Shown here piece after piece: positions 1 through 64,000 of a stretch of DNA of 64,000 nucleotides. Positions within the stretch are counted from its first letter, which is position 1, and each line of letters opens with the position of its first letter. A model generated the notes under the pieces. It was not told the origin of the DNA. It searched no databases and saw only the letters and a program-made list of their open reading frames with translations. This DNA comes from an uncultured Acetobacteroides sp. (GTDB lineage: Bacteria; Bacteroidota; Bacteroidia; Bacteroidales; ZOR0009). The DNA is taken from positions 620,001 through 684,000 of the forward strand of contig NZ_OY782755.1 of assembly GCF_963678165.1 (NCBI RefSeq), in the 5' to 3' direction. Position numbers and translations under genes: made by a program.

Positions 1-320
1 GCATAGCCCATGTTGCAAAATGTTTTGATGGTGTGGAACCCTATCTCCGGAAGAATTTCTCCGTCGATATCCTGTAGCGTAATCCCACAGTCCCCCAGAA
101 ATTGGCCATCTGCTTTTCGAATTACTGCCCATAACCCAAATCCATCATTCTTGTACCGCTCGATATTTCGTTCTATCCATTTACGAACCTCTTCGGGTGA
201 GAATGCATGGGGATAATGCTTCATCGATTCCTGATCGGAAAGGACTTGCGCGAGGCTGGAGGCGTCCTCAAGCGTTAGCTGCCGAAGGAATAGCCTACTG
301 GTTTCGATTACTGGTTTCAT
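1..320 (-). CDS. GNAT-family N-acetyltransferase (partial, C-terminus outside window)
   Basis: The frame opens at an ATG (318-320) and runs off the left edge, giving 106 residues without a stop. The opening MKPVIETSRLFLRQLTLEDA is the usual N-terminus of RimJ/RimL-type acetyltransferases (ETxRLxLRxLxxxD). It continues with a helix, an ERYKNDGFGLWAV strand and a GDCGI strand, as in the first half of the GNAT fold. The acetyl-CoA pyrophosphate loop lies beyond the edge. GNAT enzymes of this type acetylate amines or protein N-termini; the substrate cannot be inferred. Family assignment is firm, function is not. Confidence 0.8.
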   Translation of the reverse strand, partial: MKPVIETSRLFLRQLTLEDASSLAQVLSDQESMKHYPHAFSPEEVRKWIERNIERYKNDGFGLWAVIRKADGQFLGDCGITLQDIDGEILPEIGFHTIKTFCNMGY

Positions 321-1424
321 GCTTCAAAGTTATCGTTTTTCGGGCTATTCCCTAACCGTACCAACCCACCCGCTGCTGACTCCAAGGTGGGAATAATCGT
401 CCCTGATTATGCTTTTGGGCTTCGTAAAAATGGCCTCGCTTATCGGCTATGCGCTGGAGCCTCTTAGTCGTCAAGTTTTAAACGAGTAAACCCACCCCTA
501 CCCCTCCAATGGAGGGGATAACGTGCTGCTATTAAGCGCTTGTCATTTTGAATTCAGCCTTCGCTTGTAGCAAATGGTAAAGAGCCTCTACCGAATAGGC
601 AAAGCTTGCTTAAATAGTTCAATGGCGGAGAAGCCGACCGCCGAACGGAAGCGAAAGGATGGAGATTAAGCGCATTCGCATGATTGAAACTCCTTTTCCC
701 CTCCTTGGGAGGGGGTAGGGGGTGGGTTAAATCGTTTAGCAATACCTACTACCTTTCTCACTGCCGTTAGAGCTTATGTTTGGAGGTTGTAAATCCTATT
801 TTTCATTTCTTTTCAGGGATGAAAAGAAACGAAACAAAGAAAAATCCTGCACGAAATAACTCGTTCGGTCGCTGCTTAAGGTTATTCCTGTTCTGAACGT
901 TACTGTTAGCAGGAGGTCTCTCTCTAATTATTGTTGTAGATGCTCCGCTCACTCAAACAGATTTCGTGCTAGTCTGGTATGGCTACGCCATGGTGTTTAC
1001 GGAATAACCTTACACCTCTTTTCTTCAATCCAAGCCGACTATTTGTTGTACTTTAATTTTACTCACCCCGTTTGACGAAGGCAGATGCCCTTAGTCGGCA
1101 AATCTTAGCCATACCAACCCACTCTTTACTCCCTTCAAGGATGGGATAACGAGCCCTGATTATGCTTTTAGGCTTCGTAAAAATGTCTTCACTTGTCGCA
1201 AATGGTTAAGAACCTCTACCGAACAGCAACATCTACCGCTGCGAATAGGCAGCCGCTTATATCCGTGCCACAACCCCCTCTTTGCGAATGGCGAGCATGC
1301 GCTTACCGTATCGGCAGGCTCTCTAATGCCATTCGGAGAGAGGGGGATAGGGGGTGAGTTGAATTAGAGAATCAGCTAGCCCTCGTTCGTCGAAGGCCAG
1401 TACCTCTACCGAATAGTACTTTTA
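321..1424. repeat. Gene-free stretch filled with dispersed palindromic repeats
   Basis: No convincing gene is seen in about 1.1 kb. It holds copies of a G/C-rich palindromic repeat with the core CCCCTCC-N4-GGAGGGG next to ACCCACCCC: good copies at 489-522 and 698-728, degenerate copies at about 360-434 and 1116-1188. A larger inverted pair of the same type (1272-1362) has arms CCCCCTCT and AGAGGGGG. The stretch 790-1040 shares a block with about 40170-40440, including the motif TCTGGTATGGC and its complement. The same family recurs at 8.3-8.65, 14.2-14.6, 25.0 and 58.3-58.8 kb. Confidence 0.7.
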
Positions 1425-2030
1425 CTATTCTACTATACCCTGTGCCTTTAGCTGGTCGATGGTTAGGCAGAAGAGCTTGAATAGCTCCGCTAGCTCGGCC
1501 TTTGTGCTGATGGTTCTGCTCACAAGGCTCGTTAGCAGGATGGTGTTATCGCTCTCGCTGTAGCTGCTGCTGTACGAGAATACGTTGTTCGATAGCAGAA
1601 TTGCCTTTATCTCGCTTTTCGACAGCAAATCGGTAACCACGCTGGTGTCCTTGCCCTGTATTAGGTATCGCTTGTCGAATTCCTTGTCGCCAATCTGGAT
1701 ATCCTGCTGCCCAAATAGCTTTAGGAGCTTCTCGATGGTGTCCTCGTAGCTGATGGAGAACTCGAACTTCCGATTTGCCCCCATCTTGCAGCTGATTCTC
1801 AGCGGGTGGGTATCCGACTCCGTAAACTCGACGTGGAACTGCCTGTAGGGGATTTGCAGAGTCAGCCTTTCGAGATCCTTCGAGATGGTTTGCTTGGTGC
1901 TTACCGTTCCCCCAAGCTCGGTTGCCAGCTCCTGCCAGAAGGTTCGCTTCGTGGCGATGTCAATAAATCCCTGTGTGCGGGTAATAAAAAGCTGCTTAAA
2001 CAGGCTTTCCTTGCTTTTGGTGTTTTCCAT
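1425..2030 (-). CDS. Hypothetical cytoplasmic protein, 201 aa
   Basis: The protein has no signal peptide or membrane segment and is rich in charged and hydroxylated residues. A central stretch reads FDKRYLIQGKD, a phrase also met in uncharacterised DUF3137-like domains, but the rest does not let me name a family. The ATG at 2030 gives a soluble N-terminus (MENTKSKESLF). It stands alone, with the flavoprotein gene 73 bp upstream on the same strand and repeats downstream. Real by length and codon pattern; function unknown. Confidence 0.6.
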   Translation of the reverse strand: MENTKSKESLFKQLFITRTQGFIDIATKRTFWQELATELGGTVSTKQTISKDLERLTLQIPYRQFHVEFTESDTHPLRISCKMGANRKFEFSISYEDTIEKLLKLFGQQDIQIGDKEFDKRYLIQGKDTSVVTDLLSKSEIKAILLSNNVFSYSSSYSESDNTILLTSLVSRTISTKAELAELFKLFCLTIDQLKAQGIVE

Positions 2031-2103
2031 GATTCTTTTTACTCTTTTAGTTTTAATCTATTCTATCATTGCAGGCACTAGCCTGCCAAAAATCAATTTC
2101 CAA

Positions 2104-2688
2104 TTATTTTTCGAGCAGCTTCCTTGCAAAATTTCTTGCACCGGTTATTGCATCTTCCGTTTGAAATGATGTCATACCGCCATCATCGTCCATATCCCGA
2201 ACAGAATACAAACCTACATAGTCTAATTTAGAATGCTCGCATAATCTTTTAATGCCAGTCTCAAAAGGACCTGCACCATATTCTGCATCATATCCGTGTG
2301 TTGCTACTATTGCCACTTTTTTACCTTCCCATAAAGAGCCCTTAGCGGTACGGTAAAACTTATTGAGCCCGTAATGTCGATCGAGTAAAGCCTTCATTGG
2401 TGCTGTGCAGTACCACGAATATATTGGCGTTGCTAAAACGATACAGTCACATTTAATTATTTCCTCCATAATTTCTGCTACGTCATCTTGCTGTATGCAG
2501 CCATATTCACCGCTCACATCCTGACAAGCGTAGCATCCTTTGCAGGGCATAATGTTCTTCTCTGCCAGCTGTATGTATGTCACATCAGCTTTACTATTTT
2601 CAAGCTCCTCTAAAAAGGGTTTTAGTAGCTCTGCTGTATTCCCTTTTAATCGGGGACTTCCCATCAAAACACAAAAAATCATCTTCAT
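2104..2688 (-). CDS. NADPH-dependent FMN reductase / iron-sulfur flavoprotein-like
   Basis: A 194-residue flavodoxin-fold protein. The FMN phosphate loop GSPRLKGNT is at residues 10-18. A CxxCxxC cluster (C49, C52, C55) matches the cysteine loop of iron-sulfur flavoproteins and their relatives, and ATPIYSWYCTAPMKALLDR is the second flavin-contacting loop. Such enzymes reduce quinones, azo or nitro compounds, or chromate with NAD(P)H; the substrate is unknown. An inverted repeat about 40 bp before the start (2729-2749) resembles the putative operator in front of the HxlR/qorB pair at 9.8 kb, so redox or electrophile control is plausible. Family call is strong. Confidence 0.88.
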   Translation of the reverse strand: MKMIFCVLMGSPRLKGNTAELLKPFLEELENSKADVTYIQLAEKNIMPCKGCYACQDVSGEYGCIQQDDVAEIMEEIIKCDCIVLATPIYSWYCTAPMKALLDRHYGLNKFYRTAKGSLWEGKKVAIVATHGYDAEYGAGPFETGIKRLCEHSKLDYVGLYSVRDMDDDGGMTSFQTEDAITGARNFARKLLEK

Positions 2689-2728
2689 TATCTCCTCTAT
2701 AGCTCAGCTAAATGTGTGCATTACTATA

Positions 2729-2749
2729 GTAAGCATACGCAATGCTTAC
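2729..2749. promoter_or_regulatory. Inverted repeat upstream of the flavoprotein gene
   Basis: Arms GTAAGCAT and ATGCTTAC separated by ACGCA, ending 41 bp before the flavoprotein start codon. The half-site GTAAGYAT also occurs in the larger inverted repeat at 9840-9863 and at 9924-9931. It is a likely repressor site, possibly for an HxlR-type protein; this is inferred from symmetry and position only. Confidence 0.45.
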
Positions 2750-2814
2750 AAAATGAAAGTAAGATTTATGGCTAATGCCATCAAAGTAGCATTATAGTAT
2801 AGGTACATTATTAT

Positions 2815-2925
2815 ATGCCGCTTTACCATTTAATGGCGGTTTAAAACCGCTACTTATGTTCGACGAAGCTACAAACGTCGCCGAGCCTTGCCCTTTGATT
2901 TAGACTACGCTTAACTAGGGGAAGG
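2815..2925. repeat. Dispersed repeat (GGCGGT/ACCGC type)
   Basis: Contains TTTAATGGCGGTTTAAAACCGC, a hairpin-forming segment, followed by GAAG...CGTCGCCGAGCCT and TTTAGACTACGCTTA. Related copies lie at about 26230-26545, 26985-27135 and 30395-30620. All are intergenic. Confidence 0.6.
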
Positions 2926-2927
2926 CT

Positions 2928-3419
2928 TTACTTGAGTTCAGCTATAACAAATAATAAATATATCAGTGATATCACTATGTACGAAATCAAATTTGCAATA
3001 AGTAAACCTTTTAATGTTTTTGACCGATACTCTTTTTTTATACCAAAGTAGAAAAAAGGAAATTCAATGATCAAAGATGCAAGAAAAGAAAAGGCCATAG
3101 TTATAAAATAAACTACTAAATAATAGTCTCCTGTCAAATGATAATGGTATTCTCTACTTTCTCCAAAAAAGAAATCTGGCAACCCCCAACGTCTGATATA
3201 ATATGGCGAAATAATAAGCATACCAAACACCATCGATATGTAATTACCTGCAATTATCCAAAGCATGCTATTTTTAATACGCATTGCTCTTAAAATCAAA
3301 CTTTCCCCTATTCCAATAAAAGCATTTAGCACGAGCAGGTGAAATATACCAAAAAATACAAGCACAGAACCAGCATCGGCAAACAATAACTCGGCATTTA
3401 TCACAAAGATAAAAACCAA
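2928..3419 (-). CDS. Integral membrane protein of unknown function, 163 aa
   Basis: Four hydrophobic segments are visible (about residues 13-35, 53-70, 101-127 and 142-160), with a polar loop between the second and third containing WGLPDFFFGESREYHYH. No family is recognised. The longest frame starts at a TTG (3417-3419). An ATG six bases upstream (MELG...) lies in a different frame after a run of eight A, so a one-base error or frameshift near the start is possible; with one base less the N-terminus would read MELVFIFVINAELLF. The small membrane protein at 3510-3686 precedes it on the same strand. Confidence 0.55.
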   Translation of the reverse strand: MVFIFVINAELLFADAGSVLVFFGIFHLLVLNAFIGIGESLILRAMRIKNSMLWIIAGNYISMVFGMLIISPYYIRRWGLPDFFFGESREYHYHLTGDYYLVVYFITMAFSFLASLIIEFPFFYFGIKKEYRSKTLKGLLIANLISYIVISLIYLLFVIAELK

Positions 3420-3509
3420 GCTCCATTTTTTTTAAATAATGTCTTTCATTATTATATTGTTTTTTTTGAAACACCACCGAACGGTGAGTAACGCTACTCG
3501 TAGTCGAGG

Positions 3510-3686
3510 TTAACTTCGCATAATAAGCAGAAATATTTTTAGCAGTAACCAAATACTACCAACAATAACTAGTAGTAGCCACAGCTTACCGTAACTTTTG
3601 GTATTCGGTAAATGCCCTTTCTTTAGCCAAATACCTAATACTATCATTGCTATAGGAAGTAGAAGATTAATAAGTTGATCGGTCAT
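3510..3686 (-). CDS. Small membrane protein, 58 aa
   Basis: ATG at 3684-3686, stop TAA at 3510-3512. The translation starts MTDQLINLLLPIAMIVLGIW and has two hydrophobic helices (about 5-20 and 34-56) joined by the basic loop LKKGHLPNTKSYGK. That is a believable two-helix membrane miniprotein. It is 91 bp upstream of the membrane protein at 2928-3419 on the same strand and could be co-transcribed. No family is recognised. Confidence 0.5.
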   Translation of the reverse strand: MTDQLINLLLPIAMIVLGIWLKKGHLPNTKSYGKLWLLLVIVGSIWLLLKIFLLIMRS

Positions 3687-3879
3687 ATTTCAAAAAATTA
3701 TCATGTTGTTGATTTAAGCCTTTATTTTCAAAATCAGCTGCGAAGATAACATTGTTACAGTTTGTTGTAGGCTTTATTGTGTTTTAAACCTTTGTTCGGC
3801 GTATGCTTCTGCCTTCGTTAATTCTGTTTTAATAGCTTCTAGCCTGTTAAAAATAAATTACCAGCTTAACCTTTTCCAT

Positions 3880-3953
3880 CTTGCTATATACTTGTAGGCT
3901 TATAGCCTATTTGGATAGCTTCGACTGAGGCAAGAGCCTCCGCCGAACGGGGG
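3880..3953. repeat. 74-bp repeat with hairpin just after a gene end (copy 1)
   Basis: Nearly identical to 4845-4918 (one mismatch seen). It contains the inverted repeat TTCGACTGAGGC-AAGA-GCCTCCGCCGAA. It starts 7 bp after the stop of the lipoprotein gene at 3961, so it would form the 3' end of that transcript. Shorter relatives with GCCTCAGCCGA follow the gene ends at 25559, 27402 and 28443. Confidence 0.7.
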
Positions 3954-3960
3954 AAAAGAA

Positions 3961-4656
3961 CTATTCCTTTTTGAAATTATTGATAAGCTCAATGAGCTCT
4001 TTATTTTTTATCAATTCTACATTGTAATTGTTGCATAATTTGGCAAACAATAGGAATGTTTTGGCATTGACTACTTTTCTCTTCTTTTCAACATTACCTT
4101 TTTCTGCTGTTGTTTCTACTGTAATGTATTCTGGAATAGAATCGTTAATTCCATAATCCCAATTTTTGTCTATAAAAAGTTGATCTTTGTCTATTTTTTC
4201 AAGATGATAGCTGAATAAGTCTTTTGCGATCGGATTTTTTAGTAGTTTTATTAGTTCTACTTGATTTGATGCAAGATTTTTTTTGTAAATAATTATACTG
4301 TCTAACACAATAGGAAAATCAGTATTAATCATAGCGCTTGTAATTTCATCGTTTGAATCATATTTTATTGGGAAAATCACAAAATCGCATTTTTCAAGAT
4401 TTAAAATTCCCCCACCTTCTCCAATTTTAATTGTACTTTTATTACCATTTATTGAAATGGTGTGCTTTCCTGACTTTATAACAAACTTAATGTAGTCAGT
4501 TTTTCTTTGATTTTGTTTTAGAGTTAAGGTGTCGTCAATTTTTACGATGTTTTTATTTAAAAATTCCGCACTAACATACACATTTGTGTCTATTCTATCC
4601 CCTGAACACCCTAATAGTAGCATTGGTAATAATGCTAAATAAACAATTGTCTTCAT
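3961..4656 (-). CDS. Lipoprotein, 231 aa, unknown function
   Basis: The N-terminus MKTIVYLALLPMLLLGC is a lipoprotein signal with lipobox LLGC (acylated Cys17), so the mature protein is membrane-anchored. The remaining 214 residues are hydrophilic, lysine- and isoleucine-rich and mixed beta/alpha; TLTLKQNQRKTDYIKFVIKSG suggests a beta-sandwich N-terminal part. No family is recognised. It is markedly AT-rich compared with the core genes of the window, suggesting an accessory gene. A 74-bp hairpin repeat follows directly. Confidence 0.7.
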   Translation of the reverse strand: MKTIVYLALLPMLLLGCSGDRIDTNVYVSAEFLNKNIVKIDDTLTLKQNQRKTDYIKFVIKSGKHTISINGNKSTIKIGEGGGILNLEKCDFVIFPIKYDSNDEITSAMINTDFPIVLDSIIIYKKNLASNQVELIKLLKNPIAKDLFSYHLEKIDKDQLFIDKNWDYGINDSIPEYITVETTAEKGNVEKKRKVVNAKTFLLFAKLCNNYNVELIKNKELIELINNFKKE

Positions 4657-4844
4657 TGCTTTGATTTTACTGTGATTTAATTATGTCTCTGTTTCATGGC
4701 AATGTTTACTTCTTTTTTACATTCGATTGTAAACTTATCGCTAAGGTCATTTGGCTAACTAAGAGTTAATCGTTGCCTTCGTTTATTCTATTTCAACGGG
4801 TTTTAGCCTATTATAAGTTAAGTTTCAACCTTAGTCTTTATCTT

Positions 4845-4918
4845 CTTGCTATATACTTGTAGGCTTATAGCCTATTTGGATAGCTTCGACTGAGGCAAGA
4901 GCCTCAGCCGAACGGGGG
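4845..4918. repeat. 74-bp repeat with hairpin just after a gene end (copy 2)
   Basis: Second copy of the repeat at 3880-3953, here beginning 3 bp after the stop of the membrane-protein gene at 4922. The inverted repeat is TTCGACTGAGGC-AAGA-GCCTCAGCCGAA, paired except for one A/C. Its place at two unrelated gene ends suggests a 3'-end or terminator role, or a mobile repeat that tolerates such sites. Confidence 0.7.
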
Positions 4919-4921
4919 GCG

Positions 4922-5347
4922 CTATGCTTTGCCAAGCTTTACCTGTTTTGAGGTCTTGCTTAGTATGATTATCGAAAATGCAAAGGATATAGCTACGAGC
5001 AGCACAAATAGGAACTCGTAACCAACGGTTATTCTGTAGAGCGAATTATTCATTATTTCTACCCCTTTTTCTCTTGCCGAATGCATATCGCCTAAGATAA
5101 AGGCCACCATGCCTAGCCATACCAATGGGCAGTACTTTATAATACCCCAGATGCCTAGTGCGTAGCTCCAGCTGGTACGCTTTTCGTTTAGCGAGATGTA
5201 GGCAGGTATAAGCGTTGATAAGCCTACGGCTATGCCTATCATACCCGAAAATAGGCATCGTATGGTTACTATTTCAAGTAGCCCCATACCTATTAGGAAC
5301 CATCTAAGCTTGGTGAGGCTACTCTTGTTGCTGTCGTTGTTGCTCAT
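4922..5347 (-). CDS. Integral membrane protein, 141 aa, unknown
   Basis: A polar N-terminus (MSNNDSNKSSLTKLR) is followed by four hydrophobic stretches (about 16-36, 37-50, 62-86 and 108-130) and a basic tail. The size and topology resemble small Bacteroidota inner-membrane proteins without a named family. Upstream (5348-5565) no other gene is seen. Confidence is moderate that it is expressed. Confidence 0.55.
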   Translation of the reverse strand: MSNNDSNKSSLTKLRWFLIGMGLLEIVTIRCLFSGMIGIAVGLSTLIPAYISLNEKRTSWSYALGIWGIIKYCPLVWLGMVAFILGDMHSAREKGVEIMNNSLYRITVGYEFLFVLLVAISFAFSIIILSKTSKQVKLGKA

Positions 5348-5565
5348 AGCATCGATTTATGTTTTAGCTGTATTGTTTTTATTTTCAGCTGTTCGCTCAG
5401 GTGTATGTAATGAACTGCTGGGAACTTCATTTGAATAGAATAATGGGCTGGAAGCCTTGCTAAATCAAGCGTAGCAAGGACGCGAGGCTTAGCAGAACCC
5501 TATGTTTCTAATCTACGCTTAGTAATGGTAAATATCTTTGATTGAATATAATTCATTCAATAAAT

Positions 5566-6870
5566 TTAGTTCTTACTGAATGGGACTATTGTCTTAAAAT
5601 CGAAGTTCGAGGTTATGTTCAAGATGTGTTCAAAGTTTGAAATAGCCTCAATCGGGTCGATATTTATTATTTTTAAATCTTTGAATACATTTCTCTCAAA
5701 TCTGATTGAATAAATATATTCATCTTCTAATCTTCCACTCTTTTTGCTTATTCTTTGAGTGTAACCTGATATTTGAATTGTATTAATCTTTGAGGTTATA
5801 TTATAGAAGAGTCCTGAAAAATAGTATGCGATACCGCAGACGCAAATTGCATATTCTTGTTTTCTTTCTTTTTGAGTTTTTTCTTTTATTGAGATCTTGC
5901 CTGTAGATAATGTTTTAACTTTTTGATTTGGTAAGTCTTCTATTTCAGGTAAGTCGAGATCTATGTATAATGTTGATTTAAATTCGTCAAATTCAAAGTC
6001 TACAGAGAAGTCAACAGTTAGAGTTATCTCACTTAGGATTGACTCTATTTTACTAGAAACATAATCTCCATTTCCATTTATATAGCCCTCAAGTTCATTT
6101 TTTTTATTTTGATACTCTTGATATAATAAATTATTTTGCTCTATCTCAGTTGAATTTTCTGCATCTTCAAATTCTCTTTGAATTATTTCCCATTTTTCGA
6201 GTTCTTCTTTATATCGTTGTTCTTTATTGTCAGATATATATTGGTTGCGTTTCTTTTTGTTTTGCCAAAATAAGATACTTGATATATTCTTTTTAGCTTC
6301 AGATTCTAAATCTTTAATTATGCCTTCAATAGATGGTTTTGTTATGTTGAATTTTTTACGGTGATATTTTTGAGGACTTAAGTACTTGAGCTTTTTTTCT
6401 GCATATTCTATAGGAGCAACAGTGGGAGTTGATTTATATATATCGATAAAACTATTTGTATTATCTTCAATCTCTTGCTTCTTTTTATTTATTAGATTCT
6501 CAACGTTCTCTTTATATTGTTCTTCTCTCTTTATCCTCTTGATAATGCCTTCATCAGTCACAATTAAACCATTAGAATCTTTTATTGTTAAAACTGGACT
6601 GCCTTTTTCATCTAGGTTCAGCGAAATATGGTAATAGGTACTACTCTGTGTCGAAGAAGTGTTTTGTGATGCTAATTGACTTTTTGAAGAAGTTCCACTA
6701 ATTTTTTGCCTATTATAAATACCAGTTCCCGGAATTCCTGTGTTAAGATATGTCCCTTTTTTTCCAATAGTAACAGAAGCACCTCTACCTCCAATTGATA
6801 AACTTGCACCTGAACCTGAAAGATTTATAGATAAACCTTTCATTATTTTGACTTTTTTTCTAAATCTCAT
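5566..6870 (-). CDS. DUF4236 domain protein, 434 aa
   Basis: Residues 1-60 (MRFRKKVKIMKGLSINLSGS, then GASLSIGGRGASVTIGKKGT and GIPGTGIYN) are a clear DUF4236 domain, a short glycine-rich module found at the N-terminus of many bacterial proteins of unknown role. After a serine-rich linker come a long lysine/glutamate-rich helical region (about 110-275, likely coiled coil) and a C-terminal mixed region with IYIDLDLPEIEDLPNQKV. No signal peptide. The gene is very AT-rich and looks horizontally acquired. A second ATG at codon 10 (MKGLSINLSG) could also serve as the start. Confidence 0.75.
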   Translation of the reverse strand: MRFRKKVKIMKGLSINLSGSGASLSIGGRGASVTIGKKGTYLNTGIPGTGIYNRQKISGTSSKSQLASQNTSSTQSSTYYHISLNLDEKGSPVLTIKDSNGLIVTDEGIIKRIKREEQYKENVENLINKKKQEIEDNTNSFIDIYKSTPTVAPIEYAEKKLKYLSPQKYHRKKFNITKPSIEGIIKDLESEAKKNISSILFWQNKKKRNQYISDNKEQRYKEELEKWEIIQREFEDAENSTEIEQNNLLYQEYQNKKNELEGYINGNGDYVSSKIESILSEITLTVDFSVDFEFDEFKSTLYIDLDLPEIEDLPNQKVKTLSTGKISIKEKTQKERKQEYAICVCGIAYYFSGLFYNITSKINTIQISGYTQRISKKSGRLEDEYIYSIRFERNVFKDLKIINIDPIEAISNFEHILNITSNFDFKTIVPFSKN

Positions 6871-7014
6871 TTTGGTTTTGTCTTGTAGTTATTTCATTTG
6901 TTAAGTTCCTAACTCTTATTAATCTTTTTTGGAATAGGGAAGGTGTCATTGCTATACAAATTTCATGTCTGCCTAACGAAGGGTATCATAGTTACATTTG
7001 CCCTTTCCCCTATA

Positions 7015-7110
7015 CTTAAACCGTAAACTTAAGCAACCCCGAGAAGGGCGTACACGAAGCGTCGTCTTACAACTATACTTACTCTAGGTTTACGATTTTA
7101 AAATAGATGG
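7015..7110. repeat. Dispersed repeat with GGGCGTACACGAAG core
   Basis: The block AAACCGTAAAC...CGAGAAGGGCGTACACGAAG...TACAACTATACTTAC...TAGGTTTACGATTT recurs at about 31985-32075 and, more diverged, at 35752-35850. Outer parts GTAAAC and GTTTAC are inverted, so each copy could fold on itself. It lies in the 410-bp gap between 6870 and 7281, which otherwise shows nothing but the terminator at 7198. Confidence 0.55.
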
Positions 7111-7197
7111 GCGTAAAGTAGCTAAAATACCCTATGGTTATTCGGTAAAGGTTAAAAAGTTTTTTGCTTTTGCTGCTTGGCGTAGCTACACAAATGC

Positions 7198-7233
7198 AAC
7201 CCCCAGCACCAAGGGCTCTCGGTACTGGGGGTT
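7198..7233 (-). terminator. Terminator-like hairpin after the 242-aa gene
   Basis: Arms AACCCCCAG and CTGGGGGTT with partly paired inner sequence, 47 bp past the stop of the gene at 7281-8009. There is no long T run on the minus strand, so it may be a weak terminator or an RNA-stabilising hairpin. Confidence 0.5.
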
Positions 7234-7280
7234 ATTTGATTGAAAAATGTATTTGAAAGTACTAATCCTCTTTTTTAGGG

Positions 7281-8009
7281 CTACTCCTCGTCTTGCGAGG
7301 TGGTGTCGATATCCTGCTTGGTAGGTCCGCTTTCCTTTTTTGGAGCAGGGGTGTCGTACAAGGTGTACTGCTGCTGCTTAGCGTAGCTGTTGCGGAAGGC
7401 AAGCTTACCAGCCTCGCCTACATTGCGGGCAAAGGCCCATACCGCATTGTACTTGGTAATACGAGCTTCGGTATCGGCAGGCCGACTAGCCTTAGCCAAC
7501 GCTTGAGCCGCAATGGCATCGGTTAGCCTCGTCTTCATGTTCACCAGCTTAGCCTTATACTCCTTGCCGAGGCGAGCCTCGAGCTTCGCCTCGTACTCGG
7601 GCTTACCGTAGTTGTGTATAACCAGGTTGAAGAGGCTCACCATCTTCTCGGGGTTGTTTCTTGCATTCTCAACACCCCTGCGACCAAACTCAATAGATAT
7701 GGTAGCTCTGCCGGGTAGCACCCTTTCGCAGTGGAAGAAGAAGAATTGCATCTCCTCGCGGCATTCCTGCATGATGTCCTGTAGCAGCTGCGTGGCAACG
7801 GTAATACTACTTCTGCTTTCGAGGCTCGAGAAGTCGTTAAGGCAAGAGGTAACCTCTAAGATGTTCTTATCCACCTCTTCGATGGTTAGGCTGGGTTCTA
7901 CTGCTTGGAGCTCCTTGATGTCTTGCTTGCCAATTTCGAGCAAGGCCTTGGTTCCAGTTAGCATGTCGGTGTCGGGCATCGAATAAGTCCTAAAAAGTTC
8001 TTTACTCAT
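7281..8009 (-). CDS. Hypothetical, mostly helical cytoplasmic protein, 242 aa
   Basis: No signal peptide or membrane segment. Long amphipathic helices run from about residue 18 to 215, followed by the motif QQQYTLYD and a disordered acidic tail (PAPKKESGPTKQDIDTTSQDEE). It stands alone, flanked by repeats. It shares its general architecture, a helical bundle with a short variable tail, with the protein at 37489-38421. Both lie within 0.9 kb of a 21-bp-period array, but I cannot show homology by eye. Function unknown. Confidence 0.65.
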   Translation of the reverse strand: MSKELFRTYSMPDTDMLTGTKALLEIGKQDIKELQAVEPSLTIEEVDKNILEVTSCLNDFSSLESRSSITVATQLLQDIMQECREEMQFFFFHCERVLPGRATISIEFGRRGVENARNNPEKMVSLFNLVIHNYGKPEYEAKLEARLGKEYKAKLVNMKTRLTDAIAAQALAKASRPADTEARITKYNAVWAFARNVGEAGKLAFRNSYAKQQQYTLYDTPAPKKESGPTKQDIDTTSQDEE

Positions 8010-8181
8010 AAATCATTTGTTTTTTGAGCGTTTAATACTACCCAAAGTATTGGGCTTTACTTAAGTTCTAGGGTCAACAAACCGTTTCGCTTCAAACTTG
8101 CAAGGAAGTTACAACGGGTTTCCACTAAAAATCAATAGCAGACGTTAGAAATTATTAGTACACATTATGCTAAAAAACACC

Positions 8182-8215
8182 AAAATGGCCTACAGTACAC
8201 TGTAGACCATTTTTT
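8182..8215. terminator. Orphan bidirectional terminator hairpin
   Basis: Arms AAAATGGCCTACAG and CTGTAGACCATTTT around TACA, with T runs on both strands. No gene ends here: the gene at 7281-8009 reads away. It could close an unseen short transcript from 8010-8180 (plus) or one coming from the array region (minus). Confidence 0.55.
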
Positions 8216-8330
8216 GATGATGAAAAATCTTAGCTTTTGGAGGGTTTTGGAGGGCGTGGGGGAGGGGAGGAGCATGTAGATGGAAGGCGAAGGTTAATTT
8301 TCAACGGGCAAACGCTTAATAAACGCACTT

Positions 8331-8648
8331 AATCCTCCCGCTTAGGCGGGAGGTAGGGGGGGTGGCATATAACCCACCCCCTGCCCCCTCCTTGGAGGGG
8401 ATAATGAGTTCCAATCGTAGGCTGGTGCTTAATAATGGACTTTCTTTTTCAAGATTAGATTTTATTGGGGGAGTGTGAAATGTGTTGGAGGTAAGCGAAT
8501 GTTGATTAAAAACGGGAAAAACGCTTAATAGCCGCACGTAATCCCCTCCTTAGGAGGGGTAGGGGTGGGTTAGCGTCACTAAGCAGAATGAAAATCAATA
8601 TTTATTCGAATAAACCCACCCCCTTCCCCCTCCCATGGAGGGGATAAC
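8331..8648. repeat. Cluster of G/C-rich palindromic repeats
   Basis: At least four copies of the CCCCTCC-N4-GGAGGGG / ACCCACCCC repeat in both orientations: about 8331-8360 (CCTCCCGCTTAGGCGGGAGG), 8370-8403, 8540-8572 and 8612-8648. Several end in GGATAA-N-GAG or GGATAACGTGCT, as at 511-530. No gene is visible in 8010-8866. Confidence 0.7.
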
Positions 8649-8866
8649 GTGCTACTATTGGGCTTTTATCCTTTTGAATATGCCTTAGCTTCACCTGAAC
8701 AGAGAGGTGGGCTTGAGGATAATATTGAACTTCCTCCTCCCTCTTATTTATGCGGGTGAATAGGCATCGTTAATCATGCAGAAGGTGGATAATAGCAGGC
8801 TCCTTAGGCGCTAATGCTGCTACTATCATTCATAATCGACTGCCATGTAATAATTTCCCCTATTCT

Positions 8867-9223
8867 ACAATGCCTTACGCCACCTCTACAATGCTTTACG
8901 GAGCTTCGAGAGAGGCTTACGCCCTTTCGAGGGTAGCCTACGAGGTCTCGACAATAGCTTACGAAGCTTCGAGAGAAGCTTACGCCATCTCGAGAGTAGT
9001 TTACGCCATTTCAAAATTGGTTTACGAGCTCGTAAACTATCGTAGAGAGCTCGTAAACTATCGTAGAGATGGCGTAAACCATCGTCGAAATGGCGTCAGC
9101 TATCGTCGAAATGGCGTAAGCCAGTTTTCGAATGGCGTAAGGCTATCTCGTAGCCCCGTAGACTTTTATATAGATGGTGCGGAGCATCGTAGAGGACCTG
9201 TAGGCTACTGTAGAAGCTGTTTT
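8867..9223. repeat. 21-bp-period array A, two head-to-head arms
   Basis: Seventeen consecutive 21-bp units. The first eight have the form GCTTACGCCATYTCGAGAGTA; the rest are the reverse complement type, ATCGTCGAAATGGCGTAAGC. The arms meet at a perfect 18-bp palindrome, GTTTACGAGCTCGTAAAC (9020-9037), so the whole 357 bp is an imperfect inverted repeat built of short repeats. Because 21 is a multiple of three, a 150-codon frame is open through it, but it has no protein-like features. No known element recognised. Confidence 0.85.
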
Positions 9224-9406
9224 TTTGAGCTTAGAGGGGGTGTGGGGGAGGCGCAGGGCTGCGCGTGTGTGCTACGGAAAGGGTGCTGTGCCAATTATAC
9301 CTCCGAACACCCTATGCCTTAGGGGTAGGCCTTGCTTCGAGGGTACGAGCGGGAGGCTTGGGCGATTAGTGGCGGTGTTTGTGGTGTCTGTCAGGTCTGC
9401 TTTAGG

Positions 9407-9787
9407 CTACATCTCCAGGTGCCTTTCTCTGGATACCTTAATATCGTCCATGTTTTCCTTTGCCCAGCTAACCAGGTTTTGAATAATGGGCAGCAAGCTG
9501 CGGCCTCTTTCCGTTAGCTCGTACTCCACCTTGGGCGGTACCTGCGGGTAGATGGTGCGCTTCACTAGCCCATCGGCCTCGAGGGTTTTTAGGGTTACGG
9601 TAAGCATCTTCTGCGAAATAGTCCCGATGCTCCGATGAAGCTCGTTGAACCGTAGCACGTTCAAATCCCCCAGCAGCATGATAACGAGTATCGACCACTT
9701 GTCTCCTATGCGGTTAAGCACATTTCGTACGGGGCACGATTCTGCGCTTGCGTATTTTTGATACTCTTGTTCTAATGTTAACTCCAT
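9407..9787 (-). CDS. HxlR-family transcriptional regulator
   Basis: A 126-residue winged-helix protein with the HxlR hallmark CPVRNVLNRIGDKWSILVI (residues 18-36), including the conserved cysteine used by several members to sense electrophiles. It continues with RFNELHRSIGTISQKMLTVT (recognition helix) and the wing PPKVEYELTERGRSLLPI. It diverges from the NmrA-type quinone oxidoreductase at 10027, the same arrangement as E. coli qorB (ytfG) and its HxlR-family neighbour ytfH. It probably represses that gene and itself through the inverted repeat at 9840-9863. Confidence 0.93.
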   Translation of the reverse strand: MELTLEQEYQKYASAESCPVRNVLNRIGDKWSILVIMLLGDLNVLRFNELHRSIGTISQKMLTVTLKTLEADGLVKRTIYPQVPPKVEYELTERGRSLLPIIQNLVSWAKENMDDIKVSRERHLEM

Positions 9788-9839
9788 AGCCGTAAACTTT
9801 TCTTCATTTTTTTAGTTTCATATAGCGCTGATTGCTACC

Positions 9840-9863
9840 AATACTTACCTGTAGGTAAGTATT
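9840..9863. promoter_or_regulatory. Probable HxlR operator
   Basis: Inverted repeat with arms AATACTTACC and GGTAAGTATT around TGTA, 53 bp upstream of the HxlR start and in the divergent promoter region. A further half-site GTAAGTAT is at 9924-9931, beside a Bacteroidota-like -7 element TATCTTTG (9905-9912) for the oxidoreductase gene. Position and symmetry suggest the regulator's binding site. Confidence 0.6.
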
Positions 9864-10026
9864 TGAGTTTCATGTGCGTTATTTTATTTGCCATGAAGGC
9901 CACTTATCTTTGAGTTGCCAAAAGTAAGTATATAACCAATGTATAGCAACCTGGTTTGTCAACATTAACAGCTTACGGGTTGGTATTACAGGCAAGGATA
10001 TCATTAATTAAAGGAAGGAGTACCGT

Positions 10027-10872
10027 ATGAAAATTGGAGTTACAGGCGCTACCGGGCAGCTAGGTCGGCTGGTAGTTGAGGAGCTAAAGAAAAGAGTATC
10101 GGCAGATGCCATTGTTGCACTGGTTCGTACACCTAGTAAAGCCGCAGACATGGGTGTAGAGAGCTACGAGTTCGACTACAACAACCCTGATGATTTAGTA
10201 TGTGCCCTTGCTGGCATCGATAGGCTGCTGCTCATCTCGAGTAGCGAAATTGGGCAACGTGCGAGGCAGCATGCCAACGTTGTGGAGGCAGCAAAGAAGG
10301 CCGGGGTTAAGTGGATTGTGTATACGAGCTTGCTGCATGCCGACACCTCGTCGTTGAGCCTTGCCGAGGAGCATAGGGCAACCGAAAAGGTGCTAAAGGA
10401 GTCGGGAATACCGTACACGCTGCTTCGCAATGGCTGGTACACCGAAAACTATACCGGATCGATACCTGGCGCAATAGCTGCAGGCGCGCTTATTGGTAGC
10501 GCGGGCAACGGCAAGATTGCCTCGGCCGCTCGTGCCGACTTCGCAGAGGCCGCCGCAGTGGTGCTGACCGATCAAGAGCATCAGCATAAGGTTTACGAGC
10601 TTGCCGGCGACAATGCCTACACGCTTGCCGACTTGGCCGCCGAGGTTTCGCGCCAAACCGGGAATGCACTTCCCTACCAAGATCTTTCGGAGGCCGACTA
10701 TGCAGGCATTCTGAAGAATGTGGGACTACCCGAGGGGCTGGCCTACGCCATTGCAGGATGGGATGTGGCGGCTTCGAAGAACGATCTGTTCGACAACGGC
10801 CATCAGCTGTCCAAACTAATCGGGCATGCAACAACTCCGATGTCCGATACTGTTGCCGCAACGCTCGCCTAG
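10027..10872 (+). CDS. NAD(P)H:quinone oxidoreductase, NmrA/QOR2 type
   Basis: 281 residues. The N-terminal dinucleotide motif GATGQLG (residues 7-13) starts a Rossmann fold; IVYTSLLHAD and the LRNGWYTENY segment are characteristic of the QOR2/NmrA-like atypical short-chain reductases (E. coli YtfG). They reduce quinones at the expense of NADPH and help detoxify electrophiles. An AAGGAAGGAG purine run lies just before the ATG. Divergent from the HxlR regulator, which likely controls it. Confidence 0.92.
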   Translation: MKIGVTGATGQLGRLVVEELKKRVSADAIVALVRTPSKAADMGVESYEFDYNNPDDLVCALAGIDRLLLISSSEIGQRARQHANVVEAAKKAGVKWIVYTSLLHADTSSLSLAEEHRATEKVLKESGIPYTLLRNGWYTENYTGSIPGAIAAGALIGSAGNGKIASAARADFAEAAAVVLTDQEHQHKVYELAGDNAYTLADLAAEVSRQTGNALPYQDLSEADYAGILKNVGLPEGLAYAIAGWDVAASKNDLFDNGHQLSKLIGHATTPMSDTVAATLA

Positions 10873-11070
10873 CGGCACCCACTAGGCAGCGTAGCAGGTG
10901 CGCTCATCGCCGTTAGGCCAAGGAATAATCGATGAGCCTTTTTGCTATTAAGCCACATATATTGCTGTTGGCTTTAGGAAACGGATAGCTAATAGGAGAA
11001 ACAAGGAACTTTTATCCCATTGCCGTACACTATATGATGGGCTAAAGCACCTTGTTGGCAAATAACTTGC

Positions 11071-11100
11071 AATTGCCGTCAGCTAATGTTGACGGCAATT
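11071..11100 (+). terminator. Rho-independent terminator-like hairpin
   Basis: Arms AATTGCCGTCA and TGACGGCAATT with an 8-nt loop, followed by ATGCTTTTTA, about 200 bp after the quinone oxidoreductase stop. The rest of the gap 10873-11453 shows no gene or recognised RNA. Confidence 0.7.
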
Positions 11101-11453
11101 ATGCTTTTTAAAGCAGCATCCTTGCGCTTAGCCTGACAGCTAAGGGGTGAAATCTCCTCCCACATGTAGCTCTATTCCGCAGGAGATGCCTCTGTAAGCC
11201 CGGCATGATAGCTCTGATTGTGCGATATGCTTAAGTTGGCGACGTTGGCCGGTGCGGGAGTCTTTTATTCTAGGGAATGCCTATTCTATAGCTCCAAAAT
11301 TCTGCCGTTTAGCTTCTGTATAGCTTCAGAAAAGCTTCCAGTTAAAACCTGTATGCTAAATCATCTTTATTCTTACCAGCTACCTTAAGTGTTGGCAAAC
11401 AATGAATACTATATTTTGTTGATAATGGTACAAATACATTATATCAAGCGGGT

Positions 11454-11756
11454 ATGAAGGCATTAACAAAAGAGGAGGTGACTTGCTACCTCGAACTTCA
11501 CCTAAGAGATTGGACTTTTGATGGGAATGCTATCAAAAGAGACTTCGTTTTTAAAACCTTTGTTGAGGCATTCTCGTTTATGACCGTGATAGCTTTGTTG
11601 GCGGAGAAGCTAGATCACCATCCTAGCTGGAGTAATGAGTATAATAGGGTGAGCATCTCGTTAAGTACCCATTCGTCTAAAGGAATTACGCAGCTTGATT
11701 TTGATCTAGCCGGCATTGCCGATATGGCATACAAGAGGTGCGAGGTTGAGGACTAG
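11454..11756 (+). CDS. Pterin-4a-carbinolamine dehydratase
   Basis: A 100-residue protein with the family motif EKLDHHPSWSNEYNRVSISL, ending in the LSTHSSKGIT...D region: the conserved H-H-P, aromatic, histidine and aspartate pattern of 4a-hydroxytetrahydrobiopterin dehydratases. The enzyme dehydrates the carbinolamine formed by pterin-dependent hydroxylases; in bacteria without such hydroxylases its role is unclear, with molybdopterin-related functions proposed. Length is normal. The next gene, a flavin reductase, is 88 bp downstream on the same strand. Confidence 0.9.
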   Translation: MKALTKEEVTCYLELHLRDWTFDGNAIKRDFVFKTFVEAFSFMTVIALLAEKLDHHPSWSNEYNRVSISLSTHSSKGITQLDFDLAGIADMAYKRCEVED

Positions 11757-11844
11757 TGCCAACTTCTATGTAGCAAATTAGGCAACGCTGGAACGGATGA
11801 CCTCTTACTTTACAGAATGTCCAACTATTAAAAAGCGTACAAGA

Positions 11845-12516
11845 ATGAGTAGGAATATTGTTAAGGTTGAGTCTATCGGTAAGGTAACTCATGATGTGGT
11901 GCGCATTGTAACCACAAAGCCTGATGGATTTATCTTCGAACCCGGACAGGCAACAGAAATTGCTATTAACAAAGCAGGCTGGGTGGATGAAACACGGCCA
12001 TTTACGTTTACCTGCCTTCCCGATGACCCCTACCTTGAGTTTACCATTAAAATATATCCATCCCGAGCAGGGGTTACCAATCAGCTGCGAATGCTAAAGA
12101 AGGGTGATGAGCTGATCTTAAACGATGTGTTTGGCACCATCGCATACAAGAATGCGGGTGTGTTTATCGCAGGAGGTGCAGGTGTTACCCCATTTATCTC
12201 CATCTTCCGATATCTTAAAAGTAGAGGCAAAATAGGGCGCAACATGCTGGTTTTTGCCAACAAAACTAGAGCCGATATTATTCTTGAAAAGGAGTTTAAG
12301 GATATGCTGGGTGATAGATTCGTAAATATCCTATCGGAAGAAGAGGTGGAAGGTTTTCATCACGGGTTTATCAACGAGGAGTTCTTGAAGAAAGTAATAC
12401 CAGACCTTAAGATGCACTTTTACCTATGTGGTCCCCCTCCAATGATGGACGCTCTTCTTCTGCAGCTAACCAATCTTGGTGTTGATGAAGGCTTTATTGT
12501 AACGGAGGAAATGTAA
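11845..12516 (+). CDS. Flavodoxin/ferredoxin reductase-like FAD oxidoreductase
   Basis: From the ATG at 11845 the protein begins MSRNIVKVESIGKVTHDVVR, the normal family start; an upstream in-frame ATG at 11797 would add 16 poor residues. The FAD-binding motif is ETRPFTFT, the NAD(P) pyrophosphate loop GGAGVTPFISIFRYL, and the C-terminal NAD motif YLCGPPPMMDALLLQL. This is the single-domain FNR fold without a ferredoxin domain. Likely an electron shuttle between NAD(P)H and an unidentified acceptor. It follows the pterin dehydratase. Confidence 0.85.
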   Translation: MSRNIVKVESIGKVTHDVVRIVTTKPDGFIFEPGQATEIAINKAGWVDETRPFTFTCLPDDPYLEFTIKIYPSRAGVTNQLRMLKKGDELILNDVFGTIAYKNAGVFIAGGAGVTPFISIFRYLKSRGKIGRNMLVFANKTRADIILEKEFKDMLGDRFVNILSEEEVEGFHHGFINEEFLKKVIPDLKMHFYLCGPPPMMDALLLQLTNLGVDEGFIVTEEM

Positions 12517-12833
12517 AAGCAGGTTGATAACCTGTTCCCATAGTATTTAGTAAAGCCTAAGAACAGGAAGCGCTAATTCGTGCGTCCCTTTGAATCCTTT
12601 GTGTTTTAGGAAGATGTTAAATGAAAGATTTAGTACTGTCGTTAGATATACACGGCAGTGCATATCTACGGAAGAATGACCTCCACACCCTCTGTACCTC
12701 AGCGTCTCTGTGTTTAGAAGGGGATAAGACAGAAGATTAAGCGCGAGCCTTCGCGGCTATACAAATAAAAAACCGTCGTGCCCTTTGTGGAAAAGAACCA
12801 GTGAAGATCAGCCTTGTCTGTGTAAGCTGCGTT
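12517..12833. other. Gene-free stretch with low-complexity G/T-rich phrases
   Basis: No gene is supported. It contains phrases such as TCCTTTGTGTTTTAGG (about 12595), CTCAGCGTCTCTGTGTTTAG (about 12697) and CGTGCCCTTTGTGG (about 12777). The last recurs near 14675-14702 (TCCTTTGTGCCCTTTGTGG), so these are fragments of another dispersed repeat. Confidence 0.4.
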
Positions 12834-14129
12834 CTAATCAAAGACCACCCGAAACTCCGTTTGCCCCGGCTTAACCGTCTGTAGCGATAGTTGGAACTGG
12901 TGGTTGAGCAGTATCTCGCGGGTAAACATCAGCCCGATGCCCTGTCCGTTGGTTTTGGTGGAGTAGAAGGGGGTAAAGAGCATGCTCTGATCCTTGGGGC
13001 TGATACCCTTACCGTTGTCCTGCACCACAAGGGTGGTAGGATTGGTGCTCACCTTAATGGCAATTGCTCCCTTACGGTCGATGGCCTCGATGCTATTCTT
13101 TACGATGTTGATGATAACCTGCTCCATCTGTACCATATCGGCAAATACAACGGGAGAGGGGTCGGGGATTTCAATTGAAAGGGAGATCTCGCGCTTGCAG
13201 CATTCGGCTTCGAGTAGCAGATGTATGGAGCCGATCAGCGATTTCAGCGATACGGGCTGACGTACCGGCTCGGGGATCTTTACCACCTCCGAGAAGTTGG
13301 ACATGAGCTGGCAGAGGTTCTTCCCCCGTTCGGTGGCGATATCAATAACGTTGCGGAAGTCGTTGGCATACGACAGCTGGCTCTGCTGAAGGTTCGAAGA
13401 TAGCAGGTTAAGCATGGAGTTGGTGGCCCCAATGGTGTTGTTTACCTCGTGCGACATCAGGCGGATGACCTTCTCGTAGGCCTTCTTCTCGGTTTTGATA
13501 AGCTCCTGCGTGAGCTCCTCCACCAGGATAAACGGGTGCTGAAAGCCCCTATCGATGAAGTAGGAGCGGGTACACTTGTAGGCGTGGATGCCGTTGAGGC
13601 GGATGATGCGCTGCTCGTTGGGCTGCAGCTGCTCCATCTCCAGGGCTAGGGGATGGTTTATCTGGTCGAGAGCCATGCCTGTGGCCTCTTCTACCTTTAG
13701 CAGGCGGCTGGCGGCAGGGTTTAGCGAGCTGATGCGGTTGTCGAAGTCGAGGATGATAACCCCCAAGGGCGAGGCGCTTACCATCAGATCGAGGAAGTAG
13801 TGCTGCTCGCGTACGCGAAGGCGTTCCTCCTTGAGCTGGGCCATCATTCGGTTGAACAGATCGATGAGCCGATCCATATCGGGTTGCCCTGTACGGGGTA
13901 GCCGCGAGCTGAAATCCTGCTCCTTGAGCAGCTCAGCGCCGCTAGCAATCTCGTTTACGGGTTTAATGATGATTTGGTAGAAGTAGATAATGGCTAAAAG
14001 GAGCAGCAGCGCAAAGGCCTCGGCAACTAGTAGCATTAGATGGCTGTTACGGTAGCCGTAAAATAGCATGGCAGCCAGTACAAGGTATAGAATTACGGAG
14101 GAAGTCCAGAATCGGAACTTTAGCTTCAT
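12834..14129 (-). CDS. NtrY-like sensor histidine kinase of the export locus
   Basis: 431 residues: two membrane helices (about 9-25 and 31-53), a HAMP-like segment (54-108), a PAS-like domain (108-200) and a HisKA/HATPase core. The phosphoacceptor is His227 in LMSHEVNN. Then come the N-box IINIVKNSIEA, the G1 box DNGKGI and the G2 box GQGIGLMF. The short periplasmic loop suggests sensing within the membrane or cytoplasm. It diverges from the exporter operon whose last gene is an NtrC-type response regulator, its probable partner at 23547-24908. Confidence 0.92.
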   Translation of the reverse strand: MKLKFRFWTSSVILYLVLAAMLFYGYRNSHLMLLVAEAFALLLLLAIIYFYQIIIKPVNEIASGAELLKEQDFSSRLPRTGQPDMDRLIDLFNRMMAQLKEERLRVREQHYFLDLMVSASPLGVIILDFDNRISSLNPAASRLLKVEEATGMALDQINHPLALEMEQLQPNEQRIIRLNGIHAYKCTRSYFIDRGFQHPFILVEELTQELIKTEKKAYEKVIRLMSHEVNNTIGATNSMLNLLSSNLQQSQLSYANDFRNVIDIATERGKNLCQLMSNFSEVVKIPEPVRQPVSLKSLIGSIHLLLEAECCKREISLSIEIPDPSPVVFADMVQMEQVIINIVKNSIEAIDRKGAIAIKVSTNPTTLVVQDNGKGISPKDQSMLFTPFYSTKTNGQGIGLMFTREILLNHQFQLSLQTVKPGQTEFRVVFD

Positions 14130-14189
14130 TGGTATAGATATGTTTGGGCGCTAATGTAGGAAAATTTACGGGTAGGTTCTTCCGCAAAG

Positions 14190-14665
14190 CTGCAAGGCGA
14201 TCCAGAGAACTCGGAGCCTTTCCCATAATTGTTAGGCTACGTTTTTTTTCAAAGTCCAGAGCATAATCAGAGCTCTTTATCCCCTCCGAGGAGGGGCAGG
14301 GGGTGGGTGACGACTTCCCAACCCACCCCAACCCCTCCCAAGGAGGGGATAATCCATTTCAATTATGCGTTGATGCTTACTGTTGATCTTCAACCCTTCA
14401 AAAGCAGGATATTGGATACTACTCTTTCCCCTAAACACAGCGGCAAGGCGATACAGAGAATACGGAGCCTTTCCCATAATTGTTAGGCTACGTTTTTTCT
14501 CAAAGTCCAGAACTTAATCAAGGCTCTTTATCCTCCCGCTTAGGCGGGAGGCAGGGGTGTATAGCATATTACCCACCCCAACCCCTCCCAAGGAGGGGAA
14601 AATCAGTTTCAATTATACGTTGATGCTTACTATCGATCTTCAATCCTTCAGCACAGGGTGTTGGG
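14190..14665. repeat. About 250-bp tandem duplication carrying palindromic repeats
   Basis: The block starting CAAGGCGATCCAGAGAA at 14190 recurs at about 14442 with CAAGGCGATACAGAGAA. Both continue through CGGAGCCTTTCCCATAATTG, a pair of facing CCCCTCC/GGAGGGG repeats (14277-14352 and 14529-14602) and a TTTCAATTATRCGTTGATGC tail. It lies between the divergent kinase and adaptor genes, ahead of the promoter. Confidence 0.75.
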
Positions 14666-14739
14666 AATCATTCTTCGTGCTATCCTTTGTGCCCTTTGTG
14701 GTAAAATAAGCAGCGAGTATCATTTCTATCCCCTTCATC

Positions 14740-14770
14740 GGTGTTCGAGCACTGTTCGAAATCGAACACC
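14740..14770 (+). promoter_or_regulatory. Probable enhancer (UAS) for the sigma-54 regulator
   Basis: Outer arms GGTGTTCGA and TCGAACACC flank an inner TGTTCGA-AA-TCGAACA palindrome; another TGTTCG follows at 14775. The cluster sits about 75-105 bp upstream of the -24/-12 promoter at 14844, the usual distance for an NtrC-family activator site. Confidence 0.7.
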
Positions 14771-14843
14771 ATCTGTTCGTTAATGCACACTTTTTTGAGA
14801 TCTAATTTCTGTAACATTCAGACTTCGAGTAAAGTCTGTTTTG

Positions 14844-14859
14844 TGGCATGCCAATTGCC
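14844..14859 (+). promoter_or_regulatory. Sigma-54 promoter of the exporter operon
   Basis: TGGCATGCCAATTGCC matches the sigma-54 consensus TGGCAYR-N4-TTGCW except for its last base, with GG and GC at the required spacing. It lies 34 bp before the adaptor ATG at 14893, so transcription should start near 14870. This argues against the upstream ATG at 14848, which would lie inside the promoter. Confidence 0.82.
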
Positions 14860-14892
14860 AACAGGTATGTCAAAATAAAAAATAGTACAGTA

Positions 14893-16140
14893 ATGGACAG
14901 AAGCATCCCTCAAGAGGTAATACGTAGGCGAAAAAGGAAAACCGTCATAATCGCTGCAGCCGTTGCTGTTGCATTACTTATAGGGATAACCACCCTTTTT
15001 AGCTTCCTGCGCTCGGGAATATCGGCAAAGGATATCGATGTTGCCGTGGTCGATAAGGGCGAGGTCGACATTTCGGTGTCCGCATCGGGTAAGGTTGTTC
15101 CGCTATCGGAGCAAATCATCACCTCGCCAATAGCATCGAGGGTTGTGGAGGTGTACAAGAAGTCCGGCGATAAGGTAGCGGTTGGCGATCTAATTCTGAA
15201 GCTCGATCTGGATGCCGCAACCTCCGACTATGGAAAGATGAACGACGAGTTATCGATGAAGCAGTGCAAGCTCGAGCAGCAGGGCGTTACCGTAAAGAGC
15301 CAGCTCTCCGATCTTAGAATGCAGCTGGCCATTGCCGATATGAAGCTGAAGCGAATGGCGGCCGAGCTGAAGAACGAGCACTACTTGGACAGCATCGGGG
15401 CAAGTACCAGCGATAAGGTACGGCAGGCGGAGCTCAACTACAAGGTGGAGTCGCTCCTCTACGAGCAGCTTAAGCAGCGCTATAGCAACGAGCAGCTCAC
15501 CTCGTCGGCCAACATAAAGATGTCGAAGCTGGAGTACAACATTGCAAAGAAAAGCGTGGTGCTTATGGGCAAAACCATGAGCGAGGCGCAGGTTCGCGCG
15601 CCCCGTTCGGCCGTCCTAACCTGGGTAAACAACCAGATAGGATCAACCGTGGCGCAGGGGGCGCAGCTCGCCATTGTCTCGGACCTTAACGACTTTAAGG
15701 TGGAGGGCGAGATTGCCGACTCGTATGCCGACAGGGTGAGCCCAGGCGCTAAGGTAGCTGTGCGCGTTGGAAACCAAACGCTGGAGGGGAGCGTGGGCAA
15801 TGTTACCCCATCGGTAAAGAATGGCATCATCGAGTTTACCGTCATGCTAAAGGAGAGCAGCAGCACAAAGCTGCGCTCGGGGCTAAAGGTGGACGTTTAC
15901 GTGATAAATGCCATCAGCGAAAATGTGCCTCGGCTGGCCAACGGCTCGTACTACGTGGGCAAGGGCGAGTACGACCTGTGGGTGATTAATGGCGGAGTAG
16001 CCCAAAAGCGTAGGGTGGAGCTTGGCGAAAGCAGCTTCGATAAGGTAGAGGTAAAGCGAGGCCTACATGTGGGCGATCGGGTGATTGTTTCGGATATGTC
16101 GAAGTACAAGAACGCAAGTAGCCTTAAGATTAGGAAATAA
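14893..16140 (+). CDS. HlyD/RND-type periplasmic adaptor of a MacB-like exporter
   Basis: Starting at MDRSIPQEVIRRRKRK, the 415-residue protein has one membrane anchor (about 19-38), a lipoyl half-motif around ASGKVVPLSEQIITSPIAS, a long coiled-coil hairpin (about 100-230) and a second lipoyl half near VRAPRSAVLTWV. Beta-barrel and membrane-proximal domains follow. Such adaptors link an inner-membrane ABC transporter to a TolC channel, both encoded downstream. First gene of the sigma-54-driven operon; 147 bp separate it from the ATPase, in which TTGGTTGTC and GACAACCAA form a distant inverted pair. Confidence 0.93.
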   Translation: MDRSIPQEVIRRRKRKTVIIAAAVAVALLIGITTLFSFLRSGISAKDIDVAVVDKGEVDISVSASGKVVPLSEQIITSPIASRVVEVYKKSGDKVAVGDLILKLDLDAATSDYGKMNDELSMKQCKLEQQGVTVKSQLSDLRMQLAIADMKLKRMAAELKNEHYLDSIGASTSDKVRQAELNYKVESLLYEQLKQRYSNEQLTSSANIKMSKLEYNIAKKSVVLMGKTMSEAQVRAPRSAVLTWVNNQIGSTVAQGAQLAIVSDLNDFKVEGEIADSYADRVSPGAKVAVRVGNQTLEGSVGNVTPSVKNGIIEFTVMLKESSSTKLRSGLKVDVYVINAISENVPRLANGSYYVGKGEYDLWVINGGVAQKRRVELGESSFDKVEVKRGLHVGDRVIVSDMSKYKNASSLKIRK

Positions 16141-16287
16141 TTGGTTGTCTAAATATTGGCTGTTGACAGTCGCTAAGGATGATGGATGTGCGGTGTGTGA
16201 GCGCCTGCATGTTCATTATCCAAACCAAACAAGCTACAAGGACAACCAAGCATGAATGTTGAATAAAACCAGAAAATAGTAAATGAT

Positions 16288-16953
16288 ATGATTACACTAG
16301 AAAACATTAGCAAGGTTTATCAAACCAAGGAGATTGAAACCGTAGCGCTCGAGAATGTGAACTTAACCGTAAACAAGGGCGAGTTTGTATCCATCATGGG
16401 TCCTTCGGGCTGCGGCAAGAGTACGCTACTAAATATTATGGGATTACTCGATGCGCCATCCCTGGGGCAGGTGTCTCTAGGAGGTGTGCTGGTTGATAGC
16501 ATGAAGGACAAGGAGCTGGCGGTACTTCGCAACCAGAAGCTGGGCTTCGTTTTTCAGAGTTTCCACCTTATTCCAGCGCTGAATATCATTGATAATGTGG
16601 AGCTGCCGCTACTCTACCGCAAGGTATCGTCGGGCGAACGTCGTCGGAGGGCGCTGGAGGTTATCGAGAAGGTTGGCCTTTCGCATCGTGCAAAGCACTT
16701 CCCCATGCAGCTCTCGGGCGGACAGTGCCAGCGCGTAGCTATTGCCCGTGCCATCATCGGAAATCCAGAAATTCTGCTTGCCGATGAGCCTACCGGTAAC
16801 CTCGATAGCAAGATGGGCTCCGAAATTATGGAGATCCTGTTCCGCCTGAATAAGGAGGAGGGAACCACCATCGTAATGGTAACGCACGACGATCATATTG
16901 CCAAGCAAACAGGGCGCATCATGCGCTTTTTCGATGGCCGACAAATCCAATAG
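16288..16953 (+). CDS. ABC transporter ATP-binding protein (MacB/LolD type)
   Basis: 221 residues with Walker A GPSGCGKST (38-46), Q-loop region VFQSFHLIPALN, signature LSGGQ (142-146), Walker B ILLADEPTGNLDS and the H-loop VTHDD. The length and the GNLDS phrase are typical of the stand-alone ATPases of MacB/FtsE/LolD systems, which drive mechanotransmission rather than transmembrane passage. It would pair with the FtsX-type permeases encoded next; the first follows 13 bp later. Confidence 0.95.
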   Translation: MITLENISKVYQTKEIETVALENVNLTVNKGEFVSIMGPSGCGKSTLLNIMGLLDAPSLGQVSLGGVLVDSMKDKELAVLRNQKLGFVFQSFHLIPALNIIDNVELPLLYRKVSSGERRRRALEVIEKVGLSHRAKHFPMQLSGGQCQRVAIARAIIGNPEILLADEPTGNLDSKMGSEIMEILFRLNKEEGTTIVMVTHDDHIAKQTGRIMRFFDGRQIQ

Positions 16954-16966
16954 AAACAGCAGGAGT

Positions 16967-18226
16967 ATGATACTTTACTATATGAAGCATGCCTGGCGTA
17001 TGCTATGGCAGGAGAAGTTCTTTACCATTATCTCGTTGCTGGGAATAGGGTTGGCCGTATCCTTTATTATGGTAATAATTACCGTAAACGATATTGACGA
17101 TGGCTCCTACGCCCCCGAGGTGAATCGCTATCGGACGTTGTACGTAAAGAATGTTAGCGAGAAGCAAGGGCAAAGCACCAATAACAGCAGCCTATCGCCA
17201 ATGATTGTAAAAAATGTGATCTATAACCTGGATGGGGTTGATGCTGTTACCGCTGTAAACAGAGGAGAGTCGTTTGTAGAAGCGCAGAAGCTATCAGGCG
17301 AAGGACAAAACGTGAAGTCGACAAGCACAGATGGTGCGTATTGGAAATTCTTCAACTTCGAATTTGTAGCAGGGAAGCCATTTACGAGTAGCGACTTTAC
17401 TTCTGGTGTTCGCGTTGCCGTTATCGACGAATCGCTCTCACGGTCGCTCTACAAGGGAGAGAATGCGCTCGGGAAAACCATTTTTATTGCCCAGCAACCC
17501 TATAAGGTGGTCGGTGTGGTTAAGGATGTTAGCCCCTCCTCTTCTTTTGCGTATGCCAAGGTGTGGTTTCCGTACACCACAAGCTCGCAGGTGATGAGCG
17601 GCAAGAACGAGCTGTCTTGCGGAGCCCTAGAAGCGATGATACTAGCTAAAAAAACAAGCGACTTTGATGACATAAGGCGTAAGCTGGAGGCTCGACGATT
17701 CAACTATAACGAAACTGCAGGAAAAGGGGTTAAAATTTTACTTCGAGGACCCGATACCCATAGCGAGCAGCGCTTCCGAGGCGATGCCACCGCGGAGCAG
17801 AGCGAGTATAAGGAGGTGCTTCGGCTTTGGATAATGGTAATCATCATTCTTATTGTTGTCCCTGCATTTAATATGATGAGCTTCACCATCTCGCGAATGA
17901 AGAAACGCCAGGAGGAGCTGGGGTTGAGGCGTTCGTTTGGCGCACTGCGTAGCAATATTATTGGGCAGGTTATCGCCGAGAATATGCTGCTAACCCTAAT
18001 AGGAGGATTTTTCGGTTTTCTTCTATCGGGTATTCTGATTTTTGCTTTCCAGTCAACACTTTTTCCCGATGGTGTAAGCCTTAGCCTAAGCATGATTTTC
18101 CGTCCATCAATTTTGGCTTATCTATTGGGCGTTTGTGTTCTTGTAAACCTGGTATCCGCAATTATTCCGGCTGTTCGGTCGGCCAATCAACCTATTCTAC
18201 AAGCATTAAAAGAGAAAAAGGCATGA
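16967..18226 (+). CDS. FtsX-type ABC permease, type A (first pair)
   Basis: Permease with an N-terminal membrane helix (ISLLGIGLAVSFIMVIITV), a periplasmic MacB-PCD-like domain (about 40-270) and three C-terminal helices containing the FtsX phrase LGLRRSFGALRSNIIGQVIAENM. The start at 16967 follows AGGAG too closely; the ATG at 16982 (MKHAWRMLWQEKFF) is an alternative. Its last codon overlaps the start of the next permease (ATGA), implying translational coupling. Best homologue in the window is the gene at 19485, so the operon carries a duplicated A-B pair. Confidence 0.9.
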   Translation: MILYYMKHAWRMLWQEKFFTIISLLGIGLAVSFIMVIITVNDIDDGSYAPEVNRYRTLYVKNVSEKQGQSTNNSSLSPMIVKNVIYNLDGVDAVTAVNRGESFVEAQKLSGEGQNVKSTSTDGAYWKFFNFEFVAGKPFTSSDFTSGVRVAVIDESLSRSLYKGENALGKTIFIAQQPYKVVGVVKDVSPSSSFAYAKVWFPYTTSSQVMSGKNELSCGALEAMILAKKTSDFDDIRRKLEARRFNYNETAGKGVKILLRGPDTHSEQRFRGDATAEQSEYKEVLRLWIMVIIILIVVPAFNMMSFTISRMKKRQEELGLRRSFGALRSNIIGQVIAENMLLTLIGGFFGFLLSGILIFAFQSTLFPDGVSLSLSMIFRPSILAYLLGVCVLVNLVSAIIPAVRSANQPILQALKEKKA

Positions 18227-19458
18227 TAAAACATATACTAAAAATAGTTTGGACCCAAAGGAGGTCTAACCTGCTAATTTGGATGGAGCTGATGCTCGTG
18301 TTTGTACTTCTATGGATGGTTACGGATCAGATTTTTGGGACAATTAAAAGGTATAGAGTTCCCAAAGGATTCGACATCGAGAATACGTACTACGTAGATG
18401 TTAAGATGATCCCTGGAAGAGAGCGCGTAGGAAATCCAAGCGACGATAGCCTTAGCAAAGCATACGAAGTACCGTTTTATGCCCTTCTCGAAAAGATAAA
18501 GAGGAATGAAAATGTAGAATATGCTTCGGCAGGCATTATGTCGAAACCCTATAATGGTGGAAATAGTTGGAGCCCGATTACAGTTGGGAAAAGGAAATGC
18601 GACTCCTACCTTCGTCTTGTTGATAATGACTTCTTTAAGGTATTCAGAATACCCATAAACTATGGTAAGGATCTAAGCGATGGAAGGTATAACAATATTG
18701 TTCTTAGTAAAATGCTTGCCGATAGCCTGTTTAGAAGTGATGCCGCTGCTGTTGGCAAACATTGTGAGCTTAATGGAACAAACTACACGGTTGTTGGGGT
18801 AACCGATAGCTATAAGTATTACGACTTTACTAGAGAAACCCCGACCTCGTACGAACCATTTGCTCCAACATTCACCAAATATAAGCTGGGAAGTGTTGAT
18901 ACCCCCGAGATTTGTATCCGGCTAAAGGCATCTGCCCCTAAAGATGCCATTGAAAAGATGCGTAAGGAGCTTTCTAATTTGGGCGATTCTCCATACTACA
19001 TTCAGAATATAAGCTCGTTCGAATCTCTTCGACAGATATATTTCTCATGGACTGGCGAAAAGAAGAATATGAAGATGGGGGGCGCTATTATTATTTTCTT
19101 TCTGGTGAATGTGCTATTGGGTATTGTGGGAACCTTCTGGTTTAGAACAGAGCAGCGCCGCGACGAAGTTGGCCTTCGAATGGCTATTGGATCATCTTCG
19201 GCGTCTTTACTAAACCTTTTTATGGCAGAAGCAATCGTCTTATTGTTCTTGGCCGCCATCCCAGGAGTGTTGATAACGCTACAGCTACGATATCTTGAGC
19301 TGCATGTCTTTAGCGGCTGGAACGCGAGTTGGGTGGTATTTATTCTTGCAGGGCTTACAGCGTTTATTGTTTTAGCTGGAATGATACTATTGGGCACTTG
19401 GTTCCCCGCACGTCAGGCTTCAAGGGTTCAACCATCTGAGGCATTACACTACGAGTAA
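18223..19458 (+). CDS. FtsX-type ABC permease, type B (first pair)
   Basis: The true start is the ATG overlapping the preceding stop; the protein begins MIKHILKIVWTQRRSNLLIW. It has one N-terminal helix, a periplasmic domain and three C-terminal helices with VGLRMAIGSSSASLLNLFMAE. It ends RVQPSEALHYE, as does the second type-B protein (RIEPAMALHYE at 21925). Type-B members have a characteristic TQRRSN/AQRRSN N-terminus. It probably forms a heterodimer with the type-A permease encoded just before it. Confidence 0.9.
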   Translation: MIKHILKIVWTQRRSNLLIWMELMLVFVLLWMVTDQIFGTIKRYRVPKGFDIENTYYVDVKMIPGRERVGNPSDDSLSKAYEVPFYALLEKIKRNENVEYASAGIMSKPYNGGNSWSPITVGKRKCDSYLRLVDNDFFKVFRIPINYGKDLSDGRYNNIVLSKMLADSLFRSDAAAVGKHCELNGTNYTVVGVTDSYKYYDFTRETPTSYEPFAPTFTKYKLGSVDTPEICIRLKASAPKDAIEKMRKELSNLGDSPYYIQNISSFESLRQIYFSWTGEKKNMKMGGAIIIFFLVNVLLGIVGTFWFRTEQRRDEVGLRMAIGSSSASLLNLFMAEAIVLLFLAAIPGVLITLQLRYLELHVFSGWNASWVVFILAGLTAFIVLAGMILLGTWFPARQASRVQPSEALHYE

Positions 19459-19484
19459 CCTTAAAGATGCAATACTAATTCTAA

Positions 19485-20735
19485 ATGAAAGTGCTAATAA
19501 ATATGCTACGTAAGGTGTTTGGTGCTCGGGGGCATCTTGCTACTGCAACCATCTGCATCTCGTTGGGCATTGCTTCGGTTATGATTATGGTAAATTCAAT
19601 AACCGAGTACATCAGGCCCGTTAGCCCCGAGAGCAACGTGGAGCGGATTATGTGCTCGCACCGCTGGGTTAGCAAGGATAAGAAGAAGGACTTCCGAAAT
19701 ATGGGGGGCATTCCGCTATCTTTTGCGCAGGCCTACTTGGCTGATCTAAAAACTCCAGAGGCGACATCTATTTTTACGGATAATACCTTTCCCCGAATCA
19801 GTGGTACAAGAACCGAAACGTTTAAGGCCATAAGCTGCGATGCCAGCTACTGGCATATCTTCGATTTCCAGTTTGTAGAGGGAAGGCCTTTCACCTTCGA
19901 CGAGTTTATGGGCCACGCCGCCGTTGCGGTTGTCTCGCGCTCTTTCTTTAGCCAGCTCTCGGATATGGAAAAGAGGCTACGACGCTTTGCCTATATGGAT
20001 AAGGAGTATACCATTGTGGGGGTTGTTGAGGATGTTCGCTCGCAGCGAATCTTTACCTCTGCACATGTTTGGATACCCTATTCGGCGCTGTATGGCAGCT
20101 TAGACGAGAATGTATCGGCGTTTAAGGTGGTATATCTACTAAAAACGAAGGCTGATAGGGCTAAGCTGCTGTCGGAGGTTAAGGCGGTGGAGGATAAGTA
20201 CAACTCCACCACCTCCAATCCCGATCTTGTTAGCGGGCTTACGCCCCATACTAAGCTAGATGTTCTTATTAGGGGGTATTCAACCGAAGTCGACGATAAT
20301 TTGGAACGTGCATTTTATTCCCGTTGGCTTGCTATTGCAGTAGTAATCCTGCTGGTGCCTATCCTTAACCTGATTATACTAAACTATACCCATATAAGGA
20401 ATAGGTATGCCGAGATGGGGATTCGCAAATCGTTTGGCGCCACGCAGCATAGCATCTCACTCCTTTTCCTAAAGGAGAATACGGTAGTGGTTTTAGCTGG
20501 AGGTGTTGTTGGCTATACGCTATCCTTTCTCTTTGGGCTTGTACACCATATCAACCTATTCGATACTGAACGATATACTGATATGCCTATCGACAATGTG
20601 GTTCATCCTAGCTGGCTATCGTTTGTTGTTGTGCTGGTAATCTGCTTGCTTGCTAGCTTGCTGTCGGGCATCTTCCCCTCGTGGAAGCTGGCACGAATGA
20701 GTGTTAACTCGGCGCTGAAAGGAGGTGATCAGTGA
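19485..20735 (+). CDS. FtsX-type ABC permease, type A (second pair)
   Basis: 416 residues, same layout as the permease at 16967: N-terminal helix (TATICISLGIASVMIMVNSI), a periplasmic domain with the shared phrase FVEGRPFTFDEF (compare FVAGKPFTSSDF in the first copy), then three helices with MGIRKSFGATQHSISLLFLKEN. It overlaps the next gene by 4 bp. The duplication of both permease types suggests two heterodimers sharing one ATPase, adaptor and channel. Confidence 0.9.
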   Translation: MKVLINMLRKVFGARGHLATATICISLGIASVMIMVNSITEYIRPVSPESNVERIMCSHRWVSKDKKKDFRNMGGIPLSFAQAYLADLKTPEATSIFTDNTFPRISGTRTETFKAISCDASYWHIFDFQFVEGRPFTFDEFMGHAAVAVVSRSFFSQLSDMEKRLRRFAYMDKEYTIVGVVEDVRSQRIFTSAHVWIPYSALYGSLDENVSAFKVVYLLKTKADRAKLLSEVKAVEDKYNSTTSNPDLVSGLTPHTKLDVLIRGYSTEVDDNLERAFYSRWLAIAVVILLVPILNLIILNYTHIRNRYAEMGIRKSFGATQHSISLLFLKENTVVVLAGGVVGYTLSFLFGLVHHINLFDTERYTDMPIDNVVHPSWLSFVVVLVICLLASLLSGIFPSWKLARMSVNSALKGGDQ

Positions 20736-21925
20736 TACGAATGATACTAAAATACCTTTGGGCACAACGGCGCAGCAATGCCTTGCTGCTGCTGGAACTC
20801 ACGCTGGTAGGAATAATGTTGTTCTATGTTGTCAATGCATTTCTTGATGCTTATGGGGTGTATCGGATTCCATTGGGCTTTACTACCGAGCGGAGCTACG
20901 TTATCAACCTACAGAAAACCAAGAAAGCAAATATCACCGGGCATCAACTCAAGGATAGCCTCGATCGCTTCTTGCGTACGAGGAAGGAGATAGATCAGTT
21001 TGCCTACACCTTCGATTCCGAACCGTTTTCTGGAGATCGAAACTGTTGGCCAATTGTGGTAGGTGGCGTGGAGCAGCAGCTAAACATTAGGGTGTCGGAC
21101 GTAAATTTCCCTTCTCTTTTAGGTGTACATATTAACGAGGGACGATGGTTTACCGAAGCCGAACTCCTGCAGAATAGCAAGGTTTGCCTGATTACCGAAG
21201 GTTTAAAGGAGTTTCTTAAGCGACCATATCCTGTTGGCACCATGCTTAGCTTCGGAAATCCAACCGAGGAGAGCTTGCGCATTATTGGGGTTATTCCCGA
21301 CTTAAAGTATGGAACCTACGAACCTCCGGTGTTATCCATATTCCGACCAATGGATTTGGAGGATAATTTCTTTGAATGGAAGATGATCGTAAAGGTAAAG
21401 GAGGGGCAGAAGGAGGACTTTGCCCAAACGCTAAAGCTCTTCACCAGCGATGTCTCTAAATCGTTAGGCTTAGTAGTGCTAAGCGTAAACGATTTCGATA
21501 CCAAGAAGCAGTTCGCAGATACGAATAGCACCAATGCCATTTGGAGCTTGTTCTGGTGCGCCTTCTTTTTCCTGGTTAATGTGATACTGGGAATCTACGT
21601 TGTCTTTTCGGGAAGGGTGAAAAAGCGTGTTTCGGAGCTGGCCATAAGGATGGCGGTGGGCTCTTCGCGACGAGGAATCATTGCCCTTGTTCTTGGCGAG
21701 TCTATCCTACTTCTGCTACTATCCAGTATTGTAGTTCTGGTTGTTGCCCTTAACATGGCACATTTTGGAATACTGGATGGCAAGATCCCCTTTACCGCTT
21801 GGCGTTTTATTGCAGACTTTCTGTTTGTGGAGCTTATTCTGCTGATCTCGGTTTCGAGCAGCGTGCTTGTTCCGGCAGTAAAGGCCTCGCGTATTGAGCC
21901 TGCAATGGCGCTTCACTACGAATAA
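20732..21925 (+). CDS. FtsX-type ABC permease, type B (second pair)
   Basis: 397 residues, ending SRIEPAMALHYE like its type-B paralogue. The longest frame starts with GTG at 20732, overlapping the previous stop; an ATG lies at 20741. The strong purine run AAAGGAGGTGATC (20718-20730), an exact match to the 16S anti-Shine-Dalgarno tail, sits 6 bp before the GTG and favours it. The membrane domains include LAIRMAVGSSRRGIIALVLGE. This closes the permease block. Confidence 0.9.
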   Translation: MIRMILKYLWAQRRSNALLLLELTLVGIMLFYVVNAFLDAYGVYRIPLGFTTERSYVINLQKTKKANITGHQLKDSLDRFLRTRKEIDQFAYTFDSEPFSGDRNCWPIVVGGVEQQLNIRVSDVNFPSLLGVHINEGRWFTEAELLQNSKVCLITEGLKEFLKRPYPVGTMLSFGNPTEESLRIIGVIPDLKYGTYEPPVLSIFRPMDLEDNFFEWKMIVKVKEGQKEDFAQTLKLFTSDVSKSLGLVVLSVNDFDTKKQFADTNSTNAIWSLFWCAFFFLVNVILGIYVVFSGRVKKRVSELAIRMAVGSSRRGIIALVLGESILLLLLSSIVVLVVALNMAHFGILDGKIPFTAWRFIADFLFVELILLISVSSSVLVPAVKASRIEPAMALHYE

Positions 21926-21934
21926 CTTCTTATA

Positions 21935-21971
21935 AGGCGCCTTCTTTGTCTAATCACTAGAGAAGGCGCCT
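21935..21971 (+). terminator. Intra-operon hairpin between permeases and TolC gene
   Basis: Arms AGGCGCCTTCT and AGAAGGCGCCT around a 15-nt loop, between the last permease stop and the TolC-like start. No T run follows (TCTTCTAAAA), so it may be an attenuator or an RNA-processing hairpin rather than a full stop. Confidence 0.55.
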
Positions 21972-21988
21972 CTTCTAAAACAAGAACT

Positions 21989-23473
21989 ATGATCTCTACT
22001 ATAAAGTACATGGCCTGCTTGGGCTTTATGGCACTTTCTGGTGCCACGTTGGGGCAAGTGCAGGAGCAATCGCTCACCCTTAACGAAGCCCTACGCCTTG
22101 CCCGAGACCAAAGCCTCGATGCGCTTGTTGCCCGAAACGAGCTAAAGGCATCCTACTGGCAGCTGCGTAGCTACAAGGCCGATCTTTTGCCCAGCCTAGC
22201 CTTCGAGGGAACGCTCCCTAGCATCAACAAGTCGGTGCAGAGCTACCAAAACGACGATGGGACGTACACCTACGTTCATAGCAACGCATCAACGGTCGAC
22301 CTAAACCTAATTGTCGACCAGAATATCCCGCTTACAGGTGGGCACCTATCGGTATCGTCGCAGCTGCAGCGCATCGATCAGCTGGGGGCGAACTCCTCTA
22401 CGCAGCACATGTCGTGTCCGGTAGGTTTTACCTACGAGCAGCCCCTTTTCTCGTTCAACAAGCTAAAGTGGCAGGGGCGCATCGAGCCCATTAAGTACGA
22501 AGAGGCTAAGCGCCGCTACTGCGCCAACATGGAGCAGGTGCAGGTAAAGACCATTACCCTCTACTTCGATCTGCTGCTGGCAAAGGTAAATAGCGACATC
22601 GCCGAGCAGAACCTCAAGAACGCCACCAAGCTCTACGAGATAGCATCGGCGAAGAAGGGTATCGGCGTTATTTCCGATAACGAGCTGCTTCATCTTCGGC
22701 TGTCTAAAATAAACTTCGACCTGAAGATGGCTGAGGTACGGCAGGAGTTTGATAGGCGCATGTTTGCCCTTCGCAGCTTCCTAGGCTTTAACGATAAGGT
22801 GTCGTTGGTCCCCGAGGTTCCATCTCAAACGCCCTCAGCAAAGACATCGTTTGCCGAAGTAATGGAGCTGGCACGTGCCAACAATCCCTTTATCCAGGAG
22901 GTGCAGCGGCGCATCCTCACCACCCAGATGCAGGTAGCCGAGGCAAAAGCCTCGCGAGGGTTTAGGACAAATCTCTTCTTCTCGTTTGGGCTTACGGGTA
23001 GCGATAAAACCATCGGCAAAGCCTACCGCGATCTAAACGACCTACAGGTGGCAAAGGTTGGCCTCCGCATTCCCATCCTCGATTGGGGAAAGGGGCGTAG
23101 CCGCGTCGAGCAGGCCAAGTCGCAGCTCGAGGTGGAGAAGGGTAAGGTAGAGCAGGAAACGCAGCGCTTCGAGGAGAACATCTTCATCAGCGTAAAGCAG
23201 CTCATGGATCAGCCCCGGCAGCTAAGCCTTGCGCAGGAGGCCGACTCCGTTGCCCAGCAGCGCTACAAAACCTCCTTCGAGACATTTCTGATGGGCAAGG
23301 TAAACATCCTCGACATTAACGATGCCCAGGTATCGCGCGACGAGGCCAAACGAAACTACATCTCGCAGCTATACGGGTCGTGGCTCTTCTACTACAACAT
23401 AAGGCAGATCACCCTTTTCGACTTTGAGAAAAAGGGTAATTTGACCATCGATGAAAAGTTGCTCCTGCTATAG
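21989..23473 (+). CDS. TolC-family outer-membrane efflux channel
   Basis: 494 residues with a signal peptide (MISTIKYMACLGFMALSGAT, cleavage near GATLGQ). The mature start SLTLNEALRLARDQSLDALV is the classical TolC/OEP helix. Two OEP repeats follow, with the second signature SYKADLLPSLAFEG-like near residue 65, GLRIPILDWGKGRSRVEQAK in the second half and long coiled-coil helices. It completes the tripartite exporter started by the adaptor at 14893. The regulator gene follows 73 bp later. Confidence 0.94.
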   Translation: MISTIKYMACLGFMALSGATLGQVQEQSLTLNEALRLARDQSLDALVARNELKASYWQLRSYKADLLPSLAFEGTLPSINKSVQSYQNDDGTYTYVHSNASTVDLNLIVDQNIPLTGGHLSVSSQLQRIDQLGANSSTQHMSCPVGFTYEQPLFSFNKLKWQGRIEPIKYEEAKRRYCANMEQVQVKTITLYFDLLLAKVNSDIAEQNLKNATKLYEIASAKKGIGVISDNELLHLRLSKINFDLKMAEVRQEFDRRMFALRSFLGFNDKVSLVPEVPSQTPSAKTSFAEVMELARANNPFIQEVQRRILTTQMQVAEAKASRGFRTNLFFSFGLTGSDKTIGKAYRDLNDLQVAKVGLRIPILDWGKGRSRVEQAKSQLEVEKGKVEQETQRFEENIFISVKQLMDQPRQLSLAQEADSVAQQRYKTSFETFLMGKVNILDINDAQVSRDEAKRNYISQLYGSWLFYYNIRQITLFDFEKKGNLTIDEKLLLL

Positions 23474-23546
23474 CCGCTGCATTTGCCAGTTTTCTTACAT
23501 TTGCTCGAGTATCTAATGCCTCTATAATTATTCTACCTATTTCAAA

Positions 23547-24908
23547 ATGGTTCTTGTTGTTGATGATGATATAGCTGTTCGCTCCATGCTATCGCTTTTG
23601 CTGCGGCAGAATGGGTTCGAGGTAACGGTGGTTGCCTCACCTCCCGAAGCAATGGAGCATGTCAGAAGATATACCCCCGAACTCATCCTTATGGATATGA
23701 ACTATACGGCCGATACATCTGGTGAGGAGGGTATTACGCTGCTCAAGCAGGTGAAAATATTCTGTCCCGATGTTCCCGTAATACTTATTACCGCGTGGGG
23801 GTCAATCCATCTAGCAGTAAGGGGAATGAAGGCAGGGGCATTCGACTTCATCACCAAGCCTTGGAGCAACGAGACGTTGGTTGCTACTGTTCGTCGGGCG
23901 GTGGAGCTATCGTCGAACAGCCAAAAGAGCGTAGCGAACAGCAGCCGGGTGGAGCTTAACTCCAAGTTTCATTTCGAAAAGATAGTAGGGCAATCGGCCA
24001 AGCTTATGGAGGTGCTCAATACCGTTGCCCGCGTTGCACAAACCGATGCTCCCATTCTCATTACCGGAGAAAGCGGCACCGGAAAGGAGCTCATCGCCGA
24101 GGCTATTCACGCCAACAGCCGTCGTGGTTCCGAATCAATTGTTAAGGTAAACCTAGGCGGTGTCTCTCAGTCGCTCTTCGAGAGCGAGATGTTTGGCCAC
24201 AAGAAGGGCGCCTTTACCGATGCCTACCACGACCGTATTGGTCGCTTCTCGCTCGCTAATGGGGGCACCATATTCCTCGACGAGCTGGGCGAGCTCGACC
24301 TCTCGTGCCAGGTAAAGCTGCTAAGGGTGCTGCAGGAGCAAACCTTCGAAGTGCTAGGCGAGAGTCGTCCCACCAAGGTCGACGTCAGGATTGTGTGCGC
24401 CACCAATAAGGATCTTTCGCAGCTGGTGGCAAACGGCCTTTTTCGCGAAGATCTCTTCTACCGCGTTAACCTCATCACCATACACCTACCCGCGCTCCGC
24501 GAGCGTCCCGAAGATATTCCTTTTTTGGCAAAGCACTTTGCGCAGAACATGCAAGGCGTCGATGGTCGAAGCATCGAGCTGGGGAGCAGCGCCATCGATC
24601 TGCTGCAGCGCTTACCCTTCCCCGGTAACATCCGCGAGCTGAAAAACCTAGTTGAGCGCACCGTGCTGGTTTCGGGGAAATCGGTCATCGAGGACGAAGA
24701 TATTACCCGAAACATGCCCTCGGCCTCTGGTGCTGTTGTTGAAGTTGATAGTGGTGCTTTACTTCCTCTCGACGAGATGGAGCGAAAGATGATCGTTCGT
24801 GCCATGGAGCTCTACAGCGGAAATATCTCGAAGGTTGCCGATGCCCTTGGCCTAAGCCGTGCCGCACTCTACCGTAGGCTCGAAAAGTACGGCATTCGGT
24901 TCGACTAG
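23547..24908 (+). CDS. Sigma-54-dependent response regulator (NtrC/AtoC type)
   Basis: 453 residues: receiver domain (1-120) with acidic pocket DDD (6-8), phosphoacceptor Asp50 and Lys104; AAA+ domain with Walker A GESGTGKE (174-181), the sigma-54-contacting GAFTDA loop (221-226) and Walker B TIFLDE (241-246); and a C-terminal Fis-type helix-turn-helix (SKVADALGLSRAALYRRLEK). It should activate the sigma-54 promoter at 14844 through the TGTTCGA sites, under control of the kinase at 12834. The operon would thus amplify its own activator. Confidence 0.95.
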   Translation: MVLVVDDDIAVRSMLSLLLRQNGFEVTVVASPPEAMEHVRRYTPELILMDMNYTADTSGEEGITLLKQVKIFCPDVPVILITAWGSIHLAVRGMKAGAFDFITKPWSNETLVATVRRAVELSSNSQKSVANSSRVELNSKFHFEKIVGQSAKLMEVLNTVARVAQTDAPILITGESGTGKELIAEAIHANSRRGSESIVKVNLGGVSQSLFESEMFGHKKGAFTDAYHDRIGRFSLANGGTIFLDELGELDLSCQVKLLRVLQEQTFEVLGESRPTKVDVRIVCATNKDLSQLVANGLFREDLFYRVNLITIHLPALRERPEDIPFLAKHFAQNMQGVDGRSIELGSSAIDLLQRLPFPGNIRELKNLVERTVLVSGKSVIEDEDITRNMPSASGAVVEVDSGALLPLDEMERKMIVRAMELYSGNISKVADALGLSRAALYRRLEKYGIRFD

Positions 24909-25223
24909 CACTCCTTGCTATACACCTTCGTCGCCCAAAATTGCATCCTACCAATAGAATGAAACGGTATTGATAGGAAAAGAGAAGAAGTTGTAACCTT
25001 CACGATACAAACCTTCAACCTCCAATAGCAGCACATTATCCCCTCCATTGGAGGGGGCAGGGGGTGGGTTTGCCGCTGCTAATCCTAGTCTCTGCCTATG
25101 CGTTTATTCCTTACGGCCGGAGGCCGTGCTGTGGCAGGCTTGGCTGCTTGAACTAAGCAATAACACTACGCTCGCCCAGCCCATAGCCGTCAAACTAAGA
25201 TACGACCGACTGTTAGGGTTGCG
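24909..25223. other. Gene-free stretch with one palindromic repeat
   Basis: Holds a CCCCTCCATTGGAGGGG repeat with the GGGGGTGGG flank at about 25036-25072. Otherwise no gene or signal is seen. Confidence 0.5.
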
Positions 25224-25475
25224 TTAAAGCGCTACAACGTAGCGCTACTTTAGTAACCGTGGGTGTAAGCCCACGGCACTTTCATCGAAGAACGTTAGCC
25301 CCGAAGGGGCGATCCCAATGCTGTTCGTTTGCCCAAAGGGTCAGCCCATTCGGGCTTCTAAAGAGGGGGGGGCGTTCTGCGTCCACGGATTTCATCCGCG
25401 GTTACATAGTGTTTGCTACTTCGTAGCATTTTGCCGCTTAGTTTGACGACTATGGGGCGATAGCCTCAGCCGATC
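25224..25475. repeat. 250-bp composite multi-hairpin repeat (copy 1)
   Basis: Nearly the same as 27140-27390. It strings together several hairpins: GCGCTACAACGTAGCGC, CCGTGGGTGTAAGCCCACGG, AGCCCCGAAGGGGC, CCACGGATTTCATCCGCGG and GCTACTTCGTAGC. It ends in CGATAGCCTCAGCCGA, a short relative of the hairpin repeats at 3880 and 4845. The copies sit downstream of the genes at 25559 and 27402. Confidence 0.8.
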
Positions 25476-25558
25476 AAGGACAAAAGCTAATTGATTTATA
25501 TGTTATATGGCATCCATAAAATCCAGCTCTTAGTTCGCATTGATTATATGCGACTAAT

Positions 25559-26149
25559 CTAATTGGTACTACCATTAATATAGTCGCCTGCATAATAGTA
25601 AAAATCATAGGTCCATTCGTCCATTTGTTGATATGCGGAACAGTCGACATGACGAATAGAATTGCCTGAGAAATTAGCTATTTCGGGGAAAAACTCCACA
25701 ATTAATTCTTTTGCTTTATCGTAGCAAAGAAAAACGAATTCGCGCACCTCAGCTTCTATTGTAACCCGTTCAGTATTTAATTCAATAAAATAAGCGTGTT
25801 GCTTGGGTGGCATTGATTTTAAGGTCTTTTCGAGATATTGTTTTTCATCTTCTGAAACATCACGTTTGGGAACGTGGTTTTGGTTGAAGAATTCAAACTT
25901 GTCGCTAGAATAACCGCCAACCAGCATATCGAGGACTTCGTTGAGAAGAACGGCTCTTTCGTGCGCTTGTATGGTTATGGCTTCGACAAAAATGGGCTTG
26001 TGTTGTTCGGTTTCGGGGAAATGGTTGATTGAAATATGTATCAATGCATTTTCGAGGGTTTCGATAAACTTGCTCTGTCGTGCTTGTTCTGCGGCAAGCT
26101 CAGCATCCATGCGGTTGCAATTGGCCTCAAATTGTTCGTAGGATTGCAT
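25559..26149 (-). CDS. Hypothetical protein, 196 aa
   Basis: A soluble, glutamate-rich protein starting MQSYEQFEANCNRMDAELAA, largely helical in the first half, with an aromatic-rich C-terminus (DEWTYDFYYYAGDYING). No signal peptide, membrane helix or known motif. It is a lone gene between two repeat blocks, AT-rich, and probably accessory. Start chosen as the only reasonable ATG before an in-frame stop. Confidence 0.6.
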   Translation of the reverse strand: MQSYEQFEANCNRMDAELAAEQARQSKFIETLENALIHISINHFPETEQHKPIFVEAITIQAHERAVLLNEVLDMLVGGYSSDKFEFFNQNHVPKRDVSEDEKQYLEKTLKSMPPKQHAYFIELNTERVTIEAEVREFVFLCYDKAKELIVEFFPEIANFSGNSIRHVDCSAYQQMDEWTYDFYYYAGDYINGSTN

Positions 26150-26229
26150 ATAGCGTTAAATCTAACCAATGGTTAATAAATCTATTTATTCCATTTGCTC
26201 AATGGTAGAGGCAAGCACTTTTGCTCTGT

Positions 26230-26545
26230 TCTCCCGCTTGCCGTAGTCTCCATCAGCGCTCAAGGCTAGCCGAAGCTTAGTTCCGCCAAGTTCGCACTTC
26301 GTTTCGGTTGCCGCTTCGTCTTTCTATTTAGCAGCCTACAGGCGCAATCAAAAGTAGCAAAAAAGCAAAGCGCAGCTGCTTGCGGCTGCGCTCTAGTATG
26401 GTTTTTCTGTTTTACCGTTTAATGGCGGTCAAAGACGGCTACTTATATTCGATGGCATTACAACCGTAGCGAAGCGTTGCTCGGCGTAGCCAAAATGCCG
26501 CTGAGCCTCGTGCGTTTAATTTAGACTACGCTTAGCTAGGGAAGT
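26230..26545. repeat. Dispersed GGCGGT-type repeat, long copy
   Basis: Contains CTCCATCAGCGCTCAAGGCTAG (also at about 31845), CTTCGTCTTTCTATTTAGC, GCAGCTGCTTGCGGCTGCGC, TTTAATGGCGGTCAAAGAC and TTTAGACTACGCTTAGCTAG. The closest relative is 30395-30620; parts also occur at 2815-2925 and 26985-27135. Confidence 0.65.
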
Positions 26546-26689
26546 AGGATTATCCCTAAATTTTTCATGATGGCTACCTATGCTATCTTATTTTGCCTTA
26601 CGCAAGTGTATATACTTTTTCTTGTTGCTGCCTCTGCTCGCATTGGTCGCAGGCTGCATGTCCTGCAAACCAAGCGTAGCGAGGCTGTA

Positions 26690-26923
26690 TTATGATTTAC
26701 GCTCCTTGCTAATCGCGAGGTATAAACCATTAATTGCCATTAGGATTATTACGGCCATAAAAGTCATATTATGGTGTAAAGTAGCACCCGCTATCTCTCC
26801 TTTTTCAAAGTAGCTTAGATTCGAATTGGACGTTTGAGACAGTGTGCTTATTGTAGCTTTAGTAAAAAAAGCAAATGCAGCTACAGCTAGTACTGCTAGG
26901 CTAATCCTTAACTATTTTCTCAT
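26690..26923 (-). pseudogene. Small membrane protein gene with an early in-frame amber codon
   Basis: From the ATG at 26921-26923 the frame reads MRK, then TAG, then 73 sense codons to a TAA at 26690. After the amber comes a hydrophobic signal-like helix (LRISLAVLAVAAFAFFT), a polar stretch and a second helix (MTFMAVIILMAINGLYLAIS) ending KERKS. That is coherent for a two-helix membrane protein. Either codon 4 mutated (TGG or CAG to TAG) or translation begins at a non-ATG codon downstream. No family is recognised. Confidence 0.5.
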
Positions 26924-26984
26924 TTTATCTGTTTTAGTTTACAATGTATAGTTATATTACCTGTGGCGGTTGCCCTTAAAAACC

Positions 26985-27135
26985 GAAGCTTAACTCCGCG
27001 GCTGCTTGTGGCTGCGCTTTAGTATGGTCTCTTTGTTTTGCCGTTTAATGGCGGTTAAAGACCACTACTTAAGTCCGAAGAAGACACAGTCTTCGCAGAG
27101 CCTTAACCTTCGATCATGCTTCGTCTAGCAGGTGG
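26985..27135. repeat. Dispersed GGCGGT-type repeat, short copy
   Basis: Contains GGCTGCTTGTGGCTGCGC, CCGTTTAATGGCGGTTAAAG and AGTCTTCGCAGAGCCTTA, matching the copies at 26230 and 30395. Confidence 0.6.
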
Positions 27136-27139
27136 GGCA

Positions 27140-27390
27140 TTAAAGCGCTACAACGTAGCGCCACTTTAGTAACCGTGGGTGTAAGCCCACGGCGCTTTGA
27201 TCGAAGAACTTTAGCCCCGAAGGGGCACCCCCCCAATGCTGTTCGTTTACCCCAAGGGTCAGCCCATTCGGTCTTCTAAAAAGGGGACATTCTGTGTCCA
27301 CGGATTTCATCCGCGGTTACTCAGGTTTAGCTACTTCGTAGCATTTCACCGCTTAACTTGACGGCTATGGGCGATAGCCTCAGCCGAACG
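27140..27390. repeat. 250-bp composite multi-hairpin repeat (copy 2)
   Basis: Second copy of 25224-25475 with the same order of hairpins and a few substitutions. It begins 12 bp past the end of the tail-fibre-like gene at 27402. Confidence 0.8.
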
Positions 27391-27401
27391 AGGCGTTGTT
27401 T

Positions 27402-28274
27402 TTATTTTGCCTTTAATAATTCTATTTCCTTCTTTAAAAGTTTATTCTGTTCTTGAATAGAATCAATTCTTTTATTTTGTTCAATCATATAAAGTGTCAT
27501 TTCTTCCATTTTCTGCAAAAGTTTAGAGTTCAATTCGCCCAATTCCGTACCATTTTTCTCCATTTCCTTGGCTGGTGCTATTTCAGGCAAATGTTTTTGC
27601 TCTGTTACAAACTTTTCTAATTCATTTAAAGTCATCAATTTAAAGTCTTTTTCAAAAACAAAATCGGCACCATTTAAATCAACCTTTATCTCCCTTGCTC
27701 TAATGGTTCCTATGACATCAAGTTCATATCTTGGAGAAGCCGTTAAAATGCCAACTCTTCCTTTAATGTATAATCTATCGGATGATGCATAATTTGGTGG
27801 ATTATATCCAATACCAACTCCATAAGCATTCATTTGAAAAATACTACCTTCTTCTGAACTTGCAATATCAATAAATCTAAAATTAGTTGCAAACTCTGGA
27901 GTGCCCCAAGATCCTTGATACAGCATTTTTAGACTCCTTGTGTTATTAATATTGTTTGTAATACTTATCGTTGAACAATTTAAATTGAATGGATCAAAAT
28001 TGCCAGAATGCCATATCTTGTAATAATTTCCCCACCCATATACATAGCTGCGTAAATAGTAATTGTTAGTGTTATGAGCATTTACTAATTGCCATTTATA
28101 ATTTATATCATAGTAATTCTGAATCCCCATTATTACAGTATTCTATGGGCCATTTACTGCTGGATAGCCAGTAACAATATTAAATCCAGAGCCCCCAATA
28201 GAGTTTAAATCTTGGGCTCTTATACTACAAGTCACAATAATTAAGATCAGGCTAATTAAAATTTGTCTTTTCAT
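27402..28274 (-). pseudogene. Secreted tail-fibre-like protein 1, split by an in-frame TAG
   Basis: The frame starts at MKRQILISLI with a signal peptide (cleavage near IRAQ) and runs 43 codons to a TAG (28143-28145). It continues in the same frame for 247 codons. Everything after the stop is intact: variable region, then IGTIRAREIKVDL, a HLPEIAPAKEM segment and a C-terminal coiled coil (NKRIDSIQEQNKLLKKEIEL). The C-terminal 100 residues are almost identical to those of the protein at 30852. A TGG-to-TAG change is the simplest cause. A shorter product from the ATG at 28130 would lack the signal peptide. Confidence 0.7.
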
Positions 28275-28442
28275 TGTCATTTTTTTATATTGATTTTTAA
28301 AATTTCAAAGCGATATTCATTCTACAATACCCTCATTAGATGAAGATTTTAGCCTTCGTCAGCTCTATCATTACAGGTTATAGCCTGCAGAATAGATTCG
28401 GCTGTGGCGATAGCCTCAGCCGAGTTGTTGCTTGTTCTTTCC

Positions 28443-29501
28443 TTACCTTGAAGTTGATTCAAGTTTATCAAGTTTATCATTTTGAAGTTTAACCAATTGT
28501 TTGAGTTCCTCTATAGATTGGTTCTGCTTTTTCAATTCATCAACTTGCTTTTGTTGTTCTATTGTGTAAAGCGTTAACTCCTCAATTTTTTGAAGAAGTT
28601 TATTCTGCATATCACCCATGTTTAAGCCATTTTCCTTAATCTCAACAGCGGAAGGAATCTCAGGCAAATGGCCATTAACTTTTATATATTGTTCTACTTC
28701 TATTAAGGTCATTAACTTGTAATCAGGTTTAAACACATAGTCAGCAGGAAAATTTAAATCTACTTTTATTTCTCGTGCATGAATTGTTCCATTAACATCA
28801 ACACTGCCATTACTCTTTATTCCAATGATTTGTCCATTATAATTGTGATTGTTTGCATAATCAACATTTCCAATACCGAAAACATTTCCGCCATTACCCC
28901 ATACGTTATTTCCTATTACCCATATATTGGTATTTCCTGCACTTGACTGAGGTGACGTGCCAAATGATGTTCCTGAACCAATAAATGCTATGGATGATTC
29001 TGCTCCTGTTGGATTCATTATTTGAAGTTGACCATGATCATTAGAACTTGACCTTATTAGTACTTTACCTTCAATCCCTGTATTGCTTCCAGCATCAATA
29101 TACAATTTACCGAGAGGACTAGCTCCAATGCCCACTGTCCCATTACTTTTTACATAGAAAATTTGTCCATTTCCTGACTGTAAATAGCGATCATGATTCC
29201 CTATGCCAAAAACGTCTCCACCATTGCCCCATATATTATTTCCAAGAACCCAGATATGACTATTGCCACCTTTTGATTGTGGTGATGGCCCTAATGTGCT
29301 ACCTAGTCCAATAAAACAAATTGAAGCTTCGGCAGTACTCGGATTTAGAACTTGAAGTTGGCCATAATTTGAAGAATTTGATTGAATAAGAACCTTCCCT
29401 CCGCTAGAATATAATACGTCAGTACCAGAAGATAGCCATTGCGCATTTACTGTCAGGACAGAACTTAATAAAAGCAGGCAAATTAAAATTTGTCTTTTCA
29501 T
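28443..29501 (-). CDS. Secreted tail-fibre-like protein 2 with duplicated domain
   Basis: Start placed at MKRQILICLL, which matches the signal peptides of the two paralogues; an ATG two codons earlier is possible. Cleavage is likely after VNA. The mature protein has two copies of a roughly 110-residue unit (KVLIQSNSSNYGQLQVLNP and KVLIRSSSNDHGQLQIMNP) with a VFGIGN motif. The conserved C-terminal module follows: GTIHAREIKVDL, YKLMTLIEVEQYI, HLPEIPSA, then a coiled coil with an EELTLYTIEQ phrase. This module is common in Bacteroidota secreted proteins resembling phage tail fibres and probably trimerises. Receptor or ligand unknown. Confidence 0.8.
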   Translation of the reverse strand: MKRQILICLLLLSSVLTVNAQWLSSGTDVLYSSGGKVLIQSNSSNYGQLQVLNPSTAEASICFIGLGSTLGPSPQSKGGNSHIWVLGNNIWGNGGDVFGIGNHDRYLQSGNGQIFYVKSNGTVGIGASPLGKLYIDAGSNTGIEGKVLIRSSSNDHGQLQIMNPTGAESSIAFIGSGTSFGTSPQSSAGNTNIWVIGNNVWGNGGNVFGIGNVDYANNHNYNGQIIGIKSNGSVDVNGTIHAREIKVDLNFPADYVFKPDYKLMTLIEVEQYIKVNGHLPEIPSAVEIKENGLNMGDMQNKLLQKIEELTLYTIEQQKQVDELKKQNQSIEELKQLVKLQNDKLDKLESTSR

Positions 29502-29652
29502 TGTCATTTGTTTTATATTGATTTTTAAAATTTCGAAGCGATATCCATTCCACAAAACCTTCGTTAGTTCTATCATTGCAGGTTATGGCCTGCAGAATAA
29601 ATTCGACTATGGGCATGAGCTTCAGTCGAACAAAGGGGGGATATTGCATATC

Positions 29653-30305
29653 TCATTGAAGTCTAAAGATAATTGGGTAAATAACTTCAACATTAATAGG
29701 CTCACCGTTTAAAAGACCCGGCAACCAATTGTCTGGAATAAGCTTTAGCACTCTGATTGCTTCTTCTTCCATACCATAACCAAGCGGTGCTTCTACGTGA
29801 TAATTATTTGTCTTACCATATTTGTCTACTGTAAATAAGACGTATACAGTACCCGATTTCCCGTTTTCCACCGCGGTCAATGGATAATGAATGTTTTTTC
29901 TCACTTCTGATATTATGAAATCATTACCATTCAAGTAAATTGGAGGACGACTCAATATTGTATCTGAAATGCTAATATTGTTTACTATTCTGTATTTTAT
30001 ATCCTTTGCCTTTTCATTGGGCTTATATAAAACAACTTCTTTTTGGAATAGTCATATTTTAAAGTAAGCTGCCTCTCAAAGTCATAACACTCCCAAATGC
30101 TATCCTTAACACCTTGCTTATAATATCCTTTTACCAAGAGTTTATCTTTGTGATGAAACTTCTTATACTCCCCATGTCTTATTTTTTTATCTGATTTTAG
30201 AACATAAAATGTTTCATTGCTTTCTTTATCTGTAACTTTCTTGGTTTGCTGTCCAAGCAAAATTGTTGGCATAAAAGTCAGTAGAAATACAATTGTTTTG
30301 TTCAT
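29653..30305 (-). pseudogene. Frameshifted MORN-like / TonB C-terminal domain protein
   Basis: Two frames join into one protein. The first (from 30305) has a signal peptide (MNKTIVFLLTFMPTILLGQ) and a MORN/YwqK-like stretch (HGEYKKFHHKDKLLVKGYYK). The second holds a TonB C-terminal domain (VRKNIHYPLTAVENGKSGTV to PIIFRLQ). Near 30045 the run TCCAAAAAGAAG needs one more A for the frame to continue as SKKEVVLYKPNEKAKDIKYR into the TonB part. So a one-base loss in an A5 tract splits the gene; sequencing error or slippage are alternatives. Such proteins are periplasmic or secreted energy-transducer relatives. Confidence 0.75.
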
Positions 30306-30851
30306 TGTCCCTTTCTTAATGATAACTTATAGCTGTCGAGTGTAAATGCCGCAAGGGTAGTGGCTTCAGCCGAGCAAGGGGTTTAGCTCGCGTCTAGCTC
30401 GCACTTTGTGCTCGGTTGGCGCTTCGTCTTTCTATTTAGCGGCCTACAGGCCGCAATCAATAGTAGCAAAAAAGCAAAGTGCAGCTGCTTGTGGCTGCGC
30501 TTTATTCTGGTTTTTTTGTTTCGTCATTTCATGGCAGTTAAAGACCGCTACTTAAGTCCGGCGAAGACGTACTCTTCGCCGAGCCTCGCCTTACGATAAT
30601 ACTTCGTTTAGCAGAGGGAATAGCATCATAAATGTGCATTTCATAATACAATCCTTTTCAATTGGTAGAAATATCATAGTTAGGTTTTTTTCTTTCAGTT
30701 TACTCAAGTTGTATCTTAAAACTTACTGCATAACGTTGATTGTATATAGAGTGCAGGATTCGTGATCACTTTTCTATCCACTATTACAGTTCTTGCCAGC
30801 GAGTTCTGGACTTACAATTTACCCTAAAACCAGCATGATGAATTCACTGTA
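30306..30851. repeat. Gene-free stretch with a GGCGGT-type repeat copy
   Basis: 30395-30620 repeats the block seen at 26230-26545 (CTTCGTCTTTCTATTTAGC, GCAGCTGCTTGTGGCTGCGC, TCTTCGCCGAGCCTCGCC). The stretch 30621-30851 shows no gene. Confidence 0.6.
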
Positions 30852-31739
30852 TTATGGGTTGTTGCTTATTCGGCCTTTAGTTGAAGCTGCTTCCAGTTTT
30901 TCAATTTTCCCTTGAAGAGTTTCAATTTTTTTATTTTGCTCAATCATGTAAAGTGTCATTTCTTCCATTTTCTGCAAAAGTTTAGAGTTCAATTCGCCCA
31001 ATTCAGTACCGTTTTTCTCCATTTCCTTAGCTGGTGCTATTTCTGGTAAATGTTTTTGCTCTTTTACAAACATTTCCAATTCATTTAATGGCATCAATTT
31101 AAAATCCTTTTCAAAAACAAAATCAGCGCCATTTAAATCCACTTTAATTTCTCTTGCTCTAATTGTTCCGATGACATCAAGTTTATAAGTAGGAGAATTT
31201 GTCCCTATTCCAATCATGCCGCTCTGTTTTATGGTAAAAACAGAAGTATTACCCATTGGTCGAAATTCTATATAGTCATTATTGCCAAATTGTGCTACAT
31301 CCCAGAAAGATGTAGAACCTAATCTAAAAAAAGCCCAATCGTCAATATTTGTATTTTCAATTCTAAATGATGCTCTACTAGATTTGATATGAAGATTTGC
31401 AAGAGGAGAATCTGTGCCAATCCCTATCTGCTTATCTTGTCTTATTGTAAATACAGATGTATTGCCACCTGGTCGAAATTCTATATAATTATTGTTGCCA
31501 AATTGAGCTATATCCCAAAAAGTTGTTGAACCTAATCTGATAAATGCCCAATCATTAAGGTTGGTGTTTTCAACTCTTAAAGACGCTCTACTATATTTAA
31601 TATGAATATTCTCAAGTGGAGAATTTGTCCCAATTCCGATGTTTGAATTGGTGTAAATTGGATTTGTCCCATTCCATTGCGCTTTCACAGTCAAAACCGA
31701 ACCTAATAAAATTAGGCCAATTAAAATTTGTATTTTCAT
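30852..31739 (-). CDS. Secreted tail-fibre-like protein 3 with duplicated domain
   Basis: Start placed at MKIQILIGLI, aligned with the paralogues; signal peptide cleavage near VKAQ. Two copies of a roughly 65-residue unit follow (LENIHIKYSRASLRVENTN and LANLHIKSSRASFRIENTN, each with FWDIAQFGNN or FWDVAQFGNN and IEFRP). The conserved tail comes next: IGTIRAREIKVDL, HLPEIAPAKEMEKNG, coiled coil. The tail is nearly identical at DNA level to that of 27402-28274 while the N-terminal repeats differ, suggesting domain shuffling on a fixed oligomerisation module. Confidence 0.8.
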   Translation of the reverse strand: MKIQILIGLILLGSVLTVKAQWNGTNPIYTNSNIGIGTNSPLENIHIKYSRASLRVENTNLNDWAFIRLGSTTFWDIAQFGNNNYIEFRPGGNTSVFTIRQDKQIGIGTDSPLANLHIKSSRASFRIENTNIDDWAFFRLGSTSFWDVAQFGNNDYIEFRPMGNTSVFTIKQSGMIGIGTNSPTYKLDVIGTIRAREIKVDLNGADFVFEKDFKLMPLNELEMFVKEQKHLPEIAPAKEMEKNGTELGELNSKLLQKMEEMTLYMIEQNKKIETLQGKIEKLEAASTKGRISNNP

Positions 31740-32189
31740 TTGCTTTGTGATTGTTTTTAAAAGCGTTGTCTTTTTATAGTACCCCATACATGTTTTTATC
31801 CCCCAAAAAAACTAAATATCCCCACCCTTACTCGCCGAAGTCTCCATCAGCGCTCAAGGCTAGGCGAAGTTTGTAACTTCGTCTTTTCTCAGTATGGTCT
31901 ACATGTTGGAATTTATTGTTTATTCTGCAGCAATTATCTTCCAATATTGAGGAGCAACAGCCTCTTTCTACCTTTTATATCAAAACCGCAAACCATTACA
32001 CCCCCGAAACAGGGCGCACACGAAGTGTCGCTTTACAACTATACTTACATTAGGTTTACGATTTAAAAATAAAGCTGCAATGTATTAATATTTCCCTACC
32101 GATGGTCATCAACCACTAATTATCTACATGTCTAACCTGCTTTATAGGGTATAACCGCAGCATCACAGCAGTTTTCATTCCTCCCTCCA
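31740..32189. other. Gene-free stretch with two dispersed repeat fragments
   Basis: About 31840-31875 shares CTCCATCAGCGCTCAAGGCTAG with 26245-26275. About 31985-32075 is a copy of the repeat at 7015-7110 (GGGCGCACACGAAG, TACAACTATACTTAC, AGGTTTACGATTT). Nothing else is seen. Confidence 0.5.
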
Positions 32190-33350
32190 CCTCATAGCCC
32201 TGTAAGGGCGTGATCTCCGAGCATAGGGTGCAGCCCTATGCGTTATTCATATTCGATCCACCGATATGTGCATCGCATACCATTCCGTGCCCACATTCGC
32301 GCATGTTCTTTCCGATGGGCTGCACCCATCCTTAATGGATTACGCCCTTTCAGGGCTATTCCAAATCCTTCGCCACCATCCTGCTTTCGCCCCCCATCAT
32401 AGCCCTGAAAGGGCGTAATCTCCGAGCATAGGGCGTAACCCTATGCTCTTTTCCCGATGGGTTACATCCAACGTTGGTATATTGCGCCCTATTTTTCTTT
32501 ACGATGGGCTACACCCATCCTTATGGACAACGCCCCTTCAGGGCTACTATTCCTTGTCCTACGGGTTACGGCCATCGTTGGTATATTGCGCTCTATGTTT
32601 CTTTTCCGATGGGCTGCACCCATTCTTACTGGATTACGCCCCTTCATGGCTGCTATTCCTTGTCTATGTGTTATATCTAACGTTGGTATATTACGTCCCA
32701 TGCTCTCATATTCGATGAACCGATACGTGCATCGCACACCATACCATCTCATGCCCACATTCGCGTATTGCCTATCGCCGATGAACATATTTACGCGCAT
32801 GTTCTTTCCGATGGGCTTTCACCCATCTTTAATGGACAACGCCCTTTCAGGGCTGCTATTCCTTCCCTATGGGTTGCGTCCATCGTTGGTATATTGCGCT
32901 CTATGTTTCTTTTCTGATGGGCTGCACCCATCCTTATGGATAACGCCCTTTCAGGGCTACTATTCCTTCTCTATGTGTTACATCCAACGTTGGTATATTA
33001 CGTCCCATGCTCTCCTATTCGATGAACCTATCCGTGCATCGCACACCATACCATCTCATGCCACATTCGCGCATTACCTATCGCCGATGACATATATACG
33101 CGCATGTTCTTTCCGATGGGCTACCCCCTCCCCATAGCCCTGAAAGGGCGCTATCAATGAGCATAGGGCATCGCCCTATGCGTTATTCCGAGCATAGGGT
33201 AACGCCCTATGCTCTTTTCCCTATGGGTTACGTCCATCGTTGGTATATTGCGCCCTATTTTTCTTTACGACGGGCGCCCCCATCGTTAATGGATAACGCC
33301 CTATGCTCTTTTCCGGTCATAGGACGTAACCCTATACACGCCCTACCACT
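32190..33350. repeat. REP-like island 1
   Basis: Several units of about 150-170 bp. A full unit opens with AGCCCTGAAAGGGCGT and closes with its inverse, ACGCCCTTTCAGGGCT. Inside are GAGCATAGGG-N5-CCCTATGCTC, GATGGGYTACA, CCAACGTTGGTATATTGCG and GATGGGCT-N4-CCATC hairpins. Clear units lie at about 32198-32362 and 32400-32550; further partial ones extend to 33350. A second unit type has GCATCGCACACCATACCAT and CCGATGAACATAT. Open frames across the island are by-products. Confidence 0.85.
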
Positions 33351-33512
33351 TAAACCCTAGCCATTGTTACCTGCCGTTTTTTTCTCCTCTGGTTTGTCTC
33401 AAAACAACATTAAAAAGTAAATTCATCAGTAATATGTTTCATTTTTAATAGTGAAATGCTTCTCTTTCATTTTTTACCAGTTATTACCTTTGTAGTATAA
33501 AAATGAAAAGAA

Positions 33513-33977
33513 ATGAAAAGAGCAATTTTAGTATTCTCATTGTTACCAATGGCATTCGTGTCGTGCAATAGTAGCAACACTGACAAACAAGTTACAAGCA
33601 TTCAAACTAAAAACAATCAAAATATGCAAGTTACAGAAGCACAAAAAGCAGGCATCTTACAAGCAATAGATTTATACATTGAAGCTGGAAATAAAGGCAA
33701 TAGCAAAACAGCAAGAGAGGCATTCGATTCTAAAGCAACGATGTCGTGGGTTGAAAACGGCAAGTTAAAGAATGTCCCAATTCAGGCTTTGTACGATTAT
33801 TTCGACCAAGGTGTTGTAGCATCAAGCTATGAATTAACATCTATTGAAGTTGCAGAAAACGTTGCCACGGTGAGAATCGAATCGCAATTCGGAACGGCTA
33901 AATTTTCAGATATGTTTGCGATGGTAAAAGATGGTAACCAATGGAAAATTGTAAGCAAAGTGTATCATTTGAAGTAA
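33513..33977 (+). CDS. NTF2-like / putative lumazine-binding lipoprotein
   Basis: 154 residues with a lipoprotein signal (MKRAILVFSLLPMAFVSC, acylated Cys18). From residue 42 there is an NTF2-like cone fold: AILQAIDLYIEAGNKGN-type helix, FDSKATMSWV, VENVATVRIES-type strands and the final KDGNQWKIVSKVYHLK strand. Members of this group are annotated as SnoaL-like or putative lumazine-binding proteins; no catalytic residues can be assigned. It faces the reductase at 34066 across a shared terminator. AT-rich, like its two neighbours. Confidence 0.75.
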   Translation: MKRAILVFSLLPMAFVSCNSSNTDKQVTSIQTKNNQNMQVTEAQKAGILQAIDLYIEAGNKGNSKTAREAFDSKATMSWVENGKLKNVPIQALYDYFDQGVVASSYELTSIEVAENVATVRIESQFGTAKFSDMFAMVKDGNQWKIVSKVYHLK

Positions 33978-34000
33978 CAAAGAAACCTTTTAGCACATTT

Positions 34001-34040
34001 AAAAATAGGCTGTCCCAATTTTGGAACAGCCTATTTTTTT
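34001..34040. terminator. Bidirectional terminator
   Basis: Arms AAAATAGGCTGT and ACAGCCTATTTT with further inner pairing, flanked by A and T runs on both sides. It serves the converging genes 33513-33977 and 34066-34668. Confidence 0.85.
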
Positions 34041-34065
34041 TCTTTTAAACTTTTTGCTTTGTAAG

Positions 34066-34668
34066 TTACAAACCAAAAACTTTTGCCAAATGTTTAGGAT
34101 AATTTTCAAGGTCTTCTGCCATTGTTTTGCTTCTAAATATGTCAAAAGAATTGTAGTCTGGTACAATGTCGCAACCGCAAAAGCTATAGCTACTGGTAAT
34201 AGGTGAAAATAAATCTTCTGTTTTTTTACCTCGAAATAATTTTTGTTCTATGTTGCCAAAAGCCTCTTTCGGTGCATTCCAAGTACCACAAACCATAAAT
34301 TTTTTTCCTAGTAGATTTCCGCCCGAACCATATTGACCTGGGTTTTCTTTTGGTCTTCCATCATTCATTAGAAATCTTTTATCAGACAAACCACAATTAA
34401 AAACTTCATCTACATATTTCTTGTAAATCCACGGTGCACCAAACCAATTAATCGGTGTTTGCAAAATTATGATGTCTGCCTGTAAGTGTTTTACAACTTC
34501 TTCTTCTGGTTTGTAGCCATCTTCAATTTTTGTATATAAAACTTCAAATTTTTTTGATACAAAAAAGTCTTTCGCCTTTTGAATAAATGAATTGTTCAAT
34601 GTTCCTTCCGACCAATTTTTGTAGGTTAAATGTGTATTGATTAACAATACTTTTTTTGGTTCTGTCAT
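34066..34668 (-). CDS. MdaB/NQO1-type NAD(P)H quinone reductase
   Basis: 200 residues with a flavodoxin-like fold: N-terminal strand KKVLLINTH, FAD/FMN-contacting loop LQTPINWFGAPWIYKKYVDE, and the glycine-rich YGSGGNLLGKKFMV strand-loop typical of MdaB-like enzymes. These carry out two-electron reduction of quinones and protect against oxidative or thiol stress. The AraC gene upstream on the same strand (86 bp) probably regulates it. Base composition suggests transfer from a lower-GC Bacteroidota relative. Confidence 0.85.
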   Translation of the reverse strand: MTEPKKVLLINTHLTYKNWSEGTLNNSFIQKAKDFFVSKKFEVLYTKIEDGYKPEEEVVKHLQADIIILQTPINWFGAPWIYKKYVDEVFNCGLSDKRFLMNDGRPKENPGQYGSGGNLLGKKFMVCGTWNAPKEAFGNIEQKLFRGKKTEDLFSPITSSYSFCGCDIVPDYNSFDIFRSKTMAEDLENYPKHLAKVFGL

Positions 34669-34754
34669 TTTAAAATTGTTTTTTAATTAAAGCACAAAAT
34701 TAAAACGCTGTGTTAAGATGACAGGAAACATAGTACTAAAAAAACTGAAACAAA

Positions 34755-35612
34755 TTACTGATTAGTCATTTTCAACTGGTATTCTTTCGGGGTAAGGTTT
34801 ACTTTTTTCTTGAAAAATTTGGTAAAGTAAGTAGGATATTCAAAACCTAATTCGTAAGCTACTTCGGCACTGCTTATTTTTGGTTTTTGTTCTAATAATT
34901 CCTTGGCTTTTTTTATTACAAATTCGTGGATGTTTTCAATGGCAGATTTTTGGGTAAAATGTTTGATGATGTCGCCAAAGTAGTTAGAGCTTAACCCCAA
35001 TTTATCTGCGAAATATTGAACATTAGGGGTGTGATTTACGGGTTGATTGTAATAGTCTTTTAAACTTTGTTGAAAGTTGATTACAATTTGGTTGTATTGT
35101 TTTGTGTCGGTAGAAAATTGTCTTTTATAAAAAGCTTCAACCAAGGAAAGCAACACATTTGCATATGAAAGCAGGACAGGAAAATTTTGTTTATCTTGAT
35201 GATAATATTTAATCATTAGGTTAAATAAAGTGATAATTTCCGTTAGTTCACTATCTATTAAAAATAAGGATTCGTGTTGTCCGTAGTCCAAATAGTTTCT
35301 AAATAGATACCGATTCTCGTCAATAATTTTTTTGGAAATATGCAGGTACATTCCGCTAAGATCGGGTTCTACATTCCACTCAAAAGCCATTTCTGGACTG
35401 TTTAAAAACACAGCCGTTTTAGGCTGTGCGTCAGTTGTTGATTTATCCGTAAAATTTACTTTAAAAGAAACGATGTAAAAGTCAATCATCACTGGTTCAG
35501 ATTTCAATCGCATATTGAGTGGGTCGTAATATCCCATATCAATATCATTGTCCAATGGTTTTGCAACACCAATGTATTCACTAAATGTTTTAAAGTCTGT
35601 GAATGTTGTCAT
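34755..35612 (-). CDS. AraC-family transcriptional regulator
   Basis: The start at MTTFTDFKTFSEYIGVAKPL gives 285 residues; the longer frame to 35768 adds an unconvincing leader. The N-terminal half is a cupin-like sensor domain. The C-terminal hundred residues hold two helix-turn-helix motifs: VQYFADKLGLSSNYFGDIIK and the AraC signature SSAEVAYELGFEYPTYFTKFFKKKVNLTPKEYQ region. It probably controls the adjacent quinone reductase. Confidence 0.92.
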   Translation of the reverse strand: MTTFTDFKTFSEYIGVAKPLDNDIDMGYYDPLNMRLKSEPVMIDFYIVSFKVNFTDKSTTDAQPKTAVFLNSPEMAFEWNVEPDLSGMYLHISKKIIDENRYLFRNYLDYGQHESLFLIDSELTEIITLFNLMIKYYHQDKQNFPVLLSYANVLLSLVEAFYKRQFSTDTKQYNQIVINFQQSLKDYYNQPVNHTPNVQYFADKLGLSSNYFGDIIKHFTQKSAIENIHEFVIKKAKELLEQKPKISSAEVAYELGFEYPTYFTKFFKKKVNLTPKEYQLKMTNQ

Positions 35613-35979
35613 TTTATCGTCTGTTTCTTGTTTGCACGCGGTAGGTCTTAAAATGGCAGGTAACTCGTTTATACATGCAACAAAACTACCTAATATATCC
35701 CTATAATAGGTGTAGGTGTATATGTGTAGCTCTAGCTGCTTTTTACCTACAAACCGTAAACCCACCACCCGAACAGGGCGTAAACAAAGTGCTACACTGC
35801 TACCATGCTTACCTTAGGCTTACTGATTATAAGTAGGCGGGCAATTTAGCGATTATACGCTGCAGTTGTGCGGCAGGGGCAAGAGTATTTTAGCTTAGCC
35901 AATAAAAGGCCAAGCCTTGCCGCCGCTACGCGAAGGCATTTATAGCCGCCAGGCTATAGCGGCAATAGGCAAAGCCCCC
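35613..35979. other. Gene-free stretch with a dispersed repeat
   Basis: 35752-35850 is a diverged copy of the 7015-7110 repeat (ACAGGGCGTAAAC, CCTTAGGCTTAC). Nothing else is recognised before the REP-like island begins. Confidence 0.45.
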
Positions 35980-36530
35980 CCGCCCCATAGCCCTGAAAGG
36001 GCGCTATCAACGAGCATAGGGTGTAATCCTATGCTCCTATTCGATATACCCTCTTTCGCGCATGGAGCATCGCCCTATGCACCTATTCGATGCACCTACG
36101 TGCATCGCACACCATATCATCTCATGCCCACATTCGCGCATTACCTATCGCCGATGAACATATTTATACGCATGTTCTTTCCGATGGGCTACCCTCTCCC
36201 CATAGCCCTGAAAGGGCGTTATCTCTGAGCATAGGGTGCAGCCCTATGCTCTTTTCCCGATGGGTTACATTCATCGTTGGTATATTGCGCCCTATTTTTC
36301 TTTCCGATGGGCTATACCCATCGTTGGTTTATCACGTCCCTTCAGGGCTATTCCAAATCTTTCTCCCCACCCTCATAGCCCTGAAAGGGCGTGATCTACG
36401 AGCATAGGGTAACGCCCTATGCTCTTTTCCGGGCATAGGACGTAACCCTCTGCTCTCTTTTGCGCATGGCATCGCACTATGCTCTCGTATTCGAGAACAT
36501 ATATATGCGCACGTCCTACCATCCCATACT
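35980..36530. repeat. REP-like island 2, left part
   Basis: Same units as island 1: AGCCCTGAAAGGGCGCT at about 35991, a unit at about 36202-36354 closed by CCCTTCAGGGCT, and another start at about 36379. GAGCATAGGG-N5-CCCTATGCTC hairpins lie at about 36226 and 36400. The last unit breaks off at about 36440, shortly before the 3' end of the transposase gene. Confidence 0.85.
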
Positions 36531-36531
36531 C

Positions 36532-36984
36532 CTAATCCCACACATAACGTTCGTCGTATTCCACCTCGTACTTACTCAGGATAGTCCGATACTCCTCCTC
36601 GTACGATTTGTCTCCATGGTGCTTTTGCTGGTTGGCGATATAGTTTACAATCATGTCCACATCTCTTGGGTTAACCGAGAATGCCCCATAGCCATCCTGC
36701 CAGTAGAAGTTTCGGTAAGCACCACCCTTTGTTTTAATCCACTTCGACGAGTGCGACTTTAGATCCTCCATAAGCGTTACTAGCGCAACCTTTTTCGAGA
36801 GAAGGCATAGAATATGTATATGGTTGGTGTATCCGCCAACTCGTATCGGCTGGTACTCTAGGTTTTTGCAGATGCCACCGAGGTAGCTATGCAGCTCTTC
36901 CTCTATGGCGGAGTCTATCATCGGCACCCTATGCTTGGTGCTGAACACGATGTGGATGTAGTTGGTCACGAGCGACTGTCCCAT
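36532..36984 (-). CDS. Y1 (IS200/REP-associated) tyrosine transposase
   Basis: 150 residues, full length for the family. HUH metal-binding motif HIHIL within GGYTNHIHILCLL (about residues 50-62) and a C-terminal helix VDMIVNYIANQQKHH whose tyrosine is the expected nucleophile, followed by the conserved EEEYRTILSKYEVEYDERYVW. These single-strand transposases act on hairpin-bounded DNA. The gene is embedded in REP-like units and its flanks carry unit fragments (GATGGGCT, GTTAGTATATTACG), so it is the likely mobiliser of the islands here. It looks intact. Confidence 0.92.
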   Translation of the reverse strand: MGQSLVTNYIHIVFSTKHRVPMIDSAIEEELHSYLGGICKNLEYQPIRVGGYTNHIHILCLLSKKVALVTLMEDLKSHSSKWIKTKGGAYRNFYWQDGYGAFSVNPRDVDMIVNYIANQQKHHGDKSYEEEYRTILSKYEVEYDERYVWD

Positions 36985-37400
36985 ATCTCTGATTATTTTT
37001 GATGGGCTAGGCCCGTCGTTAGTATATTACGCACTATCTTTCTTTACGATGGGCTACCCCCTTCCCATAGCCCCGAAATGACGTCATCCTTTCCGATGGG
37101 CTACCCCCCCCCATAGCCCTGAAAGGGCGTTGTCTCCGAGCATAGGGTGCAGCCCTATGCTCTTTTCCCGATGGGTTACGTCCAACGTTGGTATATTGCG
37201 CTCTATGTTTCTTTCCGATGGGCTATACCCATCACGCCCCTTCAGGGCTATTCCTAATCTCTCTCCCCACCCTCATAGCCCTGAAAGGGTGTTATCTCCG
37301 AGCATAGGGCGTAGCCCTATGCGTCATTTTCGCGCATATGGCATCGCCTATGCTCTCGCATTCGCGTATATGGCGTAACCCTATGCTCTCATTCATAATT
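36985..37400. repeat. REP-like island 2, right part
   Basis: Begins 27 bp after the transposase start with the inner part of a unit (GATGGGCTAGGCCCGTC, TTAGTATATTACGCACTATC), then units at about 37112-37252 and 37276-37330. The internal order is as in island 1. Confidence 0.85.
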
Positions 37401-37408
37401 ATATTCAC

Positions 37409-37456
37409 AAAAAAATCCCCATTCAGCAAAGAAATCAATCATTGTCAAATGGGGAT
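37409..37456 (-). terminator. Rho-independent terminator
   Basis: On the minus strand: ATCCCCATTTGACA, loop, TGAATGGGGAT, then seven T. It lies 33 bp past the stop of the gene at 37489-38421. Confidence 0.85.
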
Positions 37457-37488
37457 CTATATCATTATCACTAGCCAAGCCCTCTCCG

Positions 37489-38421
37489 CTAGTTCTTATC
37501 CATCTTAATGGTAAGCATCACCATCTCATCGCCTGGCACGTTTACCGAAGTTGTTACTGCGGGATGCCCAACTTTCTCTGCCGTCACCGTATACTCGGTG
37601 GCATGCATGTTCTTAAGGTAGCAGATACCCTTATCGGCAGTCTTCTTTACAATAGGCTTAACCGTCGTTTCTACGCCCATTGCCAGCTTCTGCATCTTTG
37701 GGGTAAACGTCAGCGTAACCCCCTTTATCCCTTCGCCGGTGCTCGAGCACACCCTTGTCTTAAGCGTAATCTTGCTAGTAGCCCTGCTTGGCAGCTTACG
37801 GGTGGTGGTATAGCTCCTGTAGAACTCCGGATGCGTATGCTTCACCATCACCAGCAAAAGGTCGATCTTCTTCAGTACATCGTCGTTGGCTGCAAATAGT
37901 TCTTGGAGCTTAGCCGTTCCCATCTTCGAGTTCACCTTGGTGGCGTGCGTCACGGGTAGCATCAGCTTAAACTTCTCAATCATGCTGTTTAGCGCCACCA
38001 GCATCGCGGGTGTAACCCCGTACTTTTCCAGCTCTACAGCATGTTCCATCGCATTGGCGTACACCACCATGGCGCTGTCGCATAGCGTCGAGGCCGATGC
38101 TTTCTTCAGCTTGCTCTCCGTGAAGTGTACCTTCGCGCTCAGCACCACATTTCCGTTCAGCCGCCCATACGACTCCACCATCTCGCCTACGTTCAGCGTC
38201 ATCTTCACCAGATCGCCCCGTACCAAATCCTTATTCAGGGCTATACCCGTCGAGTTGCGCGTCAGCAGCTCCTTGGTGCTCACAATCGCCCCAACATTCG
38301 CATCCAGCACTCCCCAGTACTGCAGGTAGCCCGGTAGCGGATCCAGTATTGTCTTGTTAGCTTTTAGAAGATCAATCACGGCCAGGTTCATCGTTAGCTT
38401 TTGTTCGTACAAGTACCTCAT
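37489..38421 (-). CDS. Helical protein with C-terminal regulatory-like domain, 310 aa
   Basis: No signal peptide. Residues 1-210 are predicted helical, with alanine- and leucine-rich amphipathic segments (for example CDSAMVVYANAMEHAVELEK). The last 95 residues form a beta domain with SKITLKTRVCSSTGEGIKGV and GYCYLKNMHATEYTVTAEK-like phrasing (here GICYLKN), resembling a carboxypeptidase-regulatory-like fold. It is well expressed-looking, with its own terminator. It sits between REP island 2 and array B. An ATG at codon 11 is an alternative start. Function unknown. Confidence 0.7.
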   Translation of the reverse strand: MRYLYEQKLTMNLAVIDLLKANKTILDPLPGYLQYWGVLDANVGAIVSTKELLTRNSTGIALNKDLVRGDLVKMTLNVGEMVESYGRLNGNVVLSAKVHFTESKLKKASASTLCDSAMVVYANAMEHAVELEKYGVTPAMLVALNSMIEKFKLMLPVTHATKVNSKMGTAKLQELFAANDDVLKKIDLLLVMVKHTHPEFYRSYTTTRKLPSRATSKITLKTRVCSSTGEGIKGVTLTFTPKMQKLAMGVETTVKPIVKKTADKGICYLKNMHATEYTVTAEKVGHPAVTTSVNVPGDEMVMLTIKMDKN

Positions 38422-39143
38422 GGTAAATAGTTTTTTGTGGGTTTTTATTTAGTACAAAAACAAATATAATGTACTACATTAACATTTTCAAGAATTATAG
38501 TGAAAAAATATCAAATACACTTTATTTCACGCATGCCATCTTTTATATATGATATCTCCACATCTAATAGCTGCCATTTATCACCTGCTCGCCCTACGGT
38601 AAAATGCACCTACCCGCTACCACAAAGCGCATTACCTGTCATGTAAAAAAACATAGACACCAGCACTCGTCAAACCGTACCAGTAGCAAATATTCCCATT
38701 TTATTGCTCAATCCTTACACCCCGCTGCTATCACCTCGCCACCATCCCGCTCTTCCCCCCTCATAGCCCTGAAAGGGCGTGATCAATGAGCATAGGGTGC
38801 AGCTCTATGCGTAATTATGCGTCATCCATATTCGATATACCCTCGTTCGCGTATGGGGCATCGCTCATTAAACCATACCAGTAGCACATAATCCCATTTT
38901 ATTGCTCAATCCTTACACCCCGCTGCTATCACCTCGCCACCATCCCGCTTCACCCCTCATAGCCCTGAAAGGGCGTGATCAATGAGCATAGGATGCAGCC
39001 CTATGCGTAATTATGCATCATCCGTATTCGATATACCCTCGTTCGCGCATGGGAATCGCCCTATACTTACACGCATCCGCCACACACCTTATTCGCATCC
39101 GCCATGCACCGCACACGCCACCTCCACGGCGCTACTACGCCAC
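38422..39143. repeat. REP-like fragments between the 310-aa gene and array B
   Basis: Two partial units, at about 38762-38800 and 38958-39005 (CATAGCCCTGAAAGGGCGTGATCA then GAGCATAGG-N4-CAGCCCTATGCG), are part of a longer direct duplication: TTTTATTGCTCAATCCTTAC...CCACCATCCCGCT occurs at about 38699 and 38898. No gene is seen. Confidence 0.7.
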
Positions 39144-39521
39144 CGCACACCCATACAACGTCTCCGCGCTGTGCTACGATGCAATATCTCTGTGCTACGA
39201 TGTAATATCTCCGTGCTACGATGCAATATCTCTGTGTTACGATGCACATTCTTTGCGATACTACGTTTCCGCACTCCAATACTACGTCATCGCACTTGAA
39301 TACTACGTCTCCGCACTTCAATACTACGTCCTCGCACACCAATACTACGTCTTCGCACCTCAATCCTAGGCACTCGCACTTCAATACTACGTCTTCGCAC
39401 CTCAATACTAGGAGCTCGCACTTCAATACTAGGTCTCCGCGCATCAATACTAGGCACTCGCATTCTAATACTACGCTCCCGCACACCGATTCAACGACAC
39501 CGCACAGCCATACAACGACAC
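39144..39521. repeat. 21-bp-period array B
   Basis: Eighteen contiguous 21-bp units. The commonest form is CGCACTTCAATACTACGTCTC; units 2-5 have the variant core TGCTACGATGCAAT, and several late units read TAGG in place of TACG. All run in one direction. As in arrays A and C the period is exactly 21, so frames stay open on both strands, giving heptapeptide patterns such as YYVSALQ that are not convincing proteins. It lies 0.7 kb from the 310-aa helical protein. Confidence 0.85.
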
Positions 39522-40496
39522 CGCAACGGCACTACTCACAACCGCCTCACCAATTCTTGCTTTCGCAACACCGCTCACCCGCTTTGCACACCGCATCTAC
39601 CCACATCTGCATCCCCAACAATCCATATCATCTCGTTACGGGCTATTGCAGCATCAGCCATCACGGCAGCAACCACCAGCAGCTGCTATTCCATCAGCCG
39701 CAGGTATCAATGCATGGGCATTCTATCCAATGGCACCTCTCGCATCGATACTGCTATGCCGTCCGCTCGCTGTTGTAGCTCAAGTTCCGCGTTGCTTCAT
39801 TTTAAATTACCCAGTCTTTGGGCGTGCGCTCAGCGATATCGTCAGCGGTAACATTGCCGATACCCATTTTATTAGAAGTAGATGTCAAATTTCATCTGGT
39901 GCATGCTAATCCGGCTTGGCCTCTCTCGCTGCATCCTAAAGGCTATCATTCTGACACCGTCATGCTGCTACTATGTTCCAAGGATTATCCATCCTTTATT
40001 CCTCTTGCATGATGAATAGAAAAACGGTAAGCGAATATTTCCCTTAAATCGCTATCATCTAGTAAAAGTCATATTAAAGCACAACGCCATATTTTAAGGG
40101 TGAAATCCCTGAATATGTCCTTATGGATTAAACATTAAAAAATAGAATAAAACGATCATTAGGGGGATAACTAATCAGCGGCAGACAGCCGTACTATTGC
40201 AGGATAACATTTCTCCGTAAACACTATGGCGCAGCCATACCAGACTGGCACGAATTCTGTTCGAGCTGGTACATCCCGTTTGCGGGAGAGCGAAGCAACT
40301 ACAACGCCAATCTGCGCAATAGCGATGAAAGGACTAGAAGCAATTATTTGAGATGAGAGCATTTCACCGCGACCGAGCGAGTTAATTTGTGCCAAGGTTT
40401 TTTGGTCCTTTTTGACCTACAAAAAGGACAGATAGAAAGATGAGATTCGTTTTATAAGGTCTTACATTCTGCTAAATGCTTAGATTGTTTCCCAAA
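39522..40496. other. Gene-free stretch
   Basis: 39522-40140 shows no gene or clear repeat. About 40170-40440 shares with 790-1040 a block containing GCCATACCAGACTGGCACGAA and ends in GGTCCTTTTTGACCTACAAAAAGGAC, a hairpin-forming piece. It looks like another dispersed repeat family. Confidence 0.45.
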
Positions 40497-40522
40497 AGGA
40501 GAAATCCCTGAATTTCTCCTTC
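40497..40522 (+). other. Hairpin upstream of the DUF6090-like gene
   Basis: AAGGAGAAAT and ATTTCTCCTT around CCCTGA, about 100 bp before the ATG. A similar AAGGGTGAAATCCCTGAATAT lies at about 40095. Possibly a terminator or 5' leader structure. Confidence 0.4.
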
Positions 40523-40624
40523 GTTTACCAACATTATCGAGAATAGTTGCTAGTTTTGGGATCTTATGGTACGTATGCGCTCATGCGCGCTCATACAGCA
40601 CCATCAGTAAACATCAAAAAATAT

Positions 40625-41311
40625 ATGCAAGAGGAAATTAAGAAGCACGGCAAGAAAATCTTTACGATTGCAGCCGAATCTAACGCCGGTATCACCAGAA
40701 AGATGAAGGAGATACTGCTCGAAATCTTCATCATCTTCATAGCCGTAAGCATCTCCGTCTGGTTCCACAACTACAACGAGAAAAGGCATCAAGATGCAGA
40801 GGTCAAGGAGTTCCTCATCGACCTAAAAGACGACCTGTTGAAGGATAAGACAACCTACCAGCGGCATGTCGGTTTTTTTAACGAAGACTCCCAACTCTAC
40901 CAAAAGATTCTCAGCATCAATAAGAGCAATATTGACACCATGAATATTAAAATCATGTTCAATGTTAGAACGCTGAGCCTCTCCTGCGGCAACTACGAGG
41001 GGTTTAAGACGAGCGGCAAGATAGGCTACATCAAAAACAAGAAGCTAAAGAAGCTGCTGCTTGGCTACTACGAGAATGAGGTCAAAAGCCTAACGTTTGC
41101 CCAAGACTACTACATGCAGCAATCCAGCGCCTTATTCTCCTCCATTTTCGACAAAACCACTAACACCGACGAGTACCTCTGCTCAAAGAAGGTAAAGTGG
41201 ATGGCACGCGCGAACCTGGGTATTGCATCATCGGTTAAGGAGGAGCTGAACTACGACATAAAGCTAATCGATCAGCTGTTGAAGGAAATTGCTAAGGACA
41301 CTGCCGAATAG
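40625..41311 (+). CDS. DUF6090-like single-pass membrane protein
   Basis: The start at MQEEIKKHGKKIFTI gives 228 residues; the longer frame begins in non-coding sequence. One membrane helix near residues 30-46 (ILLEIFIIFIAVSISVWFHN), then NEKRHQDAEVKEFLIDLKDD, the arrangement of DUF6090 proteins: a short cytoplasmic N-terminus, one helix and a helical domain of about 170 residues. Function unknown. No neighbour on the same strand is close enough to suggest an operon. Confidence 0.7.
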   Translation: MQEEIKKHGKKIFTIAAESNAGITRKMKEILLEIFIIFIAVSISVWFHNYNEKRHQDAEVKEFLIDLKDDLLKDKTTYQRHVGFFNEDSQLYQKILSINKSNIDTMNIKIMFNVRTLSLSCGNYEGFKTSGKIGYIKNKKLKKLLLGYYENEVKSLTFAQDYYMQQSSALFSSIFDKTTNTDEYLCSKKVKWMARANLGIASSVKEELNYDIKLIDQLLKEIAKDTAE

Positions 41312-41397
41312 CGGACGCATCAATCCGGCAAACCGCAAAGGCTATCCATTCGCGTTGCGCTGCACTGCAATACCGATAGCCTTTGGCCGATGCTCTT

Positions 41398-42006
41398 TTA
41401 CAGCCAAAGCAGGTTTGCTGCAATTAGCACGAATACCGTGCTCTTAATCTTGCCAATATGGCGGCTTGCCGCCGATTGCTCCACGGCTCTATTGAGCAAC
41501 CCTGCGAAGTAAGCCACTACCGAAAAGATAGCAAGAGCCTGAATAAAGAATACCGCTCCTAGAATGAAAACCTGAAGGATGGTACTTGTGCCTGGCACTA
41601 CAAACTGGGGCAAAAAGGCAAGGTAGAAGAGCAGCACCTTTGGGTTAAGCACGTTCATCACAAAGCCTACCTTCATCAGCTTGGCGTACCCCTGTTTCCC
41701 CTCCGATTTCGAAATCCGTAATCCCTTTTCGCCCCACGACATGTAGGCTAGGTAGAGCAGGTACAGCGCTCCAAGCACCTTTACGCCAGTCAGTGCAACA
41801 GGATGCGTCGCCAGAAGCGCTGCAAGACCCAGCGCAACCGCCGTTGTATGCACAATAAGCCCCGAGCAAAGCCCTAAAGCCACAGCAACGCCGCTGCGCC
41901 ATCCGCTGGTGATGCTTTGTGCTACCACAAATAGGATATCGGGCCCCGGCAGCAGCGTTAGCAGCACCGATGCCGCAAGGAACGAGATGATTTGGTAGAT
42001 GTCCAT
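41398..42006 (-). CDS. LysE/RhtB-family amino-acid exporter
   Basis: 202 residues, six membrane helices. The family signature LLPGPDILFVVAQSITSGWRSG follows the first helix, and the NVLNPKVLLFYLAFLPQFV phrase lies in the central region. Members export amino acids such as threonine, homoserine or leucine; the substrate here is unknown. The start ATG gives MDIYQIISFLAASVLLTL. It is a single gene. Confidence 0.93.
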   Translation of the reverse strand: MDIYQIISFLAASVLLTLLPGPDILFVVAQSITSGWRSGVAVALGLCSGLIVHTTAVALGLAALLATHPVALTGVKVLGALYLLYLAYMSWGEKGLRISKSEGKQGYAKLMKVGFVMNVLNPKVLLFYLAFLPQFVVPGTSTILQVFILGAVFFIQALAIFSVVAYFAGLLNRAVEQSAASRHIGKIKSTVFVLIAANLLWL

Positions 42007-42200
42007 AGCTGATCCCCATTAGCGAGTGCCCAAATGTAGAAATTTATAGATTCCGAGCAAGCATCCCTGCCAGCCTATCGCAGCTTTGCCTGTCGCATAT
42101 TCCAGTACCATCCGAATAGCTGCACAAAAACAGAGCATCACTCCGCCAAAATTTGTATATTGCTCATATACTTTTCCGTAAACATGAAAAACCACCACTT

Positions 42201-42884
42201 ATGAAACGAATACTAGCTATTATTGGCGCTGCCGCGATGCTGCTCTCCTGCGAAAATGGTGCGGTAACAGAATATTCGGGCACCTACAAGTCTAAGGTAC
42301 TCGAGGTATCATCCATTCGCGTATTTACCGCCAAGGGCGAGGTTACGGATGCTTCCGTGGTGAAAGGCTTCGTTAAGCGTCGGCAGAGCAGCACCTCCTT
42401 TTTTTATGCCGATGGCAATCAGAACGCCGATGGTAAGATGGAGATTTCCTTTCTTACCGATCGAAAGGCGCAGGTCACCACCTCCAAGGGGTACGATGCA
42501 CGAACCGTTATCGGCAAGGGTTCCGATATCTACCTAGAGGCATACACCACCACGGTACGGATGAATAAGGAAGCCGAACCGCTGATCGATAAGCTGGTGA
42601 CATTCTTACCTCCAAATACATCAACCACCCCTCTTGCTGCTACTACCGGATATTATAGTAAAACAGAGTATAGGCATTGCTACTTTGTCAAGCAAAGCGG
42701 CGATGCTGTTCGCTTTCCGCAGCTCACGTACCTCTACGTTAAGGTTGGAACCGACAAGAAGGTGGTGAAGAAGGAGGAGTCGCAGCTGGTAAACAACGTG
42801 CTAAACGGCAGTATCGCTTCCAAGCTAAGCGATGGCGATACGATAGCAGTTCAGCAGTCGTATATTGTTTTGCAGAAGTTGTAA
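42201..42884 (+). CDS. Lipoprotein, 227 aa, unknown
   Basis: Starting at MKRILAIIGAAAMLLSC, with lipobox LLSC (Cys17). The mature part is beta-rich with a threonine-rich patch (ANTSTTPLAATTG-like) and no recognised domain. The longer frame from 42153 would bury the signal peptide. A shared terminator separates it from rlmN. Confidence 0.7.
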   Translation: MKRILAIIGAAAMLLSCENGAVTEYSGTYKSKVLEVSSIRVFTAKGEVTDASVVKGFVKRRQSSTSFFYADGNQNADGKMEISFLTDRKAQVTTSKGYDARTVIGKGSDIYLEAYTTTVRMNKEAEPLIDKLVTFLPPNTSTTPLAATTGYYSKTEYRHCYFVKQSGDAVRFPQLTYLYVKVGTDKKVVKKEESQLVNNVLNGSIASKLSDGDTIAVQQSYIVLQKL

Positions 42885-42908
42885 ACGAGGTGTCGCAATA
42901 TATAAATG

Positions 42909-42942
42909 AAAAAAGCATCGTAGATCTAGCTACGATGCTTTT
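42909..42942. terminator. Bidirectional terminator
   Basis: AAAAAGCATCGTAG and CTACGATGCTTTT around ATCTAG; it serves the converging lipoprotein and rlmN genes. Confidence 0.85.
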
Positions 42943-42964
42943 CCTTTATAGGGATATAGAGAGT

Positions 42965-44020
42965 TTAAAAGTCGGTATCCTCGTCTTTCTTGTTGAGTTC
43001 CTTAGTCGAAAGAAGCCCGCAGGCTGCGTAGATATCTTGTCCGCGCGATGCCCGTACCGTTGTTACCACACCTTTTGCGTTTAGCGCCTCCTTAAAGCCC
43101 TGAACGGTTTGCTCGTCCGATCCCAGCAGCGGAGTACCAGGGATAGGGTGGAAACGGATAAGGTTGATGCGGCACTTTAGCCCGTTGAGCAATCGGACCA
43201 GCTCCTTTACGTGCGCTGTTGTGTCGTTCACCCCCTTAAACATGATGTACTCGAAGCTTACGCGGCGCTGCTTGGTAAAGTCGTAGCGCTTTAGCTCCTC
43301 TATAACGTCATGAATCTTGTATACATTTTGAATGGGCATCAGCTTACGGCGCTCGTCATCGAACGGATCGTGGAGGCTGATGGCTAAATGGCACTTGCTC
43401 TTCTCCAGAAACTCCTTCATGGCAGGAATAACCCCGATGGTTGATACCGTTATTCGGGTTGGGCTCCAGCCGTAGCCGTAGTCGGAGGTGAGAATCTCCA
43501 GGCTCGCCAGCACATTCTGCAGGTTATCCATTGGCTCGCCCATCCCCATGTACACGAGGTTGGTCAGCTTCTCGAATTCGGGTATTGCCCTAACTTGGTT
43601 GAGGATTTCCCCTGCCGAAAGCTGCGATTGGAATCCCTGCTTGGCGGTCATGCAGAAGAGGCACCCCATTTTGCATCCGCTTTGCGACGATACGCATAGC
43701 GTAGCCCTATCCTTATCTGGGATATAAGCGCTCTCAATAAACTTTCCTCCGATGGTGGGGAAGAGGTATTTCTTGGTGCCATCAATCGAGGTTTGCACAT
43801 CGGTGGTGGCAATGTATCCAACCTGATACTCGTTCTTAAGCGCCTCGCGAGCCTTAAGCGAGAGGTTGGTGAACTGTTCAATGTCGGTAGCGTTCTTTTT
43901 ATAGAGCCAATCGGCAATTTGCTTAGCGGTGAAGCCGGGCATACCAAGCGAGGTGACTACCTCCTTGAGCTCAGCAAGCGTTTTACCGAAAAGCCAGGGC
44001 TTGTTTGTATCCGTAATCAT
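42965..44020 (-). CDS. rlmN: 23S rRNA (adenine-2503-C2)-methyltransferase RlmN
   Basis: 351 residues, family length. The radical-SAM cluster motif CKMGCLFC lies in CVSSQSGCKMGCLFCMTAKQ. The GMGEPMDNLQNV, SLHDPFDDERRKLMPI and FEYIMFKGVND segments are diagnostic for RlmN (Cfr relatives differ in these segments). It methylates A2503 of 23S rRNA and A37 of some tRNAs. Its start overlaps by one base the stop of the ferredoxin reductase gene upstream (TAATG), so the two are co-translated. Confidence 0.96.
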   Translation of the reverse strand: MITDTNKPWLFGKTLAELKEVVTSLGMPGFTAKQIADWLYKKNATDIEQFTNLSLKAREALKNEYQVGYIATTDVQTSIDGTKKYLFPTIGGKFIESAYIPDKDRATLCVSSQSGCKMGCLFCMTAKQGFQSQLSAGEILNQVRAIPEFEKLTNLVYMGMGEPMDNLQNVLASLEILTSDYGYGWSPTRITVSTIGVIPAMKEFLEKSKCHLAISLHDPFDDERRKLMPIQNVYKIHDVIEELKRYDFTKQRRVSFEYIMFKGVNDTTAHVKELVRLLNGLKCRINLIRFHPIPGTPLLGSDEQTVQGFKEALNAKGVVTTVRASRGQDIYAACGLLSTKELNKKDEDTDF

Positions 44021-44685
44021 TAGAAAAAAATCTCCGAAAGAATGTTGTCGAAGGGAATGCCTCTTTCGATGAGCAAATCCCTAACCTCGTTAACCATAAG
44101 CGGGTTGCCGCAAAGGTAGTATTTTTCATTTAATGGAAGGGATGGCGTTTCGCGCAGGTAGGAGGTGAGCCTTCCGCTGTAGATGTTGTCGTTGCTATCC
44201 TTTGATGAGCAGCGAACGTATTCCAAGCCTTCCATCCCCCGAAATAGGTCAGAGAAGTAGAATCCATCGATGGTTCTTGCTCCTTGAATTAGCAGCTTAT
44301 TGTTGGCTAGTCCCGATCTAGCCATCGAGATGAAAGGGGCAATGCCCGTACCCGTGGCAATCCAAACCGCAGGTTCGCTGTTGCCTATAAAACTTCCGTA
44401 TGGTGGCGATACGAATACTGTGTCGCCTGCTGATAGCTGGGCAAGTAGCGTCGTAAGCGTACCTTCCGGCTTTACGTCGAATAGTATTCCAATAAAATGC
44501 TCGTCTGTTCCTGATGCGATGCTGTACAGTCGGGGAGGAATGTCAGCATTTAGGGTAAGCGATAGCACCTGTCCCGCTTCAAATTCGTAGGGGCGCTCGA
44601 AGGTGAGGTAGTGTACGTAGGAGCTGATCTTTTCGTTGGCAATAATCTTGCATGGAGAGGTTCCTGGAATGGTAGGTTGATTCAT
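44020..44685 (-). CDS. Ferredoxin-NADP reductase (FNR family)
   Basis: 221 residues. The FAD motif RLYSIAS, the second flavin-binding segment GTLTTLLAQL, the NADP loop ATGTGIAPFISMARSG, the C-terminal YYLCGNPLMVNEVRDLL and the final EIFF match bacterial Fpr-type ferredoxin/flavodoxin-NADP reductases. It may supply electrons for the radical-SAM enzyme encoded directly downstream, which needs flavodoxin reduction; this link is inferred from the 1-bp overlap. Confidence 0.9.
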   Translation of the reverse strand: MNQPTIPGTSPCKIIANEKISSYVHYLTFERPYEFEAGQVLSLTLNADIPPRLYSIASGTDEHFIGILFDVKPEGTLTTLLAQLSAGDTVFVSPPYGSFIGNSEPAVWIATGTGIAPFISMARSGLANNKLLIQGARTIDGFYFSDLFRGMEGLEYVRCSSKDSNDNIYSGRLTSYLRETPSLPLNEKYYLCGNPLMVNEVRDLLIERGIPFDNILSEIFF

Positions 44686-44756
44686 GTTACTTCTATTTTG
44701 GCAGGAGTAACGCTTGGCGAATCAAATTGTTTTTGCGGAATGTTTTAGAAAATGTT

Positions 44757-44800
44757 AGAACCACCAACGCATATAGATATTCTATTGCATTGGTGGCTCT
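44757..44800. terminator. Terminator-like hairpin
   Basis: AGAACCACCAACGCA and TGCATTGGTGGCTCT with a 14-nt loop, about 80 bp past the VOC gene stop and upstream of the reductase gene. No strong T run. Confidence 0.5.
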
Positions 44801-44879
44801 GACATGAAAAAAATCTAACGCTTATCTCCGCAATCCTTCAGGTAAATGGTATGTTTGATCGTAATCAGCTTTCTGCCGA

Positions 44880-45320
44880 TTACTTCTTGGGGTATTCGTA
44901 GCTTACCATCCAGTTAATGCCATACTTATCGATTAGCATGCCGTAGTAGGCATCCCAGAATGTTTTCTGGAGAGGCATGCTTATGCGCCCTTCCTTAGAG
45001 AGTGCTTCGAATAGTTTGGTAGTCTCCTCCTCGCTTTTGGTGCTAATGGATAGCGAAATGTTATTGCCGAAATGTACCTCGCTATCAAACTCGCTATCGG
45101 CATCGCAGCAGTTGTCGCTCCCCATAAGGATGGTGTGCGAGTTAATTGGGAGGGAGATGTGAAGAATCTTTTCTCCTTCACATTTTGGAACTTGCTCCAC
45201 GTTTGGGGTGTTCTTATAGCGCTCCATATGGGTGAAATCACCACCAAAAATAGATTTGTAGAAGTTGAATGCCTCTTCGCAGTTGCCGTTAAAGGTAATG
45301 TAAGGATTAATCGTTGCCAT
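44880..45320 (-). CDS. VOC-superfamily protein (PhnB-like)
   Basis: 146 residues from MATINPYITFNGNCEEAFNF. NPYITFNGNCEEAFNFYKSIFGG is the PhnB-like signature, with ILHISLPINSHTILMGSD in the middle and the final KTFWDAYYGMLIDKYGINWM strand. These dimeric glyoxalase-fold proteins are of mostly unknown activity, despite the frequent label of 3-demethylubiquinone methyltransferase. The 12-residue N-terminal extension of the longer frame is not needed. Confidence 0.88.
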   Translation of the reverse strand: MATINPYITFNGNCEEAFNFYKSIFGGDFTHMERYKNTPNVEQVPKCEGEKILHISLPINSHTILMGSDNCCDADSEFDSEVHFGNNISLSISTKSEEETTKLFEALSKEGRISMPLQKTFWDAYYGMLIDKYGINWMVSYEYPKK

Positions 45321-45458
45321 TGTATTCCGCTGTTTTGTGGTGAATGTTAGTTTCAAGTTGCTCGACCAGCAAGCCCTTGAGTGTCTACGATACTAACGAA
45401 TGGCACAGACCTTTGTTCAATATATCTGCCGGGTAAATATTCGGCAGAATTACGGTTG

Positions 45459-48086
45459 CTACCTTACCTGAATCTCTTTTTGGGATAGGTTGATGGAAAC
45501 CCTTATTCCCCAGCCGGTGTACTTTCCATTTTCGAAGCTGGCAACGGCAGAAACTCCCCCTAAAAAGAATAGCTTATCGAGCCCGTAGCCGATTTCGGTG
45601 TAGTTCTTATACCTGCCTGTAGTGTAGTATCCAACCGTAATATTCTCGGTAAATTGGCTTTTTGCCAGGAAGGGCAGCTGCTTAAGAATAAGGCTCTGCG
45701 ATTCGTAGCAGGCATGTGCCTCGACATATTCGGTAGGGGTTGCAAAGCGGTAGTAGGGCAGGAGGGTGAATAATCTTTTTGTTGATTCGAACGAGAGTGG
45801 CGCGTAGGCTGTGGTTGGGAAGTAGAAATCGGATAGCTGCATCCCTTTTGTGTTGTAGAATTTGCCTGCGGTTACGCTGTAGCTAAGCTCGTTGAATAGG
45901 TTTACCTCTACAGTATGCTTGGCACCGATCTCTAGGTTGGTATAGGTGCTGGAGCTGTTCCATGTGCTAAGTCCCTTTTCTACCTTAAAGTTGAAAATAG
46001 GCGCATGCTGAGAGGTGTAGTGCTTGTAGCCATCCCTATCGAACTTGTAGCGTGGCATTGGCGTGTAGCTGATGTTGAACTGCAGTAATGTTTGGTTGTA
46101 GTCGGCTAGCGGATAATCGTTGAGGTAAATGTTTTCGGGTGTATTACTATCGTACACAGAGTGGGGCTTAAATAGCGAGTGGTTGGTATTGTTGCTAAGC
46201 AGCCTGCGGTTGTTGAAGCGCGCCCCGATAGAGGCTGTAAGCCCATTGGCAACCTCTATCTGTACCTTTGCGCTCACCCCTTTTGTGTCCATCACCTTTT
46301 TGTAGCTCTGCTTAAAGTAAAGGCAGGCAATTGTGTTGAGCGTTTGATTCGCGGAATGTTCCATGTTGAAATCGGCGGTTGCGGCTTTTCCCGAGAGCTC
46401 CACGAATCCCATATGTCGGGGGGCAAAGTCGAATCGTGTATGAAATTCGCCCATTAGTTGATGCCGAAGGATGGAGTAGATCGGTCTAGCGGAAAGCGTA
46501 AGCTGCCTGCTGCTGTCAATCTTTGCCTTAAGCGTAAACTCGTTTGCAAGGGCGTAGCCATCAACAGGCGTAAAGTAGCTGGCATTTTTGCCAATAAAGC
46601 CCGATGAGGTGACGCTGAACGCTCTTTTCCTGTAGATGGCACCTCCAAGAACTGGTGCCCCTAGATTCCATTTTCCTTTGTGGAGGGTGGTGTCTTTAGG
46701 TGCTGCAATTCCTTTTGGAATTTGGGCTGTTATGGAGTCGGTCTCGTGGCGGTATTTTAGTTCCTCATCCGATAGGGGAATGGTTCGAACCCTACTCCAG
46801 AAGGTCGAATCTTGGGTGTTGAAGAGCGAATCCTTTTCCACCTTAAGGTCTACCACCTCCATCGATTTGGCGGTATCCTCCAGTTCCTGCTTCTTCTCCA
46901 CCAGCGATACCATCTTTTTCATCTCGCCTATCGTAAGGTTATCCTTGGCCGATAGCTCGTCTATCTTTTGGCTAATGGCGGTTTGCTTGCGAAGCCTTGA
47001 CTTATCCTTCTTTGATAACGGTGCCTGAACAACCTTCTTTGCTTCGGCAGCAGGTATCGGAACACCCCTTGTGTCGACGTTGCTGTAGGTAACCGACGAT
47101 AGCATATTTGCCGATAGGGTATTTCCCATAATGCTCCCGCCCAACTTAATGTTGATGGAGGTGGGGAGCGGAATAGCCTGCTTCACCATGTCGTAGCAGA
47201 TGCTGAGGTGAAACTTGATGTTGTTGCTGATGGTCTCTAGCTCGGCGTTGGTTACCTCGTAGGTGTCATCCTTTATATAAAGAAAACCTTTGAAGAAGAT
47301 TCCGGAAGAGCGCCTAGGTGCTACTCCTATCTTGTAGATGGTTGCTCCGTTTTGTGCAGAGCTGCCAAGGAGGTGGAACTTGTAGCACGAGAACGCTTCC
47401 CGGCCCAAAGGCGAAGGGGTGCCGTAGTACTGGTTCTCGTAAATGTTGCCTCTATAGATATCTAGCCCCGGTACATCCATGTTGTTGCCGGGGAAGTTGG
47501 TTCGGTACGAGAGCGTCCGTTGGGTGTAGCGCTCGGGAGCCTTGTAGGTAAGCAGGTTTACCATCTCCATGGTGTAGGTCTTGCCCTCGACGGGGAGCTT
47601 GTCTTCCTTAGAGGCTATCCACTTAATGAAACCGGCAAGCTTGTCGATCTTTAGGTTCGACTTAAAGTAAACGTTGGAGCGGTATCCTCCAAGCCTGCCG
47701 ATGTACAGCTGCCCGTTGGAGATGGCCTTGCGCATTATGCGGTTGGCCGGGTTGTCCTTGTTCGAGACCACAAACTCCTTCAGCTCGTAAATCGCCGCAT
47801 CAAGCGATATGGCAACCTTAACCTCCTTATCGCCTACGCTGATGGCCTTTGTTTGGGGCTTGAAGCCTACCGCCCGAAAGGTTACCGTGTAGGTGCCGGG
47901 CGAGAGGTGAAGCACGAAGCGTCCAGCACCGTCGGAGGCAGTTCCGTGCATCTGCTCCTCTACGTAGATGTTGGCGTAGGGAATGGGCTCCCCCTGCTTG
48001 TTGGTAATGCTGCCCGACAGCTGGGCGAAAACTCCAAGGTTACATATGGCAAGTAGCGCGGTAAGCAGCAGCGTTTTTGGCTTCAT
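45459..48086 (-). CDS. DUF5686 outer-membrane protein with carboxypeptidase-like domain
   Basis: 875 residues with signal peptide (MKPKTLLLTALLAICNLGVF), an N-terminal carboxypeptidase-regulatory-like domain (about 22-110: GEPIPYANIYVEEQMHGTAS, TYTVTFRAVGFK), then DUF5686. This is a large beta domain ending in an outer-membrane barrel with repeated aromatic strands. A helical insert with KKDKSRLRKQTAISQKIDEL interrupts the middle. These proteins resemble TonB-dependent receptors without a plug and are typical of Bacteroidota. Cargo unknown. Confidence 0.9.
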   Translation of the reverse strand: MKPKTLLLTALLAICNLGVFAQLSGSITNKQGEPIPYANIYVEEQMHGTASDGAGRFVLHLSPGTYTVTFRAVGFKPQTKAISVGDKEVKVAISLDAAIYELKEFVVSNKDNPANRIMRKAISNGQLYIGRLGGYRSNVYFKSNLKIDKLAGFIKWIASKEDKLPVEGKTYTMEMVNLLTYKAPERYTQRTLSYRTNFPGNNMDVPGLDIYRGNIYENQYYGTPSPLGREAFSCYKFHLLGSSAQNGATIYKIGVAPRRSSGIFFKGFLYIKDDTYEVTNAELETISNNIKFHLSICYDMVKQAIPLPTSINIKLGGSIMGNTLSANMLSSVTYSNVDTRGVPIPAAEAKKVVQAPLSKKDKSRLRKQTAISQKIDELSAKDNLTIGEMKKMVSLVEKKQELEDTAKSMEVVDLKVEKDSLFNTQDSTFWSRVRTIPLSDEELKYRHETDSITAQIPKGIAAPKDTTLHKGKWNLGAPVLGGAIYRKRAFSVTSSGFIGKNASYFTPVDGYALANEFTLKAKIDSSRQLTLSARPIYSILRHQLMGEFHTRFDFAPRHMGFVELSGKAATADFNMEHSANQTLNTIACLYFKQSYKKVMDTKGVSAKVQIEVANGLTASIGARFNNRRLLSNNTNHSLFKPHSVYDSNTPENIYLNDYPLADYNQTLLQFNISYTPMPRYKFDRDGYKHYTSQHAPIFNFKVEKGLSTWNSSSTYTNLEIGAKHTVEVNLFNELSYSVTAGKFYNTKGMQLSDFYFPTTAYAPLSFESTKRLFTLLPYYRFATPTEYVEAHACYESQSLILKQLPFLAKSQFTENITVGYYTTGRYKNYTEIGYGLDKLFFLGGVSAVASFENGKYTGWGIRVSINLSQKEIQVR

Positions 48087-48239
48087 CTTTTATGCCGATA
48101 GGTTACGTTCTATTATTGCTAAGCGGATTGTGTACCTCTAAGGTTTAGCGTATTCTCGTGGAGCGTGCAATTTATCTATTTAAACGGAACTTGCCGCGCT
48201 TTATTGCGCAAACAGAATTATCCCTTTACTTTCCAGCAT

Positions 48240-48288
48240 AATAAGAAGAAACCACGCTACATATCTAGTAGCGTGGTTTCTTCTTATT
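48240..48288 (-). terminator. Terminator of the arsenic operon
   Basis: A perfect 21-bp stem (AATAAGAAGAAACCACGCTAC opposed by its complement) around a 7-nt loop, directly abutting the acr3 stop codon. The A/T-rich stem ends give T tracts on either strand, so it may also insulate the upstream region of the DUF5686 gene. Confidence 0.9.
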
Positions 48289-49371
48289 TTAGGAGTAGAC
48301 TTTATCTCGCCTTTGGGGTATTGTAGGTTTTAGTGCGAAGTACTTGCGCTTAAAAGATAGCGCTACGTTTACAAGTAGAATAAGAGCGGGTACTTCAATA
48401 AGAGGTCCGATTACGGTAGCAAAAGCAGCCTGAGAGTTAATGCCGAAAACGGCAATAGCAACGGCTATTGCCAACTCAAAGTCGTTACTTCCAGCTGTGA
48501 ATGCCAGTGTGGCCGATTTTTCGTATCCTTCGCCAAGCCATTTGGCAATAAAAAAGGTGGTGAAGAACATCAGCGCAAAGTAGATGGTGTATGGTATGGC
48601 AACCCTAACCACATCCATTGGTAGCCCTATAATCTTTTCTCCTTTAAGCGAGAACATGACAAATATGGTAAACAGTAGCGCTATGGGAGTAAGCCACGAT
48701 ACCTTTGGGATAAACGCTGAGAAATACCAGCTACTACCCTTTAGCTTTCGGAGTATGAGATTCGAAAGCATACCTAGGCCAAATGGTATCCCAAGGTAAA
48801 TAAGAACTGTCGTTGCGATCTCGGAAATTGAAACTTCAACAACAGCTCCGTTTAATCCAAACAGTGGAGGCAGTACGGTTATGAATATGTAGGCGTAAAC
48901 CGAGTAGAGGAAGACCTGAAAAATGGCGTTGAATGCCACCAGTCCAGCAGCCAGTTCTGTATCGCCTTTGGCTAGATCGTTCCAAACTAAAACCATGGCA
49001 ATGCAGCGGGCTAGTCCTACTAGGATAACGCCAACCATAAGCCCTGGATGGTTATGAAGGAAGAGTATTGCCAAAAGAAACATTACCAGTGGGCCTACAA
49101 TCCAGTTTTGCGTGAGCGAGAGGCTGAGCAGTTTAAAATTCTTGAACACTAGTAGCATTTTCTCGTATTTTACCTTAGCCAATGGCGGATACATCATAAG
49201 TATTAATCCGATGGCTATTGGTATATTGGTTGTTCCGGTGCTTAAAGAATTCCAGAAGTCTGCGATGCTAGGCGTGTAGTATCCGACAACAATTCCGGTA
49301 AACATAGTTAGGAATATCCATAGCGTAAGAAAACGGTCGAAGAAGGATAACTTTTTGATGGTATTTCCCAT
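48289..49371 (-). CDS. acr3: Arsenite efflux transporter ACR3
   Basis: 360 residues, ten membrane helices. The conserved cysteine of the fourth helix (Cys123 in [11 protein letters not shown]) and the [15 protein letters not shown] segment in the ninth are the residues required for arsenite transport in ACR3 proteins. Last gene of the ars operon, 22 bp after arsC. It extrudes As(III) produced by ArsC. Confidence 0.95.
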
Positions 49372-49393
49372 GATAAAAAGGATTTGATAGTGG

Positions 49394-49819
49394 TTACTTG
49401 CTGCTCTTAATTTTTTCGCTGTATAATTTCCAGAAGGCGTCTTTTATCTCGTCGCGTACCCTACGGAATTCGCTCCATACGAACTCTTCGGTGCCAACGG
49501 CGTGCGAGGGATCGTCGAAGCCCATGTGCAGGCGGTGCTTAACCTTGCCCTCGAAGGATGGGCACGACTCGTTGGCGCCCCCGCATACGGTTATCACGTA
49601 GTCCCACTCCTCGGCGAGGTACTTCTCTACCGGGTCGGAGGTGTGGTGGCTGATGTCGACGCCCGCCTCCTTCATGGCGGCAACCGCCTTCTCGTTAAGC
49701 CTGCCTGAGGCCTCGGTTCCGGCCGAGCATACGGTGAGGTTGGGATCGAACGACTGCAGGAAGCCGTGCGCCATCTGGCTGCGGCAGCTGTTGCCGGTGC
49801 ATAGTATGAGAATCTTCAT
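49394..49819 (-). CDS. arsC: Arsenate reductase ArsC, LMW phosphatase type
   Basis: 141 residues. Active-site loop CTGNSCR (Cys7-Arg13) in [20 protein letters not shown], the low-molecular-weight phosphatase signature used by thioredoxin-linked arsenate reductases. A further cysteine pair (CGGANESC) matches the redox relay cysteines. Reduces As(V) to As(III) for ACR3. Between arsN2 and acr3. Confidence 0.94.
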
Positions 49820-49875
49820 ATTTCAAGTTTTAGTATCACGTACTTAGTCAAACCGAAGTAGTTTGCGAAGATACG

Positions 49876-50310
49876 CTAAAACGTTTTGAGCATTACCACC
49901 GCAGAGTTGGGGCAGATGTCCTTAAACTCGCGAGTTTGCTTGATTTCTGCAGAGACCGAATCCCTGCTAATTTGTTGAAATCCGAGCTTCTCGAAGTACT
50001 TTGGGGCAGTTGTAGTCAGCAGGTACAGCTCTGTTATCTGCTTGGACAAGCAGTAGCAAAGCACATGGGCTACCAGCTGTTGCCCAATCCCCTTGCTTTT
50101 ATGGCTATCCTCTACCGCTAGCGATCGTAGAAGCCCTGTGTGGCCGTAATGCTCTACTCCTACGGTGCCTATGAGCTCGTTGTTTTGCCTAACCTCAAAT
50201 AGCCTCACTGTATCATCGGCAATATCGGCTGTTGGAAGGTGGTTGGCAGCGAGTAGACTCCTTATCGCTGCCATGCTTTCTGGTTTTGCTGGTTCAATGC
50301 TTACATCCAT
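49876..50310 (-). CDS. arsN2: ArsN2-type arsenic-resistance N-acetyltransferase
   Basis: The start at MDVSIEPAKPESMAAIRSLL gives 144 residues and leaves 7 bp after arsM; the longer frame would overlap arsM by about 90 bp. GNAT motifs: ELIGTVGVEHYGHTGLLRSL, the acetyl-CoA loop KSKGIGQQL and a C-terminal YFEKLGFQQISR. This ArsN2 class is regularly found in ars operons; some relatives detoxify organoarsenicals by acetylation. Substrate here unproven. Confidence 0.88.
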   Translation of the reverse strand: MDVSIEPAKPESMAAIRSLLAANHLPTADIADDTVRLFEVRQNNELIGTVGVEHYGHTGLLRSLAVEDSHKSKGIGQQLVAHVLCYCLSKQITELYLLTTTAPKYFEKLGFQQISRDSVSAEIKQTREFKDICPNSAVVMLKTF

Positions 50311-50317
50311 GGTATGG

Positions 50318-51151
50318 CTATATTTTTTCGGCGTAAACGGTAATGCTGTATATGCCCGTTCCGTTTTTCTTGAAATCCGAGATCTCGTTGGTGGAGAGGT
50401 ATCCTGCAAGGATGTCGTCGGGAATAACGATTGGTTTCTGCTTCTGAATGGTGATGTTTGTAAAGCCGACCCTCTCGATTATTCTAAGGTAGTCGCCCTT
50501 TTGAATGGCGCCCGAAACGCATCCGGCGTACATTTCGGCAGCATGCTCAATCGATTTTGGGAGATCGCCAACGAGCACCACGTCCGAGATGCTGAAATGC
50601 CCACCAGGCCTCAGCACGCGGTAGATCTCGCTAATTGCCTTTTCCTTGTTGGGCACTAGGTTGAGAACGCAGTTGCTCACCACAACGTCGGCGATGCTAT
50701 CTTCTACCGGCATATTCTCGATGTCGCCAAGGCGGAACTCTACGTTGCCGAAGTCCATCTTTGCGGCATTTGCGCGCGCCTTTTCAACCATGGCAGGCGT
50801 AAAGTCGATGCCGATAACCTGGCCGTCGTTGCCTGTCTCGTAACGGGCAATAAAGCAGTCGTTGCCGGCACCCGAGCCAAGGTCTATAACCGTATCGCCC
50901 GTCTTGATCCTGGCAAACTGGGTAGGCAATCCGCATCCTAGGCTAAGGTCGGCATCGGGGTTGTAACCGTCGAGGACCGAGTAGTCATCGTTCATGATGT
51001 TGTACGTCTCGCTGCTGCAGCAGCCCGAGCCGCAGCACGAGGAGGCATTCTCCTCTTTGCCCTGCAAAACAATCTGGCTGTACTTGCTCTTCACTATTTC
51101 CTTTACCTCTTCGGGCGACATTGCCCTCTGTCCAAGTAATCTTTCTTCCAT
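50318..51151 (-). CDS. arsM: Arsenite S-adenosylmethionine methyltransferase ArsM
   Basis: 277 residues. SAM motif DLGSGAGNDC, conserved cysteines near GCGLPTQ, in the SNCVLNLVPNK segment and in EMYAGCVSGA, which together bind As(III) in ArsM. The N-terminus has a cysteine-rich patch (SSCCGSGCCSS) that could add metal-binding capacity. Produces methylated arsenicals. A start at codon 11 (MSPEEVKEIVKSKY) fits the family equally well. Second gene of the operon, after arsR. Confidence 0.94.
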   Translation of the reverse strand: MEERLLGQRAMSPEEVKEIVKSKYSQIVLQGKEENASSCCGSGCCSSETYNIMNDDYSVLDGYNPDADLSLGCGLPTQFARIKTGDTVIDLGSGAGNDCFIARYETGNDGQVIGIDFTPAMVEKARANAAKMDFGNVEFRLGDIENMPVEDSIADVVVSNCVLNLVPNKEKAISEIYRVLRPGGHFSISDVVLVGDLPKSIEHAAEMYAGCVSGAIQKGDYLRIIERVGFTNITIQKQKPIVIPDDILAGYLSTNEISDFKKNGTGIYSITVYAEKI

Positions 51152-51191
51152 TGCTTAAAATATTTGGGTTTGGTTGATTCGTGCTTTCTGT

Positions 51192-51213
51192 TTCATCGTA
51201 AAACTACGATGAA
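51192..51213. promoter_or_regulatory. ArsR operator between arsR and arsM
   Basis: Perfect inverted repeat TTCATCGTA-AAAC-TACGATGAA, 41 bp upstream of arsM and 16 bp past the arsR stop. Same 9-4-9 layout and half-site as the site at 51568. It suggests a second, internal ArsR-controlled promoter. Confidence 0.75.
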
Positions 51214-51228
51214 TTGGGATAAATTTTT

Positions 51229-51558
51229 TTACGGACAGCTGCTGCTGGCGGTATACTCCTCAAGCAGGTTGCCGAAGCACCTGCGGGCGTTGTTCCACTC
51301 CTCCTCGTTGATGCAGTAGCACACCTTTGCGCCATCGATATCGCCCTTCACGAGTCCGGCATCTTTTAGCTCCTTAAGGTGCTGCGATACGGTGCTCTGC
51401 GAAAGGGGAATTTCTTCGACAATATCGCCGCAGATGCAAGCCTGCTTCCTGTAGAGCAGCTTCAGGATGGCAATGCGTGCCGGATGCGCGAGCGCCTTGG
51501 CGTACCGGGCTGCCTGCTGATCCTCGTCGGTGTATAAGCTGTACTTCGATGCTCCCAT
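51229..51558 (-). CDS. arsR: ArsR-family arsenite-responsive repressor
   Basis: 109 residues, winged helix. The metal motif CIC (Cys41, Cys43) sits in [18 protein letters not shown], equivalent to the ELCVCDL motif of E. coli ArsR. Recognition helix [18 protein letters not shown]. Additional cysteines 80, 82, 94 and 108 (tail SSSCP) could supply a third ligand. First gene of the ars operon; operators lie on both sides. Confidence 0.95.
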
Positions 51559-51567
51559 GTCAACTAA

Positions 51568-51589
51568 TTTATCGCAATATTACGATGAA
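51568..51589. promoter_or_regulatory. ArsR operator upstream of arsR
   Basis: Imperfect inverted repeat TTTATCGCA-ATAT-TACGATGAA, 10 bp before the arsR start. The right half is identical to that of the site at 51192-51213, which strongly supports both as ArsR sites. Confidence 0.75.
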
Positions 51590-51767
51590 TATTCGATTTT
51601 CTACTGCTTTCCTCATTATTTTTTTGATTGCGGGCTGATTTTGTAGTAGCGGTACGGTGGCTTATAAGGTTCTATTGGGTTTTCTTCACCTTTTTTTAAC
51701 CTGTTTTGGGCTCATAAAAAGGAGAATGATTGTTGTTATAGGTAGTATTCCCTTACAGAAACACGCT

Positions 51768-52481
51768 ATGAAGAAGATTTTTTTACTGCTGATACTGATG
51801 TCGATGGCCGCCGTTGGCCTACGCGCGCAGGAGGACTTTAACGGGCGGATGGTGCTTACCATTAGCGGTACCGAAATTAAGGAGCCCATGGATATAACCT
51901 ACTACTTCCTAAACGGCGAGGTGCTGATGAAGCCCCAGATCCGCGATAAGGAGAGCGGCAAGGAGGCCGAGGTGGGCATCCTATTCAAGCCCCAGCAGCA
52001 GGTTTTCTTTATCCTGATGGGCGGCAAGGACGGCAAGATGGCCATGCGCAAAACCTACGACAACATCAACGAAATGCTCGACACCACCAAGGTAGAGCGG
52101 CCCAAGATCACCCAAACCAGCGAGACCAAAAGGATCAACGGCTACCTCTGCCGCAAGGTGATCGCCGAGACCTCCACCGCCATCATGGACATGTGGGTTA
52201 CCAACGACCTGAAGTTCAGCCTCGGCAAGCTGATGGCCTACTCGAAGATGAACATGGGGAAGGGCCGCAGGCAGGCCTCTGCCGATAACGGCTGGGGCAA
52301 CGTTAAGGGCGCCTCGCTCGAGACGGTGGTAAAGGACAAGCAGCGAGGAAGCACCTCCACCATCCTGGTTAAGGAGATCAGCACCGAGCACCCCAGCGCC
52401 TCGCTTTTCGACATGACCGACTACCAGGTGATGGAGATGCCTTCGCTAAAGGACATGCTGCCCTTCGGAAAGAAGCGGTAG
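51768..52481 (+). CDS. DUF4412 domain periplasmic protein
   Basis: The start at MKKIFLLLILMSMAAVGLRA gives a signal peptide with cleavage near LRAQ; the longer frame from 51657 adds a second, unrelated hydrophobic stretch. The 237-residue product has the DUF4412 pattern: FNGRMVLTISG, YYFLNGEVLM, INGYLCRKVIAE (the conserved GYxCxK) and DMWVTNDLKF. Likely a periplasmic or outer-membrane-associated beta protein of unknown role. It diverges from the ars operon. Confidence 0.87.
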   Translation: MKKIFLLLILMSMAAVGLRAQEDFNGRMVLTISGTEIKEPMDITYYFLNGEVLMKPQIRDKESGKEAEVGILFKPQQQVFFILMGGKDGKMAMRKTYDNINEMLDTTKVERPKITQTSETKRINGYLCRKVIAETSTAIMDMWVTNDLKFSLGKLMAYSKMNMGKGRRQASADNGWGNVKGASLETVVKDKQRGSTSTILVKEISTEHPSASLFDMTDYQVMEMPSLKDMLPFGKKR

Positions 52482-52526
52482 CGCCACCGGTTGCCGCTAC
52501 AGTAACCTGAGTTTCTCTATAATCCC

Positions 52527-52575
52527 AGCCCCCGGATGCTGTTGCCGCTTGTCGGCAGTATCCGGGGGCTTTTTG
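52527..52575 (+). terminator. Rho-independent terminator
   Basis: AGCCCCCGGAT and ATCCGGGGGCT with an inner TGCCGCTTGTCGGCA hairpin, followed by TTTTT, 46 bp after the DUF4412 stop. Confidence 0.92.
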
Positions 52576-52706
52576 CGTGGGGTGCCGCAGCGTCTGGTGA
52601 GGGTGTTGCCCGAACTTTTTAGCTATCCGCTGTCGGAAAATGGGCTTCAGGAATTGTTGGAATGAAAAAATCGTTAAATTTGGGCTGCTGGTCTTTGAAA
52701 AAGTGC

Positions 52707-52979
52707 CCCCTTCCGGTGCTCGGAAATGGTTTCAAGAGGTGAAAGTGGTTTCCGAGCATGCTCGGAAATGCCTTTTGTGCTTTGGAGGTGTTTCCGAGTA
52801 TGCTCGGAATTTGTTTTTCGGGTTGAAATTCATTTCTGAGTATGCTCGGAAAAGGTTGTCGAGGCTTGGTGCTATTTCCGAGTATGCTCGGAAGTGCTTT
52901 TAGTGCGAAGGAGTGAATTCCGAGCATGCTCGGAAACAGCTTTCGGGGTGTACACCTATTTCCGAGGTGCAAGGTTTGG
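52707..52979. repeat. 21/42-bp-period array C of palindromes
   Basis: The palindrome TTTCCGAGYATGCTCGGAAA recurs at 52749, 52791, 52833, 52875 and 52917, with truncated copies near 52710 and 52959: exactly every 42 bp. The 21-bp segments between them share a looser pattern (TTTTCGNG/TTTGGAGG). So the array alternates two 21-bp unit types. It ends 127 bp before the DUF6261 gene. Frames are open on both strands, giving 14-residue repeats such as FPSMLGN, probably by arithmetic only. Confidence 0.85.
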
Positions 52980-53105
52980 GAGCTTGGGCGCTTCCTACCC
53001 CAATCTCCGAGGGGAGAGGGGGCCTCGGCAAGGCTCCAGGTGCAAATGCACCGGAGCAGCAGGGGCGCCGCCATGGGTCAGCATCAACCTACAAAAGGAA
53101 TTGGC

Positions 53106-53846
53106 ATGAAGCTTACAGTTGCACTTGCCCGCACGAAGCTCAACGACGAGGTTGGGTACGGTTACGCGCTAATTTCGGCCGCCGAGAGCATGGCGCCGCC
53201 AGCGCTGATGGCCTCGAAGCCGTACCTCCGGATGGTGGCGGCCTACGAGAGGCTGTCGGACGGGCAGTACAAGCATCGGAAGAACGCCTACACCGGGGAG
53301 CTGCGCGAGCTCGATCGGCGGCGCGACCGCTCGTTCCGCTCGCTATCGCTGGCCGTTCAGAGCGCCGCCTGCTCGGGCTACGAGGACGAGGAGGCGGCCG
53401 CAAAACCGCTCGTGGAGCTGATGGAGCGCTACGGCAGCAGCTTCACCCACGGTTCGAACATGGGCGAGTCGGGCATGCTCTCCAAGCTGCTTGTCGACCT
53501 GAGGGCGGGCAGCTGCGCCGAGGGCGTTGGCAAGCTGGGGCTGGAGCGGAAGGTGGCGCAGCTCGAGGAGCTGGAGTCGGAGTTTGCCAGCTGCCAGCGC
53601 TTGAGCATCGGCGATAGAGCGGAGTAGAATCGCACCCTCTCGGCGTCAACCGTTCGGCACGACTTCGAGGAGGCGGTGCGGGTGTTTATGGTCTACCTCC
53701 AGGCCAAGCTGGCGGAGGAGGACGATGAGCGGTGGTGCAGCTTCTGCGGCTCGGTGGCTACGCTGAACAAGGAGCTGGCCACGCGCGAGGCGCTCCGGGT
53801 CGCCGCACGAAAACGAAAGAAGAAGAATGAAGATATCCAGCCGTGA
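53106..53846 (+). pseudogene. DUF6261-family gene with an in-frame amber codon
   Basis: From MKLTVALARTKLNDEVGYGY the frame runs 173 codons to TAG (53625-53627), then 72 more sense codons to TGA at 53844. The whole reads as one DUF6261-like helical protein of normal length: central KPLVELMERYGSSF, LGLERKVAQLEELESEF, then after the stop NRTLSASTVRHDFEEAVRVF and a basic tail (ARKRKKKNED). A terminator follows. The amber probably replaced Gln or Trp. Very GC-rich compared with neighbours. Function of the family unknown. Confidence 0.75.
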
Positions 53847-53878
53847 GGTTGTGCCTTAATTTAATTTTTATGTTAGAG

Positions 53879-53902
53879 GCCCCCAGCAATGGGGGCTTTT
53901 TT
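53879..53902 (+). terminator. Rho-independent terminator
   Basis: GCCCCCAGCAATGGGGGC followed by six T, 32 bp after the end of the interrupted DUF6261 frame. It supports that the gene extends past the amber codon. Confidence 0.92.
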
Positions 53903-53918
53903 GTGCGGTGTAGGCAGC

Positions 53919-53948
53919 AAAAAAGCGCCGTCCCAAGGGGCGGCGCTT
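53919..53948 (-). terminator. Rho-independent terminator of the peptidase gene
   Basis: On the minus strand AAGCGCCG, loop, CGGCGCTT, then T run, 27 bp after the oligoendopeptidase stop. Confidence 0.9.
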
Positions 53949-53974
53949 CTCAGTATTATGGTAGTGCTCTTCGG

Positions 53975-55861
53975 CTAGATCTTTCCAATTGCCTTAAGCT
54001 CCTTCTCGAGCTGGTCTACCAGCTGCTGCATGCGGCTGGTAACGGTAAGGAACGACTCCTCCTTGGTCATATCGATGCCCGCCTTCTTCAGCAGGTTGAT
54101 GGGGTAGTCGTTGCCGCCGCTCTTCAGCAGGGACATGTAGCGTTCCTTGGCGGCATCGGCCTCCTTCTTGTTCTTAGCCTTTGCGATGCTGCTGTAAAGG
54201 GCGTTGGATGCGGTAAACGACACGGCGTAGTTGTACACGTAGAAGTTGTAGTTGAAGAAGTGCATCACGCGGGGCCACGAGTACTTCAGGTTTTCGGGCT
54301 TCTCAACGCCCGGACCGTTGTACTTGGCGTCGATATCGCCGTAAACCTTTGCCATGATGTCGGCGTTAAGCGGCTGGTTCTGCTCCACCATGGTGTGCAT
54401 GGTGTACTCGAAGTCGGCAAACTGCACCTGGCGGTAGAAGGTGCCGGCAACGTTGTCGATGGCTTGGATCAGCAGCGAAATCTTCTCGTTAGGATCTTTG
54501 GCCTGCGCTAGCAGGTAGTCGAGCAGCACGCATTCGTTGAAGGTTGAGGCTACCTCGGCCACCATCGAGTTGCTGCCCGAGTAGGCGTAAGGCTGGTTCT
54601 TCTGCGAAAGGATTCCGTGTACCGAGTGACCGAGCTCGTGGGCAAGGGTAAATACGTTATCGCGGGTTTCGTTCCAGTTCATCAGCACGTAGGGGTGAAC
54701 GCCGTAGAGGGCTAGGTTGTAGGCGCCGGTTTGCTTGCCGGGCTTCTCGTACACGTCGATGCGGCCAGGGGCGAGCATCTGCTTAAAGGTGTCGTAGTAC
54801 TCCTTGCCCATAAACTGCAGGGCGCTGCTAACGATGCTCACGCCCTCGTCCCACTTGTAGGTACGGCTGAAGTTTACCAGCTCGGCAGCAGCATCCGATC
54901 CGTAGTACTTGGTAAGGCCAAGCGCGCGCTTGCGGAGATCCCAGTACTTTTGAAGAGGGGCCACGTTGCTTTGGGCAACCTTAAGAAGTGTTAGGTAAAC
55001 ATCCTTCGGGATGTCGTTGCCCGAAAGGGTTGCCTCCAAGCAGCTGGGGTAGTTGCTCAGCTTCGAACCGGCCACGCTATTCTGCATCTTGGTAAGGTAG
55101 ATGTCGGCAAACGTGTTGCGGTTCTTGTAGTAGTACTCGCGGTTGGCGTTGGCCACCTTGAGTCGGTCCTCTTGGCTGTGCGATGTGGCGTAGATACGCG
55201 ATGTCACGGCTGGCGATGCGGTAACCACCTCGCCGGTTGATAGCGTTACCTTCGGGAACTCGATATCGGCGATGGCCAGCGAGTTGTAGATGCGTAATGG
55301 GGCACCAAGAGAGCGGCTGTACTCGTTAAGGATATTCTGCGTCTTCTCGTCGAGGATGTGGGCCCGCTCGCGGTAGAAATCGTCGAAGTCGTGCTTGTAG
55401 ATGGCCAACTCAGGCACCTCGCTCATCCACCTATTGCAGGTTTCTTGGGGGAGAGTTGCCAGCTCGGAGGCGTACCAGGTGCGGTTCTTGCTCATCTGGA
55501 TGCTTACCGTTTGAAACTCCTGCTGCTTGGCGCGGTAGATGGGGTTTTTACCATCGACATCATTTTGCAGACGAACGTACCACAGTAGCCTTGAGCCCAT
55601 CTGTCCGGCCTGCTCCTCTAGCTTGATGTAGCCAAGAAGCGCTTGAGGATCTTTAGATATCTTCCCCTTATACTCGAGGAATTTTGGGGTAAACTCGCTG
55701 TACTTCTTCAGCTCCTGCTGCCACGCATCCCAGCTGGGGTAGATGTGGGTGAAATCCCAGCTGTAGGCTGGATCCTTTACGTCAACCTTAGCGGTTGCCT
55801 GTCCGAAGCTAACGTTGCAAGCCATTGCAAGTGCTAAGGCCGAGAAAAGCATTTTCTTCAT
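53975..55861 (-). CDS. pepF: Oligoendopeptidase F (M3), exported
   Basis: The start at MKKMLFSALALAMACNVSFG gives 628 residues with a signal peptide (cleavage near FGQ). The M3 zinc motif HELGHSVHG, with the downstream glutamate in SNSMVAEVASTFNE, is intact, and the N-terminal part has the PepF helical domain (WDFTHIYPSWDAWQQELKKY). It cleaves short peptides; the signal peptide places it in the periplasm. The longer frame to 55930 begins in leader sequence. Single gene with its own terminator. Confidence 0.94.
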   Translation of the reverse strand: MKKMLFSALALAMACNVSFGQATAKVDVKDPAYSWDFTHIYPSWDAWQQELKKYSEFTPKFLEYKGKISKDPQALLGYIKLEEQAGQMGSRLLWYVRLQNDVDGKNPIYRAKQQEFQTVSIQMSKNRTWYASELATLPQETCNRWMSEVPELAIYKHDFDDFYRERAHILDEKTQNILNEYSRSLGAPLRIYNSLAIADIEFPKVTLSTGEVVTASPAVTSRIYATSHSQEDRLKVANANREYYYKNRNTFADIYLTKMQNSVAGSKLSNYPSCLEATLSGNDIPKDVYLTLLKVAQSNVAPLQKYWDLRKRALGLTKYYGSDAAAELVNFSRTYKWDEGVSIVSSALQFMGKEYYDTFKQMLAPGRIDVYEKPGKQTGAYNLALYGVHPYVLMNWNETRDNVFTLAHELGHSVHGILSQKNQPYAYSGSNSMVAEVASTFNECVLLDYLLAQAKDPNEKISLLIQAIDNVAGTFYRQVQFADFEYTMHTMVEQNQPLNADIMAKVYGDIDAKYNGPGVEKPENLKYSWPRVMHFFNYNFYVYNYAVSFTASNALYSSIAKAKNKKEADAAKERYMSLLKSGGNDYPINLLKKAGIDMTKEESFLTVTSRMQQLVDQLEKELKAIGKI

Positions 55862-56035
55862 AGAATTGTAGATGTAAGTTTTTATGTGTGGTTTTGTACA
55901 GAACGTAAAATTCAGCGTTACGTTACACATTGCCCCTGATAAATGTTGCTAGCAAATAGCTCCTGTTTGACAACATCGCTGCCAATAACCTTCGCGAACA
56001 GCCGGAGTTTGTGGAAAAAATCTGTAGCCCATTTG

Positions 56036-56500
56036 CTATTGGAGGTATTGGCCGAAAATTTTAACGCCGCTAATGGTGATGTACGCCCAAAGCGCGTAGC
56101 GGGTGAACTTGCCAAGCGTCATAAACAGCAGCACCTTGTGGTAGGACGCCCTCATAAGTCCAAGAACAATAGGAATGAAATCGCCAATAAATGGGAGCCA
56201 TGCAAAGAAGGCTATGGTGGAACCGTATCGCTTTACGATCCGGCTACATTTATCGAGATTCTTTTCCTTAACCCTAAAGTATTTTTCGAGCCACTCCCAC
56301 TTACCAAGGTAGCCCAGCAGGTATCCGGTCATACCGCCCAGCGTGTTGCCCACGGTGGCAATAATGGTGGCATAAATTGGGTTGGCCCCAGCAATCAGGA
56401 GTCCAATAAACACCACCTCCGAGCTCATAGGAATAACGGTTGCCGCCAAAAAGCAGGCAAGAAAAAGTCCGATGTAGCCGTATTCAATGAGGTTTTCCAT
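56036..56500 (-). CDS. YqaA-family (DedA-like) membrane protein
   Basis: 154 residues, four to five hydrophobic segments. FLAATVIPMSSEVVFIGLLI, then ATVGNTLGGMTGYLLGYLGK (conserved G-rich loop of the SNARE-associated/DedA fold) and the FFAWLPFIGDFIPIVLGLMR phrase with the family's essential arginine/proline pattern. YqaA proteins belong to the VTT superfamily, whose members flip lipids; a transport role here is inferred only from family. Confidence 0.88.
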   Translation of the reverse strand: MENLIEYGYIGLFLACFLAATVIPMSSEVVFIGLLIAGANPIYATIIATVGNTLGGMTGYLLGYLGKWEWLEKYFRVKEKNLDKCSRIVKRYGSTIAFFAWLPFIGDFIPIVLGLMRASYHKVLLFMTLGKFTRYALWAYITISGVKIFGQYLQ

Positions 56501-56609
56501 CCACTAAAATTTCCTTAAAGGTAAAAATTCCATTAAAACGAGACTATCTATCTGCCATTTTATGCGTCGAGTTGTTTTTACTACATACGATCACAAAATA
56601 CTACTGGCG

Positions 56610-57308
56610 ATGAAAATTGAGATTTGGGCCGATGTTGTATGCCCATTTTGCTACATCGGCAAGCGTAAACTAGATGCAGCCCTTAAGGATTTTCCTCATG
56701 CCGATAGGGTTAAGGTGGAGTGGAAAAGCTACCAGCTGGCACCTGACATGAGGCCAGAACATGATAAAAGCGTTGTATCCTACTTTGCGGAGCGGAAGCA
56801 TATATCGGAAGAGGAGGCTTATAGCATCTATAGCCATGTTGCGCAGCTGGCTAAAGACAATGGCATTGATTTTAATATTAACGATGCGATAATCTGCAAC
56901 ACCTTCAATGCGCATAGGCTCTCGCATCTAGCCAAAAGCTATGGGCTACAATCGGAGGTCGAAGAACGGCTTTTTGCCGCATACTTTACTGCGGGTAAGG
57001 ACTTGAACGATATTAATGAACTAGCCAAGATAGGAGCAGAGGTGGGCCTCGAAGTCAATGCCGTTTGGCAGATGCTTATCGGCAATCAGTTTGCCGATGA
57101 GGTAAAATGGGAAATTGCCGAAGCAGGTCGGCTCGGCGTGCAGGGCGTTCCTTTCTTTGTCTTCGATAGGAAGTACGCCATTTCGGGGGCGCAGGAGAAG
57201 CAGTTCTTTACGCAAACCCTCGAGAAGGCTTGGGCGGAGAGCCTGCCCATATTCCGGGAAGAAAATATTATAAAGGGAGAAGGCGGGACTATAGATCAGC
57301 TACTATAG
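56610..57308 (+). CDS. DsbA-family oxidoreductase, FrnE type
   Basis: From MKIEIWADVVCPFCYIGKRK the protein has 232 residues. The active-site motif CPFC (Cys11, Cys14) is followed by the FrnE-typical IGKRKLDAAL. The helical insert and the C-terminal GVQGVPFFVFDRKYAISGAQ (cis-Pro loop GVP) are conserved. No signal peptide, so it acts in the cytoplasm, as FrnE proteins do in oxidative stress. The upstream ATG at 56562 adds a 16-residue non-conserved leader. Confidence 0.92.
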   Translation: MKIEIWADVVCPFCYIGKRKLDAALKDFPHADRVKVEWKSYQLAPDMRPEHDKSVVSYFAERKHISEEEAYSIYSHVAQLAKDNGIDFNINDAIICNTFNAHRLSHLAKSYGLQSEVEERLFAAYFTAGKDLNDINELAKIGAEVGLEVNAVWQMLIGNQFADEVKWEIAEAGRLGVQGVPFFVFDRKYAISGAQEKQFFTQTLEKAWAESLPIFREENIIKGEGGTIDQLL

Positions 57309-57324
57309 CAATTGTTGATATGAA

Positions 57325-57349
57325 AAAGGAGGTCTAGAAGACCTCCTTT
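57325..57349. terminator. Bidirectional terminator overlapping the metF stop
   Basis: AAAGGAGGTCT and AGACCTCCTTT around AGA between the converging FrnE-like and metF genes; the metF TAG lies in the stem and loop. Confidence 0.8.
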
Positions 57350-58287
57350 ACTATTTTTTCGATGTTGTCGGGCTTGCCCATGGTGTAGTAGTGTAGCACC
57401 GGAACTCCGGCAGCCTTTAGTTCCTTGCTCTGCGCAACTCCCCACTCAACGCCCACCTGACGAACCTCCTCGTTGTTCTTACACCTGTTAACGGCATCCA
57501 CCAAATCTTGGGGAAGGTCGATGTGGAAGGTTTGCGGAAGCATGGTAAGGTGCTTCTTCATGGAGATAGGTTTCAGACCAGGAATGATAGGAACGGTAAT
57601 GCCAATGGCACGGCACTGCTCCACAAATTCGAAGTACTTAGCGTTGTTGAAGAACATCTGCGTAACGATATAGTCGGCACCAGCATCAACCTTAGCCTTG
57701 AGATTCAAGAGGTCGGTTTCTAGGTTCGGAGCCTCCGAGTGTTTCTCGGGATAGCCGGCAACACCAATGCAGAAATCTGTCTTGTGGATATTTACCGTTT
57801 CAGGGTCGATGTACTTCCCGTGGTTAAGATTGTGCACCTGCTTAACAAGATCAATGGCTAGCTTATTGCCTCCTTGCTCAGGCATGAACCCCTTTGAGCC
57901 CTTCTCGGTATCGCCACGAAGGGCAAGCACGTTGTCGATTCCTAAAAAGTTGAGGTCGATAAGGGCATCTTCGGTCTCCTCGCGAGTAAAACCACCACAG
58001 ATAAGGTGGGGCACCACGTCAATTCCATACTTGTACCTAATACCTGCCGATACGCCAACGGTTCCAGGGCGCTTCTTTATGATTCTCCGCTCAAGCAGTC
58101 CGTTAGCCTGTTCGCGAAGCACCACCTCTGGACGGTGGTAGGTAACGTTGATGTACGATGGCGAGTAGGGAAGTAGTGGCTCTATGGTTTCCTCTATTTC
58201 GCTAAACGACGCTCCCTTGAGTGGCGGCAGCAGCTCGAAGGTAAATAGCGTCGATTGGGATCTGTTTATGATGTCGATAACTTTCAT
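57334..58287 (-). CDS. metF: 5,10-methylenetetrahydrofolate reductase
   Basis: 317 residues, full-length TIM barrel. TFELLPPLKG with the catalytic glutamate at the start, the ALRGDTEKG flavin/folate loop, GVAGYPEKHSEAPN and the DYIVTQMFFNNAKYFEFVEQ segment are all diagnostic. It supplies methyl-tetrahydrofolate to the cobalamin-dependent methionine synthase encoded upstream on the same strand; the DUF559 gene and two repeats now lie between them. Confidence 0.96.
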   Translation of the reverse strand: MKVIDIINRSQSTLFTFELLPPLKGASFSEIEETIEPLLPYSPSYINVTYHRPEVVLREQANGLLERRIIKKRPGTVGVSAGIRYKYGIDVVPHLICGGFTREETEDALIDLNFLGIDNVLALRGDTEKGSKGFMPEQGGNKLAIDLVKQVHNLNHGKYIDPETVNIHKTDFCIGVAGYPEKHSEAPNLETDLLNLKAKVDAGADYIVTQMFFNNAKYFEFVEQCRAIGITVPIIPGLKPISMKKHLTMLPQTFHIDLPQDLVDAVNRCKNNEEVRQVGVEWGVAQSKELKAAGVPVLHYYTMGKPDNIEKIVKEVF

Positions 58288-58346
58288 CTAGTTGTTATGG
58301 CAATTATTCTTTAATAAACAAAATTGAATAGTGTCTTCAAGTTTTG

Positions 58347-58751
58347 TTAGTCGCTCGTCCCCCTTTGAAGGGGGCAGGGGGATGATTGCTCTCTTTCAGT
58401 AATCCACTCTTCAATTGTTCTACTAACATTATTGAGGTCGTTCATCACCTGAGAATCCTCAAAACGTAAAATGGTAATACCATTATCTGTTAGAAATTTC
58501 TCTTTAGCGATATCTTTTTGGTATGTCTCCTCCCAAGTATGAGTAATTCCATCTGTTTCTATAGCAAGTTTTAAATCCTTACAGTAGAAATCAACAATGT
58601 AATTGCATATAGGGTATTGTCGCAAAAAAGAGTAGCCCATCATTTTCTTTGCACGAAATAGTTCACACCAAAGCCTTACTTCTGCTTTAGTGCTTTGACT
58701 TCTATGTTCTCTGGCAAATGCTTTTAAACGGTTGTACTTTTCACTTTGCAT
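58347..58751 (-). CDS. DUF559 endonuclease-like protein
   Basis: 134 residues. RQYPICNYIVDFYCKDLKLAIETDG is the DUF559 core, related to the Vsr/PD-(D/E)xK nuclease fold: Asp in IVDFYC and Glu in IETDG are the probable metal ligands. The C-terminal dozen residues (SPCPLQRGTSD) are encoded by a palindromic repeat, so the gene end was formed within it. A second repeat lies just upstream. The gene sits between metH and metF, which otherwise form a natural operon, suggesting insertion. Confidence 0.85.
   Translation of the reverse strand: MQSEKYNRLKAFAREHRSQSTKAEVRLWCELFRAKKMMGYSFLRQYPICNYIVDFYCKDLKLAIETDGITHTWEETYQKDIAKEKFLTDNGITILRFEDSQVMNDLNNVSRTIEEWITEREQSSPCPLQRGTSD
58359..58381. repeat. Palindromic repeat at the 3' end of the DUF559 gene
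   Basis: CCCCCTTTGAAGGGGG with the CAGGGGGATG flank; member of the CCCCTCC/GGAGGGG family, lying inside the last codons of the gene. Confidence 0.65.
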
Positions 58752-58772
58752 AGTAAATGAATATTACTTTCA

Positions 58773-58812
58773 TCCCCCGGCGCTACGCGCCACCCCCTTT
58801 GTAAGGGGGACG
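58773..58812. repeat. Palindromic repeat upstream of the DUF559 gene
   Basis: TCCCCCGGCGCTACGCGCCA followed by CCCCCTTTGTAAGGGGGACG. With 58359-58381 it brackets the DUF559 gene in roughly inverted orientation. Confidence 0.65.
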
Positions 58813-58856
58813 CGTACTGATATCACTTTTCTCTTAATCTGAAACTGCTCGTATTT

Positions 58857-61800
58857 CTAATACCCCAAATTTGGTCTCAGCAACTTCTCCGCTTCCTCTA
58901 TACTTACACCCTTGCGCTGCGCATACTGCTCCACCTGCTCCTTGGTTATGCGTCCAAGGTTAAAGTACATCGATTCGGGGTGGGCAAAGTACCATCCGCT
59001 TACCGATGCTCCGGGGTACATGGAGTAGTTTTCGGTTAGCTTAGCGCCAATGTTCTTTTCGGCTTCGAGCAGGTCGAAGATGGTGCGCTTTTCGCTATGC
59101 TCGGGGCATGCGGGGTAGCCTGCAGCGGGACGAATACCCTGATAGTCCTCGTGGAGCAGCTCCTCAATGGGTAGCTCCTCGGCGGGCGAGTAACCCCAGA
59201 ACTCCTTACGGACGCGCTCGTGCAAGCGCTCGGCAAAGGCTTCGGCCAACCTGTCGGCAAGCAACTTTACCATGATGGCGCTGTAGTCGTCGTTCTTGGC
59301 CTTAAACGTTTCGGTTAGCTTATCGGCACCGTGAACGGTAACGGCAAATGTTCCTAGGTAATCCTTACGTCCGCTTTCGAGTGGCGCAATGTAGTCAGCC
59401 AACGAGTAGTTTGGCTTAGCCTCTTCGGTGCGCTTCTCTTGGTTGCGGAGGAAGTGGAAGCGAGAAACCTCATCACCCTTGGTGTTGAACAGGACCACAT
59501 CTTCGTCGATGCTGTTAGCGGGAAGTATGGAGTAAACGCCGTTTGCAGTAAACAGTTTTTCTTCGATAATTCGCTTAAGCATCACCTGTGCATCGTCGTA
59601 AAGTTTCTTAGCCTCCTCGCCTTTAACGGGGTCGTGGAATATCTTCGGATATCTTCCGGTGATGTCCCATGCAAAGAAGAAGTAGGTCCAGTCGATGTAC
59701 TTTGCCAGCTCCTCTAACGAGTAATTGTCGAGTACAAACGTGCCCAGCTGCTTGGGCTCAGCGATGGGGAGCGTTGCCCAATCAGTTTTTACGCAGTTGG
59801 CACGTGCCTCTGCAAGCGAAACGTACTCGCTTGCGCTGCGGCGGCGAGTATGCTCCTCGCGCATGGCGGTGTACTCCTCGTTGATATTGCCAAGATACTC
59901 CTTCTTGTTCTCTGATATAAGGCTGCGCACCACGCCAACAGCGCGCGAGGCATCCTTAACGTAAACGGTTCCGTGGCTGTACTCGGTGGCAATTTTAACG
60001 GCGGTGTGAATCTTGCTGGTGGTTGCGCCGCCCAGTATAACGGGGATATTGAAGTCTTGTCGCCTAAGCTCGCGGACGGTGTGAATAATTTCATCCAACG
60101 ATGGGGTGATAAGGGCGCTTAGGCCAATCACATCTACGTTGTGCTCCTTGGCGGCCTCCAGAATCTTTTCGGCAGGCACCATTACTCCAAGGTCGATAAT
60201 CTCGTAGCCGTTGCAGGCCAGTACTACGCTAACAATATTCTTACCGATATCGTGTACGTCGCCCTTAACGGTGGCCATTAGCACCTTGCCGGCCGACGAT
60301 AGATCGCCGCTCTTAGCCTTTTCCTCCTCGATGAAAGGGGTAAGGTAGGCAACAGCCTTTTTCATCACGCGGGCGCTCTTTACCACTTGGGGCAGGAACA
60401 TCTTTCCGGCACCAAACAGGTCGCCAACCACGTTCATGCCGTCCATCAGCGGATCCTCTATCACCTGAAGCGTAGCAGGGTAGTTGTGGCGGGCTTCTTC
60501 TACGTCCTCATCGATATAGTCGGTGATGCCCTTTATCAGCGCATGCTTTAGCCTTTCGGCAACGGGCAGCTCTCGCCAAGCATCTTTCTTGTGTTCCTCT
60601 TCGCCGCCTTTGGCTTGCGCCTTAACCTTATCGGCATACACTAAAAGGCGTTCGGTGGCATCCTTGCGGCGGTTGAGAACGGCATCCTCTACCAGCTGTA
60701 GCAAGTCGGGGTCGATGGTGTCGTACACCTGAAGCATTCCCGGATTAACGATACCCATATCCATACCAGCCTTAATGGCGTGGTAGAGGAATACCGAGTG
60801 GATGGCCTCACGTACGGTGTCGTTGCCGCGGAAGCTGAACGAGAGGTTGCTCACCCCACCGCTGATCTTTGCGTATGGACAGTTCTTTTTGATCCACTCG
60901 CAGGCCTTGATGTAGTTAAGCCCGTAGCTGTTGTGCTCCTCAATCCCTGTGGCAATTGCCAAAATGTTGGGGTCGAAAATGATGTCCTGTGGCGGAAATC
61001 CTACCTTTTCGGTAAGTATTTTGTACGATTTTTCTGCAATCTCAATTTTACGCTCGTAGGTGTCGGCCTGCCCCTTTTCGTCGAAGAGCATAACAACGGC
61101 AGCAGCGCCGTAGCGCTTCACCAGCTTGGCCTTGCGGATGAACTCCTCTTCGCCCTCCTTTAGGCTGATGGAGTTGACCACCGATTTACCCTGTACGCAT
61201 TTCAATCCAGCCTCAAGTACCTCCCATTTCGACGAGTCGATAACGATGGGCAGGCGGGCAATTTCGGGTTCTGATGCAATTAGGTTGAGGAAGTTTACCA
61301 TCGCGCTCTTGGCGTCGAGCATGGCGTCGTCCATGCACACGTCGATAAGCTGAGCGCCGCCCTCCACCTGTCCGTTAGCGACCGATAGCGCCTGCTCGAA
61401 CTTCTCCTCACGGATCAATCTGGCAAACATCTTCGATCCGGCCACGTTGGTACGCTCGCCGATGTTCACGAAGTTCGACTCCTTGGTTACGCTGATGGGC
61501 TCCAGTCCGCTGAAGGTAGTTACAGGTTCACGCTTAACGATTTCGCGTGGAGCATGCTTCTCTGCTACCTTTGCAATTGCTGCAATATGGGCAGGAGAGG
61601 TGCCGCAGCATCCTCCGATGATGTTCAACAGCCCATCCTTCAAAAATCCCTCAATGATATCGGCCATCATCTCAGGAGTTTGGTCGTACTCGCCAAACTG
61701 GTTGGGCAACCCAGCATTTGGGTGTGCGCTTATGTGGAAGGGCGCTTTCGCGCTAATTGTTTCGATGAATGGGCGCAGTTGCTTGGCGCCAAGGGCGCAG

Positions 61801-62528
61801 TTGAAGCCCACGCTTAGCAGGTTTACGTGCGATACGGATACCAGAAAAGCCTCGGCGGTTTGTCCAGATAGGGTTCGTCCGCTGGCGTCGGTGATGGTAC
61901 CCGATACCATAACGGGGATGTCTACCCCATTGTCGTCGTTGTACTGCTCGATGGCGAATAGGGCAGCCTTAGCGTTGAGCGTGTCGAATACGGTTTCAAC
62001 CAGCAGTACGTCGGCACCACCATCAACCAAGCCGCGAACCTGCTCGTAGTAGGCGCGTACCAGCGTATCGAAGCTGATGGCGCGGTAGGCGGGGTTGTTC
62101 ACGTCGGGCGACATGGAGGCCGTCTTATTGGTGGGCCCTATGGAGCCAGCTACAAAGCGGGGACGATCGGCGGTCGAATACTTTTTGCATGCCTGCTTAG
62201 CCAGCCGTGCGGCCTCGAGGTTAATCTCGTACACCAAATCCTGCATCTCGTAGTCGGCCATCGAGATGGCGTTGGCGTTAAACGTATTGGTTTCGATGAT
62301 ATCGGCACCTGCCTGTAGGTACTCCTCGTGGATGGCGGTAATAACCTGTGGCTGGGTAAGCACCAGCATATCGTTGTTACCCTTAACCCGTGCTGCTATG
62401 CTAGCAAATCGGCTGCCGCGGTAGTCCTCTTCGGTTAGCTTAAAGCGTTGGATCTGTGTTCCCATTGCGCCATCAAGCACCAGTATCCTGCGGCGGAGCG
62501 CCTGCTCCAGATTGCTCCTGTTCGACAT
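58857..62528 (-). CDS. metH: Cobalamin-dependent methionine synthase
   Basis: 1223 residues with all four modules: homocysteine-binding domain (zinc ligands in GFNCALG and IIGGCCG), pterin-binding domain ([16 protein letters not shown]), cobalamin cap and Rossmann domains (DVHDIGKNI, whose histidine coordinates cobalt) and the C-terminal AdoMet reactivation domain ([33 protein letters not shown]). It moves the methyl group from methyl-tetrahydrofolate to homocysteine. No SAM or cobalamin riboswitch was recognised in the 235-bp upstream gap. metF follows downstream. Confidence 0.97.
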
Positions 62529-62763
62529 ATATCTTGCTAATTGATTGAAACGTTGTTGTCTGAGCGGCTAAAAATACGAAAAAAGAGCAGGATTCCCTTT
62601 CGGGCACTACCTCATGAATCCCAAATTCTTGTAATTCCGCATCTTTTGAGTTAATCTAGGTTTCGCTTGCAGGGGTAGCGTTAATCTAAAGTTATGAAGG
62701 TCGAAATCGGGCAAATTGAAAAGCTCCGTAGGGAAAAACTTATGGTTCGTAGGATAATTCTTC

Positions 62764-63360
62764 TTACTCCTCCTCGAGCGCGCTGCTTATGGCAGCAACC
62801 TCGTCCATCGCCTTCTTCAGCTGATCTAACTCCTGCTTGGTTTTCTTGCGAATGTAAAAGATCAGCGCTGCAAATATCACAATGCCCGATATCCAGATGT
62901 AGGTGAAGAACCATGCAGGAAGGGTTGCCTTGAACTGTGGCAGCATCATGCAGAATCCGGCAACGTATAGGCCAAAAATGATGTAGGTAAATGCTCCGTG
63001 TATTTTGCGTCGGGTGTTGTAGAAAGAGGTTAGCATCCTAAGATACTCCGTTGTTCCTGTTGTAATATCTATCTTATTTAGGAGCATCACGCTCAACCAC
63101 TCGACTCCGATGCGGATGCATAGGGCTCCGATCATCAGCTGAATGCCCTTTGCAATGTGGCTGCTATTTCCTTTGGTTATTAGGGCGAATGCTACGAGCA
63201 TAATAAGGGTAATTCCGAGCACCACGATGGTGGCGACATGCTTTTGGTGCGAGCTCTTTACTCTCTTTTTGGCAATGCCTGCAACGGCGTTTGCGCTATT
63301 TTTGGGGGTTGGTACGGGTTGCTTTTTCCAGCCAGATACCATATCGTCGAATTCGTTCAT
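62764..63360 (-). CDS. Membrane protein co-transcribed with an ECF sigma factor
   Basis: 198 residues: a soluble N-terminus (MNEFDDMVSGWKKQPVPTPK), four hydrophobic helices (about 42-62, 69-92, 119-138 and 144-166) and a charged helical tail ending in four acidic residues. It starts 22 bp after the sigma-factor gene, so both form one operon. The MNEF-N-W-K opening is common to small proteins next to ECF sigma genes in Bacteroidota; an anti-sigma role is possible but unproven. Confidence 0.7.
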   Translation of the reverse strand: MNEFDDMVSGWKKQPVPTPKNSANAVAGIAKKRVKSSHQKHVATIVVLGITLIMLVAFALITKGNSSHIAKGIQLMIGALCIRIGVEWLSVMLLNKIDITTGTTEYLRMLTSFYNTRRKIHGAFTYIIFGLYVAGFCMMLPQFKATLPAWFFTYIWISGIVIFAALIFYIRKKTKQELDQLKKAMDEVAAISSALEEE

Positions 63361-63382
63361 CTTCTTTTCTGATTAAATGATC

Positions 63383-63877
63383 TTAAGCGTTCTGTGCAAC
63401 CTTGTTTTGGTAGACAGCTCGGAGCTTCTCCTTTAGCCTGTGGATTTTTACCCTCGTGTTTCCTTCGCTTAATCCTAGCACTTGGGCTATTTCTGGTTGA
63501 GGCAGCTCTTCGAGGATCAGCATGGCCAGCACTCTGTCGGGTTCGTCGAGCTGCGCAATGCACTGCTGTAGGATCTCCTGATCGCTGTGCTGCTTCTCGG
63601 CCGAGTCGCCCTCCGGTGCTTGGTAGCTCTGTATCCGGTTCTGGTAACTTTTGCTCCTGCGGATTTCGGTGAGGCAGCAGTTTACCGCTATGCGGTACAG
63701 CCATGTCGATACCTGGCTTTGGTTCTTGAACTCGTCGTGCTTTTCCCATACCCGGATGAAAACCTCCTGCGCTAAATCGGCAGCCAAGTCGGCGTTCCCC
63801 TTCACATAGCCCAAGCATAGGCGGTATATGCTTGGGTAGTGCTGGTTGTAGATGGCTTGAAAGATATCTTGTTCCAT
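63383..63877 (-). CDS. ECF-type RNA polymerase sigma factor
   Basis: 164 residues. Region 2 (YRLCLGYVKGNADLAADLAQEVFIRVWEKHDEFKNQSQVSTWLYRI) and region 4 (ARVLGLSEGNTRVKIHRLKEKL type, here IAQVLGLSEGNTRVKIHRLK) are both clear; the linker is short, as in sigma-70 group 4. It is 7 bp from the upstream alpha/beta-hydrolase gene on the same strand and is followed by a membrane protein. Target promoters unknown. Confidence 0.95.
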   Translation of the reverse strand: MEQDIFQAIYNQHYPSIYRLCLGYVKGNADLAADLAQEVFIRVWEKHDEFKNQSQVSTWLYRIAVNCCLTEIRRSKSYQNRIQSYQAPEGDSAEKQHSDQEILQQCIAQLDEPDRVLAMLILEELPQPEIAQVLGLSEGNTRVKIHRLKEKLRAVYQNKVAQNA

Positions 63878-63884
63878 TCGTTTG

Positions 63885-64000
63885 CTATCGCTTTGCAGGT
63901 ATAAAGCCCTTTAGCTCGTTTAGCAGCACCGTCGGTTGGTCGAACATCACGAAGTGCGCAGAGTTGTCAACAAACTTAACAGTTTTATTCTTTAGGTTGG
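63885..64000 (-). CDS. Alpha/beta hydrolase (C-terminal end only)
   Basis: The last 37 codons of a gene entering from the right edge, ending in TAG at 63885-63887. The translation VKFVDNSAHFVMFDQPTVLL is the typical C-terminus of alpha/beta-fold hydrolases, in which the histidine of SAHF is the catalytic one, followed by a last helix (LNELKGFIPAKR). Only 7 bp separate it from the sigma-factor gene. Confidence 0.75.
   Translation of the reverse strand, partial: NLKNKTVKFVDNSAHFVMFDQPTVLLNELKGFIPAKR

Follow-up and report, generated by a model that had tools for sequence, protein, structure and literature searches.

The stretch of DNA analysed here—a window of 64,000 nucleotides from an uncultured Acetobacteroides sp.—contains at positions 8863–9219 an inverted array of 21-bp units, which we regard, with a probability of about one half, as a putative helically phased binding array on double-stranded DNA, probably read by the helical protein encoded next to it, the inverted centre serving as a loading dyad. 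The presence of such arrays beside genes for helical proteins suggests an undescribed DNA-reading system. Among the papers listed in searches of an open-access library, which leaves out most subscription papers, none described such arrays; the statement of a preliminary description of this DNA that the array matches no known element held in these searches.

Architecture of the array and copies of its centre

The array consists of eight plus nine units, each exactly 21 bp long, that are placed head to head without any indel over a register of 357 bp, the period of 21 being returned by both TRF and lag autocorrelation. The left arm (8863–9030, minus orientation), upstream of the gene designated P0001, comprises eight units in the TTACG orientation, i.e. 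the reverse complement of the CGTAA unit, and the right arm (9031–9219, plus orientation) nine units in the CGTAAAC...TCGAAA orientation. The units turn round at GTTTACGAGCTCGTAAAC (9020–9037), a perfect palindrome. The preliminary description had reported the 17 units, their exact spacing, the first eight as the reverse complement of the rest and their meeting at a perfect palindrome, all of which is confirmed here, with its coordinates (8867–9223) off by a few bases. Within each unit two blocks are conserved, positions 1–7 (CGTAAAC) and 13–18 (TCGAAA), lying approximately one helical turn apart.

The genome of the window (G000), in which the locus is found on a single 4.3-Mb contig, carries a second array with the identical centre (G000b) at about position 3,957,636. 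Among the genomes of the same genus, G002 contains four further arrays with this centre, and G001 one decayed copy as well as one inverted-arm array built of another unit. An inverted-arm array at about 1400–1720 of locus L075 (G001 C26) has the different unit CGGAAACGCGCAGCTAAACGC, which is also the unit of the array belonging to the G001 C4 gene. The 18-bp centre is invariant in the six good loci from two species, the mean column identity over 126 columns being 78%, and the identity to the unit consensus drops outward, unit 1 agreeing at 16.1 of the 21 positions (n = 12) and unit 10 at 11.2 (n = 5). Concerning the register, the six centres have around them, up to a distance of 260 bp, 67 TTACG/CGTAA motifs in the correct orientation, and 66 of these are located at multiples of 21 bp; since 12 of the 67 are the centre itself, the informative count is 54 of 55. 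The only off-register motif belongs to G000b, in unit nine of its right arm, where the TCGAA block is still in register. The related loci thus keep the 21-bp register unbroken by indels, the point on which the preliminary description had declared itself open to correction.

A 56-bp head-to-head frame, TTACG-N16-TTACG-N4-CGTAA-N16-CGTAA, was sought with at most two mismatches in 393 genomes of the order and was found in 13 of them, the reversed control being found in 15, so that inexact single matches are meaningless and only exact and repeated ones count. Among the matches listed, exact ones occur only in G000 (two loci), G002 (three) and G108 (two), all of which carry the P0001 gene family; G002 and G108 have additional loci at one or two mismatches. 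The ten other genomes have inexact matches only, many of them visibly 7-bp or direct repeats. The junction type TTTACG-N4-CGTAAA recurs in another family of Bacteroidales, represented by G108, where two arrays are positioned upstream of P0001 relatives (L109 and L164) and the third is solo (L319), its unit being, by eye, that of the L109 array. Related junctions were seen upstream of family members in G361 and G378. In the flanks of the members, exact TTTAC-N6-GTAAA is present five times upstream (three from this genus), once downstream and not at all in one shuffle; with one mismatch allowed it is uninformative (17 upstream, 5 downstream, 9 shuffled). A scan of the genome collection for the centre, from which near relatives may be missing, gave two matches, not periodic and taken as chance, and the centre pattern was not found in IMG/VR.

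Genes adjoining the arrays and arrays standing alone

The P0001 gene (7281–8009, minus strand), starting approximately 850 bp from the array, encodes a protein of 242 amino acids from an uncharacterised family, predicted as all-helical in a low-confidence model. In Pfam and NCBIfam its best matches are insignificant (E 0.12) and no DNA-binding family was matched; PF19775 (DUF6261) gave no match at E ≤ 1, and the PQLLE model (NF052641) likewise was not matched. The single-sequence AlphaFold model is too poor to be of use (pLDDT 58), and a Foldseek search with it returned no match at E ≤ 1e-3. Neither P0001 nor the 310-aa protein described below gave a match in IMG/VR, and P0001 gave none in the phage and plasmid collections either.

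Relatives of P0001 at 69, 60 and 50% identity adjoin the arrays G002 C9, G002 C6 and G001 C119, respectively, with the array upstream each time. A single-protein search revealed just one other relative in G000, which makes a chance link between array and gene unlikely. Twelve distant relatives (19–25% identity) come from four other families of the order; the upstream sequence, obtained for ten of them, shows the best lag at 21 or 42 in seven, strongly (≥0.65) in four, and no such signal in L101. A profile built from 19 proteins has members in 44 of the 393 genomes of the order and in 17 of 296 genomes of the phylum, including other classes. Eleven of the phylum loci were inspected, mostly with lag 21 or 42 upstream, L267 being weak, L271 having none and L275 an 8-bp repeat. 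If a strong array is taken to be one with an identity of 0.65 or more at a single lag over 63 bp, it is found upstream of 12 of the 23 close P0001-type genes, two of the 23 having almost no upstream sequence. In the whole profile set examined (81 distinct genes from 119 profile matches), it occurs upstream in 37/79 and downstream in 19/80, the downstream position being seen in some subfamilies. Against arrays with shuffled columns, the P0001-type motif CGKAAAC-N5-NCTAAA comes out ahead at p ≤ 0.05 in 7/12 core arrays and in 3/4 of those from the phylum; elsewhere it does so in 3/21 other upstream, 3/16 downstream, 3/10 PQLLE, 1/8 DUF6261, 1/9 weak core and 0/19 sampled arrays. It should be taken as a lead only, since it was partly derived from the same arrays.

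The window contains two more arrays of this class (39.1–39.6 kb and 52.7–52.95 kb), and on both of them, as on the association with genes, the preliminary description was silent. The second array (39086–39601) has a period of 21/42 bp, one orientation and a different unit, approximately CTACGTCTCCGCACTTCAATA. It lies upstream of the gene for the 310-aa protein (37489–38421, minus strand), the N-terminal part of which looks helical by eye and the end of which is CarboxypepD_reg-like (Pfam E 7e-4, under the curated cut-off). The third array (52681–52975), with a 42/84-bp unit carrying the palindrome TTCCGAGCATGCTCGGAA, is directly followed by the open part of a DUF6261 gene (52983–53627, plus strand) that passes the PF19775 cut-off (63.6 bits versus 27); this gene may be decaying, given the one in-frame stop within its family match (array and gene, 52681–53729).

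The DUF6261 family has 28 matches in G000. Loci were examined for 30 of 97 DUF6261 matches and for 23 of 43 PQLLE matches, seven partial ones with loci being omitted. A strong array, with a period of 41, 42 or 43, precedes 27 of the 30 DUF6261 genes, and one precedes 11 of the 22 PQLLE genes with enough sequence; downstream there is none in either family. Among all the flank arrays, 90 of 94 have periods of 21, 41, 42 or 43, the remaining four being 23, 24, 24 and 54. The background, an array within 1.5 kb upstream of 34 and downstream of 31 of 221 sampled G000 genes, comes from one genome and the family loci from several, so that odds calculated against it are indicative only. The arrays of DUF6261 also exhibit a strand asymmetry, the antisense strand folding better than the gene-sense one in 22 of 27 (p 0.002).

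Within a genome, solo arrays have units in common with gene-linked ones: G000b with the P0001 array, G001 C26 with that of the G001 C4 gene, L252_2897 with the L146 array, and L262_13308 with the PQLLE array L223. With the HMMs, no family gene was found in the 15–20 kb around G000b, G002 C5, G002 C16 and G001 C26—G002 C16 lying at a contig end with one side unseen—or in the 3 kb around L319. Around the four gene-linked arrays the neighbouring genes largely differ, with little synteny, and the gene and the array thus appear to travel together. The module at G002 C9 is placed near two genes, which we take to be LysE- and RlmN-like; their counterparts in the window (41–44 kb) lie, by eye, near the module of the 310-aa protein.

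In 415 kb sampled from G000, 32 tandem arrays were detected, i.e. about 330 by extrapolation to the genome, and 30 of the 32 have periods within 0–2 bases of 21, 42, 63 or 84. In 369 kb of G009, a genome with no match to the three families, only one of seven arrays is near a multiple of 21 (Fisher 6e-5); in 147 kb of G084, rich in members, it is four of seven, and 23 kb of G021, taken as a further control, contained no array. By hand counts, the 21-bp TTACG pattern or its reversed control is present in 25 of 44 profile-positive versus 47 of 349 profile-negative genomes (p 8e-10), and the pattern alone in 17/44 versus 23/349 (p 5e-8); some of the matches in the 393 genomes are accounted for by 7-bp repeats. 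Heptanucleotide arrays of the (TTACGAA)n type were observed in G066, G071, G245 and other genomes of the order, 7 bp being a third of 21 bp. Just 4 of the 32 sampled arrays adjoin a member recognised by the three HMMs, so that the neighbour need not read most arrays; a few others adjoin small proteins without a Pfam family.

Helical phase and the alternative explanations

After dropping the arrays similar to another one, 94 of 117 were retained, 84 of which were long and variable enough for analysing the conservation along the unit. With an expected harmonic level of about 1, the 10.5-bp harmonic is the strongest in the 21-bp arrays (1.70 ± 0.25, n = 23), with a small lead over the whole-unit harmonic (1.60), and in the 42-bp arrays (2.43 ± 0.30, n = 43); in the 41-bp arrays it comes second to the whole-unit harmonic (2.12 versus 2.45, n = 18). 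The 10.5-bp wave is individually significant at 0.05 in 23 of the 84 arrays, with about four expected, and in 31 of 108 before similar arrays were dropped. The 3-bp harmonic is at or below the baseline. Selection on spacing in helical turns, as proposed in the preliminary description, is supported by this wave and by the near-21n periods of the sampled arrays. Together with the absence of a coding signal and of a consistent hairpin signal, both considered below, the wave suggests that the molecule read is double-stranded DNA and that the contacts lie on one of its faces.

The phase could also be selected for its own sake, the arrays being anisotropically bendable DNA for wrapping by gyrase or another wrapping or nucleoid protein, like BIMEs, and the helical genes mere neighbours. 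We consider this unlikely, even though it is the strongest of the competing explanations: the phase is kept where the sequence diverges, 28 of the 32 sampled arrays have no recognised member next to them, and the E. coli gyrase motif is reported to have 10.75-bp GC waves, and BIME-2 elements to attract gyrase (PMC6379681). The base composition is divided, since 10.5 bp ranks first for WW and purine and second for GC in the 21-bp arrays, and 10.2 bp ranks first for GC and purine in the 41-bp arrays, but in the 42-bp arrays, which form the largest group, the 10.5-bp wave of GC is weak (rank 9 of 20). The sequence is, moreover, constrained, with the centre and the unit common to several loci and the junction type to several families; the genomes with the TTACG-type 21-bp pattern tend to be those with the P0001 gene family; and among the 28 sampled arrays with genes on both sides no preference for convergent ones is evident (5 convergent, 8 divergent and 15 tandem). 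Somewhat less likely still is a purely mutational origin, in which a duplication process stepping by 21 bp, often in mobile gene cassettes, would leave functionless arrays with a phase reflecting that process. Clear local duplications within the arms, such as one of 63 bp in L023, the solo arrays and the non-syntenic modules are in line with it, but it predicts neither the 10.5-bp wave inside the units nor an invariant centre across loci and a like junction type in another family. Nor were there register slips in six loci at about 30% divergence from the unit consensus; here the arms were tracked only while the units were recognisable, the motif count spanning 260 bp regardless.

Two explanations place the function outside the DNA. 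A structured RNA, either a repeat RNA with a helical protein partner as in type III toxin-antitoxin systems or one long hairpin RNA, is improbable. The array does lie upstream of the gene, and its single strands fold very stably against shuffled sequence (z of −11.4 and −15.0, the latter for the gene-sense strand), a strong fold that is expected of any inverted array; short palindromes abound in the DUF6261 arrays (23.6 per kb versus 9.6 after shuffling). The covariation of mirror units over 11 loci, however, is not consistent (p = 0.070, 0.007, 0.41, 0.71, 0.83, 0.06, 0.37, 0.51, 0.48, 0.57 and 0.13), G000b alone standing out, and G-T wobble is not in excess (126 G-T versus 120 A-C mismatches; 21 versus 32 in the DUF6261 arrays). 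With mirror-position units not consistently more alike and no wobble bias, the hairpin or cruciform was abandoned as the selected structure, the preliminary description having spoken of a cruciform-like one. In the P0001-type arrays the sense strand is not consistently more stable than the antisense one, the same count shows no palindrome richness in the A2 and PQLLE groups, Rfam gave no match at gathering score, only sub-threshold models on the inverted arms, and helical-turn periods with a 10.5-bp wave have no reason in RNA. The idea that the long ORF across the window array (8870–9322) and similar ORFs elsewhere encode a heptad-repeat protein is very improbable indeed and was rejected. The VYELVN frame is open at several loci, but open frames carry no weight, being expected of any 21-bp repeat with a stop-free unit. 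The differences per codon position (289/308/233) leave the third position the least variable, the 3-bp harmonic is absent (0.70 and 0.99), and periods of 41 and 43 bp are not multiples of a codon. Codon-level purifying selection, which the preliminary description had named as a reason to give up its view, finds no support, there being no codon-position signature.

A possible mechanism and the closest known systems

If the array is a helically phased binding site on double-stranded DNA, the 21-bp unit, i.e. two turns, would present two contact blocks, CGTAAAC and TCGAAA, about one turn apart on one face of the helix. The invariant dyad GTTTACG-AGCT-CGTAAAC would then act as an operator or nucleation site, where the protein would load and from where it would spread both ways along the opposed arms. 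The most likely reader would be P0001, the predicted all-helical product of the adjacent gene, or a partner travelling with it, the role of which may be autoregulation or chromosome organisation; the distance of about 850 bp from the P0001 start, far for a simple operator, counts against the model. Paralogues (DUF6261, PQLLE-like and others) would have their own arrays, at their own gene and as solo copies elsewhere. More tentatively, and with the odds rather against it, the arrays may belong to an undescribed system spread over the Bacteroidota, in which each genome would encode paralogous all-helical proteins by the dozen, every one of them with private helix-phased 21n-bp addresses at its own gene and at solo sites, from the inverted centres of which it would spread and so organise or silence the DNA. 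Should this be true, a large unnamed part of the intergenic DNA of these bacteria would be a phased DNA code with cognate proteins, in effect a novel way of organising or regulating the chromosome; DUF6261 and its relatives would acquire a testable function, and the recurrence of 21n-bp arrays with unrelated sequences in this group would be explained.

The nearest known logic appears to be that of the iterons and of RAYT/REP, both of which fail on the linked protein. The iterons of plasmid replication initiators are direct repeats of about 20–22 bp, spaced by two helical turns, located upstream of the gene and with an inverted half-repeat dyad as the operator. The window array resembles them in its direct repeats of about two turns, a gene of similar size and an inverted dyad (21-bp units with the palindromic centre). 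In contrast to iterons, the arrays here have head-to-head arms, appear to be chromosomal and are extrapolated to hundreds of copies; no replication-initiator domain turned up in the Pfam scans of P0001 and its relatives. As to a plasmid or an origin as the site, the locus is on the single 4.3-Mb contig, and the plasmid collection gave no match to P0001. In RAYT/REP systems (PMC2817692), the gene is flanked by cognate repeats varying with it, many dispersed repeats have no gene, and inverted arrangements occur. Cognate repeats beside the gene and dispersed (the P0001 array and G000b, the G001 pair and, by eye, G108), inverted and varying with the linked gene are seen here too, but neither P0001 nor the scanned relatives contain a Y1/HUH tyrosine transposase in Pfam, and the units form helix-phased tandem arrays, usually on one side of the gene, instead of single palindromes.

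The strong gyrase sites and BIME-2 (PMC6379681) are similar in their helical-turn periodicity and their intergenic, dispersed occurrence; the arrays found here differ from them in being tandem, in the conserved sequence of their 21n-bp units and in being linked to a gene family. Type III toxin-antitoxin systems (PMC5086642, PMC8860590) likewise have a small protein gene preceded by tandem repeats, yet P0001 has no match to a ToxN-type endoribonuclease in Pfam, NCBIfam and PADLOC and is all-helical in its poor model, and the arrays are phased to DNA turns with no RNA signature found. Members of DUF6261 (PF19775) and PQLLE (NF052641) adjoin 21n-bp arrays as P0001 does, the third array of the window preceding a DUF6261 gene; these families are, however, known by name only, and P0001 matches neither model.

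Some other features of the window should also be mentioned. Positions 8330–8410 and 8535–8645 contain GC-rich interspersed inverted repeats of the CCCTCC..GGAGGGG type with AACCCACCCCC, recurring within 300 bp. Longer tandem duplications are found at 31191–31634, 32495–33122 and 38672–39053, with units of 213, 307 and 196 bp, respectively, and an ORF of 150 amino acids (36532–36984, minus strand) resembles, by eye, an IS200-type Y1 transposase.
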